46,309 nucleotides of DNA from Egibacteraceae bacterium (lineage in GTDB: Bacteria > Actinomycetota > Nitriliruptoria > Euzebyales > Egibacteraceae): assembly GCA_040905805.1 (NCBI GenBank), contig JBBDQS010000002.1:14108-60416 (forward strand). Direction: 5' to 3'. The notes beneath the pieces are model-generated. The model searched no databases and had not been told where the DNA came from. It saw only the letters and a list, made by a program, of their open reading frames with translations. Made by a program: the position numbers and the translations under genes. Within the stretch, counting starts at the first letter, position 1. Each line of letters starts with the position of its first letter. Shown piece by piece: positions 1 to 46,309 of the stretch.

Positions 1-108
1 GGTCACGGTCGTTGGTGCCGAGCACGTCGTCGAGCACCCCACGGTCACGATCACGGTCACGGTCGTTGGTGCCGAGCACGTCGTCGAGCACCCCACGGTC
101 ACGATCAC
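1..108. repeat. Two perfect 54-bp tandem repeats
   Basis: Positions 1-54 and 55-108 are identical. The period of 54 bp is 18 codons, so the repeats keep the minus-strand frame of the secreted protein. Sub-repeats of the GATCAC/GGTCAC type encode Asp-Arg dipeptides. The array probably continues to the left of the window. Perfect identity suggests recent expansion or ongoing homogenisation. Confidence 0.9.
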
Positions 109-358
109 GATCGTCGTTGCCGATCTCGCCCTGCGCATCGACTTGACCTCGCGCGTCGGTCTCATCACGCGAGTCGGTGTCTGCCTCCACCGTCGCACCG
201 ACGGAGGATGAGGCGTCGTCTCGTTCTGAAACTGGGACGCCGGCGCTCGCGTTCACGCGGCCGTTGTCCAAGGCGGCCGCGGCGACTGGTGCGGCGACTG
301 CGAGGGTTAGGACACTGGCCGACACAATGCCGGTGAGGCGGGTGGGGAAAATCTTCAT
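1..358 (-). CDS. Secreted RD-repeat protein, N-terminal part (runs off window)
   Basis: The reading frame is open from an ATG at 358-356 to the window edge, giving 119 codons with no stop. Residues 1 to about 28 look like a Sec signal peptide: a short basic start (MKIFPTR), a hydrophobic core and an AAA segment. The mature part is strongly polar and rich in Asp, Arg and Thr, and then enters an 18-residue repeat that combines Arg-Asp dipeptides with GVLDDVLGTN. Two perfect copies lie in the window and more may follow outside it. The start is preceded by GAGGA at about 371-367. I recognise no family; the role is probably extracellular and could be structural or ion-binding, but that is a guess. 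The C-terminus is unseen, so a cell-wall anchor cannot be judged. Confidence 0.6.
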   Translation of the reverse strand, partial: MKIFPTRLTGIVSASVLTLAVAAPVAAAALDNGRVNASAGVPVSERDDASSSVGATVEADTDSRDETDARGQVDAQGEIGNDDRDRDRGVLDDVLGTNDRDRDRDRGVLDDVLGTNDRD

Positions 359-368
359 GTCGTCATCC

Positions 369-395
369 TCATGGTGAACTCGATTGTTGGGTCAT
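369..395 (-). other. Possible 8-aa leader ORF before the secreted protein
   Basis: On the minus strand an AGGAGG at 405-400 lies 4 nt before an ATG at 395. That ATG opens an ORF MTQQSSSP ending in TGA at 371-369, eleven bases before the ATG of the secreted protein. The leader has a better ribosome site than the main gene. It may couple translation into the main frame or be chance; there is no direct support for expression. Confidence 0.25.
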
Positions 396-529
396 GACAC
401 CTCCTGTTCGGGCGCTGCCCGGACAGCGATTGGTTTGTGTGCCAGATTCTGCGAACCGGCCCAGGGGGCGATGCGACAATCAGACGTCGGGGCGTCAAGG
501 TTTGGGGGGTCGGAGCCCCTACGCTCGCG

Positions 530-742
530 CGCGACCGCCACGCAGGCATCGGCCTGCACACCCCCGCCTCGGTGCACTACGGCACCGCCCCCGACATCCG
601 CGCCAAACGCGTGGTGACCCTTGACGCCGCCTACGCCGCCAACCCCGCCCGCTTCCGCCACCGCCGACCCCACCCGCCCAAGCTGCCCACCGTGGCGTGG
701 ATCAACGACCCGTCCCGAGAAGCACTCATACAAACCGAGTAA
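530..742 (+). pseudogene. IS3-family transposase (DDE integrase), 3' remnant
   Basis: From about position 530 the forward frame reads RDRHAGIGLHTPASVHYGTA and ends with a segment containing AWINDP shortly before the TAA-type stop at 742. This is the typical C-terminal end of actinobacterial IS3-type transposases, which carry an H-SGI-TP--VHYG motif after the catalytic Glu region. The DDE residues and the whole N-terminal orfA/orfB part are missing, and the sequence upstream of 530 in this frame has no resemblance to a transposase. The piece cannot be active. It marks an old insertion beside the RD-repeat gene. Confidence 0.65.
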
Positions 743-1033
743 GCAGTTGTCTCAAACGGCTTGACAGGTTCCGAGGCAGCGCGGGGGACGTCGCCGTCGC
801 GCTCCAGGCGCCGATGTACCGGGTGGTGCACCCACCACGTGTCGGTGGAGCGGGCTACCGCCGCGGCGGCAAGCGGTCCGCACCGCGCGCCGCACGGCGG
901 CGACACCTTTACGGCCGCGACCTCGCCGATGCGGTGCAGCGCCTCGCTGAGTAACCAACATCAGGTGACGACGACGAAGGCCGGTAGGAGCGGCGACCTG
1001 AACCGCGCGAAGATTGTCGCCCCTGTACGGCTC
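743..1033. other. Gene-free stretch after the IS remnant
   Basis: Just after the transposase stop the sequence TTGTCTCAAACGGCTTGACA (about 747-766) resembles the right terminal repeat of IS3-type elements, but no matching left end is visible. The rest, to about 1,033, has several overlapping ORFs, none with recognisable domains or convincing codon use. I see no gene here. Confidence 0.35.
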
Positions 1034-1139
1034 TACGTTCCTACATCAGGAGGCCTTCATGAGCATCCGCATGCGGCGACCGGCCTGGCGGACCCCGGGT
1101 CTCGACCGGTCGATGCACGCCACCTCGTCGTCAGCGTGA
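1034..1139 (+). other. Orphan promoter, RBS and truncated gene start
   Basis: A TACGTT -10-like box lies at about 1,034, followed by a strong AGGAGG (1,049-1,054 region) and an ATG at 1,059. The ORF runs MSIRMRRPAWRTPGLDR and stops at 1,139 after 26 codons. The ribosome site is among the best in the window, yet the ORF stops almost at once and lies in a different frame from the TetR remnant it overlaps. It looks like the intact start of a lost gene joined to other DNA by a deletion. Confidence 0.3.
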
Positions 1140-1291
1140 TCGCGTTGTGCTTCTTCCCCCTCGCCCATGCGCGCACGCTCGTGGCCCCCCTGGGTCTCGA
1201 CCCCGACAGCGCGGCGTTCCTCGCCGAACGCAAGGCTCACGTCATCGACCTGCTCCTCCACGGTCTTCGCGTACCGCCTCGGCACCAGTGA
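1103..1291 (+). pseudogene. TetR-family regulator, C-terminal remnant
   Basis: The frame from about 1,103 reads ARHLVVSVIALCFFPLAHAR, then a GLDPDSAAFLAERKAHV-type segment and IDLLLHGLR before the stop at 1,291. This is the ligand-binding tail common in TetR regulators such as those next to multidrug or HlyD/ABC exporters. The N-terminal helix-turn-helix is gone, and upstream sequence in this frame is not TetR-like. The fragment of about 62 codons cannot bind DNA. No exporter gene is nearby, so the original operon was probably removed by deletion. Confidence 0.55.
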
Positions 1292-1396
1292 GGCGCCGGC
1301 ACGCAGTACTCCAACGTCCCACGTCGCAGCTGGGAGCCGAGGGCGGGGACCCGCCGCCGATTCGCCGATCGTGGTCGTGTGGTTCACTATGGCTCC

Positions 1397-2311
1397 ATGA
1401 CCTCCGATGTCCGGGCGCTCGGCCGCCTGAGCGAGTCGCTGGCAGGCGGATCCGGTGGCCGTCGCCCGCGCCGTCGGCGTGTCCCAATCCGCCGGGGACC
1501 GGGGCCGGCACGACGACGCGCGCTCATCTCGAAGCCGGTTGTGCTGCTGATCGTGGTGGTGCTGGCGGCGCTGGCCTGGACGGCGTTCGCCGACGGTGGC
1601 GCCGACGAGGTGCTCGCCCCGACGGCGGCGGACGCCGACCAGGCCGACGTGCCCGTTCGCCCCGTGGGCGAGGACCCCGAGCGCGCCTCCCGGGGGGAGC
1701 AGCGGGCCATGCCCGGAGCGGCGTTCGCGCGCGTCGATGACGTCCGGCTGACGCTGCCGCACGCGCAACCGGCCCTCGTGGCCTTCGGCGAGGGGGACCG
1801 GGCCGAGGCGCTCGCGATGGAGCCCATCGGGCAGCTGATCGCCAACGACCACGAGCGGTTCGAGCCACCCCGCGACGTCCGCGGCCCCGCGTACCGGGTG
1901 CTGGCCGGCCAGGGCAGGGCCCGGCCGGCGACCAGCGCCGCCACCGTGGTCATGCCCGTCGACGCGACCGTGCTCGCCCCGGTGAGCGGGCGGGTCGTCC
2001 GCGTCCGCGACTACGCGATGGAGGGCGGTCTCCGCGACTACCGGGTGGTCCTGGAGGTCGCCGACCGGCCGGGCCTGCACGTGCAGCTGTCCAACCTGCT
2101 CGACCCCGCGGTGGGGGTCGGCGACACCGTCGAGGCCGGTACCACCCCGATCGCCCGCGTCCGGTTGCTGCCCTTCGACCGCAGCATCGACGACCACCTC
2201 GAGGAGCGCCTGCCGTACGTGCGGGTCGAGGTCAAGCCCGCGAGCCAGCCGGATCCGGCCGACCCGAACGAGCCCGCCGCCATCCCGACCGCCGGCGTGC
2301 GGGGTCGTTGA
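1397..2311 (+). CDS. Membrane-anchored protein with degenerate M23/LytM-like barrel
   Basis: This 304-aa protein has a basic N-terminus (Arg-rich, residues 21-41), one membrane segment at about 47-64, and an extracytoplasmic part. Residues 180-290 contain a beta-sandwich pattern (MPVDATVLAPVSGRVVRV, then VGVGDTVEAG) typical of M23 peptidase or lipoyl-like barrels. The zinc ligands of M23 enzymes, H-x3-D and HxH, are not visible: the usual HLHF position reads LHVQLSN. A catalytic role is therefore unlikely; binding or scaffolding at the cell wall is more plausible. The ATG at 1,397 (MTSDVR) is preferred over an in-frame upstream start at 1,379 because a TATGGC-like box lies just before it. It sits upstream of pyrG and is transcribed in the same direction. 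Confidence 0.6.
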   Translation: MTSDVRALGRLSESLAGGSGGRRPRRRRVPIRRGPGPARRRALISKPVVLLIVVVLAALAWTAFADGGADEVLAPTAADADQADVPVRPVGEDPERASRGEQRAMPGAAFARVDDVRLTLPHAQPALVAFGEGDRAEALAMEPIGQLIANDHERFEPPRDVRGPAYRVLAGQGRARPATSAATVVMPVDATVLAPVSGRVVRVRDYAMEGGLRDYRVVLEVADRPGLHVQLSNLLDPAVGVGDTVEAGTTPIARVRLLPFDRSIDDHLEERLPYVRVEVKPASQPDPADPNEPAAIPTAGVRGR

Positions 2312-4120
<1,809 letters not shown>

Positions 4121-4132
4121 GAGAGGGCAACG

Positions 4133-4696
4133 ATGGCCGACGATCCGGTGGCCTACGCCGTGGAGGGCTCGCACGTCGTCTACGACGGTGAGCTGTCGCG
4201 CGTGCGCGTGGACCGCGTCCGCATGCCGGATGGCAGCCTCGCCACCCGCGAGATCGTCGAGCATCCCGACGCCGTCGCGGTCGTGCCGGTCCAGGACGAC
4301 GGGACGGTCGTGCTCCTGCGCCAGTACCGCCACCCCGTGGGGACCACGGTGCTCGAGGTGCCCGCCGGCAAGCTCGACGTGACGGGGGAGGAGCCCGGCG
4401 CCGCCGCCCGGCGTGAGCTCGCCGAGGAGGTCGGGCTGTCCGCCGGTGCCCTGGCCGAGCTGCTGACGTTCCACAACTCCTCGGGCTGGACCGACGAGAC
4501 CACGACCGTGTACCTGGCGACGGACCTGCGCGCCGTGGACGCTCCCGCCGACTTCACCGCCGAGGCCGAGGAGGCCGACATGGAGGTCGTGCGGATGCCC
4601 CTGGCCGAGGCTGCCGACGCCGCCCGGCGGGGCGAGCTGACGGACGCCAAGACGGTCATCGGCCTGCTGCTGGCCGCCGCCCGCCTCGACGCGTGA
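4133..4696 (+). CDS. Nudix hydrolase, ADP-ribose pyrophosphatase type
   Basis: This 187-aa protein carries a full Nudix box: GKLDVTGEEPGAAARREL followed by AEEVGL (about residues 82-106), matching GX5EX7REUXEEXGU. The residues just upstream (RQYRHPVGTTVLEVPAG) are typical of ADP-ribose pyrophosphatases of the NudF/Rv1700 type, which hydrolyse ADP-ribose to AMP and ribose 5-phosphate. The ATG at 4,133 has an AGGAGAGGG ribosome site overlapping the pyrG stop. Position after pyrG matches mycobacterial order. Substrate is inferred from family likeness only. Confidence 0.9.
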   Translation: MADDPVAYAVEGSHVVYDGELSRVRVDRVRMPDGSLATREIVEHPDAVAVVPVQDDGTVVLLRQYRHPVGTTVLEVPAGKLDVTGEEPGAAARRELAEEVGLSAGALAELLTFHNSSGWTDETTTVYLATDLRAVDAPADFTAEAEEADMEVVRMPLAEAADAARRGELTDAKTVIGLLLAAARLDA

Positions 4697-4706
4697 GGGA
4701 CACCCG

Positions 4707-5276
4707 ATGATCGACGCATCCTCGCTGTTCCTCCACGTCCTGGCCGCCATCGGCCTGGTCGGCGGCGGCACCATGCAGGTCCTCAGCGGCGTGCACGTGC
4801 GCCGTGCGCGCACCGGGCGCGACATGGCGATGTGGGCCCGGTTCACCCGCAGCGCCGGGTTGCTGATCGTGGGGTCCGCCGTGGTCTCCCTGATGACCGG
4901 CGGGCACCTGGCCGGTGCGGTCTGGGGCGGTGCCGCAGGCGGCTTCGCCAACCCGTTCATCACCCTCGGGCTCGTGGGGCTGGTGCTGCTGGCCCCGGTC
5001 GGGCCGATGGTCGGCGGTGCCCACCTGCGTCGGCTCGTCGATGCCGCCGAGGCCGTCGGCGACGCTGCGGCGCCGGCTCCCCTGCGCTCGGAGGCGCGCG
5101 CCCCCGCGCTGTGGGGGCCCGTGCACTCGCTGGTCGGCGTCGGCGTGGGCCTGGTCGCCGTGATGGTCTACAAGCCGAGCTGGCTGGTCGGCGGGCTGGT
5201 CCTGGCGCTCACCTTCGCGGCGGGCTGGGTGTCCGGCGCGGTCGTCGCCGCACGCCCGGCCGACGAGGTGACCTGA
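4707..5276 (+). CDS. Integral membrane protein, DUF2269-like
   Basis: This 189-aa protein has about five hydrophobic segments (near residues 7-27, 48-68, 78-100, 135-150 and 155-178). The short loops and the early pattern (LFLHVLAAIGLVGGG, then WARFTRSAGLLIVGSAVVSL) resemble small predicted integral membrane proteins of the DUF2269 type. No catalytic motif is visible. The gene starts 10 nt after the Nudix stop, with GAGGG before the ATG, and its TGA overlaps the ATG of ald by one base, so it is probably cotranslated with alanine dehydrogenase. Function unknown. Confidence 0.75.
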   Translation: MIDASSLFLHVLAAIGLVGGGTMQVLSGVHVRRARTGRDMAMWARFTRSAGLLIVGSAVVSLMTGGHLAGAVWGGAAGGFANPFITLGLVGLVLLAPVGPMVGGAHLRRLVDAAEAVGDAAAPAPLRSEARAPALWGPVHSLVGVGVGLVAVMVYKPSWLVGGLVLALTFAAGWVSGAVVAARPADEVT

Positions 5277-6397
5277 TGCGCATCGGCGTCCCGGCCGAGG
5301 TCAAGCAAGCCGAGCACCGGGTCGCCATCACCCCCGCGGGGGTGCGGGAGCTGACGCTGGCCGGGCACGACGTGCTCGTCGAGGCGGGAGCCGGGCGGGG
5401 ATCGGCGCTGACGGACGCGGACTACACCGGCGCCGGCGCACGAGTCGTCGCCGACGCCGCGACCGCCTGGGGCGAGGCAGAGCTCGTCCTGAAGGTGAAG
5501 GAACCCGTCGCAGCGGAGTTCGGGCACCTGCGCGCCGACCTCGTGCTGTTCACCTTCCTGCACCTGGCCGCGGCGGGGCCGCTGACGCACGCGTTGCTCG
5601 CCGCCCGCACGACCGCCGTGGCCTACGAGACGGTTGCCGGCCCCGACGGCGGCCTCCCCCTGCTCCAGCCCATGAGCGAGGTCGCCGGCCGGATGGCGCC
5701 GCAGGTCGGCGCCCACCACCTGGAACGTCCCCGGGGCGGGCGCGGCGTGCTGATGGGCGGCATCGCGGGCGTGGTCCCGGCGCACGTGGTGGTGATCGGG
5801 GCGGGCACAGCCGGGCGCAACGCCGCGTGGGTCGCGGCCGGGATGGGCGCCTCGGTCACCCTCCTCGACCTGGACATCGACACGCTGCGCTCCATCGCCA
5901 GCGTGCACCAGGGCGGGATCACGACCATGGCCAGCAACCGGTTGACCCTCGAGGAGCAGCTCACCACGGCGGACCTGGTGATCGGGGCGGTGCTGGTTCC
6001 CGGCGCCCGGGCACCCCAGGTGATCACCGAGGACATGGTCAGGTCCATGCCGACCGGCAGCGTCCTGGTCGACATCGCCATCGACCAGGGCGGGTGCGCG
6101 GCGACCAGCCGGATGACCACCCACGACCAGGCGACTTATGTCAAGCACGAGGTGCTACACTATGCCGTGGGCAACATGCCCGGGGCCGTGCCGCGGACCT
6201 CGACCTACGGGTTGACCAACGCCACGCTGCCGTACGTCCTGCGCCTCGCCGATCGCGGGGTGGCGGGGGTGGCGGGGCGGGACCACGGCTTCGCGCAGGG
6301 GATCAACACCAGCGGTGGCGCGCTCACGAATCGCGCGGTGTCCGAAGCCCACGGCCTTGCCTACACGCCCTTCGGCGACCTCGACGACATCCACTGA
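5276..6397 (+). CDS. ald: Alanine dehydrogenase
   Basis: The enzyme interconverts L-alanine and pyruvate plus ammonia with NAD. The 373-aa product has the residues known from the mycobacterial enzyme at the same positions: Arg15, Lys75 (KVKEP) and His96 (FTFLHLAA). The NAD-binding glycine motif GAGTAGRNAAW is near residue 180, and the conserved VDIAIDQGGC and YAVGNMPGAVPRTSTYGLTN segments follow. The ATG at 5,276 overlaps the TGA of the membrane-protein gene (TGATG), which fixes the start. Ald commonly serves nitrogen assimilation or NADH recycling at low oxygen; the local sequence shows no regulator. Confidence 0.96.
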   Translation: MRIGVPAEVKQAEHRVAITPAGVRELTLAGHDVLVEAGAGRGSALTDADYTGAGARVVADAATAWGEAELVLKVKEPVAAEFGHLRADLVLFTFLHLAAAGPLTHALLAARTTAVAYETVAGPDGGLPLLQPMSEVAGRMAPQVGAHHLERPRGGRGVLMGGIAGVVPAHVVVIGAGTAGRNAAWVAAGMGASVTLLDLDIDTLRSIASVHQGGITTMASNRLTLEEQLTTADLVIGAVLVPGARAPQVITEDMVRSMPTGSVLVDIAIDQGGCAATSRMTTHDQATYVKHEVLHYAVGNMPGAVPRTSTYGLTNATLPYVLRLADRGVAGVAGRDHGFAQGINTSGGALTNRAVSEAHGLAYTPFGDLDDIH

Positions 6398-6428
6398 GTG
6401 CATCCATTGAGTGAAGGAGGAGGTGACG

Positions 6429-7391
6429 GTGGCCCTGCCACGCCACGCCGACCGGTACCTCGACCACCTCACCGTGGAACGGGGACTGTCACCGCACAGC
6501 CTCGCCGCCTACCGGCGTGACCTGGCTCTGTACGCGACGTACCTGGACGCCGCGGGGATCGCCAACCCGCTGGATGCGGTGGCCGAGGACCTGGCCGGGT
6601 TCGTCGCCTGGATCCGCGAGCAGCGCACGGCGGCCGGCAAGCCCTACGCCCAGTCCACGGTCGCCCGGACCCTCGTCAGCGTTCGGGGGCTGCACCGCTT
6701 CCTCGTGCGCGAGGGCCTGGCCGCCACCGACCCCACGACCGAGGTCACCGGGCCCCGCGCCAGTCGCTCACTGCCCAAGGCCCTGTCCGCGGACGAAATC
6801 GGCCGTCTCCTGGCCTCGCCGCTCGGCTCGGAGCCGGTCGTCCTGCGCGACCGGGCCATGCTGGAGGTCTTGTACGCCGCAGGCCTGCGCATCACCGAGC
6901 TGGTGAACCTCGACGTCGACGACGTCGACCTCACCGACCGTACGGTGCGCGCCACGGGCAAGGGCGGCAAGGAACGCATCGTGCCGATCGGGCGACCCGC
7001 ACGCGCGGCGGTGGAGGCGTGGCTGGTGCAGGGACGTCCGGCGATGCCCCCCACCGGCGCTGCGCTCTTCACGAATCGGCGGGGCGGCCGTTTGACGCGA
7101 CAGGGCGGGTGGAAAATCATCAAGAAGCACGCACACGCTGCCGGCCTCGCCGCGCAGGTCTCGCCCCATACCCTTCGACATTCGTTCGCGACCCACTTCC
7201 TCGACGGCGGAGGCGACGTCCGGGTGGTGCAGGAGCTGTTGGGTCACGCCAGCGTGAACACCACCCAGATCTACACCCTCGTGTCCCGCGCGCGGTTGCG
7301 CGCCGTGTACGAGCAGGCCCACCCTCGGGCGGCCGCCGACACCGAGCCCACCGTCTCTGCAGTCGAAGGAGCTCGTCCCCATGAAGCCTGA
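6429..7391 (+). CDS. xerD: Tyrosine recombinase XerD
   Basis: The 320-aa product has the N-terminal core-binding domain (YLDHLTVERGLSPHSLAAYR) and the catalytic domain with all tyrosine-recombinase residues: Arg in GLRITEL, Lys in GKGGKER, His and Arg in HTLRHSFATH, His in LGHASV and the nucleophile Tyr in TTQIYT. It resolves chromosome dimers at dif with XerC. Two earlier in-frame GTG codons exist (6,411 and 6,423), but AAGGAGGAGG at 6,414-6,423 is correctly spaced only for GTG 6,429. Its 3' end overlaps the next gene by 11 nt. The pyrG-Nudix-xerD order is shared with mycobacteria, which supports XerD rather than a phage integrase. Confidence 0.93.
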   Translation: MALPRHADRYLDHLTVERGLSPHSLAAYRRDLALYATYLDAAGIANPLDAVAEDLAGFVAWIREQRTAAGKPYAQSTVARTLVSVRGLHRFLVREGLAATDPTTEVTGPRASRSLPKALSADEIGRLLASPLGSEPVVLRDRAMLEVLYAAGLRITELVNLDVDDVDLTDRTVRATGKGGKERIVPIGRPARAAVEAWLVQGRPAMPPTGAALFTNRRGGRLTRQGGWKIIKKHAHAAGLAAQVSPHTLRHSFATHFLDGGGDVRVVQELLGHASVNTTQIYTLVSRARLRAVYEQAHPRAAADTEPTVSAVEGARPHEA

Positions 7392-7731
7392 ACTGCTCAC
7401 CAACCTGCGCCAGGAGCTCACGGCCGAGCGCGAGTCGGTCCTCGCCGAGCTGCGCGAGTACGGCGCGGACCCCTACAGCGAGCGGGTCGACCACATCGCC
7501 GGGATCGACGACAACTTCGCCGACCTGGCCGCAGCCACCGCCGAGCGCAGCGAGAAGCTCGCGTTCATCGAGAACGCGCGCGAGCGCCTCGCGCACGTGG
7601 ACGCCGCCCTGGAGAAGATCGACCAGGGCACCTACGGCATCTGCGAGGTGTGCGGGGCGGAGATCCCCGCCGCCCGACTGGAGGCGCGCCCGCTGTCGGT
7701 GCGCTGCGTGCAGTGCGCGTCAGCGGCGTAG
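7381..7731 (+). CDS. DksA/TraR-type C4 zinc finger protein
   Basis: This 116-aa protein starts inside the end of xerD. Residues 1-75 form a probable coiled coil, and the C-terminus has a C4 zinc finger, CEVCGAEIPAARLEARP then CVQC, preceded by GTYGICE. The layout matches the DksA/TraR family (similar small proteins are common in actinobacteria). DksA-like proteins act in the secondary channel of RNA polymerase, but the acidic coiled-coil tip residues cannot be assigned safely here. The 11-nt overlap with xerD suggests translational coupling, and deoA follows in the same frame 31 nt later. Confidence 0.85.
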   Translation: MKPELLTNLRQELTAERESVLAELREYGADPYSERVDHIAGIDDNFADLAAATAERSEKLAFIENARERLAHVDAALEKIDQGTYGICEVCGAEIPAARLEARPLSVRCVQCASAA

Positions 7732-7761
7732 GGAGCCCCCGGACGCGCCGGCGATGACCAG

Positions 7762-9006
7762 ATGACCATCGTCGAGCTCGTCCGCGGGTGGCTCGAGGGG
7801 ACCGTCGCCGAGGACACGCTCGTGACCGCGCTGCGTGCCGGCGGGCTCGACGACGACGACGCCATCGCGCTCACCGGCCTCCTGGCCGCCAGCGGCGAGC
7901 GCCTCGACGTGTCGGCGCTCGGACCGCTGACCGTGGACAAGCACTCCACCGGCGGCGTGGGCGACGGCACGACGCTGCTGGTCGTGCCGCTGCTGGCCGC
8001 GGCCGGCGCCGTGGTGGTGAAGCTCTCCGGGCGCGGGCTCGGCCACACCGGGGGCACCGTCGACAAGCTCGAGGCCGTCCCCGGCCTGCGCACCGATCTC
8101 GCCCCCGAGCAGCTGCTGGCGGTCGCCGGCGAGGTCGGCTGCGTCGTGGGGGCGCAGTCAGACCGCATGGTGCCGGCCGACCGGGCGCTCTACGCGCTGC
8201 GCCACGCGACCGGGACCGTGGCCGACCCGGCGCTGATCGCCTCGAGCGTCATGGCCAAGAAGCTTGCCGGCGGGGCGGGGACGATCGTCCTCGACGTGAA
8301 GGCCGGCGACGGCGCGTTCCTGCCGGGCACGGACGTGGCGGTCGCCCTGGCACGCTTGTGCGTACGGATCGCCGTGGAGGCCGACCGGCGGTGCGTGGCT
8401 CTGGTGACCGCCATGGACCAGCCGCTGGGCCGGGCGGTCGGCAACGCCCTGGAGGTGACCGAGGCCGTCGAGCTGCTCGGCGCACCCCCGGCCGGGCGTC
8501 TGGCGGCGCTCGCACTGGACTTGGCGGCCGAGGCGGTGGCGTTGGCGCGCGGTGGTGCCGTGGCCCAGGCCCGGCAGGAGCTGTGCGAGCTCTGGGACAC
8601 GGGGGCGGGCCTGGCCCGGCTGCGGGCGATGGTGCACGCGCAGGGGGGCGACCCGGCGGTCTGCGACGACCCGCGGGCGGTCCTGCCGCAGGCGCCGGTG
8701 CAGGAGGCGGTGCCGGCCGACCGGGCCGGATGGGTCCGTGCGGTGCCCGCCCGGGCGGTCGGTGAGCTGGCAGCCCGGCTGGGCGCAGGCCGACGCGGCA
8801 AGGCCGACCCGGTCGACCCGGCGGTCGGCCTGGTGCTCGCGGTGGAGGTGGGCGACCGCATGGCCGCCGGCCAACCGCTCGGGGTGGTGCACGCGCGCAC
8901 GGAGCGTGCGGCTCGGGACGCGGCCGGCGACCTGCGCGAGCTCGTGGTCCTCGCCGACCGCCCGGTCAGCCCGCCCGCGACGGTCCTGCACCGGATCTCC
9001 CCCTGA
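7762..9006 (+). CDS. deoA: Pyrimidine-nucleoside (thymidine) phosphorylase, short N-terminus
   Basis: The enzyme splits thymidine, or thymidine and uridine, with phosphate into base and pentose 1-phosphate. The central signatures are clear: DKHSTGGVGDGTTLLVVPL, then the family motif SGRGLGHTGGTVDKLE (about residues 90-105), and SSVMAKKLAGGAG and LDVKAGDGAF. The C-terminal alpha/beta domain is present, so the 414-aa enzyme is close to complete. The N-terminus lacks about 20 residues found in most homologues (the DIIRKKRDG-type helix): the protein begins at the equivalent of the second helix. An earlier start is blocked because the same frame is closed by the upstream gene's stop at 7,731. Activity is expected because active-site segments are intact. 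Confidence 0.9.
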   Translation: MTIVELVRGWLEGTVAEDTLVTALRAGGLDDDDAIALTGLLAASGERLDVSALGPLTVDKHSTGGVGDGTTLLVVPLLAAAGAVVVKLSGRGLGHTGGTVDKLEAVPGLRTDLAPEQLLAVAGEVGCVVGAQSDRMVPADRALYALRHATGTVADPALIASSVMAKKLAGGAGTIVLDVKAGDGAFLPGTDVAVALARLCVRIAVEADRRCVALVTAMDQPLGRAVGNALEVTEAVELLGAPPAGRLAALALDLAAEAVALARGGAVAQARQELCELWDTGAGLARLRAMVHAQGGDPAVCDDPRAVLPQAPVQEAVPADRAGWVRAVPARAVGELAARLGAGRRGKADPVDPAVGLVLAVEVGDRMAAGQPLGVVHARTERAARDAAGDLRELVVLADRPVSPPATVLHRISP

Positions 9007-9047
9007 CCGTGCACCCGAGCCTGCGAGGATCGCGGGCGCCCGGCGTC

Positions 9048-9053
9048 TACACT
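9048..9053 (+). promoter_or_regulatory. -10 box of scpA, near-leaderless
   Basis: TACACT lies 11 nt before the ATG at 9,065. There is no Shine-Dalgarno sequence between them, so the transcript would start within about five bases of the start codon. This separates the scp operon from deoA. Confidence 0.5.
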
Positions 9054-9064
9054 CGCGGCAACCC

Positions 9065-9865
9065 ATGTCGAGCACCTATACCGTCCACGTCGGGTCCTTC
9101 GAGGGCCCGTTCGACCTGCTGCTGGCGCTGATCGCGCGGCACAAGGTCGACATCTACGAGGTGTCGCTCGCCCAGATCACCGAGGACTACCTCGTCGTCC
9201 TGCGCGGCATGGACCGGTTCGACCTGGAGGTGGCCACCGAGTTCCTGGTCGTCGCGGCGACCCTGGTCGAGCTGAAGGCCGCCCGGCTGCTGCCGGGCGA
9301 GGACGACCCGGAGCTGGAGGAGCTCGCACTCGAGGCACGCGATCTGCTCTACGCCCGCCTGCTCGACTACCGGACCTTCAAGGAGGCGGCCGGCTTCCTG
9401 CGTGACCGGCTCGAAGCGCACGCCGGCTACGTGCCCCGCGACGTGGCGCTGGAAGAGCGCTTCGTCGGCATCACCCCGCAGGCGGCGCTCTCGATCACGC
9501 CGGCCCAGCTCGCCGAGCTCGCCGCACGGGCGCTGGCCGAGCAGCCGGAGCCAACCGTCGACACCACCCACCTGCAACCGGTGCACATGACCGTGCGCGA
9601 GGCTGCGGGCCTGCTCGCCGACGAGCTGGTGCGGGCGGGCGGCCGGGCGTCGTTCACGGAGCTGACCGCCGGCTGCCGACACCGTGTGGAGGTGATCGTC
9701 TGCTTCCTCGCCGTCCTGGAGCTCTACAAGCTCGAGCGCGTCGATCTGGAGCAGGCGGCGACCTTCGCGGAGCTGGCCGTCGTGTGGGTCGGGGGCGAGT
9801 ACGCCTCGGCACTCGACGAGATGGACGTCTACCGGGGCCACCGTGACCGGGAGGTCGACGCATGA
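9065..9865 (+). CDS. scpA: Segregation and condensation protein A (kleisin)
   Basis: ScpA is the kleisin subunit of the SMC-ScpA-ScpB condensin that organises and segregates the nucleoid. The 266-aa product starts with the typical YTVHVGSFEGPFDLLLALI and HKVDIYEVSLAQITEDYL and has the LVELKAARLLPG helix. The C-terminal winged-helix part (residues about 195-260) contains FTELTAGCRHRVEVIVCFLAVLEL. The ATG at 9,065 has homology from the first residues and is preceded by a -10 box rather than a ribosome site. The stop overlaps the scpB start (ATGA). Confidence 0.95.
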   Translation: MSSTYTVHVGSFEGPFDLLLALIARHKVDIYEVSLAQITEDYLVVLRGMDRFDLEVATEFLVVAATLVELKAARLLPGEDDPELEELALEARDLLYARLLDYRTFKEAAGFLRDRLEAHAGYVPRDVALEERFVGITPQAALSITPAQLAELAARALAEQPEPTVDTTHLQPVHMTVREAAGLLADELVRAGGRASFTELTAGCRHRVEVIVCFLAVLELYKLERVDLEQAATFAELAVVWVGGEYASALDEMDVYRGHRDREVDA

Positions 9866-10518
9866 CACCCGGTGAGGAGGAGCTGCTCGAGCCGGACCTG
9901 CGCAAGGCCCTGGAGGCGATCCTGCTGGTCGTGTCCGAGCCCGTGGAGCCCAACACCCTCGCCCAGGTCCTCGAGGCGCCCACGGAGGCGGTGACCGCCA
10001 CACTCCAGGCCCTGCGGGCCGAGTACGTCGACCAGGGCCGCGGGTTCGTGCTCCGCGAGGCCGGCGGTGGGTGGCGCCTGTACACCGATCCCGGAGCGGC
10101 GCTCTACGTCGAGCGGTTCGTGGCGCACGGCCGCTCGACCCGGTTGTCCCAGGCGGCTCTGGAGACCCTGGCGATCGTCGCGTACAAGCAGCCTGTCACG
10201 CGGGCGCAGATCTCCGAGATCCGCGGCGTGGACGCCGACGGCGCGGTGCGCTCGCTCGTGGGACGCGGCCTCATCACCGAGCTGGGACGCCAGGCGGTGC
10301 CCGGCCAGCCGCTCCTGTACGGCACGAGCCCCACGTTCCTGGAGCGCCTCGGCCTCACCGACATCGGCGAGCTGCCGGTGCTGCCGGCGCTGTCGCCCTC
10401 GGGTCCGCTGCCGGCCGAACCCGCGCCGGGCACCTACAAGACGGCTCGCCGCGAGCTCGATGCCCTGTCGGCCGGCGCCGGCGCCGACGACGACGACGAG
10501 GTCGACCGGGCGTCGTAG
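9862..10518 (+). CDS. scpB: Segregation and condensation protein B
   Basis: ScpB forms winged-helix dimers that bind ScpA in the condensin complex. The 218-aa product shows two winged-helix units: LRKALEAILLVVSEPVEPNTLAQVL at the start and LSQAALETLAIVAYKQPVTRAQI with EIRGVDADGAVRSLVGRGLI (about residues 95-140), which is the family signature. The C-terminus after residue 180 is Pro/Ala/Asp-rich and probably disordered. It overlaps scpA by 4 nt (ATGA). Confidence 0.95.
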   Translation: MTPGEEELLEPDLRKALEAILLVVSEPVEPNTLAQVLEAPTEAVTATLQALRAEYVDQGRGFVLREAGGGWRLYTDPGAALYVERFVAHGRSTRLSQAALETLAIVAYKQPVTRAQISEIRGVDADGAVRSLVGRGLITELGRQAVPGQPLLYGTSPTFLERLGLTDIGELPVLPALSPSGPLPAEPAPGTYKTARRELDALSAGAGADDDDEVDRAS

Positions 10519-10571
10519 GCGCACGGCAGCGCGCCCCCTGACGTCGGTGCAGCCCACGCCTCCGGCTCACG

Positions 10572-10577
10572 GTAAGG
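10572..10577 (+). promoter_or_regulatory. -10 box for the pseudouridine synthase gene
   Basis: TAAGGT ends 7 nt before the GTG at 10,585 and no ribosome site intervenes. The spacing fits a leaderless transcript starting at the GTG. Confidence 0.45.
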
Positions 10578-10584
10578 TCACCTC

Positions 10585-11376
10585 GTGAACCAAGAACAGC
10601 GCAAACCTGAGCGGGTCCAGAAGATCCTGGCCGCGGCCGGGCTCGGCAGCCGGCGCGCGTGCGAGGAGCTGATCGCCGCGGGCCGCGTGGCCGTGGACGG
10701 GCGGCCGATCACCCTCGGCGGCAAGGCGGATCCGACCCAGCAGGTCATCACCGTCGACGGTGAGCGCGTGGCCACCAACCCCGACCTGGTGCACTTCATG
10801 CTGAACAAGCCCCTCGGGGTGGTGACGACGGTCAGCGACCCGCAGGGCCGGCCCACCGTGATGGACCTCGTCCCGGAGAACCCACGGGTCTACCCGGTGG
10901 GCCGCCTGGACCAGGACACCGAGGGCCTGCTGCTGCTCACCAACGACGGCGAGCTGGCGAACCGCCTCGCTCATCCCCGCTACGAGATCGAGAAGACCTA
11001 CGTCGCCCAGGTCCGCGGCCAGCTCCGCCGCCGCGCCACCCGCATGCTGCTCGACGGCGTCGAGCTCGAGGACGGTCCCGCGCGGGCGCGGTCGGTGCGC
11101 GAGCTCGGGTCCGCCGCCGACCGGACGCTCGTCGAGCTGGTCCTGGCCGAGGGCCGCAAGCGCGAGGTCCGTCGGATGCTCGCGGCGGTGGGCATCCCCG
11201 TCGAACGGCTCGCCCGGGTGAAGCTCGGGCCGCTGGCCCTCGGTGACATGTCTCCGGGCAAGCACCGTCCGCTCACCGGCGGCGAGATCCGCGGCCTGTA
11301 CAAGGCGGTCGGCCTCGGCAAGCCAGAGCGCTCCGCCGAAGCCGAAGCGCGCGCTCGCAGCGGAGGGGGTCGGTGA
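10585..11376 (+). CDS. rluB: rRNA pseudouridine synthase, RluB type
   Basis: The 263-aa product has an N-terminal S4 RNA-binding domain (RVQKILAAAGLGSRRACEEL) and the RsuA/RluB/E/F catalytic domain. The catalytic Asp lies in the motif VGRLDQDTEGLLLLTNDG (about residues 109-126). Homologues isomerise a uridine in 23S rRNA near helix 89. Late motifs EGRKREVRRML and VERLARVKLGPL are intact. A GTG start fits the onset of homology and the nearby -10 box. The TGA overlaps the start of aroH. Confidence 0.92.
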   Translation: MNQEQRKPERVQKILAAAGLGSRRACEELIAAGRVAVDGRPITLGGKADPTQQVITVDGERVATNPDLVHFMLNKPLGVVTTVSDPQGRPTVMDLVPENPRVYPVGRLDQDTEGLLLLTNDGELANRLAHPRYEIEKTYVAQVRGQLRRRATRMLLDGVELEDGPARARSVRELGSAADRTLVELVLAEGRKREVRRMLAAVGIPVERLARVKLGPLALGDMSPGKHRPLTGGEIRGLYKAVGLGKPERSAEAEARARSGGGR

Positions 11377-11747
11377 CGGCCCAGCTCGGCGCCCTGCGGG
11401 GCGCCACGACCCTGGACGCCGACACCCGCGAGGAGATTCTCGCGCGCACGGCCGAGCTGCTCGAGACGCTGATGGTGCGCAACGGCCTCACCAGCGACGA
11501 TGTCGTGAGCCTGGTGTTCACGGCGACAGGCGACGTGACCGCCGAGTTCCCGGCGGCCGCCGTGCGGGAGGCGGGTATCTCGGACGTCCCGATGCTGTGC
11601 GCACGCGAGCTGGAGATCGACGCGGGCTCCAACGTCCCCCTCTGCATCCGGGTCATGGCCCACGTCTACACCGACCGTCCGCGCCCAGACCGCCGCCATG
11701 TGTACCTGCGGGGCGCGCGCCAGCTGCGCCACGACCTGCCGGAGTAG
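11373..11747 (+). CDS. aroH: Chorismate mutase, AroH type
   Basis: The enzyme converts chorismate to prephenate. The 124-aa product has the trimeric AroH fold signature: LRGATTLDADTREEIL at the start, VVSLVFTATGDVTAEFPA, VPMLCARELEI, LCIRVMAHVYTDRP and RHVYLRGARQLRHDL at the end. The active-site Arg residues (in LRGATT and IRVM) and the Glu/Cys segment are visible. The GTG at 11,373 overlaps the upstream TGA by 4 nt. tyrA follows 4 nt after its stop, so the two tyrosine-branch enzymes are coupled. Confidence 0.94.
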   Translation: MTAQLGALRGATTLDADTREEILARTAELLETLMVRNGLTSDDVVSLVFTATGDVTAEFPAAAVREAGISDVPMLCARELEIDAGSNVPLCIRVMAHVYTDRPRPDRRHVYLRGARQLRHDLPE

Positions 11748-11751
11748 GCGC

Positions 11752-12864
11752 ATGGCATCCGAGCCCCTGCGCGTGGGCATCATCGGCACCGGCCTGATCG
11801 GGGCCTCGCTCGGTCTCGCGCTCAACCGGCTGGACGACATGGGCGAGGTCGCCGGGTACGACCGCGACCCGGGCGAGCTGGCCGAGGCGACCCGGCTGGG
11901 GGCGATCACGCGGGCGGCGACCTCGGCTGCGGACGCCGCCACCGGATGTGACGTCGTCATCCTGGCCGTCCCGGTGTCCGCCGTGCCCGCCGTGGCAGCC
12001 GACGTGGCACCGGCGCTGAAGCCAGGGTCGATCCTGACCGATGTGGCGAGCGTCAAGGCCCGGGTGGTGGAGGCGCTGCAATGCGCCGCGCCTGACGACG
12101 TCCATGTCGTCGGCGGCCACCCCATGGCCGGTTCCGCCGAGGGCGGGGCCGCCCACGCGTCCGCCGACCTGTTCGTCGGCGCGACATACCTGCTGACCCC
12201 GACCACCCACACCGATCCGGAGGCCTACCGCCGCCTGCACGCCCTGGTCGCCCGCCTGGGCTCGCGGGTGCTGGCGGTGCACCCCTCACGCCACGACGTG
12301 CTCGTGGCGGTGGTGAGCCACCTGCCGCAGCTGGCGGCGACGACGCTCATGAACCTGGCAGCCGAGCGCGCGCGCAACGAGCATGCCGAGCTGCTGCTGC
12401 TGGCCGCCGGGGGGTTCCGCGACGCGACCCGGGTCGCGGCCAGCAACCCGGACCTGTGGTTGGACATCTGTGCGGAGAACCGGGACGCGATCGTGGCTGT
12501 GCTCGACGACTACGGCGAACGGATCACGGGGCTGCGCACGGTGCTCGCCGGTGCGGACGACGACGGCCTGCGCCACACCCTCGGAGAGGCCCGCGAAGCG
12601 CGGCGCTCGCTGCCCGGCAAGGAGACCGTGACGGGGCGGCTGGTGGAGCTGCGCCTGTCGATCCCCGACCGCCCGGGAGTGTTTGCCGAGGTGACCACCA
12701 CCGTGGGCCTGGCCGGGGTCAACATCGAGGACATCGGGATCGAGCACGCCCCCGAGGGGGGGCGGGGCCTGCTGCGACTCGCGATCCTCGGGCCGAGCAA
12801 CGCCGCCAAGGCCCACACGGCGCTGGCGGCCATCGGCTACGAGGTGCTGGAGTACGAACCGTGA
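11752..12864 (+). CDS. tyrA: Prephenate dehydrogenase with ACT domain
   Basis: The enzyme oxidises prephenate to 4-hydroxyphenylpyruvate in tyrosine synthesis. The 370-aa product has an N-terminal Rossmann motif VGIIGTGLIGASLGLAL, the conserved LTDVASVKA and GGHPMAGSAEGG segments, and a helical C-terminal dimer domain with SHLPQLAATTLMNLA. Residues about 300-370 form an ACT domain (ELRLSIPDRPGVFAEVTT), suggesting feedback control by an amino acid. The ATG at 11,752 is used because it directly precedes EPLRVGIIG. Confidence 0.93.
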   Translation: MASEPLRVGIIGTGLIGASLGLALNRLDDMGEVAGYDRDPGELAEATRLGAITRAATSAADAATGCDVVILAVPVSAVPAVAADVAPALKPGSILTDVASVKARVVEALQCAAPDDVHVVGGHPMAGSAEGGAAHASADLFVGATYLLTPTTHTDPEAYRRLHALVARLGSRVLAVHPSRHDVLVAVVSHLPQLAATTLMNLAAERARNEHAELLLLAAGGFRDATRVAASNPDLWLDICAENRDAIVAVLDDYGERITGLRTVLAGADDDGLRHTLGEAREARRSLPGKETVTGRLVELRLSIPDRPGVFAEVTTTVGLAGVNIEDIGIEHAPEGGRGLLRLAILGPSNAAKAHTALAAIGYEVLEYEP

Positions 12865-12880
12865 CCTCCCCCGCACCTCG

Positions 12881-14158
12881 ATGATCGCGGTCGAGGTCCT
12901 GCCCTCTGGCCCGGTGGTCGGCGAGCTGGCCGCACCCACCAGCAAGAGCATCACCAACCGGGCGCTGGTGGCCGCTGCCCTCGCCGAGGGGACCAGCGTC
13001 GTGCGCGACCCCCTGGACAGCGACGACTCCGACGCGATGCGCCGGGCCGTCGCGGCCTTCGGCGCGACGGTGGTCTCCCGGCCCGGGGCCTGGCAGGTCA
13101 CCGGGACGGCGGGTCGGCTGACCTCGCCGGCGCAGCCGGTCTCGGCGGGGCTGTCCGGCACGACGATGCGCTTCGTGGCAGGGCTGGCGGCGCTGGCGCC
13201 GAACGGGGCGACGATCACGGGGGCGGCGCCGCTCCTGCGCCGGCCGATCGGCCCGCTGGTCACCGCGTTCGGCCGGCTCGGGGCCGCGCTTCGTGACGAC
13301 GCCGGCTACCCGCCGGTGGTCGCCGCGGGGGGCGGGCTGGCCGGCGGGCCCGTGCAGGTCGACGGGACCGGGTCCAGCCAGTTCGCCAGCGGGGTGCTGC
13401 TCGTGGCGCCCTACGCCCGCGCCGACGTGACCGTCGGGGTGCACGGGGCGACCGCGAGCGGGTACATCGACCTCACCGCGGACGTGATGCGGGCGTTCGG
13501 CGCCGAGGTCGAGCGCGAGGACCAGTCCCGATGGCGGGTGACCGCCGGGCGGGGCTACGCCGCCCGCGACCACCGCGTCGAGTACGACGCCAGCGCCGCC
13601 GCCCACCTGCTCGCGATGGCGGCAGCCACCGGCGGCGCCGTGACGGTGCGCAACGCCACCCCCGGCTCCCGCCAGCCCGACGCGGCGTTGACCGACGTGC
13701 TGGCTGCGATGGGCTGCACCGTGGAGCGCTCAGGGGACACGCTCACCCTGACCGGACCGCGCGCGCTCAACCCCGTCCACGTCGATCTCGGCGCCATGCC
13801 CGACCAGGTCACCACGGTGGCGGTGCTGGCCGCGCTCGCTCAGGGCACCACCACGATCACCGGGGTTGCCGTCAGCCGCGGGCACGAGACCGACCGTCTG
13901 GCGGCACTGGCCCACGAGCTCGGTGCGGTCGGTGTGCGCGTCGAGGAACGCCCGGACGGCCTGGCGGTGCACGGCGGCACCGCCGCCGGCCCCGCGCGCC
14001 TGGCCACCCACGACGACCACCGCCTGGCGATGGCCTTCGCCGCGTTGGCGGCCCGGGTGCCCGCCGTGGTGATCGAGGACGCGCAGTGCGTCGGCAAGAC
14101 CTACCCGGCCTTCTGGGCCGACCTGCGCGGCCTGGGTGTGCGGTGGCGCGAACGATGA
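12881..14158 (+). CDS. aroA: 3-phosphoshikimate 1-carboxyvinyltransferase (EPSP synthase)
   Basis: The enzyme joins shikimate 3-phosphate and PEP in the shikimate pathway. The 425-aa product has the substrate-binding start APTSKSITNRALVAAALAEG, the PEP-loop SGTTMRFVAGLAAL (the LSGTTMRF form, in place of the LGNAGTAMR form of enterobacterial enzymes), SSQFASGVLLVAPY, and the C-terminal EVKETDR-equivalent SRGHETDRLAAL, plus DDHRLAMAFA. The start at 12,881 lies 17 nt after tyrA with no clear ribosome site. The gene overlaps cmk at ATGA. Together with aroH and tyrA it makes a three-gene aromatic island inside a chromosome-segregation and ribosome-assembly operon. Confidence 0.94.
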   Translation: MIAVEVLPSGPVVGELAAPTSKSITNRALVAAALAEGTSVVRDPLDSDDSDAMRRAVAAFGATVVSRPGAWQVTGTAGRLTSPAQPVSAGLSGTTMRFVAGLAALAPNGATITGAAPLLRRPIGPLVTAFGRLGAALRDDAGYPPVVAAGGGLAGGPVQVDGTGSSQFASGVLLVAPYARADVTVGVHGATASGYIDLTADVMRAFGAEVEREDQSRWRVTAGRGYAARDHRVEYDASAAAHLLAMAAATGGAVTVRNATPGSRQPDAALTDVLAAMGCTVERSGDTLTLTGPRALNPVHVDLGAMPDQVTTVAVLAALAQGTTTITGVAVSRGHETDRLAALAHELGAVGVRVEERPDGLAVHGGTAAGPARLATHDDHRLAMAFAALAARVPAVVIEDAQCVGKTYPAFWADLRGLGVRWRER

Positions 14159-14847
14159 GCGGTCACCCGGGCCCGGCCGTGGTGGCCATCGACGGGCCGG
14201 CCGCCTCGGGCAAGTCCACCGTCGCCGCGGCGTTGGCCGATCGGCTCGGCGTGCCCCACGTGGATACCGGGGCCTTCTACCGCGCGGCCACGCTGCTGGT
14301 GCTGCGGGCCGGGGTGGACCCGGATGACGCGGACGCCTGCACCGCCCTGTTGGCAGGTGTGACCATCTCGCGCACCGGGGGGCGGACGCGCATCGACGGC
14401 GAGGACGTGGAGGAGGCCATCCGCGGGCCTGCCGTGACCGCGATGGTCTCCGCCGTGTCCGGGCACCCTGCGCTCAGAACCGCCCTGCTGGCCTTGCAGC
14501 GCGACGCCATCGGCGGGGAGGGCGGGGTCGTGGAGGGACGCGATGCGGGTACGGTGGTGGTACCCCACGCGATACTCAAGGTGTGGCTGACCGCCACACC
14601 GGAGGAGCGCGCCAGCCGCCGGGCAGCCCAGCTCGGCCAGACCGACCCCCAGGTGGTCGCCGCGCACGCCGCCGACATCGCCCAGCGCGACGCGGCGGAC
14701 GCTGCCCGGATGGTCCGGGCCGCCGACGCGGTCGAGCTCGACACGACGGGGCGCAGCGTCGCCGTGATCGTCGAGGAGCTCGTCGCCCTGCTGCCGTCAT
14801 CACCGCCAGCACCCCTTCCCCCCAGCCCGACCGAGGAGCAGCCGTGA
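14155..14847 (+). CDS. cmk: Cytidylate kinase
   Basis: The enzyme phosphorylates CMP and dCMP with ATP. The 230-aa product shows the Walker A motif IDGPAASGKSTVA (about residues 13-25), the CMP-binding VDTGAFYRAATL, GRDAGTVVVPHA in place of the usual GRDIGTVV, and LTATPEERASRRAAQL in the lid region. The final 20 residues are Pro-rich and lie outside the fold. The gene overlaps aroA by 4 nt and der by 4 nt (GTGA), so translation is probably coupled along the run. Confidence 0.94.
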   Translation: MSGHPGPAVVAIDGPAASGKSTVAAALADRLGVPHVDTGAFYRAATLLVLRAGVDPDDADACTALLAGVTISRTGGRTRIDGEDVEEAIRGPAVTAMVSAVSGHPALRTALLALQRDAIGGEGGVVEGRDAGTVVVPHAILKVWLTATPEERASRRAAQLGQTDPQVVAAHAADIAQRDAADAARMVRAADAVELDTTGRSVAVIVEELVALLPSSPPAPLPPSPTEEQP

Positions 14848-16247
14848 CCGCGGACCCCCGCAGCGCCGCCCGTGCGCGTCACATCGTCGAGGCCGCCCTC
14901 CCGGTCGTCGCGATCGTCGGGCGTCCCAACGTCGGCAAGTCGACCCTCGTCAACCGCGTCGTCGGGCGGCGCGACGCGATCGTGGAGGAGCGCCCGGGGG
15001 TCACCCGGGATCGCACGACGCACACCGCGGAGTGGGATCGCCGGCGCTTCACCATCGTGGACACCGGCGGGTGGATGCCGACCCGCGCCCGCGCGTCGCG
15101 CTTGGACGACGCCGTGGCCGCGCAGGCGGAGACGGCGGTCGCCGAGGCGGACCTGATCGCCTTCGTCGTCGATGCCGCGGTCGGCATCACCGAGGAGGAC
15201 GCCGAGATCGCGGGGTGGCTGCGCGCTGCGGGTCACGCCGTGCTGCTCGTGGCGAACAAGGTCGACAACCTCGGTGGGCGGCCGAGCATCGAGCTCGCCG
15301 AGCTGTACGGGCTCGGTCTCGGCGACCCGGTGCCCGTGAGCGCCCTGCACGGACGCGGGTCGGGTGACCTGCTCGACGACTTCGTGACCCGCCTCGAGGC
15401 GGTGGGGGCGTTCGCCCGCATGCCCGCCCCCGGCACGGAAGCCGCGGGCGTGGCGCTGATCGGGCGGCCCAACGTCGGCAAGTCGTCGCTGTTCAATCGG
15501 CTGTTGGGCGAGGAGCGCACGATCGTGGACGACCGGCCCGGCACGACGCGCGACGCGGTCGACACCGTCGTGGCCCTGCCGGACGGGACCGCCTATCGCT
15601 TCGTCGACACGGCGGGCCTGCGGCGGCGGGCCAAGGCCCACCGGCACGGTGACGCGACCGAGTACTACTCCACCCTGCGCACGGTGCAGGCACTCGATGC
15701 CGCGGCGGTGGCGCTGCTGGTCCTCGACGCGGGCGAGCCGGTCGGGGAGCAGGAGCAGAAGCTCGCGCGACAGGTGCTGGACGCGGGCCGCGCCCTCGTG
15801 CTCGTGCTGAACAAGTGGGACCTCGTCGACGAGTACCGGCGCGAGATGCTCGAACGGGAGCGCGATCGCAAGCTGTCCTTCATCGACTACGCGCCGCTGG
15901 TGCGGACGTCTGCAGCGACGGGCCGTGGCGTTGATCGGCTGCTCCCCGCCGTGGGTGCCGCGCTCGAGCAGTGGAACCGCCGCATCCCCACCGCACGGCT
16001 GAACCAGTGGCTGGCCGACGCGGTGGCGGCCCACCCGCCGCCCCTGCACGTCGGACGGGCGGTGCGCGTGCGCTACGTGACGCAGGTCGCGAGCGGCCCA
16101 CCGCGGTTCCGGCTGTTCACCACCGGGGAGCTGTCACCCGGGTACGTGCGGTACCTGGAACGCCGGCTCCGGGAGTCCTTCGGGTTCGCCGGGACCCCGC
16201 TGGACATCGCGGTGCGGGTCCGCACCCGCTGGGAGGACCGCAGCTGA
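14844..16247 (+). CDS. der: Ribosome-assembly GTPase Der (EngA)
   Basis: Der is a double GTPase needed for 50S subunit maturation. Two G domains are visible in the 467-aa product. The first has VGRPNVGKSTLVNR (about residue 32), DTGGW and NKVDN; the second has IGRPNVGKSSLFNR (about residue 210), DTAGLRRRAK and NKWDLVDE. The C-terminal KH-like domain (residues about 375-460) ends FGFAGTPLDIAVRVR. The GTG at 14,844 has GAGGAGC about 6 nt upstream. It closes the long forward block; a structured repeat lies between it and the convergent next gene. Confidence 0.96.
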   Translation: MTADPRSAARARHIVEAALPVVAIVGRPNVGKSTLVNRVVGRRDAIVEERPGVTRDRTTHTAEWDRRRFTIVDTGGWMPTRARASRLDDAVAAQAETAVAEADLIAFVVDAAVGITEEDAEIAGWLRAAGHAVLLVANKVDNLGGRPSIELAELYGLGLGDPVPVSALHGRGSGDLLDDFVTRLEAVGAFARMPAPGTEAAGVALIGRPNVGKSSLFNRLLGEERTIVDDRPGTTRDAVDTVVALPDGTAYRFVDTAGLRRRAKAHRHGDATEYYSTLRTVQALDAAAVALLVLDAGEPVGEQEQKLARQVLDAGRALVLVLNKWDLVDEYRREMLERERDRKLSFIDYAPLVRTSAATGRGVDRLLPAVGAALEQWNRRIPTARLNQWLADAVAAHPPPLHVGRAVRVRYVTQVASGPPRFRLFTTGELSPGYVRYLERRLRESFGFAGTPLDIAVRVRTRWEDRS

Positions 16248-16261
16248 CGGGTCAGCATCCC

Positions 16262-16340
16262 ATGGCGGTCGCTGCGCGACCGCCACACCCGGCACAGCAG
16301 AGAACCGCCCTCGCAAGCTCGGGCGATTCACGAGTCAGAC
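16262..16340 (+). repeat. Structured intergenic repeat, copy A
   Basis: About 79 bp between the stop of der and the stop of the convergent surface-protein gene. It has two stem-loops: the first with arms GGCGGTCGC/GCGACCGCC around a 3-nt loop (16,264-16,284), the second with arms GAACCGCCC/GGGCGATTC around the 10-nt loop TCGCAAGCTC (one mismatch). Copies B and C elsewhere in the window share about 85-90% of the bases by eye. Its right end includes the TGA stop of the minus-strand neighbour. A bidirectional terminator or a REP-like element is likely. Confidence 0.8.
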
Positions 16341-17051
16341 GACCTCGTCGCCGCAGTCGGGGTCGCCCTCCCATCGCAGGGTCGGCGCTTGCTCATCACC
16401 GGCCTCCACGGAGGAGAACGTGAGTGCGGCGGAAGCCTCCGACGGGGCGATCACGACCGCGAACGGCGTGCCGGCCGGAGCCAGCTCCCCCGAGGCCCAG
16501 GCGCGGTAGGCGGCGCTGACGTCCCAGAGCAGGCGGCCGGGGCTTCCGTCGGTGACCGCGACCGCTCGCAGTTTGTCGTCCACGCTGACCTCGGCGACCT
16601 CGTCGCCGTCCTCCAGGGGACCGCGGATGGTGGCGGCGTACACGCCGAGCTCCGTGGCGTCGCCCGCCTCCATGTGCACCTGGAGCTCGGCGGCGGCCAC
16701 ACAGTCGGGAGTGCCGTCGATGAGCGGGAAGACGGTGACGGCCACGTCACCTCCCCCGCTGATGGCCAGGCTCTCGCCGGCGGCCTGGCTGACCACGCCG
16801 TCTCGGACGACGAAGTCGGCCGTCGCACGAGCGTGCCCGTCCTCGACCGGCCCCGTGGGGACCTCGCCGCCGGGCTCGGTCGGCTCGGCACCCTCGCCGT
16901 CGTCGGGTTCCCCCTCGTCATCCGCGGCGTCACCGAACACCAGGCTGTTGGAGACGGCATCGATGGTCATCGGCACCGCCACCAGCACGACCACGCCACA
17001 CGCGCCCAGTGCCACGACCCACCGGACGACCCGCCATACCTGTGCACTCAT
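16335..17051 (-). CDS. Membrane-anchored extracellular protein, DNRLRE-like domain
   Basis: The 238-aa product has one hydrophobic segment at about 9-30 and then an acidic Asp/Glu/Pro/Gly linker (residues 38-70). The rest is probably outside the cell. Residues about 75-235 resemble DNRLRE-type beta-sandwich domains found on surface and wall proteins: DVSAAYRAWASGELAPAGTP, FAVVIAPSE, LTFSSVEAGDEQAPTLRWE at the C-terminus. The match is by pattern only. A strong GGGAGG lies 5 nt before the ATG, and TACCCT (17,073-17,068, minus strand) is a likely -10. The stop lies inside repeat copy A. Ligand unknown. Confidence 0.65.
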   Translation of the reverse strand: MSAQVWRVVRWVVALGACGVVVLVAVPMTIDAVSNSLVFGDAADDEGEPDDGEGAEPTEPGGEVPTGPVEDGHARATADFVVRDGVVSQAAGESLAISGGGDVAVTVFPLIDGTPDCVAAAELQVHMEAGDATELGVYAATIRGPLEDGDEVAEVSVDDKLRAVAVTDGSPGRLLWDVSAAYRAWASGELAPAGTPFAVVIAPSEASAALTFSSVEAGDEQAPTLRWEGDPDCGDEVV

Positions 17052-17206
17052 GTGACCTCCCGCATGCAGGGTAGTCCACGCGCTGGGCGACGCGGTCCAG
17101 GTGACGTGCCGAGCCCGCCAGGCGGGGGTGTGTGTGACCGTGGCTGACGGGGAAGGGTTGCCGTGTCCAGCAGTCGAGCGCCTGTCCTGACCTGATCGGA
17201 GCGCCG

Positions 17207-17365
17207 GTGATCGTCCTTGGCATCATCCTCATCCTGCTCACAGCTCTCCTCGACGTCCCATCGGTCCTCTACACGATCGGGATCGTCCTGGTCGTCGTCG
17301 GTGTCATCCTGTGGATCCTCGGCTCGATGGGTCGAGCCGTCGGGGGGCGACGCCACTACTGGTAG
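17207..17365 (+). CDS. Small membrane protein, DUF6131 family
   Basis: This 52-aa ORF starts GTG at 17,207 with GGAG 5 nt upstream and ends TAG at 17,363-17,365. It has two hydrophobic segments (about residues 2-16 and 22-39), IVLVVVGVILWILGSMGRAV, and the C-terminal GGRRHYW. That pattern of two hydrophobic helices ending in GSxGRAVGGRRHYY/W is characteristic of the short actinobacterial DUF6131 proteins. Function is unknown. The gene stands alone between two other transcription units. Confidence 0.8.
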   Translation: MIVLGIILILLTALLDVPSVLYTIGIVLVVVGVILWILGSMGRAVGGRRHYW

Positions 17366-17560
17366 CCGATGACGCGCCGGGGGTTCGGTCGGCCACTTGC
17401 AGGGTGCTGAGTTCATGGCACCCGCTCCTTCGGGGGTGAGCATCCTCCCCCGATCGGGGAATCTGATGAACAATCCCCAAACCTGTTCACCGCGCGCGGT
17501 TGCCGACCGAGGAAGAACGGCTACCATCACACCGGTCCACGAAATCTGAGATGCGTTTTC
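17366..17560 (+). promoter_or_regulatory. Structured intergenic region with a promoter for the decayed sortase gene
   Basis: No gene is visible. The stretch holds an inverted repeat GGGTGC-N10-GCACCC (17,402-17,423), the perfect palindromes CCCCGATCGGGG (17,448-17,459) and ACCGCGCGCGGT (17,489-17,500), and a plausible promoter: TTGCCG at 17,500-17,505, a 16-nt spacer and TACCAT at 17,522-17,527. An ATG at 17,552 opens only six codons (MRFRFR). The density of palindromes suggests former regulatory sites for the damaged genes downstream. Confidence 0.4.
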
Positions 17561-17814
17561 GCTTTCGGTGACTCGCCGTCCCATCCCATTTGGACTGGTC
17601 GGCCAACGTGTGAGCCGCGACATGCGACTCCATGAGCAGGGGAGTCGGCGGTCCCGCCTCCATCGGCGCCACCGAGTCGACCATGCGTCGCGCTTGGAAA
17701 CCCCTGGAATGGATTCCGCATGTCCGTACGGCGACCGAGCCCGGCACGGCTGGTGCTTGGAGCGCGTGCCGGCGCTGCGACAAGCGCTCGTCCCCCCCGG
17801 GCGTCCGCAACGTC

Positions 17815-18042
17815 CGCCAGGGGGATGAGGTCATGGTCGCCCGGGCCGGCGGCGCGGTGGCGGTCTTCAGCGTGGACGAGGTCGCTCGGTCCTCGAAGGG
17901 CGACTTTCCGACGGAGCTGGTCCACGGGGGCACCGACCGCACGCTGTTGCGGCTGATCACGTGCGGCGGGGTGTTCGACCGGGTCGCGAGCGGCGGTGGT
18001 GGCGTGATCGCTGGGTGTGCCGTCTGGCCTCCTTCTCCTTGA
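17815..18042 (+). pseudogene. Sortase, C-terminal remnant
   Basis: The forward frame from about 17,815 reads RQGDEVMVARAGGAVAVFSV, then DEVARSSKGDFPTELV and TLLRLITCGGVFDR. This is the C-terminal half of a class E/F-type sortase; LITCGG carries the catalytic Cys. The catalytic His segment (GHVDS-type) and the N-terminal membrane anchor are not found in any frame upstream, where sequence to about 17,570 is degraded. The C-terminus after FDR departs from family sequence before the stop at 18,042. The fragment cannot be an active transpeptidase. It overlaps the start region of the next, also damaged, gene. Confidence 0.6.
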
Positions 18043-19780
18043 TCGATGCGCTCAGCGGCGGGTTGCACCAACGGATGAGGGCGCAGCTGGCGCGGACCCG
18101 CGCTGAGCGCCGCCGATTCGCTGCCTTGGTCGAGCACGCCCCGGACGTGGTCGTGGCTTGCGACGCTCGCGGGTTGGTCGGCTACGCCAGCCCGTCGGTC
18201 ACGCGTGTGCTGGGCTACGCGGTCGAGTCGGTGGTGGGCCGACCCTTGGCCGATCTGGTCCACGCCGACGACGTGTCGGCGCTGCAGCGGATGACACGGG
18301 CGCCCACGGTCGAGCATGGGTCCCCGGTGGTGCTGCGCGTGCGCCACGTCGACGGGTCCTGGCGGCACCTGGAGATGGTCGCCAACGATCTGCTGGGCGA
18401 TCCGGACGTGGCAGCCGTGGTCTGCAACGGCCGCGATGTCACCGAGTGGCGCGCCATCGAGTCAGAGCTGCGTCACCAGGTCTGGCACGACCTGGCCACC
18501 GGCCTTCCCAACCGCAGACGCTTCGTCCAGGTGCTGCAGGCGACGATGGCCTCCGCGGCGGGGAGGGCGGCGGTGCCGCCGCCGTCCTGCTGGTCCACCT
18601 CGACCGCTTCGGCAGTGTCCAGGAGGGCTACGGCCCGGACACCGGTGAGTTGCTGATCACCGCGTTTGCCGAGCGGTTGTCGGCGCAGATGGGGGCCGGC
18701 GACCTGGTCGCGCGGTTCGCCACGACCGATTTCGCGGTGCTGTACCCGGGTGTGGACGGCCACGAGGTCGCCCGCCGGGTCGGCGAGCGGCTGTTGCAAG
18801 CGGTCGATGAGCCGTTCCTCATGGCCCACGGCGAAGTGCACCTGTCGGCCAGCATCGGGGTGGCGCTCGCCCGCGACACCGATCGCGACGCGGGCCAGCT
18901 CATCAGCGATGTCCATGCCGCGGTGCACCACGCCAAACGGAGCAGCGCGAAGATCGCCAGCTTTGACGTCGCGTGGCGCCAGCAGGCGGCGACGGCGATG
19001 GACACCGAGGCCGCCTTGCACAGCGCCCTGGAACGGGGGCAGCTCGGGCTCTGCTATCAGCCGATCATCGACCTCGCCAGCGAGCGAGCGCTGGGTGTCG
19101 AAGCCCTCATCCGCTGGCATCATCCACGGCTGGGAACGGTCGCGCCGAGCGACTTCATCCCCGTCGCCGAGCAAGCCGGCATGATCGGGGCGATCGGACG
19201 CTGGGCGATCGACACCGCGTGCGTGCAGCTGGCGAGCTGGCACGAGGAGCTGGGGCGCAGCGACCTGACCGTTGCGGTCAACGTCTCCGCACGTCAGCTG
19301 GACGGCCCCGAGCTGCTCCACGACGTCAAGCGTGCGCTGGACGCCACCGGGTTGCCTCCCGGGGCACTCATCCTCGAGCTGACCGAGACCGCGCTCTTGG
19401 ATGACATCAGCCACACCATCCATGGGCTGGTCGCGATCAAGGCATTGGGGGTCCGTCTTGCGGTCGATGACTTCGGCACGGGCTACTCCTCCCTCGGGTA
19501 CCTCAAGCTCCTGCCCGTCGACATCCTGAAGATCGACCGGCTGTTCGTATCCCAGCTCGGGCACGCCGACGGCGACGACGTGATCGTCAGTGCCATCATC
19601 GGCCTGGCGCGCAGCCTCGGCCTGGCCACGATCGGGGAAGGTGTCGAGGGCTCGGCTCAACGCGACCGGCTCATCGAGCTCGGCTGTGATAGCGCCCAGG
19701 GGTACCACTACGCTCGGCCCGAGATCGCTGAGGCCATCACGCCCATCCTCGCGGCGGCCGTCCCAGGGCGCGGGCAGTAG
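18039..19780 (+). pseudogene. PAS-GGDEF-EAL protein, frameshifted
   Basis: The protein is split over two frames. Frame one gives a PAS domain (FAALVEHAPDVVVACDARG to NGRDVTEWRAIESEL) and the start of a GGDEF domain (LATGLPNRRRF). Between about 18,548 and 18,580, in a GC-rich run, the homology passes to another frame and continues LLVHLDRFGSVQEGYG. One lost base explains the shift. The GGDEF signature is FATTDF, so that domain is degenerate. The EAL domain looks intact: GVEALIRWHHP, AVNVSARQL, LELTET, DDFGTGYSSLGYLKLLPVD, KIDRLFV, and QGYHYA. If expressed from an internal start, a c-di-GMP phosphodiesterase could survive. Start uncertain: TTG 18,039 or ATG 18,075 are possible. A sequencing error is an alternative. 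Confidence 0.75.
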
Positions 19781-19782
19781 GC

Positions 19783-20151
19783 GTGGCGCCCCGGGCTCGA
19801 CGCGTCAGCATCCCGTCGGTAGAGGGGAGTGCGTCGGGAATCGACTGGTGTCCACGCTGTGATCTGCGCATCGACACATGCCCGGCAGGGGAGCACAGCC
19901 ATGCGTTTGCCTGGGACATCGCTCAGACGCTCGCCGGCGGATTCGACCGTCTCGAGGCGTGGTGCGACACGCTCCGGCTGCGCAGCGGTGACACCGTGGG
20001 ATGGAAACCACTCACGGGGGCCGCGCAGCATCCTCAGGACGAGGCGCGACGACTCTTCCTGTGGGACGACGGGGTGATGGCCACCACCCGAGACGATCTC
20101 GTACCCGTGCGTGGGCATGACCGCAGCGCTGCCTCGGACCCTGAGACGTGA
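19783..20151 (+). CDS. Hypothetical protein with Cys pairs
   Basis: A 122-aa ORF starts with GTG 2 nt after the EAL stop. Residues 21-35 read IDWCPRCDLRIDTCP, a CxxC and a third Cys that may bind zinc or be redox-active. The rest (AFAWDIAQTLAGGFDRLEAW and LFLWDDGVMATTRDDLVPV) is of mixed charge without membrane segments. Codon third positions are less GC-rich than in neighbours. I recognise no family. The tight spacing suggests cotranscription with the PAS-EAL gene, and repeat copy D overlaps its last codons. It may be a real small gene or a chance frame. Confidence 0.4.
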   Translation: MAPRARRVSIPSVEGSASGIDWCPRCDLRIDTCPAGEHSHAFAWDIAQTLAGGFDRLEAWCDTLRLRSGDTVGWKPLTGAAQHPQDEARRLFLWDDGVMATTRDDLVPVRGHDRSAASDPET

Positions 20152-20184
20152 ATGGCTGGAGCTTGCGGAGGCGATTCTCAGCGC
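20141..20184 (-). repeat. Structured intergenic repeat, copy D (decayed half)
   Basis: On the minus strand this 44-bp stretch matches the second stem-loop half of copies A-C: GAATCG, then a version of the CTCGCAAGCTC loop (here CTCCGCAAGCTCC), and the CAC-G-TCAG end. The GGCGGTCGC stem is absent and several stem pairs are broken. It lies between two convergent genes, as copies A and C do, and includes the TGA of the forward ORF. Confidence 0.55.
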
Positions 20185-20187
20185 CCA

Positions 20188-21537
20188 TCACGTGAAGGCG
20201 AAGAGCAGGGGGAGGACGGTGACGACGGTCGCTGCCCAGAGGGCGAAGACGGGCAGGTAGGAGGTCTGCCACCGTTCGAGGCGGTGGAAGGCGATGCGTC
20301 CGGTGAGGAATCGGGCGGACAGCCAGGCGGTACCGACCAGGTTCACCAGCAGGACGAGGTTCAGGCCAAGCGCTGCCGCGCGGTTGGGGGTGAACCCGAG
20401 GTCGCCGATGCGGGCCACCATCGCGGCGAGCACCATCGCGTCGAGCACGAGGGCGCTGGCGATGGTGAGCAGCTGGACGCGGTCCACCAGCCCGGCAGGG
20501 CGGGACGGTTCCCGCGCGGACAGCGCGTAGAGAACGAGCCCGAGCACGACCACCATGAGGGCGTCGAAGACGCTCAGCAGCTCACGGTCGAACGCGCTGG
20601 CGACCCCGGTCACGGCGTAGGTGGCCGCGGCGACCGTCAGCATCACGGCGAACAGGGGGGTGAAGATCATGGTGAGCACCGGTGCCATGTTCTCGACCAC
20701 CTGCTGCTTTGACTCCACGAGCCATGCCGCGACGATCACCGCGCCGGCCGCACCCGAGGGCAGCACCCACTCGATGACCCGTTCGGCGAGGTCGGGCCCG
20801 ATCGGCTCGAGGATCAGGGCGGTGAGCCCGAGCAGCACGCCGCCGCCCAGCGCGATGAGCACGTAGTAGATGGCCCATTCGCCGGTGAACCGGACGAAGT
20901 CCATGCGCCGCTCGTGCGATCGGATCGTGCCGCCCATGTAGGGGTAGGCGACCATGAGCCACAAGAGGACGGGCAGATGCAGCGCGACGAGGAGCTCGGT
21001 CGCCGAGCCCGCCCGGTACGGATAGACGTTGACGACCAGGGCAAGGACCGCGAACGGCGCGGTCGTGCGCACCCATTCGCGGATGTCGAGGTGGCGTCGG
21101 CGCGCGAAGTACCCGGCGAGCAACGGCACCACGAACAGACCGACGTTGCGCAGCAGCCACACGGGTGGTTCCTCGCCGGGGACCTGGGCAACGAGCCGGA
21201 TGACCTGGATGGCCACGCCCGCAGCCAGGGCGAAGACGAGCGCCTCCAACCATCCGCTGGCCGGGCGTTCGGGCTCGTCCTGCCCCGCCAGGACCAGCTG
21301 CTTCCACAGTCGGCCCCGGTGCTCGCGTGCGAACTCCCGCGACAGGGCGTCCACGTCGCCCATGCGCCGCACGGCAACGAGGAAGCCCTCATCAGCGGTG
21401 AGCCCGGCCGCGTCCAGCTCCGCGATCTGGTCGCGAAGGTGGCCTTCCAGCTCATCGACGTCACGGCCGTTCACCGCCGGGGCCTTGGCGACGTAGGCCC
21501 GCCACTCGGCGATCTGGGACTCCACGCCATCCATCAC
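20188..21537 (-). CDS. Polytopic membrane protein with HAAS-like N-terminal domain
   Basis: The 449-aa product has a soluble N-terminus (residues 1-75) rich in charged helices: VDELEGHLRDQIAEL and GFLVAVRRMGDVDALSREFA. This pattern is that of the HAAS or permease-prefix domain, which is usually found next to PadR regulators. About nine to ten membrane segments follow from residue 95 to the C-terminus. No transporter motif is recognised. Its start overlaps the PadR stop (ATGA), so the pair is translated together. The likely job is membrane stress sensing or transport under PadR control, inferred from context only. Confidence 0.75.
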   Translation of the reverse strand: MMDGVESQIAEWRAYVAKAPAVNGRDVDELEGHLRDQIAELDAAGLTADEGFLVAVRRMGDVDALSREFAREHRGRLWKQLVLAGQDEPERPASGWLEALVFALAAGVAIQVIRLVAQVPGEEPPVWLLRNVGLFVVPLLAGYFARRRHLDIREWVRTTAPFAVLALVVNVYPYRAGSATELLVALHLPVLLWLMVAYPYMGGTIRSHERRMDFVRFTGEWAIYYVLIALGGGVLLGLTALILEPIGPDLAERVIEWVLPSGAAGAVIVAAWLVESKQQVVENMAPVLTMIFTPLFAVMLTVAAATYAVTGVASAFDRELLSVFDALMVVVLGLVLYALSAREPSRPAGLVDRVQLLTIASALVLDAMVLAAMVARIGDLGFTPNRAAALGLNLVLLVNLVGTAWLSARFLTGRIAFHRLERWQTSYLPVFALWAATVVTVLPLLFAFT

Positions 21538-21908
21538 GCCTCACCCGGCGCCGCCGGCAGCCAACCGACGCCTCGCCAGGCGCCACCCAGCGCCCGTGTG
21601 ACCGTCACCCACTGCCGTTGCTGCTCGGCCAGCGCGGCACGCCCACCGTCGGTGATCGTGTAGTACCTGCGGCGACGCCCCTCGGGTGGCGTCTGCCACT
21701 CCGTGGTCACGTACTCCAGGCGGCGCAGCCGATGCAGCAGCGGATAGAGCATCCCGTCGGTCCACTCCAACTCACCCCCGGAGAGCTCACGCACCCGCTT
21801 CAGGATCGCATAGCCGTAGCTCTCACCCTCAGCCAGGATCGCCAAGACCAACGGCGTCGCCGAGGCCGCGACCAGGTCCTTGTCGATGTGCACGCCCACC
21901 TCTTCCAT
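21534..21908 (-). CDS. PadR-family transcriptional regulator
   Basis: The 124-aa product is a winged-helix protein: LVLAILAEGESYGYAILKRV, LEWTDGMLYPLLHRLRRLEYV, and the wing GRRRRYYTITDGGRAALAEQ. These are hallmark PadR segments, with a short C-terminal dimer helix. PadR proteins repress their own operon and release on ligand or stress signals. It leads the two-gene unit with the HAAS-like membrane protein, and an inverted repeat lies just upstream (21,922-21,944). Confidence 0.9.
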   Translation of the reverse strand: MEEVGVHIDKDLVAASATPLVLAILAEGESYGYAILKRVRELSGGELEWTDGMLYPLLHRLRRLEYVTTEWQTPPEGRRRRYYTITDGGRAALAEQQRQWVTVTRALGGAWRGVGWLPAAPGEA

Positions 21909-21921
21909 TGGCTAGTACCGG

Positions 21922-21944
21922 TATGCATAGAAGCGCAATGTATA
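21922..21944 (-). promoter_or_regulatory. Candidate PadR operator
   Basis: On the forward strand TATGCAT-N9-ATGTATA is a 7-9-7 inverted repeat with one mismatch, 14-36 nt before the PadR start. PadR proteins often bind ATGT/ACAT half-sites with 8-10 bp spacing. A perfect TACCGGTA palindrome (21,916-21,923) overlaps its right-hand edge. Autoregulation is inferred. Confidence 0.45.
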
Positions 21945-22013
21945 ACCCCGCCGCAAGCCCGGGACGCTCGGCCCGCCCCCGTCGCCCGCAACCGGCGTAC
22001 GCCGGCACGCGGC

Positions 22014-22856
22014 TCAGGGGTTGGAGAACAGCCCCTTCAACCGCAGCCCCCACCAGGGGCGCCGCCCCCACGTCATCAGCTGGCCCCGGGCGATCGCCCG
22101 CCACTGGCTGACCCGCCCGTAGCCGACGAGCAGGAACGCCACCGGGTCGACCGACAGGTGGCAGTCGACCGGCTGCGGTCCCGGTGGCTCCACCAGGGCC
22201 GTGCCGTCGTCGACGCGAACGACAAACCGCTGCCCGCCGCGCAGGCGGATGTCGAAGCTGGCGCTGACCCCCTTGGCCGCCGCCACGTCCACGACCATCG
22301 GCATCATGGCCGTCACCGCGTGGAAGACCAGGCACGCCTCGTCCTGGCGCATCGGCCAGAGCGAGCCCACCTGTCGCGCGATGTCGTAGCCGTGCACCAC
22401 CTGCTCGGCCAGCAGGAGACAGGTCGCCGCCGACACCGACAGGGACGCACCGTCGCCGTACCAGGGGGTCGGCATCCGTTCGTCGGGATGGCACCCGGCG
22501 CTGGCCGCGAGGAACTCCTCGGAGGCCTGCACGACGTGAGCGCCGAGCGCGGCGAGGTCACGCGGGGGCTCCTCGGCGATCGTCCGCGCGCTGAACGCCG
22601 CCAGCCGGTCGTGAAAGGACCCGACCTGCGGAGCCAGGCCCGCCCAGCGCTCACCGTCACCGGAGACCGCGTCGGTGAAGCCCCGCAACGCGATCAGCAG
22701 GTGGGCGCCGACGTCGCCGACCGTCCACCGCGTGTCGGCCATGACCTCGGTCTCGGTCAACCCGGCGAACAGGCCCTGGGTGCGGACGGCGACCCGCGCC
22801 AGCGCTGCGCGCGCCGCAGCATGGTCATGCACTGCGGTCACAGCCGGACGTCCCAC
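22014..22856 (-). CDS. Mycothiol-dependent maleylpyruvate isomerase-like protein (DinB/MDMPI fold plus SCP2-like domain)
   Basis: The 280-aa product has an N-terminal four-helix DinB/MDMPI domain: WTVGDVGAHLLIALRGFTDAV near residue 45, and LLLAEQVVHGYDIAR near residue 150 with the conserved helix His. The first helix carries no clear catalytic His-x3-Asp. Residues about 190-270 form an SCP2-like fold (VDCHLSVDPVAFLLVGYGR, then QWRAIARGQLMTWGR). This two-domain form is common in actinobacteria and usually acts with mycothiol; the substrate cannot be predicted. The start is GTG 22,856, with GTG 22,841 an alternative. It stands alone on the minus strand, divergent from cmtR. Confidence 0.75.
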   Translation of the reverse strand: MGRPAVTAVHDHAAARAALARVAVRTQGLFAGLTETEVMADTRWTVGDVGAHLLIALRGFTDAVSGDGERWAGLAPQVGSFHDRLAAFSARTIAEEPPRDLAALGAHVVQASEEFLAASAGCHPDERMPTPWYGDGASLSVSAATCLLLAEQVVHGYDIARQVGSLWPMRQDEACLVFHAVTAMMPMVVDVAAAKGVSASFDIRLRGGQRFVVRVDDGTALVEPPGPQPVDCHLSVDPVAFLLVGYGRVSQWRAIARGQLMTWGRRPWWGLRLKGLFSNP

Positions 22857-22987
22857 GCGCTACCCCTGTGATCGATCGACCGCTGGAGGATACGCCACGG
22901 TCCCGCCCGGCGAGGGCGTCACCCCGCCTCCCCGTGGACCCGCAGGGTCAGTACCGGGGCGACGAGACGACCCGTCAGTGCTTGATG

Positions 22988-23010
22988 TACTGTTCATGCC
23001 ATGCTGAACA
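22988..23010 (+). promoter_or_regulatory. cmtR -10 box and candidate CmtR operator
   Basis: TACTGT (22,988-22,993) ends 7 nt before the cmtR ATG, suggesting a leaderless message. It overlaps a perfect inverted repeat TGTTCA-N8-TGAACA at 22,991-23,010 that spans the -10 box, the transcript start and the start codon. An ArsR-family repressor bound here would block transcription of the cmtR-CDF pair. Confidence 0.55.
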
Positions 23011-23333
23011 CCACTGCTGGTCTGGATGTGCTCAACCGGTTGGGGAGGGCACTGGCCGACCCGACGCGCAGCCGCATTCTGCTCAAGCTGCTCGAGGGGC
23101 CGCGCTACCCGGCGGCCCTGGCCGATGAGCTCCACCTGACCCGCCCGAACGTCAGCAACCACCTTGGTTGCCTGCGTGGGTGTGGTCTGGTGGTTGCCAC
23201 CCCCGAGGGCCGCCAGATGCGCTACGAGCTGGCCGACTGCAGCCTGGCGCACGCCCTCCGGGACCTGCTGGCGGTCACCCTGGTCGTGGAGGACTCGTGC
23301 CCCGACGACCCGGACGGGCGGGGACGCCCGTGA
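23001..23333 (+). CDS. cmtR: CmtR-type metal-sensing ArsR repressor
   Basis: The 110-aa product closely resembles mycobacterial CmtR, the Cd(II)/Pb(II)-responsive repressor. The recognition region TRPNVSNHLGCLRGCGLVVA carries Cys57 and Cys61, exactly at the numbers of the CmtR metal ligands, and Cys100 (VVEDSC) is placed like the third ligand Cys102. LGRALADPTRSRILLKLLEG at the start matches the CmtR family. Metal binding releases the repressor and induces the downstream transporter. The ATG at 23,001 has a -10 box 7 nt upstream. The stop overlaps the transporter start (GTGA). Confidence 0.93.
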   Translation: MLNTTAGLDVLNRLGRALADPTRSRILLKLLEGPRYPAALADELHLTRPNVSNHLGCLRGCGLVVATPEGRQMRYELADCSLAHALRDLLAVTLVVEDSCPDDPDGRGRP

Positions 23334-24001
23334 GCGGCGCGAAGGCACGTGCCCCACGGTCGACCTTGCTGCATCGGCGTGTCCGCCTGATCGTCGCGAT
23401 CACCATCACCTACAACGTCGCCGAGGCGGCGATCGCCATCGCTGCCGGGATGGCCGCGTCCTCGGCCGCGTTGGTCGGCTTCGGGTTGGACAGCACCGTC
23501 GAGGTGCTCTCCGCCGCCGCGATCGCGTGGCAGTTCAGTGCCCGCCACCATGCCGACCGCGAGCAGGCGGCTATGCGGCTGATCGCCGTGTCCTTCTTCG
23601 CGCTGGCCGGCTACGTCGGGTTCGCGGCGGTCCGGGCGCTGCTCGGCAACGCCGACCCGGCACCCTCCACGGTGGGGATCGTGCTGGCGGCTGCCAGCGT
23701 TCTCATCATGCCCACCTTGTCGTGGCTGGAGCGGCGCACCGGACGGGAGCTCGGCTCATCCAGTGTCGTGGCCGACTCCAAGCAGACGCTGCTCTGCGCC
23801 TGGCTGTCGGGCACCCTCCTGGTCGGGCTCGCACTCAACGCGACACTGGGTTGGTCCTGGGCCGACCCAGTCGCCGCCCTGGTCATCGCCGCCGTGGCGG
23901 TGCGCGAGGGCCGGGAGGCGCTCCGCGGTGAGACGTGTTGCACCGCCACGAGCGCGCTGCTGACCGACGACGTCGCGGACGCCGTCCCACCCGCGCTGTG
24001 A
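23330..24001 (+). CDS. Cation diffusion facilitator-type transporter, short form
   Basis: The 223-aa product has about six membrane segments. Segment two includes SSAALVGFGLDSTVEVLSA, the CDF motif with Asp, and segment five includes ADSKQTLLCAWLSG; the paired Asp residues probably form the metal site. The usual C-terminal cytoplasmic metal-binding domain of CDF proteins is missing: the protein ends after the sixth segment and a short tail. This short form is known next to CmtR-like repressors. It likely exports Cd, Pb or Zn in exchange for protons. The GTG at 23,330 is fixed by the 4-nt overlap with cmtR. No frame extends the domain downstream. Confidence 0.85.
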   Translation: MSGAKARAPRSTLLHRRVRLIVAITITYNVAEAAIAIAAGMAASSAALVGFGLDSTVEVLSAAAIAWQFSARHHADREQAAMRLIAVSFFALAGYVGFAAVRALLGNADPAPSTVGIVLAAASVLIMPTLSWLERRTGRELGSSSVVADSKQTLLCAWLSGTLLVGLALNATLGWSWADPVAALVIAAVAVREGREALRGETCCTATSALLTDDVADAVPPAL

Positions 24002-24148
24002 ACCGCGCGCCGCAGGAGCTCGACGCAAATCGCCGACGCGCTTGGCGTCACCGCGCAGGCCGCGCACCTGGCACGACGGCCAACCCCGTAGTACGGCGGA
24101 CTCCTACGGTTCCCGCATCCACCAACCGAGCGCCCGCCCGCACGCACG

Positions 24149-24218
24149 CAGGTTACCCGGCGGTAGATGGGGTGGGAGGGACAGATATGTCGCTGAGACC
24201 CAATCTACCGGCCGGTAA
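24149..24218. repeat. 23-bp imperfect inverted repeat
   Basis: The arms 24,149-24,171 (GGTTACCCGGCGGTAGAT...) and 24,196-24,218 (...ATCTACCGGCCGGTAACC) match in reverse complement with about three mismatches, around a 24-nt spacer. It lies in the gene-free gap 24,002-24,226, directly before the integrase remnant. It could be a recombinase binding site, an element end or an operator. Nothing else is seen in the gap. Confidence 0.55.
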
Positions 24219-24226
24219 CCCGGGGG

Positions 24227-24510
24227 GTGGACCCGACGATCGACGAGATCCGGGCCGTGAGCAGGCGTGCAGGGATCCCCGGAACTCTCAATGGTGGTCC
24301 CCGGGGTCTCGGGCTGCCGCTGTGGGCGACCCTCGCGCTGAAGGACGGCGTGCACATCAAGGCCGGGCAGGAGCGGTTCGGGCACTCGTCCATCGCCACA
24401 CCGGCGATGTGTACAGCCACGTCACCCCCGGCATGCAGGCAGAGGCCGCCGCGCGCGTCGCCCGGGTCATCAACACAGCGCCCGACGCCGACACCATCGG
24501 GGAGGGAAGG
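24227..24510 (+). pseudogene. Phage-type integrase (tyrosine recombinase), C-terminal remnant
   Basis: Homology is split over two frames. The first reads WATLALKDGVHIKAGQERF then GHSSIA; the second, from about 24,404, reads HTGDVYSHVTPGMQAEAAAR then VARVI. Joined, they form the end of a site-specific integrase with the GHSS motif and the nucleophile Tyr (DVYSHV). The catalytic Arg-His segment (HDLRHT) is replaced by unrelated sequence, and one base is missing at the frame change. The remnant lies on the 3' side of tRNA-Pro, the usual position of an integrase from an element inserted in a tRNA gene. Confidence 0.65.
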
Positions 24511-24551
24511 GGTGAGCCGACGCCGCGCCGTGAGCATTCTGTGAGCATTCA

Positions 24552-24586
24552 CGCCAGAGGCCCCCGGGTGACGGGGGCCTCTGGCG
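24552..24586. terminator. Perfect 14-bp stem hairpin
   Basis: Arms 24,552-24,565 (CGCCAGAGGCCCCC) and 24,573-24,586 pair perfectly around a 7-nt loop (GGGTGAC). There is no T-tract. It follows the integrase remnant and a direct repeat GTGAGCATTC (24,531-24,550). Likely a terminator of the old element or a block against transcription toward the tRNA gene. Confidence 0.6.
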
Positions 24587-24598
24587 AGCGAAGATGCC

Positions 24599-24677
24599 GT
24601 CTGACGCGTGAATCGCCCGAGCTTGCGAGGTCGATTCTCCGCTGTGCAGGGTGAGGCGGTCGCGCAGCGACCGCCAT
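24599..24677 (-). repeat. Structured intergenic repeat, copy B (inverted)
   Basis: On the minus strand this 79-bp copy reads ATGGCGGTCGCTGCGCG at its start and ends GGGCGATTCACGCGTCAGAC. It keeps the perfect first stem and the identical 10-nt loop TCGCAAGCTC in the second stem, which has one A-G mismatch. It lies 27 bp from the 3' end of tRNA-Pro, between that gene and the element remnant, so it may terminate the tRNA transcript. Confidence 0.8.
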
Positions 24678-24704
24678 GAAGGCGCTGACCTGCGGTCTTC
24701 TCAG

Positions 24705-24780
24705 TCGGGATGGGGGGATTTGAACCCCCGATCTCCGGTCCCCCAGACCGGCGCCCTGGACCAAACTGGGCCACATCCCG
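24705..24780 (-). tRNA. tRNA-Pro (GGG)
   Basis: The minus strand folds into a full cloverleaf: acceptor CGGGATG/CATCCCG, discriminator A at 24,705, anticodon stem CCGGT/ACCGG with loop CTGGGGG (anticodon GGG), variable loop AGATC, and T-arm GGGGG-TTCAAAT-CCCCC. No CCA is encoded. It decodes CCC and CCU. An integrase remnant lies on its 3' side. Confidence 0.95.
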
Positions 24781-24836
24781 CAGGTAGCCGCAGGTTACCA
24801 CGCGCTGCTTGCGAACCCGCGCGTGCCGTCTGCGGC

Positions 24837-24842
24837 TAGGCT
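24837..24842 (+). promoter_or_regulatory. -10 box, leaderless, of the pgsA-like gene
   Basis: TAGGCT ends 7 nt before ATG 24,850, with no ribosome site between. The same TAGGCT and nearly the same spacing precede the HAD gene at 39,589. Confidence 0.5.
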
Positions 24843-24849
24843 CGCAGCA

Positions 24850-25476
24850 ATGCGATCGGATCGGGTCCGGCAGTTCCAGTGGGGCGCCCGCGGTGAGGGG
24901 GACCAGGTGGTCCACGATCGCGTTCTGACCGCGGCGAACGTGATCACCGGGCTGCGACTGCTCGGACTGCCCCTGTTCGTCTGGCTCGTCCTCGGCGCGC
25001 AGGCGCTCGGACTCGCCTTCCTCACGCTCGCGGCCGTCGGCGCCACGGACTGGGTCGACGGCTATGTGGCCCGGCGCTTCGACCAGGTCACGCGGCTCGG
25101 CAAGATCCTCGACCCCCTGGTCGACCGGGCGTTGCTGGCCACCGCGGGTGTGACGCTGGCCGTCGCCGGCATCATCCCGTGGTGGCTGGTCGCGCTCGTG
25201 GTCGGGCGCGACCTGGCGCTGCTCGCCGCCGCGGCGATCATCTTCCACGGCATCCCGCCGATCCCGGTGACCCGCACCGGCAAGGCGGCGACCGCAGCGC
25301 TGCTGGTCGCCCTGCCCGCATTCCTGGTGGGCGCCATGGACTGGGCGGGGGCCCGGCTGGTGATGCAGGGCGCCTGGGGCATGGCTGCCGTCGGGGTGCT
25401 TGCCTACTACGTGGCCGGGGTGCAGTACGCCCGTGTGACGCGGTCAGGCATGGGACGGTCTGACCAGGAGGTTTAG
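24850..25476 (+). CDS. CDP-alcohol phosphatidyltransferase, PgsA2-like
   Basis: The 208-aa membrane protein has the CDP-alcohol phosphatidyltransferase motif DG-x2-AR-x8-G-x3-D-x3-D, seen as DGYVARRFDQVTRLGKILD then PLVD (about residues 65-88), which binds the metal and the CDP-linked lipid. About five to six membrane segments are present. By neighbours it corresponds to mycobacterial pgsA2 (Rv1822), annotated as a phosphatidylglycerophosphate synthase. The alcohol acceptor is not provable from sequence. The ATG at 24,850 fits a leaderless promoter; GTG 24,907, with GAGGGGG upstream, is an alternative and also gives a full catalytic domain. Confidence 0.88.
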   Translation: MRSDRVRQFQWGARGEGDQVVHDRVLTAANVITGLRLLGLPLFVWLVLGAQALGLAFLTLAAVGATDWVDGYVARRFDQVTRLGKILDPLVDRALLATAGVTLAVAGIIPWWLVALVVGRDLALLAAAAIIFHGIPPIPVTRTGKAATAALLVALPAFLVGAMDWAGARLVMQGAWGMAAVGVLAYYVAGVQYARVTRSGMGRSDQEV

Positions 25477-25506
25477 GTCCATACGGGTGCTACTGTGGAA
25501 GGGGCG

Positions 25507-26331
25507 ATGAGCGACCCCGACACGGTGTTCGGGCTGGGGCAACCCGCCACTGACTACCCCGCTGGTCCACCCACGCGGTGGTCACGGCCGTGGGCGACGC
25601 CGGTCGTGACCGCGATGACCGCCGCGGGGGCGCTGCTCGTGGGGTTCCTGCTGGTGGCCGGGCTCGTAGCCGGGCGCACGTCGGCGCTCGAGCAGGACGC
25701 CCGCAAGGCCGAGCTGATCGCGTTGATCAACGCCCGCCAGGGCCACACCGAGCAGCTGGCGGAGCAGCTCGAGGAGCTGCGGGCGCAGTCGGCCGCGGAG
25801 TCAGAAGTCGCCGCGGGGGTCCCGGCGCTGACCGGCTACCTCAGGCAGGTCGAGCAGGCGGCCGGGGTGACCGGGATCCGCGGACCCGGCATGCGCGTCA
25901 CCCTGAGCGACGCGCAGACCGGCTGTGGCTCCTCGGAAGAGGACTGCAGGATCCAGGACCGCGATCTGCAGCTGGCGGTCAACGCCCTGTTCGCCGCGGG
26001 AGCTGAGGCGATCGCGATCAACGGGGAGCGGATCATCGGCACGACGGCGGTGCGCCGGGCGGGCCGCCAGGTGCTCGTCAACTACAAGGTCCTGACGCCG
26101 CCCTACGTGGTGGAGGCGGTGGGCAACCCCGACCGGTTGGTGTCGGAGTTCACCGACGCGGAGATCGCGCACCAGTTCGCGATCTGGACCGACGTGTACG
26201 GACTCGGGTTCGAGATGGAGACACACCGGGAGCTTGAGATCGCGGGCTACGCCGGCAGCGTGCAGCTGCGCACCGCGCAGCCCTCCGGGGACGGGAGACA
26301 AGCTCGGGTGGCCGAGGACGAGGCCCCATGA
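25507..26331 (+). CDS. DUF881 membrane-anchored protein (first copy)
   Basis: The 274-aa product has one membrane segment at about 38-58, a coiled coil (residues 60-100, rich in Gln/Glu/Leu), and a DUF881 domain: GIRGPGMRVTLSDAQTGC, then LQLAVNALFAAGAEAIAINGERI and VLVNYKVLTPPYVVEAVG. A CGSSEEDC segment adds a possible disulfide pair. Start ATG 25,507 has GGAAGGGG upstream; TACTGT (25,491-25,496) is a -10 candidate. DUF881 proteins flank the small basic protein here as in mycobacteria (Rv1823, Rv1825). They are thought to act near cell division and envelope, not proven. Confidence 0.88.
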   Translation: MSDPDTVFGLGQPATDYPAGPPTRWSRPWATPVVTAMTAAGALLVGFLLVAGLVAGRTSALEQDARKAELIALINARQGHTEQLAEQLEELRAQSAAESEVAAGVPALTGYLRQVEQAAGVTGIRGPGMRVTLSDAQTGCGSSEEDCRIQDRDLQLAVNALFAAGAEAIAINGERIIGTTAVRRAGRQVLVNYKVLTPPYVVEAVGNPDRLVSEFTDAEIAHQFAIWTDVYGLGFEMETHRELEIAGYAGSVQLRTAQPSGDGRQARVAEDEAP

Positions 26332-26660
26332 TCCCGCTGATCGCGCTCTTCGTCGGGGCGTTGCTGGGACTGCTGCTGCAACCCACCATCCCTGCGGTGG
26401 TGGCGCCGTACCTGCCGGTGGCGGTCATTGCCGCCCTGGACGCGATCTTCGGCGCGACCCGGGCCCGATTCGATGGCACCTTCAGCGAGCGGGTGTTCCT
26501 CATCTCGTTCCTCACCAACGTGGTGCTCGCCGTCTTCCTGGTCTTCCTGGGTGACCAGCTGGGGGCCGGCCAGGAGCTGTCGACCGCCGTGCTGTTCGTT
26601 TTCGGCGTGCGGATCTTCCAGAACCTCGCGGCCGTCCGACGCCACCTGTTCCGGGCGTGA
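26328..26660 (+). CDS. sbp: Small basic protein, DUF1290 family
   Basis: The 110-aa membrane protein has three to four hydrophobic segments and the family motif VAVIAALDAIFGATRARFDG, followed by FSERVFLISFLTNVVLAVFLVFLGDQLG. It matches the Sbp/DUF1290 family, which in Gram-positive bacteria sits next to DUF881 genes and division genes. It overlaps the first DUF881 gene by 4 nt (ATGA), and a second DUF881 gene follows 58 nt later with its own -10 box. Confidence 0.9.
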   Translation: MIPLIALFVGALLGLLLQPTIPAVVAPYLPVAVIAALDAIFGATRARFDGTFSERVFLISFLTNVVLAVFLVFLGDQLGAGQELSTAVLFVFGVRIFQNLAAVRRHLFRA

Positions 26661-26718
26661 CGGTCATGGGTCGCCGAGTGGCGCAGGGCGGGGGCGGGAC
26701 GCCTACCATGGATCCGCA

Positions 26719-27492
26719 ATGACCGACACGGTGCCACCTCGCGTGCAGCGGCAGGAGCAGTCCCGTGCTTCCTCCGGTCCCGACCAGCCGCGGGGCCGCG
26801 GCGCCACGACGGTGGCCGTGGCCTTGGCCTGTGGGCTGTTGGGCTTCGTGCTCATGACGCAGATCCGTGCGAGCGAGACCCTGGGGACGCAGCTCGAGGG
26901 AGAGCGCGAGGAGGACCTCGCGACGATCCTCGCGAACCTGTCGACCGAAACCGACCGGCTCCAGGGAGAGTTCACCGACCTGCGGTTGACGCTGCTGGCC
27001 TTCGAGGGCTCGGCCGAGCGCGATGGCTTGGCCCTGCGCAACCTCCAGCGTCGCCTGGACGACTTCAGCATCCTCGCGGGAGCGGTCGCTGCCGAGGGCG
27101 AGGGCATCGTGCTCACCATCGCCGACGGACGCGCAGACCTGCGTCCCGAGCACATGGTCGACACGGTGCAAGAGCTGCGGGACGCCGGCGCTGAGGCCAT
27201 CGACGTCAACGGGGTCCGACTGGTCGTCTCGTCCGCGTTCAGCGTGCGCAACAACCGGTTGGTCGTGGACAGCACGCCCATCGCCCCGCCCTTCCGCATC
27301 GCGGCGGTGGGGCCCGCGGAGACCATGGCCCGGGCGCTGTCGATCCCGAACGGGGTCATCGACACCCTGGAACGCGCCAGCGGCGAGGTGGTTGCCTCGG
27401 TCGACACCAGGGCCGACCTGACCGTGCCGGCCCGGGGCGAGCCGGCCCCGTTCGTTTTCGGGGAGCCGGTGATCACGGACAGCGCCGATTAG
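26719..27492 (+). CDS. DUF881 membrane-anchored protein (second copy)
   Basis: The 257-aa product has one membrane segment at about 31-48, a coiled coil (residues 50-110) and a DUF881 domain with GEGIVLTIADGRADLRPEHM, VQELRDAGAEAIDVNGVRL and RNNRLVVDSTPIAPPFRIAA. It is a paralogue of the copy at 25,507 but lacks that copy's two Cys. TACCAT at 26,704-26,709 ends 9 nt before the ATG at 26,719, so it may be leaderless and separately transcribed. The two DUF881 copies around sbp may form a complex, an inference from conserved order. Confidence 0.88.
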   Translation: MTDTVPPRVQRQEQSRASSGPDQPRGRGATTVAVALACGLLGFVLMTQIRASETLGTQLEGEREEDLATILANLSTETDRLQGEFTDLRLTLLAFEGSAERDGLALRNLQRRLDDFSILAGAVAAEGEGIVLTIADGRADLRPEHMVDTVQELRDAGAEAIDVNGVRLVVSSAFSVRNNRLVVDSTPIAPPFRIAAVGPAETMARALSIPNGVIDTLERASGEVVASVDTRADLTVPARGEPAPFVFGEPVITDSAD

Positions 27493-27555
27493 GTGCACCG
27501 TGCAGAGGCGGTAGCATCCACGCCGCAGGTTCCGGCGGCTGGGAGGAGAGGGGCA

Positions 27556-27936
27556 TTGAACCCCGACGATCTGAGGTACACCAAGGAACATGAGTGGACA
27601 CGCCGCGACGGCAGCCATGTGACGGTGGGCATCACGCAGTACGCCCAGGACGCGCTGGGTGACGTGGTCTACGTCGACCTCCCGGCGGCCGGCACCAGGG
27701 TGGAGGTGGGCCAGCCGTTCGGGGAGGTCGAGTCGACCAAGAGCGTCTCGGACCTCTACGCGCCCGTGAACGGCACCATCGTGGAGCGCAACGAGAACCT
27801 CGAATCGGCCCCGGAGCTCGTGAACTCAGACCCGTACGGCCAAGGTTGGATGGTCGTGATCGATGCGGACGACCCGGCGGCCGTCGACGAGCTCCTCGGG
27901 GCGCAGGAGTACGCCAAGCTCACCGAGACGCCGTAA
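27556..27936 (+). CDS. gcvH: Glycine cleavage system H protein
   Basis: GcvH carries the lipoyl arm that shuttles the aminomethyl group between the P, T and L proteins. The 126-aa product has the lipoyl-Lys motif GEVESTKSVSDLYAPVNG (Lys62) and the family start DDLRYTKEHEW. The TTG at 27,556 is chosen because GGAGGAGAGGGG lies just upstream and the homology begins right after it. TAGCAT (27,512-27,517) is a -10 candidate. The P subunits are encoded 4 kb downstream; gcvT and lpd are not in the window. Confidence 0.95.
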   Translation: MNPDDLRYTKEHEWTRRDGSHVTVGITQYAQDALGDVVYVDLPAAGTRVEVGQPFGEVESTKSVSDLYAPVNGTIVERNENLESAPELVNSDPYGQGWMVVIDADDPAAVDELLGAQEYAKLTETP

Positions 27937-28027
27937 TCGTCGAGGGCCCCCTTCCAGCCGCGGGCGGGCCTCCGGTGCTACCATGCCGCGCCACACTCGA
28001 CGACACCTGTCGATCGGCGTAGGGGAG

Positions 28028-28540
28028 ATGATGTACTGCACACACTGCGGTCACCAGAACCCCCCTGACAGCAACTTCTGCGCGAACTGCGGCCGTCCCC
28101 TGACCGTCCCTGCGCACGGGGCGGACACGACCACGGGTGCCATCCCCACCGAGGACCAGCACGAGGATGGGCCGAGCGCGGAAGAGGACGACGACGACGC
28201 GCTCGTGGCCGCGGAGCTGGTCCGCAACCTCGACGCGGGCACCGCCCTGCTGATGTCCGCGCGCGGTCCGAACGAGGGTGCGCGATTCCTGCTGGACCGC
28301 GACGTGATCGCGGTTGGCCGGCACCCGGAGAGTGACATCTTCCTGGACGACATCACGGTCTCCCGCCGCCACGCCGAGTTCCGGCGGGACGCCCAGCGCT
28401 TCTGGGTGCACGACGTCGGCAGCCTGAACGGCACCTACGTCAACGGCCACCGTGCCGACGACCAGATGCTGAGCACCGGGGACGAAGTCCAGATCGGCAA
28501 GTTCAAGCTCGTCGCGTTCGTGGCCGAGCCCTCGCTGTGA
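28028..28540 (+). CDS. FHA protein with N-terminal zinc ribbon, GarA-like
   Basis: The 170-aa product starts with a zinc ribbon MYCTHCGHQNPPDSNFCANCG, then an acidic low-complexity linker (residues 40-60), then an FHA domain (about 80-165): GRHPESDIFLDDITVSRRHAEF and VHDVGSLNGTYVNG, with the phosphothreonine-binding Arg, Ser and Asn in place. Position between gcvH and an FtsR-like MerR matches GarA/OdhI of mycobacteria and corynebacteria, which inhibits 2-oxoglutarate dehydrogenase when unphosphorylated. Unlike GarA it has a zinc ribbon, and the ETTS phospho-switch is not seen; only DTTTG occurs in the linker. ATG 28,028 or 28,031 may be the start (AGGGGAG upstream). Confidence 0.85.
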   Translation: MMYCTHCGHQNPPDSNFCANCGRPLTVPAHGADTTTGAIPTEDQHEDGPSAEEDDDDALVAAELVRNLDAGTALLMSARGPNEGARFLLDRDVIAVGRHPESDIFLDDITVSRRHAEFRRDAQRFWVHDVGSLNGTYVNGHRADDQMLSTGDEVQIGKFKLVAFVAEPSL

Positions 28541-28554
28541 GCAGTGGATAGGCC

Positions 28555-29334
28555 GTGACAGCTGACGGCTTCACGATCGGCGAGGTGCTGAGCCAGCTCA
28601 AAGAGGACTTCGAGGACATCACCATCTCGAAGATCCGGTTCCTCGAGAGCGAAGGGCTGATCTACCCTGACCGGACGGAGTCCGGATACCGCAAGTTCAC
28701 CGCCGACGACATCGACCGGTTGCGCTTCATCCTGACGGCTCAGCGCGACCACTACCTCCCCCTGCGGGTCATCCGCGAACAGCTGGGACGCCTCGACGCC
28801 GGCGAGCCGCCCGACACGTCGGTGGGGCCGGTGGCCGAGCTGGGCGCCCTGGACGGTGACGGGCTGTCGGCCAAGCGAGCCGCCGACATCGCCCGGGCCC
28901 TGGAAGCTGCGGGGGGCGGCGACGACCAGCCGCTGCTCGACCAGCCCGCTGCGCGCGTCACGTTGTCCTACCGGGAGTTCTGCGACGCCACCGGCCTGGA
29001 GAGCGACGTGGTCAAGTCCCTGCGGGAGTACGGGATCATCGGTCAGCGTGACGACGACGGGGGCGCCTTCGATGCGGACGACCTGCTAGCCGCCCGTGCC
29101 GCCCGCGACCTGCTGCGCCTCGGTCTGGAGCCACGCCATCTGCGCATGTACCGACAGTTCGTCGACCGGGAGCTCGCGTTGTTCGAGCAGCTGGTCACCC
29201 CCCTGCTGCGCCAGCGCAACCCGGAGGCCCGGCGCCAGGCGACGCGGCAGCTGGAGGAGCTCGCCGGCCTGACCGGGCGCATGAAGCGAGCGCTGCTCGT
29301 GCGTGCGCTGCGGGTCTACGTCCATCGGGGATAG
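28555..29334 (+). CDS. ftsR: MerR-family regulator, FtsR-like
   Basis: The 259-aa product has an N-terminal MerR helix-turn-helix (FTIGEVLSQLKEDFEDITIS, KIRFLESEGLIYPDRTESGYR). A second helix-turn-helix-like segment follows near residue 140 (LSYREFCDATGLESDVVKSL). The position after the FHA gene and the two-domain layout match Rv1828/FtsR, a regulator linked to ftsZ in corynebacteria. GTG 28,555 lies 15 nt after the FHA stop, so the two are probably cotranscribed. Target genes cannot be seen here. Confidence 0.85.
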   Translation: MTADGFTIGEVLSQLKEDFEDITISKIRFLESEGLIYPDRTESGYRKFTADDIDRLRFILTAQRDHYLPLRVIREQLGRLDAGEPPDTSVGPVAELGALDGDGLSAKRAADIARALEAAGGGDDQPLLDQPAARVTLSYREFCDATGLESDVVKSLREYGIIGQRDDDGGAFDADDLLAARAARDLLRLGLEPRHLRMYRQFVDRELALFEQLVTPLLRQRNPEARRQATRQLEELAGLTGRMKRALLVRALRVYVHRG

Positions 29335-29341
29335 TGGCACG

Positions 29342-30490
29342 GTGACCGCCACGCGCTGCGCCCGTCTGCTCGTGACGGCCCTCCTGATGGTGGGGCTTGC
29401 CGCCGCGCCGGTGGGTGCCGCACCGCCGGAGGTGAGCGCGACCGGCGCGGTGCTGTGGGACCCTGCCGATCAACGGGTGCTCTACGGCCTCCACGAGACC
29501 GTGGGTCGACCCATGGCCTCGACCACGAAGATCATGACCACCCTGCTGGCGCTGGAGGCCGGCGCTGCCAACGAGATGCTCACCGTCTCCCCAGGGGCAG
29601 CCAGCCAGACCGGCGCGAGCCTCGGGCTGGTGGCCGGGCAGCGGCTGCCGATGCGCAGCGTGCTTGCCGGGCTCATGCTCCGCAGTGGCAACGACGCGTC
29701 GCAGGCCGTCGCCGAGCACGTCGCCGGCAGCGAGGCGGCCTTCGTCGCGCGCATGAACAGTCGGGCTGCCGAGCTCGACCTGACTGCCACCAACTTCCTG
29801 AACGCGTCCGGGCTCACCGACGATCTCTCGCACCACGCCAGCCCGCTGGACCTGGCGCGCCTGGCGGAGGTCGCGATGGCAGACCCCGACTTCGCCGGGT
29901 GGGCCGGTTCCCGGCACCTGACGGTCCCGGGGCTGCCGCCCATGGAGAACCGCAACGAGCTCATCGGCCGTTACCCGGGCGCCACAGGGGTGAAGACGGG
30001 TTTCACGACCTTGTCGGGCCTCAGCCTGGTTGCGAGCGCGAACCGTGCGGGGCGCACCCTGTACGCCGTGGTACTCGGCAGCGAGGACAACTTCCGCGAC
30101 GGACGGGCGCTGCTCGACCACGGTTTCGACGACTTTCGCCGTGCCCAACCGCTCTCCCCGGGTGACACCGCCACCGTCTACCGGTGGGCCGACGACGCGG
30201 TCGGGCTCGTGGCCGACGGTGCCCTCGGCGTCACGGTGCCCGTCGACGGGTCGGTCGTCACCTGGCGCACCGCGGTCGACCCCGCCCGCTCCCGTCCCGT
30301 GCAAGCCGGTGCGGTGCTCGGCGAGGCGCACCTGCTGGTGGACGGCGACGTCGTGCGGACCGTGCCCCTGCGCGCCGCGAACGACGTGGGCGATGCCGAA
30401 GCCGCACCGGCGGCGATCCGGGCCGGCGCGGCGGTGCAGGAGGCGCTGCGGGCCTTCGCGCGTCTGCGCGAGACCGACCGCGCCGCCTGA
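29342..30490 (+). CDS. D-alanyl-D-alanine carboxypeptidase (S11, PBP5-like)
   Basis: The enzyme trims the terminal D-Ala of peptidoglycan stem peptides. The 382-aa product has a signal peptide (residues 1-26, cut near VGAAPPE) and the three active-site motifs: STTK (about residue 60), SGN (about 118) and KTGF (about 220). The C-terminal part, residues about 270-350, is a beta domain. It lacks an obvious C-terminal membrane anchor; the last 30 residues are helical and Ala/Arg-rich. GTG 29,342 follows 7 nt after the FtsR-like gene. This gene is extra compared with the mycobacterial order. Confidence 0.93.
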   Translation: MTATRCARLLVTALLMVGLAAAPVGAAPPEVSATGAVLWDPADQRVLYGLHETVGRPMASTTKIMTTLLALEAGAANEMLTVSPGAASQTGASLGLVAGQRLPMRSVLAGLMLRSGNDASQAVAEHVAGSEAAFVARMNSRAAELDLTATNFLNASGLTDDLSHHASPLDLARLAEVAMADPDFAGWAGSRHLTVPGLPPMENRNELIGRYPGATGVKTGFTTLSGLSLVASANRAGRTLYAVVLGSEDNFRDGRALLDHGFDDFRRAQPLSPGDTATVYRWADDAVGLVADGALGVTVPVDGSVVTWRTAVDPARSRPVQAGAVLGEAHLLVDGDVVRTVPLRAANDVGDAEAAPAAIRAGAAVQEALRAFARLRETDRAA

Positions 30491-30591
30491 GTGCCTGGGG
30501 CACCGCGAACGTCGGCGGGGGCACTCATTGAGGGGGGTGCGGGCGCAACGTACACTCGGCGTCCATCAAGGCCTGTGGGTCAGGAGACGCC

Positions 30592-31062
30592 GTGATCGAG
30601 CTGGAGCTGGTGGGTGTGCGGGTCGAGCTGCCGCACAACCAGCCGATCGTCCTCCTCAAGGAGCGCACGGGCGAGCGGTTCCTGCCGATCTGGATCGGCG
30701 CGGTCGAGGCCACGTCGATCGCGTTCGCCCTGCAGGGGGTGGTGACCGCCCGTCCCATGACCCACGATCTCATGCGGGACCTCCTGTCGAACCTGCACGT
30801 GGTGGTCGACCGCGTGGTCGTCACCGAGCTGCGCGACGGTACGTTCTACGCCGAGATCCAGATGACCCAGGACGGCCACTCGATCGTGGTGTCGTCCCGG
30901 CCCTCGGATGCGATCGCCCTGGCGGTGCGCGCCACCGTGCCGCTCTTCGCCGACGAGTCCGTGCTGACCGAGGCCGGCATCGAGATCGAGGACGAGGACG
31001 AGGACGAGGTCGAGCGGTTCAAGGAGTTCCTCGACCAGGTCACCCCCGAGGACTTCCGGTAG
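30592..31062 (+). CDS. Bifunctional nuclease family protein (BFN/DUF151)
   Basis: The 156-aa product matches the BFN family: QPIVLLKERTGERFLPIWIG, EATSIAFALQGV, RPMTHDLMRDLL, VVVTELRDGTFYAEI and SRPSDAIALAVRA. Some family members have nuclease activity in vitro; the role is unclear. An EDEDEDE tract follows residue 130. It is the homologue of Rv1829 by position. TACACT at 30,551-30,556 is a -10 box, and AGGAG (30,582) sits 6 nt before the GTG start. Confidence 0.92.
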   Translation: MIELELVGVRVELPHNQPIVLLKERTGERFLPIWIGAVEATSIAFALQGVVTARPMTHDLMRDLLSNLHVVVDRVVVTELRDGTFYAEIQMTQDGHSIVVSSRPSDAIALAVRATVPLFADESVLTEAGIEIEDEDEDEVERFKEFLDQVTPEDFR

Positions 31063-31115
31063 CGCCGCGGGGCCTCGGGTCGGGGGCGTCGGGCTCGCCG
31101 GGGCGGAGGATGCTG

Positions 31116-31145
31116 TTGACCGCGCACCAGCTGACGGGCTAGGGT
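31116..31145 (+). promoter_or_regulatory. Promoter of the second MerR gene
   Basis: TTGACC (31,116-31,121), an 18-nt spacer and TAGGGT (31,140-31,145) form the best two-box promoter in the window. It would drive the MerR gene with a leader of about 45 nt. Confidence 0.6.
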
Positions 31146-31199
31146 CCGCGTAACTACGGCGATGAAATATACGGGCAAGACGATGTGAAGGGACCCCCC

Positions 31200-31754
31200 G
31201 TGGCGACGCCGCGTTCGAACCGGTACCTGCGGGACATCCCCCTGCCGGGGCTCGAGGATGGTCAGACGGGGTACCGGGGTCCGGCGGTCTGCAAGATCGC
31301 GGGGATCAGCTATCGCCAGCTGGACTACTGGACCACCACCGGCCTCATCTCCCCTTCGGTGCGCGGCGCCGACGGGTCCGGGTCCCAGCGCCTGTACTCC
31401 TTCGACGACATCGTCGTGCTGAAGGTCATCAAACGGCTGCTGGACACGGGGGTGAGCTTGCAGCGCATCCGCTCGGCCATCGACTTCGTGCGTGAGCGCG
31501 GGCTGTCCCTCAAGCACCTGACCCTGATGAGCGACGGCCGTCGCGTGTACGCCCTCGACGACAACCGGGCCATCATCGACCTCATCAAGCGCGGCCAGGG
31601 GGTTTTCGCGATCGCGGTGGACCCGTTGTACGAGGAGCTCGAAGCGCAGATCACCGACCTTCCGGCGGAGCGTGCCACCCCGGCGGTCAGCGGCCATCCC
31701 GCTGCGCCGGCCCGTGACGCCGACGAGGCGAGCGAGGCGGCCGGGGGCAGCTGA
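31200..31754 (+). CDS. MerR-family regulator, Rv1830-like
   Basis: The 184-aa product has a MerR helix-turn-helix: YRGPAVCKIAGISYRQLDYW, TTTGLISPSVRGADGSGSQR and LYSFDDIVVLKVIKRLLDTG (residues about 22-85). The C-terminal domain contains GQGVFAIAVDPLYEELE. This is the actinobacterial Rv1830-like type found after BFN. The GTG at 31,200 is chosen over GTG 31,185 because AAGGGA at 31,188-31,193 is spaced for the second. A single Cys (VCKIAG) is present. The target is unknown, though autoregulation at its own promoter is common in the family. Confidence 0.88.
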   Translation: MATPRSNRYLRDIPLPGLEDGQTGYRGPAVCKIAGISYRQLDYWTTTGLISPSVRGADGSGSQRLYSFDDIVVLKVIKRLLDTGVSLQRIRSAIDFVRERGLSLKHLTLMSDGRRVYALDDNRAIIDLIKRGQGVFAIAVDPLYEELEAQITDLPAERATPAVSGHPAAPARDADEASEAAGGS

Positions 31755-31846
31755 GGGCCGGTCCCGCGACGACCCGGCCATTAACCGGTTCGTGGCAGGT
31801 GCGATAGGTTGCGGCGTGAGCCCGCCGCACACGAGGAGTTCGTCGC

Positions 31847-33181
31847 TTGCGCTTCGCCCCCCATACCGATGCCGACGTCAGGACCATGCTGGACGTCATC
31901 GGCAAGCCGTCCCTGGCGGCCTTGTTCGACCACCTGCCCCCAGGCGTCCTCGCGGGCGACGACTGGGATCTCGCCGCTGGTCTCAGCGAGGACGAGGTGA
32001 CCACCCGGCTGGCCGGGTTCGCCGCCGCCAACAACACCCGTGCGGTGTGCTTCGCCGGCGGGGGCGCCTACGACCACTTCGTCCCCGCCGTCGTCGGGGC
32101 CCTGGTGTCACGCGGCGAGCTGCTGACCGCCTACACCCCCTACCAACCCGAGGTCAGCCAGGGGCTGCTGCAAGCGCTGTTCGAGTACCAGACGGTCGTC
32201 ACCGAGATCACCGGGCTGCCGGTCTCCAACGCGAGTCTGTACGACGGCGGCAGTGCCGTCGCCGAGGCCGTCGCCATGGCCTGCGCGTCCACCCGCCGCA
32301 ACCGGGTCGTGCTGTCGATGGGCGTCGACCGTCCCAGCCGCGACATCGTGCGGACCTACGGTCATCCGGTCGACCGTCAGGTGGAGGAGCTGGCCTACGA
32401 CAGCCATGGCCGCACGCCGGTCGTCGACGTGCCCGCCGACGCCGCAGCGGTGGTGATCGCCCAGCCCAACGCGCTGGGCGTGGTGGAGGACGTGGCCGCC
32501 TGGGCCGACCGGGCGCATGCCGTGGGCGCCCAGCTGGTCGTCAAGCTGGAGCCGACTGCCGTGGGCCTGCTCCAGACCCCGGGCAGCCAGGGCGCCGACC
32601 TGGTGATCGGGGAGGGACAGCCCTTGGGTCAGGGGTTGGTCTACGGCGGGCCCACCTTCGGCTTCCTTGCCTGCCGCGAGGACCAGGTGCGGCGCCTGCC
32701 CGGTCGCCTGGTCGGCGAGACGGTCGACGCGCACGGGACCCGCGGCTACGTCATGACCCTGCGTCCCCGCGAGCAGGACATCAGACGCGAGAAGGCGACG
32801 AGCAACATCTGCACGAACCAGACCCTGACCGCGGTGGCGGCCCTGATCTACCTCACGTGGCTCGGCCCACAGGGCCTGCGTGAGCTCGCCATCACCTGTC
32901 TCGCCCGTGCCCACCACGCAGCCGAACGGCTCACCGCCGTGGACGGCGTCACCCTGGCCGTGGACGGCCCGTACCTGAAGGAGTTCGCCCTGCGTCTCGC
33001 GGTGCCTGACCCCCACGATGCCGTCCGCCGGCTGCACGACGCCGGCTACCTCGTCGGACCGGTGGTGGCCGATGGACCGGCGGCGGGCGCGGTGCTCGTC
33101 GCGACCACGGAGCGGCGCAGCCGCGACGAGGTGGAAGGCCTGGCTGATGCACTGGCCCGCGTCCTGAAGGAGGTGGGCTAG
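31847..33181 (+). CDS. gcvPA: Glycine decarboxylase subunit 1
   Basis: This 444-aa protein is the N-terminal half-equivalent of the P protein, which decarboxylates glycine and passes the aminomethyl group to GcvH. It shows the family segments HTDADVRTMLDVIG, FAGGGAYDHFVPA, YTPYQPEVSQGLLQALFEYQ, and RREKATSNICTNQTL near residue 325. The gene starts TTG 31,847, supported by CGAGGAG upstream; TAGGTT (31,805-31,810) is a -10 candidate. gcvPB follows after 2 nt. The two-gene P protein differs from the single long GcvP of mycobacteria. No glycine riboswitch is visible upstream. Confidence 0.94.
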   Translation: MRFAPHTDADVRTMLDVIGKPSLAALFDHLPPGVLAGDDWDLAAGLSEDEVTTRLAGFAAANNTRAVCFAGGGAYDHFVPAVVGALVSRGELLTAYTPYQPEVSQGLLQALFEYQTVVTEITGLPVSNASLYDGGSAVAEAVAMACASTRRNRVVLSMGVDRPSRDIVRTYGHPVDRQVEELAYDSHGRTPVVDVPADAAAVVIAQPNALGVVEDVAAWADRAHAVGAQLVVKLEPTAVGLLQTPGSQGADLVIGEGQPLGQGLVYGGPTFGFLACREDQVRRLPGRLVGETVDAHGTRGYVMTLRPREQDIRREKATSNICTNQTLTAVAALIYLTWLGPQGLRELAITCLARAHHAAERLTAVDGVTLAVDGPYLKEFALRLAVPDPHDAVRRLHDAGYLVGPVVADGPAAGAVLVATTERRSRDEVEGLADALARVLKEVG

Positions 33182-33183
33182 CC

Positions 33184-34668
33184 ATGCCGGTCATGGGCGA
33201 CCGCACCCTGCCAGAGACGACCATCTTCGAGAAGTCCCGCCCGGGTCGGCGGTCGGCGACCTTCCCCGCGCTCGACGTTCCTGCGGTCGACCCGGCCGCC
33301 GTGCTGCCGGGTGTCGAGCTGGCCGAGGCCATGCCCGCGCTGCCGGAGGTGGGGGAGATGGAGCTGGTGCGCCACTTCACCCGCCTCTCCCACCGCAACC
33401 ACGGGATCGACGTGGGGTTCTACCCGTTGGGGTCGTGCTCCATGAAGTACAACCCGCGGATGGCCGAGACGATCGCCGGGCTGTCCGGCTTCCGCGACCA
33501 GCACCCGTGGGCCCCCGACGCCGCCTGCCAGGGCACGCTCGCCCTGCTCGGCGACCTCCAGCACTGGCTGTGCGCGCTGACAGGCCTGTCTGCGGCGACG
33601 TTCCAGCCCGCCGCCGGCGCCCATGGTGAGCTCACAGGGCTGATGCTGATCCGCGCCTACCACGAGGACCGCGGCGACGCCCGGCGCACCGTCGTCGTCC
33701 CGGACTCCGCGCACGGCACGAACCCGGCGAGCGCGGCGATGTGCGGCTACGACGTCGTCACCGTCCCGTCGGGCCCCGACGGGCTGGTCGACGTGGACGC
33801 GCTCGAGCGCTTGGTGGACGAGCACACCGCGGGCCTCATGCTGACGAACCCCAACACGCTCGGCCTGTTCGAGGTGGAGATCGAGCGGATCGCGGGGATC
33901 TGCCACCGGGCGGGCGCGCTGCTGTACTACGACGGCGCCAACTTCAACGCGATCATGGGTCGGGTCCGCCCGGGCGACATGGGCTTTGACGTCGTGCACC
34001 TGAACGTGCACAAGACCTTCGCGACCCCCCACGGGGGCGGGGGGCCCGGTGCAGGGCCCGTCACCGTGAGCGAGCGCCTCGCGCCGTACCTGCCCGCACC
34101 GTTGCTCGTGCGCGACGCCGACGGCACCTACCGTTGGGACAGCGAGCGCCCCAAGTCCATCGGCCGCCTGCACGGGTTCCACGGCAATGTGGCGGTGCTC
34201 GTGCGGGCCTACAGCTACCTGCTCTACCACGGCCTGGAGGGCCTGCGGGAGGCCAGCTCCCGGGCGGTGCTGAACGCCAACTACGTCGCGGCGCGCGTCG
34301 CGGACCGGCTGCCCCTCGGCTTCGCTCACCATCAGCCGATGCATGAGTTCGTGGCCACCGGCAAGACCTTGAAGGCCCACGGCGTGCGGGTGAGCGATCT
34401 GGCCAAGCGACTGATCGACTACGGCTTCCACCCGCCGACCAACTACTTCCCGCTGATCGTCGAGGAGGCGTTGATGGTCGAGCCGACCGAGACCGAGACC
34501 CCGGAGACCCTGGACGCGTTCGCGGACGCGCTGCGCGCGATCGTGGACGAGGCCGCTTCCGACCCGGACCTTTTGCGGGACGCGCCGACCACGACGCCGG
34601 TCGCGCGTCTGGACGTGGCCCGCGCGGCGCGACACCTCGTGCTGCGCTGGCAACCCGACCGGCCGTAG
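33184..34668 (+). CDS. gcvPB: Glycine decarboxylase subunit 2
   Basis: The 494-aa protein carries the PLP site of the two-subunit P protein: the Lys in LNVHKTFATPHGGGGPG (about residue 278). Other signatures are FYPLGSCSMKYNP, HGELTGLMLIRAYHE, DSAHGTNPASAAMCGY and HGFHGNVAVLVRAYSY. The ATG at 33,184 follows gcvPA directly (stop TAG, GGAGG upstream), so the two subunits are coupled. It is 3 nt from the glycosylase gene after it. Confidence 0.96.
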   Translation: MPVMGDRTLPETTIFEKSRPGRRSATFPALDVPAVDPAAVLPGVELAEAMPALPEVGEMELVRHFTRLSHRNHGIDVGFYPLGSCSMKYNPRMAETIAGLSGFRDQHPWAPDAACQGTLALLGDLQHWLCALTGLSAATFQPAAGAHGELTGLMLIRAYHEDRGDARRTVVVPDSAHGTNPASAAMCGYDVVTVPSGPDGLVDVDALERLVDEHTAGLMLTNPNTLGLFEVEIERIAGICHRAGALLYYDGANFNAIMGRVRPGDMGFDVVHLNVHKTFATPHGGGGPGAGPVTVSERLAPYLPAPLLVRDADGTYRWDSERPKSIGRLHGFHGNVAVLVRAYSYLLYHGLEGLREASSRAVLNANYVAARVADRLPLGFAHHQPMHEFVATGKTLKAHGVRVSDLAKRLIDYGFHPPTNYFPLIVEEALMVEPTETETPETLDAFADALRAIVDEAASDPDLLRDAPTTTPVARLDVARAARHLVLRWQPDRP

Positions 34669-34671
34669 GCG

Positions 34672-35448
34672 GTGCCCGAAGGCCACACGATCCACCGTGC
34701 GGCCCGTGACCACCGCCGCGACCTCGCAGGTCGTGCGGTGGCGGTCTCGTCGCCGCAGGGACGCTTCGCTGCGGGGGCCGCGCGCCTGGACGGGCGCGTG
34801 CTCGTTGACGTCGAGGCGCACGGCAAGCACCTGTTCTACCGCTGGGCGGGGGGCAACGGATCCGGCGACGACACCCTGCACGTGCACCTGGGGCTGATCG
34901 GCGCTTTCCGCAGCTTCTGCGGGCCGGCACCGCCACCCACGGCGGGCACCCGACTCGCGCTGCATGGCGGTCAGGTGACCGTCTACCTGACGGGACCGCT
35001 CGCCTGCGAGCTGACCGATCCTGACGAGGAGGCGCGTCTGCGGGCACGGCTCGGCCCGGATCCGCTGCGCCGCGACGCCGACCCCACCGTCGCGTACGCC
35101 GCGTTGCAGCGCCGGCGCATCCCGATCGGCGCGGCGTTGCTCGACCAGGCGGTGGTCGCCGGCGTGGGCAACGTGTTCCGCGCCGAGGCGCTCTTCGTCT
35201 GCGGCATCGATCCCGCCCGGCCGGCGAACAGCCTGGACCGCGCGGCGTTCGACGCGTTGTGGGCGACCCTGGTGGCGATGCTGCGCAAGGGCGTCCGCCA
35301 GGGGCGCATCGCCACCGTCGGACGCGACGGGCGCTACGTGTACCAGCGCGCCGGGGAGCCGTGCCGTCGGTGCGGGGCGCTGGTCGTCGGACACACGGTG
35401 GCAGGTCGCACGCTGTTCTCGTGTCCCACCTGCCAACGCGGCACTTGA
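34672..35448 (+). CDS. nei2: DNA glycosylase/AP lyase, Nei2 (endonuclease VIII) type
   Basis: The 258-aa product is an Fpg/Nei enzyme that removes oxidised bases. It starts PEGHTIHRAARDH: Pro2 is the catalytic nucleophile (formed after Met removal) and Glu3 the acid, with PEGHT typical of Nei. GKHLFYRW carries the catalytic Lys (about residue 52). The helix-two-turn-helix AGVGNVFRAEALF (about 165) and a C4 zinc finger CRRCG...CPTCQ at the C-terminus complete it. The GTG at 34,672 starts 3 nt after gcvPB, so it rides in the gcv transcript. Confidence 0.93.
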   Translation: MPEGHTIHRAARDHRRDLAGRAVAVSSPQGRFAAGAARLDGRVLVDVEAHGKHLFYRWAGGNGSGDDTLHVHLGLIGAFRSFCGPAPPPTAGTRLALHGGQVTVYLTGPLACELTDPDEEARLRARLGPDPLRRDADPTVAYAALQRRRIPIGAALLDQAVVAGVGNVFRAEALFVCGIDPARPANSLDRAAFDALWATLVAMLRKGVRQGRIATVGRDGRYVYQRAGEPCRRCGALVVGHTVAGRTLFSCPTCQRGT

Positions 35449-35498
35449 GCGCGGCCTGGCGTACGGTGGGCCCTCCGATCACGATAGAAGGCTTGTTC

Positions 35499-36284
35499 AT
35501 GCGTATGGCGAAGTACGTCGCGGTGCTCGCGGCGCTGGCACTGGCGGTCGCTGCCTGCGGTGACGACGCCGCGGACGACACGACCCCCGCGGGCGACGAC
35601 GACGAGGTCTCCGCGCCCGAGGACGACGGACCCGCAGCCGGGCTCGACGACGACGTCGCGGCGGTGGTCAACGACGATGAGATCAGCCTCGATGACGTCG
35701 AGCAGCAGGTCGAGTCCTTCGCCAACAACCCGCAGGTCGCCGAGGCGCTGGAGGGCCCCGAGGGCGAGCAGACCTTGGAGCTCCTGCGGGCACAGGTGGT
35801 CTCGACGATGATCATCAACAAGCTGGCCATCGCGGCAGCCGAGGACCTCGACAACCCGGTCACCGACGAGGACATCGCCGCGGCTCGGGGCGAGCTCGAG
35901 GACGAGACGGGTGGAGCGGAGAACCTGGCGACGGCCCTGGAGGCGGAGGGGATGAGCGAGGACCAGCTCACGGTCCAGCTGCGTGCGCTCGCCGCGCTGC
36001 GCAACATCGAGACCGCGCTCGCCGAGGGGGGCGACGCCGACGAGGACGATGCCGAGGAGGGCGAGGAGGGCGATGCCGAGGAGGGCGAGGAGGGCGATGC
36101 CGAGGAGGGCGACGACCCCGAGACCCTGGCGCAGCGGTTCATCCAGGAGCGCCTGCAAAGCGCCGACGTCGTCATCAACGACGACATCGGCACGTGGGAC
36201 GCCCAGACCGGCCAGGTCACGCCGCCGGGTGGTTTGCCGCAGCAGCAGCCGCAGCCGCAGCAGCAGTCGCCCGCGCCGGAGTAG
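35499..36284 (+). CDS. Lipoprotein, SurA-like N-terminal domain with acidic repeat
   Basis: The 261-aa product has a lipoprotein signal (lipobox VAAC, cleavage before Cys at about residue 20). A SurA-like chaperone domain follows: AAVVNDDEISLDDVEQQVESF (about 50-70), with long helices to about 170. An acidic block of near-repeats (EEGEEGDAE) spans about residues 182-205, then a helix (TLAQRFIQERLQSADV) and a Gln/Pro-rich end. No parvulin prolyl isomerase domain is seen. It is probably an envelope chaperone or peptidase-assembly factor on the outer face. ATG 35,499 and 35,505 are possible; TACGGT (35,462-35,467) is a -10 candidate. Confidence 0.75.
   Translation: MRMAKYVAVLAALALAVAACGDDAADDTTPAGDDDEVSAPEDDGPAAGLDDDVAAVVNDDEISLDDVEQQVESFANNPQVAEALEGPEGEQTLELLRAQVVSTMIINKLAIAAAEDLDNPVTDEDIAAARGELEDETGGAENLATALEAEGMSEDQLTVQLRALAALRNIETALAEGGDADEDDAEEGEEGDAEEGEEGDAEEGDDPETLAQRFIQERLQSADVVINDDIGTWDAQTGQVTPPGGLPQQQPQPQQQSPAPE
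36048..36110. repeat. 24-bp tandem repeat in the lipoprotein gene
   Basis: Two perfect 24-bp units (36,048-36,071 and 36,072-36,095) and a partial third encode the 8-residue unit DAEEGEEG. The number of units may vary between strains. Confidence 0.8.
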
Positions 36285-36309
36285 GCACGCGGGCGGGCCG
36301 CCAGGGGCC

Positions 36310-36331
36310 CCGGGCGCCTCAGGCCGCCCGG
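36310..36331. terminator. GC-rich hairpin between convergent genes
   Basis: CCGGGCGCC-TCA-GGCCGCCCGG forms a stem with one bulged base, spanning the end of pepA (stop at 36,319). It lies in the convergent gap after the SurA-like lipoprotein. No T-tract is present. Confidence 0.35.
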
Positions 36332-37803
36332 CGCTCCAGCCAGGCCAGCAGGGTGCGCACGCCGAACCCGGTGGCGCCCGGGGGCAGGTGCCCCCCGGCG
36401 AGCTCGGTCGGCAGGAACGCCGGACCGGCGATGTCCAGGTGCGCCCACGCCCGGTCCCCGGTGAACCGACGCAGGAACAGCCCGCCGATGATGGCGCCGC
36501 CCCCAGCGCCGTCACCGGTGTTGTTGCAGTCGGCGACGGGGCTGTCGAGCAGGTGCTCCAGCGACGACCACAGGGGCAGAGGCCAGACGTCCTCGCCGGC
36601 GATCTCCGCGGCCTGGCGCAGGGAGGCGACGAGGTCGGGATCGGTGCCCATCAGCGCGGCCGCGTAGCGCCCGACCGCCCCGACGGCTGACCCGGTGAGC
36701 GTGGCGAGGTCCACCATGGCGTCAGGCTCCAGTCCCGCGCTGTAGTCCAGGGCGTCGGCGAGCACCAGGCGTCCCTCGGCGTCGGTGTCGAGCACCTCGA
36801 CGGTGCGGCCGCCGTGGATGGTGACCACGTCGCCCGGTCGTTGGGCCGTGCCGTCGGGCATGTTCTCGGCGAGGGGCAGCACGGCCGTGACGTCCAGGCG
36901 GATGCCGAGGTCGCCCAGGGCGGAGCAGGTCGCCGCGACCGCTGCCGCGCCGGCCATGTCCGCCTTCATCTCGTCCATGGCGCCGTCGCGCTTGAGCGAC
37001 AGGCCACCGGTGTCGAACGTGATGCCCTTGCCGATCAGGACCACGTGGCCGAGCGGGTCGGGGGGGCGGTACCGCAGCTCCACCAACCGGGGCGGGGCAG
37101 CCGACCCGGCCCCGACCGCGAGGACTCCTCCGAACCCGTCGCGGGCCAAGCGATCCTCGTCGAGGACCACCGCCTCGCAGCACTCGGCGGCGAGCTCGGC
37201 GACCGCTGCGGCCAGCGCCGCCGGGCGCTTGCGATCCGGGGGGAGATTGACGAGGTCGCGTGCCGCGAGGGTCGCGCGGGCGTAGATGTCCGCACGACGC
37301 ACGGCCAGCCGGGCCTCCGACAGGCGGCCGGAGGGGGTCAGGATGATGATCTCCCGCAGCCGGACGGGCTCCGGGTCGCTCTTGAACCGCAGGTCGCGGT
37401 AGGCGCCGAGGTGGAAGCCCTCGGCCACCGCCTCCACCGCCGCGCTGGTGCTGTGGACCTCGGCGAGGGTGGTGGCAACCCGGCGGAACCTGGTGCAGGC
37501 GCTCGCCGCCACCCCGGCGGCGCGGCGCAGGCGGGCCGGGTCGGTCTCGTTTATCCGCCCGAGACCGACGAACAGCACCCCGTGGCACCGCAACGTCGCG
37601 TCGCTGTCAGCTGGCGCGGCGAGCAGCAGGTGCTGGCCGATATCGCCGCGGAAGTCGGGCGTGATCGGCAGGTCCTCGAGCCCCAGGGCCGCCAGGGCGA
37701 GCTTCGCGCCAGGCCCCTCGATCCCACCCTTGAAGACGGGGACGACGACCACGTCGGCGCGCACTTCGCGGGGGTCGGCCGCCTCGGCAGTCACCTTCAG
37801 CAC
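36319..37803 (-). CDS. pepA: Leucyl aminopeptidase (M17)
   Basis: The cytosolic zinc/manganese exopeptidase has 494 aa with a typical N-terminal macro-like domain and the C-terminal catalytic domain. Metal-binding and active-site segments are GKGITFDTGGLSLK (Lys, Asp), MKADMAGAAAV, and DTDAEGRLVLADAL, where the usual family signature is NTDAEGRL; the first Asn is Asp here, which is conservative. PLPLW and GDRAWAHLDIAG follow. GTG start at 37,803. TATACT (37,844-37,839, minus strand) is a strong -10. The gene lies 82 nt after gpmA in the same direction and probably has its own transcript. Confidence 0.94.
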   Translation of the reverse strand: MLKVTAEAADPREVRADVVVVPVFKGGIEGPGAKLALAALGLEDLPITPDFRGDIGQHLLLAAPADSDATLRCHGVLFVGLGRINETDPARLRRAAGVAASACTRFRRVATTLAEVHSTSAAVEAVAEGFHLGAYRDLRFKSDPEPVRLREIIILTPSGRLSEARLAVRRADIYARATLAARDLVNLPPDRKRPAALAAAVAELAAECCEAVVLDEDRLARDGFGGVLAVGAGSAAPPRLVELRYRPPDPLGHVVLIGKGITFDTGGLSLKRDGAMDEMKADMAGAAAVAATCSALGDLGIRLDVTAVLPLAENMPDGTAQRPGDVVTIHGGRTVEVLDTDAEGRLVLADALDYSAGLEPDAMVDLATLTGSAVGAVGRYAAALMGTDPDLVASLRQAAEIAGEDVWPLPLWSSLEHLLDSPVADCNNTGDGAGGGAIIGGLFLRRFTGDRAWAHLDIAGPAFLPTELAGGHLPPGATGFGVRTLLAWLERRAA

Positions 37804-37885
37804 GACACAGGCCCTTCGATCTCGGTTGGGGGCGAGGAAGTATAGGCGCGACGACCGTGCCGCAGCCCGAGGGCCGGGCGTCCAC

Positions 37886-38497
37886 CTACGCCAGGATGCG
37901 CTTGCCCACGGGCTTGCCCGCGGTCATCTCGTAGACCAGCGGCACGCCCGTGGCGATCTCCAGGCTGGTGACCGCCTCGTCATCCAGGTCGTCGAGCTCC
38001 TTCACGATGGCCCGCAGGGAGTTGCCGTGGGCGCTGACCAGGACGACGTCGTGCGCCATGGTCGCGGGGACGATCTCGGTGTCGAAGTACGGCAACGTCC
38101 GGGTGGTCGTGTCCTTGAGGCTCTCGCCCCCCGGCAGGTCCACGTCGTAGCCCCGCCGCCAGGTGTGGACCTGCGCCTCGCCGAACTCCCGGCGGGCCTC
38201 GTCCTTGTTGCGTCCGGTCAGGGCGCCGTAGAAGCGCTCGTTCAGCTGCCACGCCTGGATCTGCGGAAGCTCGTCCTGGCCCAGTGCCTGCAACACGATG
38301 CGCCCGGTGTCGATGGCGCGGACCAGCGTCGAGGTGTAGGCCACGTCGACGCGCAGTCCCTCGGCGGCCAGCCGCGCGCCCGCCCCCTGCGCCTCTTGCC
38401 GGCCGGTGTCGGACAGCGGGCAGTCGACCCAGCCGGTGAAGCGGTTCTCGGCGTTCCAGGTGGACTGACCGTGGCGAATCAGGATGAGTTGGGCCAT
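37886..38497 (-). CDS. gpmA: 2,3-bisphosphoglycerate-dependent phosphoglycerate mutase
   Basis: The glycolytic enzyme interconverts 3- and 2-phosphoglycerate. The 203-aa product has the phosphohistidine motif LIRHGQSTWNAENRFTGW (His about 9), the ERFYGALTG segment (acid Glu) and the late HGNSLRAIV with the second catalytic His. It is shorter than the 245-250 aa of most GpmA proteins, mainly by lacking parts of the C-terminal region. TAGGGT (38,511-38,506, minus strand) ends 8 nt before the ATG, suggesting a leaderless message. It is divergent from the desaturase gene. Confidence 0.92.
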   Translation of the reverse strand: MAQLILIRHGQSTWNAENRFTGWVDCPLSDTGRQEAQGAGARLAAEGLRVDVAYTSTLVRAIDTGRIVLQALGQDELPQIQAWQLNERFYGALTGRNKDEARREFGEAQVHTWRRGYDVDLPGGESLKDTTTRTLPYFDTEIVPATMAHDVVLVSAHGNSLRAIVKELDDLDDEAVTSLEIATGVPLVYEMTAGKPVGKRILA

Positions 38498-38524
38498 GAA
38501 CGGGAACCCTACCCATGTAGGCGG

Positions 38525-38567
38525 TTGCGCGCGAACCTACGGACGCGTAGGTTACGGTTGCGTAACC
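38525..38567 (+). promoter_or_regulatory. Desaturase promoter with two overlapping palindromes
   Basis: TTGCGC (38,525-38,530), a 17-nt spacer and TAGGTT (38,548-38,553) form a promoter. A perfect palindrome AACCTACG-N4-CGTAGGTT (38,534-38,553) covers the spacer and the -10 box. A second, GGTTACG-N4-CGTAACC (38,550-38,567), overlaps it by four bases. Both share TACG-N4-CGTA, the form expected of TetR-type operators. A shorter CCTAC-N4-GTAGG (38,508-38,521) lies over the gpmA -10 region. Confidence 0.6.
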
Positions 38568-38600
38568 ACTTCTTCCGCCCCACGCCAGGAGGCGCCCCAC

Positions 38601-39548
38601 ATGCCAACGCGAACCACCGACCGGGACCTGCTCGTCGAGCTGGAGCCCAAAGCGGCCGAGCTGCTCAACCGCCACGAGAAGGTGGCGAAGGAGTGGTTCC
38701 CCCACGAGTACGTCCCATGGAGCCTGGGTCGGGACTTCCCCGCCTTCTTCGAGGGCGGCGACGACTGGACCCCCGATCAGCCTCGGCTGACCGGCGTGGC
38801 CCAGACCGCGTTCGAGGTGAACCTTCTGACCGAGGACAACCTGCCGAGCTACCACCGTGAGATCCACGAGATGTTCGGTGCTGGCGACGGTGCGTGGATC
38901 AACTGGGCGAACCGCTGGACGGCCGAGGAGAACCGGCACGGCATCGTCCTGCGCGACTACTTGGTCGTCACCCGCAACATCGACCCCGTCGAGCTCGAGC
39001 GCCAGCGTATGAAGACGATGGAGGCCGGCTACGACCGCGAGGACAAGGACGCGCTGCGCGGCATGGCCTACGTGGCCTTCCAGGAGCTCGCGACCCGGAT
39101 CAGCCACCGCAACACCGGGATGTACTCCCAGGACCCCGTCGCCGACCGGATCATGTCGCGCATCTCCGCCGACGAGAACCTGCACATGATCTTCTACCGC
39201 GACATGCTCCACGCTGCCCTGCGGATCGACCCCTCGCGCACGGTCGAGGCCGTCACGGCCGAGGTCCTGGACTTCGCGATGCCCGGTGCGGTGATCGAGG
39301 GCTTCCAGCGCAAGGCCGTGCAGATCGCCAACGCCGGGATCTACGACCTGCGCATCCACCACGACGAGATCCTGTGGCCGCTGCTGCGCCACTGGGGCAT
39401 CTTCGGCCTCGAGGGTCTCGACGAGGGTGGCGAGAAGGCCCGCCAGGAGCTGGCTGCGCACCTCGAGAGCCTGGACAAGTCGGCCACCCGCTTCGAGGAG
39501 AAGCGCGCCGCCCGCGCCGCCAGGGCCGCCGAGAAGGCGTCTGCCTGA
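38601..39548 (+). CDS. Acyl-ACP desaturase, ferritin-like diiron type
   Basis: The enzyme introduces a double bond into acyl-ACP with O2 and electrons from a ferredoxin system. The 315-aa product has the two diiron motifs of the family, EENRHG (about residue 113) and DENLHM (about 195), and the helical core WANRWTAEENRHGIVLRDYL. WFPHEYVPWSLGRDF at the start is typical of the actinobacterial DesA1/DesA2-like group. The C-terminus (last 25 residues) is charged and helical. AGGAGG at 38,587-38,592 precedes the ATG at 38,601 and separates it from two in-frame upstream codons. Probably regulated through the palindromes in its promoter. Confidence 0.92.
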   Translation: MPTRTTDRDLLVELEPKAAELLNRHEKVAKEWFPHEYVPWSLGRDFPAFFEGGDDWTPDQPRLTGVAQTAFEVNLLTEDNLPSYHREIHEMFGAGDGAWINWANRWTAEENRHGIVLRDYLVVTRNIDPVELERQRMKTMEAGYDREDKDALRGMAYVAFQELATRISHRNTGMYSQDPVADRIMSRISADENLHMIFYRDMLHAALRIDPSRTVEAVTAEVLDFAMPGAVIEGFQRKAVQIANAGIYDLRIHHDEILWPLLRHWGIFGLEGLDEGGEKARQELAAHLESLDKSATRFEEKRAARAARAAEKASA

Positions 39549-39574
39549 CCGCAGGGCAGGGTGAGCACCTCGGC

Positions 39575-39580
39575 TAGGCT
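39575..39580 (+). promoter_or_regulatory. -10 box, leaderless, of the HAD gene
   Basis: TAGGCT ends 8 nt before the ATG at 39,589 and no ribosome site intervenes. It repeats the CGGCTAGGCT context seen before the pgsA-like gene (24,833-24,842). Confidence 0.5.
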
Positions 39581-39588
39581 GTGCGGCC

Positions 39589-40248
39589 ATGCCGCCGCCG
39601 GCGCCCCCGTTTCCCCCCGACGCTGTCGTGTTCGACCTCGACGGGCTGCTGGTCGACTCCGAGGATGCCTGGGCGCGCGCCAGCCGCCGGGTGGTGGAGG
39701 ACCTCGGTGGGTGCTGGCAGGACGCGGTGCACCGTCGGCTGCTCGGCTCGGGGCCGGCTGAGGCCGCCCGCATCGTCGCCGGCTACCTCGGCGGCGGCCA
39801 CGACCCGGAGGCGGTCGCCGCCCGGATGCTGGCGGCGGCCGAGGCCGAGTTCGCCAACGGGCTGGTCGCCCGTCCGGGTGCCCTGGCCCTGGTCAGGGCC
39901 CTGCACGGGCGCCTGCCGCTGGGGGTGGCGACGAACTCCGTGCGGGTGCTGGCCGAGCGGGCGCTGGAATCGGTGGCGCTCTCGAGCTGGTTCGAGACGC
40001 TGGTGTGCGCCGACGACGTCGCGGCGCCCAAGCCGGCCCCCGACCCCTATCTGCTCGCGTGCGCCAACTGCGACGCCAGGCCTGGGCGGTCGGTGGCGCT
40101 GGAGGACTCCCCGGCGGGCTCGCACGCCGCCCAGCGCGCCGGCCTGTGGGTGATCGGTTGCCCCTCCCTGCCGGGGGTGGTCCTGCCGGCAGCGGATGTG
40201 GTGGTTGCGAGCCTCGCCGACGTCGACGCGGCCGTGCTGGCTCCGTAA
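39589..40248 (+). CDS. HAD-family phosphatase, beta-phosphoglucomutase-like
   Basis: The 219-aa product is a haloacid dehalogenase superfamily enzyme. Motif I is VFDLDGLLVDSE (nucleophile Asp and DxD, residues 13-24), motif II VATNS (about 106), and motif III/IV are KPAPDPYLLA (Lys about 146) and ALEDSPAGSHAAQRAGL. The alpha-helical cap after motif I marks the beta-phosphoglucomutase or YcjU-type class. It probably dephosphorylates a small sugar phosphate or similar metabolite; substrate unknown. Copy C of the repeat lies directly after the stop. Confidence 0.88.
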   Translation: MPPPAPPFPPDAVVFDLDGLLVDSEDAWARASRRVVEDLGGCWQDAVHRRLLGSGPAEAARIVAGYLGGGHDPEAVAARMLAAAEAEFANGLVARPGALALVRALHGRLPLGVATNSVRVLAERALESVALSSWFETLVCADDVAAPKPAPDPYLLACANCDARPGRSVALEDSPAGSHAAQRAGLWVIGCPSLPGVVLPAADVVVASLADVDAAVLAP

Positions 40249-40252
40249 CTCC

Positions 40253-40330
40253 ATGGCGGTCGCTGCGCGACCGCCCCACCCGGCACAGCTGAGAATCGGC
40301 CTCGCAAGCTCGGCCGATTCACGAATCAGC
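40253..40330 (+). repeat. Structured intergenic repeat, copy C
   Basis: About 78 bp in the gap between the stops of the HAD gene and the convergent TetR gene. It has the same first stem (arms GGCGGTCGC/GCGACCGCC) as copies A and B. Its second stem is perfect: GAATCGGCC/GGCCGATTC around the conserved loop TCGCAAGCTC. One pair is G-C where copy A has C-G, a compensatory change. Its end includes the TGA of the TetR gene. Confidence 0.8.
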
Positions 40331-40937
40331 CGGGGCGGGTGGCGGGGTCGCGCGGCAGTCGGGACAGCCCGACGTAGGCCAGCGCGGAGATGTGCGAGGC
40401 CACGGTCTCCTTGTCGGGCTCGCGCACCTCGCTCCACCATGCGCCCACGTGCACGACCATGCCGATCAGGGCACGGGCGTAGAGCGGCACGGTCGCCGGA
40501 TCCAGACCCGACGCGACGAAGAAGCCCGCGAGCACGTCCTCGGCCTTCGACGCCACGTCGGACAGCAGTCCGGCCAACCCACCCCCGGCGAATCCCGACG
40601 GCGAGTCGCGGGTCAGCACCCGGAAGCCGTCGGGGTCGGCCTCGATGTAGTCGAGGAAGGCCGCCGCGCTGGCCTGGACCTGGTCGCGGGGACCGATGTC
40701 GGGGCCGAGCCGGGCGGTGATCATCTCCAGCAGCCGGCGGGTCTCGCGGTCGACGACGACCGCGTACAGGCCCTCCTTGCCGCCGAAGTGCTCGTAGACG
40801 ATCGGCTTGGAGACCTTCGCCCGCGCGGCGATCTCCTCGATCGAGGCGCCGAGGTAGCCGTGCTCGGCGAACACCTGCTTGGCGACGCCGACGAGCTGGT
40901 TGCGGCGCTGGCTCGCGGTCATGCGCCCCTCGCTCAT
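40326..40937 (-). CDS. TetR-family transcriptional regulator
   Basis: The 203-aa product has a TetR helix-turn-helix: RRNQLVGVAKQVFAEHGYLG and ASIEEIAARAKVSKPIVYEHFGGKEGLY. The C-terminal ligand domain (FLDYIEADPDGFRVLTRD, SGLDPATVPLYARALIGMVV) recalls the FasR-type lipid regulators of mycobacteria. It sits about 0.8 kb downstream of the desaturase gene, whose promoter has TetR-like palindromes, so it could be that regulator, but this is inference. TACGTT (minus strand, about 40,949-40,944) is close to the start, and a GCACCGGTGC palindrome (40,950-40,959) may be its own operator. Confidence 0.85.
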   Translation of the reverse strand: MSEGRMTASQRRNQLVGVAKQVFAEHGYLGASIEEIAARAKVSKPIVYEHFGGKEGLYAVVVDRETRRLLEMITARLGPDIGPRDQVQASAAAFLDYIEADPDGFRVLTRDSPSGFAGGGLAGLLSDVASKAEDVLAGFFVASGLDPATVPLYARALIGMVVHVGAWWSEVREPDKETVASHISALAYVGLSRLPRDPATRPG

Positions 40938-41037
40938 CGGTGCAACGTAGCACCGGTGCGTGTCCGACCCCGACCACGGCCATCATGCCCACACAACCCG
41001 CCCCTGTGTGGCGGTGCGAGCGGGGGTCCGTGGACGG

Positions 41038-42093
41038 TCAGGTCGCGACGACGTCGGCGAACGTGGGACCCTCGGGACGTTCGAGCTGCTCCAGCGTGCA
41101 GTCGGTCGGGTCCTTGTCGGGCCGCCAGCGCTCGAAGCGGGTGGCGTGGCGGAAGCGGTCGCCGGTCAGCTGGTCGTAGCTGATCTGGCACACAAGCTCC
41201 GGGCGCACCGGGACCCACGACAGGTCCTTGCCGGCGGACCAGCGGCTCTCCGCGCCCGGGGCGCGCACCGCCCCGCCGCCGCCCAGGGCGGCGTCCTCGG
41301 CGGTGACGGTCAGGGGCCGCAGCCGCTCGAGCAGGGCAACCCGGTCGGTGTCACCGAAGCCCGAGCAGTGCCCGATGAAGTGCAGATCACCCCTGTCGTA
41401 CAGCCCGAGCAGCAGCGAGCCGATGCGGTCGCCCTCCTTGTGCACGCGGTAGCCGCCGACCACCACGTCGGCATCACGGCGGTGCTTGACCTTGACCATC
41501 GCGCGCTTGCCCTCCTGGTACACCCCGTCGAGGGCCTTGGCGACGATGCCGTCGCAGCCCGACGACTCGAACTCGTCGAACCAGCGTCGACCCTCCTCGA
41601 CGTCGGTCGTGGACAGGGTCAGGTGCCAGCGGGCGGGCCCCTCGGCGGGTTCCCCGAGGGCGGCGACCAGGGCGGAGAGGCGCTCCCGGCGCTCGGCGAA
41701 GGGGCGCTCCCGCAGGTCCTCGCCGTCCACGGCCAGCAGGTCGAAGGCGACCAGCTCGGCCGGTGTCTGCTCGGCGAGCAGCCGGATGCGGCTATCGGCG
41801 GGGTGGATGCGCTGCTGCAGGGCATCGAAGCTGGTCTGCCCGTCCACCACGAGCACGATCTCGCCGTCCACGACCGCCCCGCCGGGCAGCCGCTCGAGCG
41901 CCGGCGCGAGCTCAGGGAAGTAGCGCAGCAGCGGACGCTGCTTGCGGCTGTCCAGGCGCGGCTCGGGCCCGCCCCAGGCGAGGGCACGGAACCCGTCCCA
42001 CTTCGGTTCGTACGCCCAGCCCGGCGGATCGGGCAGGGTGGTGCGGACCCGAGCCTCCATGGGCGTGCGGGGCGCCTCGAACGGCCACGTCAC
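41038..42093 (-). CDS. ligC: ATP-dependent DNA ligase, LigC-like
   Basis: The 351-aa product is a minimal ATP-dependent ligase: adenylation motif I is YEPKWDGFRAL (catalytic Lys about 33), then DGEIVLV, FDLLAVDGEDL and VKVKHRRDADVVVGGYR (motifs IV-V). A short OB-fold domain (residues about 230-350) follows, ending with YDQLTGDRFRHATRFERWR. This size and the lack of extra domains match mycobacterial LigC. It seals nicks in repair rather than replication. GTG 42,093 overlaps the SDR stop by 4 nt (GTGA), so it is translated with that gene. It is divergent from the stand-alone 5'-3' exonuclease. Confidence 0.92.
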   Translation of the reverse strand: MTWPFEAPRTPMEARVRTTLPDPPGWAYEPKWDGFRALAWGGPEPRLDSRKQRPLLRYFPELAPALERLPGGAVVDGEIVLVVDGQTSFDALQQRIHPADSRIRLLAEQTPAELVAFDLLAVDGEDLRERPFAERRERLSALVAALGEPAEGPARWHLTLSTTDVEEGRRWFDEFESSGCDGIVAKALDGVYQEGKRAMVKVKHRRDADVVVGGYRVHKEGDRIGSLLLGLYDRGDLHFIGHCSGFGDTDRVALLERLRPLTVTAEDAALGGGGAVRAPGAESRWSAGKDLSWVPVRPELVCQISYDQLTGDRFRHATRFERWRPDKDPTDCTLEQLERPEGPTFADVVAT

Positions 42094-42842
42094 GACAGGT
42101 CGCGCAGATCGGTGATCGCCCCGTTGTCGAGGTCGCGGTCGAGCAGCGCCCAGATGCCGGCCGCCGCATCCGCGGGCTCGGTGAGCTGGCCGGACTCGTG
42201 CTTGTCGATGAACTTTCCCACCTGCGGGAAGTCGGCCTCGTCCATCGTGCGCATGTACGCCTGCATGCCCGTGTCGACCACCCCGGGGGCCACCGCCAGG
42301 ACGCGCGTACGGCCGCCACGCCGATCCTGCTCGGCGCCGGCGGCCCGCACCCACATGTCCACGGCGGCCTTGCCCGCCGAGTAGCTCGTCCAGCCCTCGT
42401 AGGGGCTCGAGGCGGCCCCCGACGTGAGCATGACCACGACGGCCTCGCCGGCGAAGCCGGACGCCTTGACAGCGGTGAGGAAGCCGTGGCCGAGCGCTTG
42501 GGGCGCGGCGGAGTTCAGCAGCACGTTGCGGCGGTACGCGGCCGAGTCGACCTCGCCGGCGAACCCGATGGGGTCGATCGTGCCGGCGTTGTGCACCAAC
42601 ACCGCGCGCTGCCCGGCGAAGTCGGCCAGCTGCGCCCTCATGTGCGCCTCGACGACCGCCCATGACTGCGGGTCCGACAGGTCGGCGGGCAGGTGTTCGA
42701 TGACCGAGCCCTCGGGCGGGGTCGCCGACGGCCCGGAGCGGGAGACGTCGATGATGCGGGCGTCGGGGTAGGGCACGGACGCGGCCAGCGCTGCGCCGAT
42801 GCCGCTTGACGCGCCGGTGATCCAGGTGATCGTGTCAGCCAT
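42090..42842 (-). CDS. Short-chain dehydrogenase/reductase
   Basis: The 250-aa product has the SDR cofactor motif TGASSGIGAALA (residues about 9-20), the NAG motif (HNAGTIDPIG), and the active-site Ser (LTSGAASSP) and YSAGKAA (Tyr and Lys, about 150-154). The family resembles sepiapterin-reductase-like enzymes (VAPGVVDTGMQAYMR). The substrate is unknown. TAGCAT (minus strand, 42,855-42,850) ends 7 nt before the ATG. The ligase gene is coupled to it by a 4-nt overlap, an unusual pair for a redox enzyme. Confidence 0.9.
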   Translation of the reverse strand: MADTITWITGASSGIGAALAASVPYPDARIIDVSRSGPSATPPEGSVIEHLPADLSDPQSWAVVEAHMRAQLADFAGQRAVLVHNAGTIDPIGFAGEVDSAAYRRNVLLNSAAPQALGHGFLTAVKASGFAGEAVVVMLTSGAASSPYEGWTSYSAGKAAVDMWVRAAGAEQDRRGGRTRVLAVAPGVVDTGMQAYMRTMDEADFPQVGKFIDKHESGQLTEPADAAAGIWALLDRDLDNGAITDLRDLS

Positions 42843-42849
42843 GGCGATG

Positions 42850-42904
42850 ATGCTAGCGATAAGACGGCGGGGGGGACAACGCCGTGCGTGCGTGACCGTA
42901 TCCT
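42850..42904. promoter_or_regulatory. Divergent leaderless promoters (SDR-ligase and exonuclease)
   Basis: The 68-nt gap has a minus-strand TAGCAT (42,855-42,850), 7 nt before the SDR ATG, and a plus-strand TATCCT (42,899-42,904), 6 nt before the exonuclease ATG. Neither gene has a ribosome site in this space. Confidence 0.45.
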
Positions 42905-42910
42905 GGCGCC

Positions 42911-43765
42911 ATGCGGCTTCTGCTGGATACCTCGAGTCTGCTCTACCGGGCCTTCTTCGCGTTGCCGGCGTCCATCACCGCCCCGGACGGCACCCCCGTC
43001 AACGCGGTCCGCGGCTACCTGGACATGACGGCTCGTCTGGTTGTCGACCGTGGACCCGACGAGGTCGTGCACGTCTTCGACGACGACTGGCGGCCGGCGC
43101 CACGCGTGGCGGCGTATGCCGGATACAAGAGCGCCCGAGCCGAGGAGCCCGCCGAGCTCACCGGCCAGTTCGCGCTCCTGCCGACGGTGCTCGACGCCTT
43201 CGGCCAGGTGCAGGTGCACGCCCCGGGGTGGGAGGCCGACGACGCGATCGGTGCGCTGTGCCACGCCGCCGCGGGCGACGAGCGCATCGCCGTGGTCACC
43301 GGCGACCGTGACCTCCTCCAGCTCGTGCGCGACCCCCACGTGCGGGTGCTGTTCACCGTCAAGGGGGTCTCGGAGCTGGCCGACTTCGACGAGGCCGGCG
43401 TCCAGTCCCGCTACGGTGTTCCGCCATCGCGATACGTGGACTACGCGATCCTGCGCGGTGACCCCTCCGACGGGCTGCCCGGAGTGCCCGGGATCGGGGA
43501 CAAGACAGCGCGCACGCTGGTGGCGGCCTACCCCGACCTCGAGGCGCTGCTCGCCGATGCGCAGGCCCAGACCCCCCGCATGGCCGAGCGGCTCGCCGTC
43601 GCCGGGCCCTACGTCGAGGCGATGCGCTCGGTCGTGCCCGTTGAGACCGGGGTGGCCCTCACCACCCGCGCGGGACGCCGTGATGACGCCCTGCTGGACG
43701 ACCTGGCCGCCCGCCACGGCCTGGAAGGCCCGATCGGGCGCCTGCGGGAGGCGCTCGATGCCTAG
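42911..43765 (+). CDS. Stand-alone 5'-3' exonuclease (PolA N-terminal type)
   Basis: The 284-aa product is the FEN-like 5'-3' exonuclease domain of Pol I without a polymerase. Conserved metal-binding segments are LLLDTSSLLYRAFFAL (Asp about 6), WEADDAIGALC, VTGDRDLLQLV, and the helix-hairpin-helix DPSDGLPGVPGIGDKTA (about 185-205). It removes 5' flaps and RNA primers. Mycobacteria also carry such a solo gene (Rv2090). It is divergent from the LigC-type ligase unit, and its 3' end overlaps the lipoprotein gene by 8 nt. Confidence 0.92.
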   Translation: MRLLLDTSSLLYRAFFALPASITAPDGTPVNAVRGYLDMTARLVVDRGPDEVVHVFDDDWRPAPRVAAYAGYKSARAEEPAELTGQFALLPTVLDAFGQVQVHAPGWEADDAIGALCHAAAGDERIAVVTGDRDLLQLVRDPHVRVLFTVKGVSELADFDEAGVQSRYGVPPSRYVDYAILRGDPSDGLPGVPGIGDKTARTLVAAYPDLEALLADAQAQTPRMAERLAVAGPYVEAMRSVVPVETGVALTTRAGRRDDALLDDLAARHGLEGPIGRLREALDA

Positions 43766-44255
43766 GCGACTGGTGGCCGCGCTGGCCATTGCGGTCCTGG
43801 CCCTGGGCGGGTGCGGTGAGCCCGACGTCGACCTCGATCTGCCGGCACGGGCGCCCGACCAGCACATCCTGGACACCGCCGGCGTCCTCGACGGCTCGGA
43901 CGTCGCCGAGCGCCTGGACGCGCTCGCCGACGAGGGGCTGGACATCGTCGCGGTCACCTACGAGACGCCGCGGGCGAGCCTGGGGGAGAGCCGGCGTGCC
44001 GGGCAGCTGGTCGTCGAGGAGTGGGGCGCCGACATCGCCCTGGTCGCCGTCGCGGCCCCCGACAACTTCACCAGCACCGACGACCGGACCCGTGAGCGGT
44101 TCTTCGGCCTCGAGCCCGCCGGCACCGTCACCGTGCCGCGGGGGCTGCGCGAACGCGTCGCGGAGGAGCGGGCGCCGGTGCTGGCCGAGGTCAACGACTG
44201 GCCGGGTGTCTTCGCCATGGCCATCGACGAGATCGAGCGCGAGCTGGTCGAGTGA
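43758..44255 (+). CDS. Lipoprotein with TPM/TLP18.3-like domain
   Basis: The 165-aa product has a lipoprotein signal (LALGGC, Cys about 18) and a TPM-type domain on the outer face: HILDTAGVLDGSDVAERLDA (about 33-52), LDIVAVTYETPRAS and VVEEWGADIALVAVAAPDN. In larger TPM proteins this fold is a putative phosphatase or thylakoid/envelope factor; the protein here is a short form. ATG 43,758 lies inside the exonuclease gene end. It overlaps the next gene by 4 nt (GTGA), so the run is probably one transcript. Confidence 0.75.
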   Translation: MPRRLVAALAIAVLALGGCGEPDVDLDLPARAPDQHILDTAGVLDGSDVAERLDALADEGLDIVAVTYETPRASLGESRRAGQLVVEEWGADIALVAVAAPDNFTSTDDRTRERFFGLEPAGTVTVPRGLRERVAEERAPVLAEVNDWPGVFAMAIDEIERELVE

Positions 44256-44716
44256 GGCTCGAGGAGCTGGAGGCGGTGTGCCGGGAGGCGGCCCGGGGGG
44301 TCGTGGAGCGGGAGGGGCGGCCCGTGCCCGCCGCGGTGGTGCTGCCTCTGCCCGACACCAACAAGGTCACCACCTTCCCCGACTTCCCCGCCGACGACGC
44401 GGGACGCGCCGCGCTGCTCGAGCGCTTCGCCGCCGACGCGGTGCGCCCGGCCAACGCCTCCTGCTTCGGCTTCCTGGCGGAGGCGGCCCTCGACGCGGGT
44501 GACGGTGCTCAGGTGGACGTCGTGGTCGTGGCCTACTCCGCCCGCCACCATCACGGCCACGTCACCGCGGCGCCGCTCGACACCGACGGCGTCGGTGCGT
44601 TCACCCCGGCCGAGGAGCTCGACCCGGCGGCGATGCCCTTCCTCGCCCCGCTCCAAGAGGCGGTGGACGCCGCGGGGCCGCCCGATGCCCTCGGCGGGGT
44701 GCTCCCGACCGACTGA
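44252..44716 (+). CDS. Conserved hypothetical protein
   Basis: The 154-aa product has no clear signal peptide or membrane segment. Residues 20-60 (VPAAVVLPLPDTNKVTTFPD then FPADDAGRAALLERFAADAV) and 60-110 (ANASCFGFLAEAALDAG and VVVVAYSARHHHGHVTAAPL) suggest an alpha/beta fold. I cannot assign a family. A GTG start overlaps the lipoprotein gene by 4 nt. A GACC tetranucleotide run at the stop may vary in length. Confidence 0.6.
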   Translation: MRLEELEAVCREAARGVVEREGRPVPAAVVLPLPDTNKVTTFPDFPADDAGRAALLERFAADAVRPANASCFGFLAEAALDAGDGAQVDVVVVAYSARHHHGHVTAAPLDTDGVGAFTPAEELDPAAMPFLAPLQEAVDAAGPPDALGGVLPTD

Positions 44717-45004
44717 CCGACCGACCGACCGGTGAGGCGCTGGTGGACGATGGCACCGGCTACGGCCGAGCCGGTCGCCGCGTTCGTCGCCGGGGCCGCC
44801 GGCGGGACGTGCCCGGTGTGGCGGTCGCGCGACCGTCAGCTGCCCCGCCGAAGCCGGCCGCGGGAAACCCGGGCCTCGGGCCGCTCCATGCCGTCCGTGA
44901 CGCCCGCCTCCCATGCGGATTCCCGCGCGGGCGCGGGAATCCCGGGCCTCCGGGCGATGGCGGACGTCCAGGGCGGGTCGATACCCGGCTGGTGGCGTGC
45001 CCGG
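44717..45004. other. Convergent gap with hairpins and direct repeats
   Basis: No gene is visible. A (GACC)n run lies at 44,708-44,731. GGCGGTCGCGCGACCGTC (44,820-44,837) is an imperfect version of the first stem of repeats A-C. A 12-bp stem with arms GGATTCCCGCGC/GCGCGGGAATCC lies at about 44,917-44,942. CGCGGGAAACCCGGGCCTC (44,859) recurs as CGCGGGAATCCCGGGCCTC (44,932). The gap separates two convergent genes, so bidirectional termination is likely. Confidence 0.45.
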
Positions 45005-45388
45005 TCATGTCACGGCGAACAGCAGGGCCGCCCCGGCCAGCAGGACCGCCACGCCCACGCGCAGGCACGCGCGGCTGAAGGTCTGCCGGTACTCCCGTTG
45101 CGCGGCGGAGTACGCGCGATCCGCCTGGGCGGTCGCCCGCAGGGCCGCCGCCCCCGCCGGGGTCACCCTCCCGCCGAGCCGGCCACCGCCATCGGTTGCG
45201 GGGGCCCTGGGCGGGTCGCGCAGCGCCCGGTACGCCACGTTGGCGCGACGAGCGGTCTCCGCGGCCACCGGGTCCCCCGGACGGCGGTCCGGGTGGTGGT
45301 CGCGCATGACCCGCAGGTACGCGGCGCGGATCTCCTCGGGGCCGGCGTCGGGGCGCACCCCGAGGGCCAGGTGGTGGTCGGTCGGCAT
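45005..45388 (-). CDS. J-domain (DnaJ-like) protein with C-terminal membrane segment
   Basis: The 127-aa product starts with a J domain: HHLALGVRPDAGPEEIRAAY then LRVMRDHHPDRRPGD, with the HPD loop at about 31-33 that stimulates Hsp70 ATPase. Helix IV is TARRANVAYRALRD. There is no Gly/Phe or zinc-finger region. Residues about 108-126 (CLRVGVAVLLAGAALLFAVT) are a C-terminal membrane anchor, so it probably recruits DnaK to the membrane. ATG at 45,388. Confidence 0.85.
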   Translation of the reverse strand: MPTDHHLALGVRPDAGPEEIRAAYLRVMRDHHPDRRPGDPVAAETARRANVAYRALRDPPRAPATDGGGRLGGRVTPAGAAALRATAQADRAYSAAQREYRQTFSRACLRVGVAVLLAGAALLFAVT

Positions 45389-45412
45389 CGGGCGCCAGCG
45401 TAGCGGCGGACC

Positions 45413-46309
45413 TCACCAGTAGCGGTGGCGCGACAGCGCCGCGCGTGGAGCGCGACGTGCGGGCCGGCGGACCAGGCCCGCACGCATGCCGGCCAGCACG
45501 AGCCGGATCACCCGCCCCCGTTGGCCGGCGTAGGGCGCCAGCAACGCCAGCATGCCGGCGTCCGTCCAGGCGCCGTCAGGGCCGTCGCCCGGGCCGCCGT
45601 CGAGGGCGCCGCCCACCAGGCTCGGCAGGTGGTAGTCGCCGACGCTGACCGCGTCCGGGTCACCGAGGGCCAGACGGGTCTCCCCGCTGGTCCACACGCC
45701 CACGCCGGGCAGCGCGCGCAGGCGCCGGTCCAGCAGTGCCCAGTCGCCGACCACCGCCTCCAGGCGGTGGTCGGCGACGGCACCGGCGTGCAGGGCCCGC
45801 GCCCCCCGCAGCGACACCCCGCACCGGCGCAGCGACCAGGCCGGTGTCGCGCCCAGACGGGCCGCGGTCGGCCAGCACCACAGGTCGCCGGCCGCCGCGG
45901 GCTCGCCGACCATGGCCGCGAGCTGGGCGGTCGACCGGACCGCTTCGAGGCTCTGGACCAGCTGGGCGATGACGGCCCGCCCCAGCGCCTCCCCCACGCG
46001 GGGCATGCGCGAGAGCACCGGCGCGCCCAGCCTTGCGTACAGCCCCCGCAGCGTCACGTGCGGCACGACCAGCTCGCCGAACCCTTCGGCCGAGTCGTGC
46101 CCGCCCGTCCAGGCGACCGCCGCCGCCAGCGCCTGCTCGACGGCGTCGGCCGGGGTGGGGGCCGGTCCCCAGACCTCGCAGGCCACGCCGTCATGCGTCG
46201 GGCGGGCCGCCAGCACCAGGGGCCCGCACGGGCCGGGCTCGGCCCGGCGGACGGTGCCCCCGGGCCCGCGCGCGGCCCACCCCCGCTGTCGGACGACGGC
46301 CGGATCGGC
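45413..46309 (-). CDS. AlkA-like DNA-3-methyladenine glycosylase, partial (N-terminus off window)
   Basis: The frame is open to the window edge, and 299 codons are visible. The C-terminal half is a HhH-GPD fold: a helix-hairpin-helix-like LRALPGVGVWTSGETRLALG (with the GVG and the usual catalytic Asp position in DPDAVSVGDYHLP), then LLAPYAGQRGRVIRLV. The first 150 residues form an N-terminal domain of the type found in actinobacterial AlkA homologues. It removes alkylated bases. The annotated-looking GTG at 46,216 is not the start: homology and the open frame continue upstream. No metal or zinc site is seen. Confidence 0.8.
   Translation of the reverse strand, partial: ADPAVVRQRGWAARGPGGTVRRAEPGPCGPLVLAARPTHDGVACEVWGPAPTPADAVEQALAAAVAWTGGHDSAEGFGELVVPHVTLRGLYARLGAPVLSRMPRVGEALGRAVIAQLVQSLEAVRSTAQLAAMVGEPAAAGDLWCWPTAARLGATPAWSLRRCGVSLRGARALHAGAVADHRLEAVVGDWALLDRRLRALPGVGVWTSGETRLALGDPDAVSVGDYHLPSLVGGALDGGPGDGPDGAWTDAGMLALLAPYAGQRGRVIRLVLAGMRAGLVRRPARRAPRAALSRHRYW

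Follow-up and report, generated by a model that had tools for sequence, protein, structure and literature searches.

A pair of overlapping palindromes in a 46,309-nucleotide stretch of an Egibacteraceae genome (the window) is, as judged from comparative sequence analysis, a real and well-conserved operator that covers the promoter of a fatty acid desaturase gene and is widespread in Actinomycetota. By the same kind of evidence, the best candidate regulator of this double operator is a TetR-family protein encoded nearby (positions 40326 to 40937, minus strand). We consider it very probable that this protein represses the desaturase gene from the double operator and is released by a ligand, most likely long-chain saturated acyl-CoA, upon which desaturase would be made.

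Palindrome 1 (AACCTACG-GACG-CGTAGGTT, positions 38534 to 38553) is a perfect 8-4-8 inverted repeat and palindrome 2 (GGTTACG-GTTG-CGTAACC, positions 38550 to 38567) is a perfect 7-4-7 repeat; each is the predicted site of one TetR dimer. The earlier note had described two perfect TACG-N4-CGTA palindromes with a four-base overlap, and the sequence reads exactly so, with GGTT at 38550 to 38553 common to both. The centers of the two palindromes, like their TACG-N4-CGTA cores, are exactly 15 bp apart. Together, the cores make up a 27-bp operator core (TACG-N4-CGTA-GGT-TACG-N4-CGTA, positions 38538 to 38564, plus strand) whose fixed bases are themselves palindromic, and the flanks of palindrome 1 agree with the AACC...GGTT consensus of 184 operators. 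The promoter that had been placed under the palindromes was also found: a probable −35 element, TTGCGC (38525 to 38530, plus strand), matching TTGACA at 3 of 6 positions, is separated by a 17-bp spacer from a probable −10 element, TAGGTT (38548 to 38553, plus strand), at the center of the operator. The palindrome pair thus covers the spacer and −10 element of a plausible desaturase promoter, and the T-A-n-n-n-T of the latter is built into the operator's CGTA-RSY-TACG. A universal −35 element at these operators was rejected, as only 8 of the 22 operators of the host order have one with at least four matches at a spacer of 16 to 18 bp.

The proposed controlled gene (38601 to 39548, plus strand) encodes a soluble acyl-ACP desaturase of the FA_desaturase_2 family (PF03405, E = 8e-71; 238.9 bits against a Pfam cutoff of 22.7) and is the only PF03405 gene in the source genome. 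AGGAGG (38587 to 38592) lies upstream of its start, the translation contains the diiron E/DExxH motifs EENRH and DENLH, and the best solved relative is Mycobacterium tuberculosis DesA2 (1za0). Between this gene and the TetR gene lies a HAD-family hydrolase gene (39589 to 40248, plus strand; PF13419) that is probably a bystander.

Palindromicity alone is weak evidence for an operator, because perfect 7-4-7 palindromes are common in the window (72% GC), with 17 start positions against a mean of 9.8 in 60 first-order Markov simulations, and because 4 of the 60 simulations contained two of them within 20 bp. It is nevertheless exceedingly improbable that GC-rich sequence produced the palindromes by chance, since the exact 27-mer TACGN4CGTAN3TACGN4CGTA was found in 23 of 30 genomes of the host order, while the reversed 27-mer, our control pattern, was found in none, and since the 27-mer recurs throughout the phylum in front of lipid and membrane genes. 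Its i.i.d. expectation is ~0.00014 per genome. At up to three mismatches, it matched the window once, at the site itself (mean of 100 shuffles, 0.03), and the exact 27-mer is single copy in the whole source genome. The single core TACG-N4-CGTA occurs 6 times in the 3.6-Mb genome versus 15 times for the reversed pattern, and 2 of the 6 copies are the pair at 38534 to 38567.

We looked for the same palindrome before the desaturase genes of relatives, and the conservation on which the earlier note had staked its proposal was observed. The desaturase is encoded by 22 gene copies in 21 of the 30 genomes of the host order, and 21 of these copies have the core pair upstream, always with the 15-bp spacing. 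Across the phylum, the 27-mer is present in 70 of 396 genomes; the public genome collection holds at least 119 stretches with the operator, and among the matches listed from it, all 80 record titles are actinobacterial by name. From 185 assigned rows, one of which was left out, the 184 oriented operators give the consensus AACC-TACG-N4-CGTA-RSY-TACG-N4-CGTA-GGTT, in which 2 of the 184 have T in place of S. Arrays contain two units in 142 cases and three units in 49 (n = 191).

Each of these 191 operators was classified by a tblastn search of its flanks (900 bp either way) with cluster members. This partly circular assignment, in which gene families rest on a Pfam scan of one representative per cluster, placed 75 before a PF00487 membrane desaturase gene, 64 before a PF03405 soluble desaturase gene (11 of them with a divergent phosphoglycerate mutase gene), 24 before a ferredoxin-reductase-like gene (desaturase reductase), 8 before HlyIII (L042, L044, L049, L073, L099, L105, L124, and L132), 7 before an NMO-type flavoprotein, 6 before an E1 dehydrogenase (L041, L057, L060, L074, L101, and L153), and 1 before a TetR gene, with 6 lacking an assigned gene. 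Both the HlyIII and the E1 representative exceeded an NCBIfam cutoff, the former as a TrhA-type PAQR membrane homeostasis protein and the latter as pyruvate dehydrogenase E1 alpha. For the NMO representative, the only NCBIfam match was a weak one to FabK; weak local matches were obtained to structures titled 2-nitropropane dioxygenase, one of which we take to be Helicobacter pylori FabX. PF03060 was assigned to the NMO cluster by a scan of one member, L170. Three genomes (G002, G017, and G018) carry the exact 27-mer and no desaturase, and in these the operator precedes an NMO-family gene. The NMO-type proteins are candidate enzymes of oxygen-independent unsaturation.

When up to two mismatches are allowed, near operators are not significant alone, as the reversed control then matches 20 times, in 15 of 30 genomes; we kept four on account of their position upstream of hlyIII/trhA genes (L272, L275, and L276) or an NMO gene (L273). 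NMO-family (PF03060) proteins of ~490 amino acids stand under the operator at L161, L170, L171, L172, and L273, and three of these five listed loci are in genomes without PF03405. A dehydrogenase E1 alpha gene is found under the operator in Cellulomonas, Promicromonospora, and others, where it possibly serves the supply of fatty acid primers. Exact operators also precede alpha/beta-hydrolase genes of uncharacterized substrate at L125 and L168 (the second operator of G010). According to the accessible part of PMC9017321, E. coli FabR, the regulator of fabA and fabB, also controls trhA, a link that parallels the hlyIII operators found here. Treating HlyIII as a fluidity gene is counted against because the title of the same paper states that bacterial PAQRs do not affect fluidity.

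The gene divergent from the desaturase gene encodes a 2,3-bisphosphoglycerate-dependent phosphoglycerate mutase (PGM; 37886 to 38497, minus strand; above the TIGR01258 cutoff). The earlier note had counted a third palindrome, CCTAC-CCAT-GTAGG (38508 to 38521), as part of the switch and had proposed that the switch joins membrane lipid fluidity to glycolysis. The arrangement lends itself to this idea, as the two genes are divergent, with 40 bp from the PGM start to the operator core, and an intergenic operator could touch both promoters. However, perfect 5-4-5 palindromes number 124 in the window, the third palindrome among them, and it occurs in only 1 of the 11 genomes with the desaturase-PGM gene pair, the source genome itself, and we rejected it as an operator or part of one; its particular letters gave no match in 100 shuffles. 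The gap between PGM and the operator ranges from 30 to 147 bp across 11 loci. All 11 classified operators with a divergent PGM gene are within the host order, and no PGM neighbor was found at classified operators outside it, where the neighbors are other genes and the lipid or membrane target persists. The glycolysis link was rejected on these grounds: coregulation of the desaturase and PGM genes by one TetR operator is unlikely, and PGM is probably a bystander.

For the operator as a switch of the desaturase gene, the TetR gene at 40326, which the earlier note had put forward as a candidate, has become the best candidate through its distribution. Orthologs are encoded in 25 of the 30 genomes of the host order; they are present in all 23 operator-bearing genomes and absent from 5 of the 7 others (Fisher P = 1.5e-4). 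G016 and G025 have the ortholog and lack the exact operator; G016 has a near operator before HlyIII (2 mismatches) and G025 has one before NMO (1 mismatch). The desaturase and TetR genes lie on one contig within ~6 kb of each other in 19 of the 20 genomes having both, the exception being G023. The one desaturase copy without the operator is that of G007, and the TetR ortholog is also absent from that genome. At this G007 locus (L277, 1564 to 2248), an unrelated TetR gene is oriented divergently to the desaturase gene, and the palindrome CTACCTACGGGTAGGTAG lies in the interval; here the regulator may have been replaced.

In a phylum sample of 396 genomes, the operator and the ortholog were both present in 69, the operator alone in 1, the ortholog alone in 25, and neither in 301 (P = 1e-54, uncorrected for kinship); the TetR matches fell into two groups, with E values of <1e-50 and >1e-36, and the first was taken as orthologs. 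The single operator-only genome, G090, has the ortholog in two pieces, one of them ~1 kb from the operator. A degenerate operator pair was present in 17 of the 25 ortholog-only genomes, in 10 of these within ~1.1 kb of the ortholog, and no degenerate pair was found in the other 8. Among named operator-bearing genomes, 21 of 22 have the ortholog, at 47 to 55% identity. In G042 (Thermoleophilaceae), no ortholog match was found at an E value of 1e-20, and a weaker TetR homolog follows the operator at a distance of 29 bp. Because kinship among genomes inflates P values, independent weight comes from linkage and joint losses. Of 36 named loci with a membrane desaturase, 32 have the TetR gene on the same strand downstream of the operator and the desaturase gene, 1.0 to 1.3 kb from the operator; at the other 95 named operators, including 39 named PF03405 loci, the TetR gene was absent from the fetched stretch.

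The protein scores 54.2 bits against TetR_N (PF00440; cutoff, 24), and its mycobacterial orthologs are 52 to 54% identical to it (E, ~1e-61). In a tree whose bootstrap is not fully settled and in which the placement of L065 is unsure, the orthologs, with L065, form one group apart from 11 FasR-like paralogs (support, 100/100). The DNA-recognition region V42-S43-K44-P45, together with Y48, H50, F51, and G52, is invariant in 36 orthologs. The AlphaFold model (mean pLDDT, 84.8) is closest to FasR (Z score of 21.4; 2.1 Å over 180 residues; 29% identity), followed by an uncharacterized TetR protein, FadR, EthR, and DesT (Z score for DesT, 17.3). With FasR as its nearest fold and FadR and DesT also among the matches, the model suggests long-chain acyl-CoA as a likely ligand, although similarity of fold does not establish what is bound. 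E. coli FabR and Pseudomonas aeruginosa DesT are TetR repressors of unsaturated fatty acid synthesis; we take their TetR lineages and operators to differ from those of the window system.

We infer that two TetR dimers, products of the gene at 40326 to 40937, would bind side by side, 15 bp apart, on positions 38534 to 38567, as the earlier note had suggested. The fixed 15-bp repeat and the arrays of two or three units are consistent with such binding, and the accessible text of PMC7382501 describes FasR dimers adjacent on one DNA in the crystal. Since the operator covers the −10 element, dimers bound over it and the spacer should exclude RNA polymerase and so repress by occlusion. The ligand, most likely long-chain saturated acyl-CoA, would fill the TetR pocket, the dimers would leave, acyl-ACP desaturase would be made, and membrane unsaturation would rise. 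Saturated chains would probably be inducers because the corresponding mycobacterial motif is tied to palmitate-induced genes in the available part of PMC3388012.

FasR itself raises the question of whether a FasR-like paralog, possibly as an activator, binds the operator instead. It is the best sequence and fold match to the window TetR, has a TAC-N6-GTA-type site, and senses long acyl-CoA. At the fas promoter, FasR recognizes inverted repeats, and mycobacterial fas carries the same motif class as the operator, according to the text available from PMC3388012. Related TetRs could share sites because this paralog binds a related one, the crystal oligonucleotide containing TACCCGTACGTA. A TAC-N6-GTA pair ~60 bp upstream of a FasR-like paralog in G076 (33% identity; G076:C141:979-1005) also hints at a related site. 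FasR, an activator of fas, is ~30% identical to the window TetR, and FasR-like paralogs form a separate clade. The window protein scores 99.7 bits against the NCBIfam FasR equivalog, below the cutoff of 330. Against binding by such a paralog, a site over the −10 element suits repression, the ortholog is the only match at an E value of 1e-20 or better in 9 of the 23 operator-bearing genomes of the host order and in three Bifidobacterium genomes, and the TetR gene linked to the desaturase gene is the ortholog, not a FasR-like paralog. We therefore regard binding by a FasR-like paralog as very unlikely and retain the TetR protein encoded at 40326 as the probable repressor.

Several described systems resemble the one proposed here. 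The mycobacterial TAC-N6-GTA motif was predicted in 2012 without a named regulator and goes with palmitate-induced genes, and the accessible part of that study (PMC3388012) places three sites each before Rv3229c and fas and two before Rv3230c. These numbers for Rv3229c and Rv3230c match the pattern found here, where 30 of 34 DesA3-type loci have three operator units and 22 of 24 reductase loci have two. An entry in the reference list of PMC9861118 reports that Rv1019 negatively regulates the oleate desaturase operon Rv3230c-Rv3229c (oxidoreductase and DesA3). The mycobacterial orthologs of the window TetR adjoin glmU, and in Mycobacterium aurum (L221), a gene with an Mfd/UvrB-interaction domain lies downstream. 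We take Rv1019 to lie between glmU and mfd in H37Rv. By the synteny of these orthologs beside glmU and an Mfd-like gene, the window TetR belongs to the Rv1019 type, and a tandem TAC-N6-GTA operator at a fatty acid desaturase gene, a mark of that type, is found in the window. The two systems differ in that the reported target of Rv1019 is a membrane acyl-CoA desaturase with its reductase, while the proposed target in the window is a soluble acyl-ACP desaturase. Rv1019 is also reported, in the available part of PMC9579286, to control mfd-mazG, which does not adjoin the TetR gene in the window.

In Streptomyces coelicolor, the TetR protein SCO3129 reportedly regulates its own gene as well as SCO3128 and SCO3130 (accessible text of PMC8303971), and SCO3128 is a putative fatty acid desaturase (likewise in part, PMC6585502), the same kind of target as in the Streptomyces loci found here. 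By gene order and annotation, SCO3129 is probably the counterpart of the TetR orthologs described above. The window TetR gene, by contrast, is not part of the desaturase operon, and the 160 bp preceding it contain no such operator. No TAC-N6-GTA site was found upstream of TetR orthologs in any of 46 regions of 160 bp (25 of them of the host order), the window gene included, and autoregulation via this operator was rejected. Outside that set, operator-type sites lie upstream of TetR genes at L065 and in G414. At the 32 linked membrane-desaturase loci, transcription from the operator runs toward the TetR gene; the TetR gene of Streptomyces-type loci, being downstream of the controlled desaturase gene, may therefore be under feedback. 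The window TetR gene appears leaderless (40937 to 40955), with a TACGTT −10-like box ~7 bases before the ATG; the box sits within an inverted repeat, CGGTGC-N6-GCACCG, that a close relative, L183, did not show. Short-leader promoters akin to this one precede many orthologs.

MadR (Rv0472c), a TetR repressor of desA1 and desA2 whose release is triggered by saturated acyl-CoA (accessible part of PMC8872791), is a functional parallel of the proposed switch as a desaturase repressor. The MadR consensus given there is TCTGTGxxxxxxxGT; neither TCTGTG nor CACAGA was found in 38500 to 38600, and MadR was rejected as the regulator.

Regulator-target pairs of this kind are already in print for two genera. 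In the open literature, to which the main papers on Rv1019 and SCO3129 do not belong, we found no description of the operator in front of soluble acyl-ACP desaturase, NMO, HlyIII, or E1 genes, nor of its spread through the phylum. A broader reading, which we hold to be evenly poised, is that one TetR-operator pair, ancestral or nearly so in Actinomycetota, is a general membrane-fluidity switch whose enzymes have been swapped: soluble desaturase, membrane desaturase with reductase, NMO, E1 alpha, and HlyIII/TrhA. The NMO-type flavoprotein would then possibly provide an oxygen-independent, FabX-like route to unsaturated acyl chains, the E1 alpha subunit would possibly serve branched-chain primers, and control of HlyIII/TrhA would be convergent with the FabR-trhA link of E. 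coli. The proposed TetR-operator system would join the unassigned mycobacterial motif, Rv1019, and SCO3129, each reported separately, as one system for membrane unsaturation across Actinomycetota. It also points to desaturase control as the more ancient and more widespread function of the Rv1019 type. The operator would also serve as a sequence handle for unsaturation and fluidity genes, such as those for NMO-type proteins and HlyIII/TrhA, in lineages without known desaturases.
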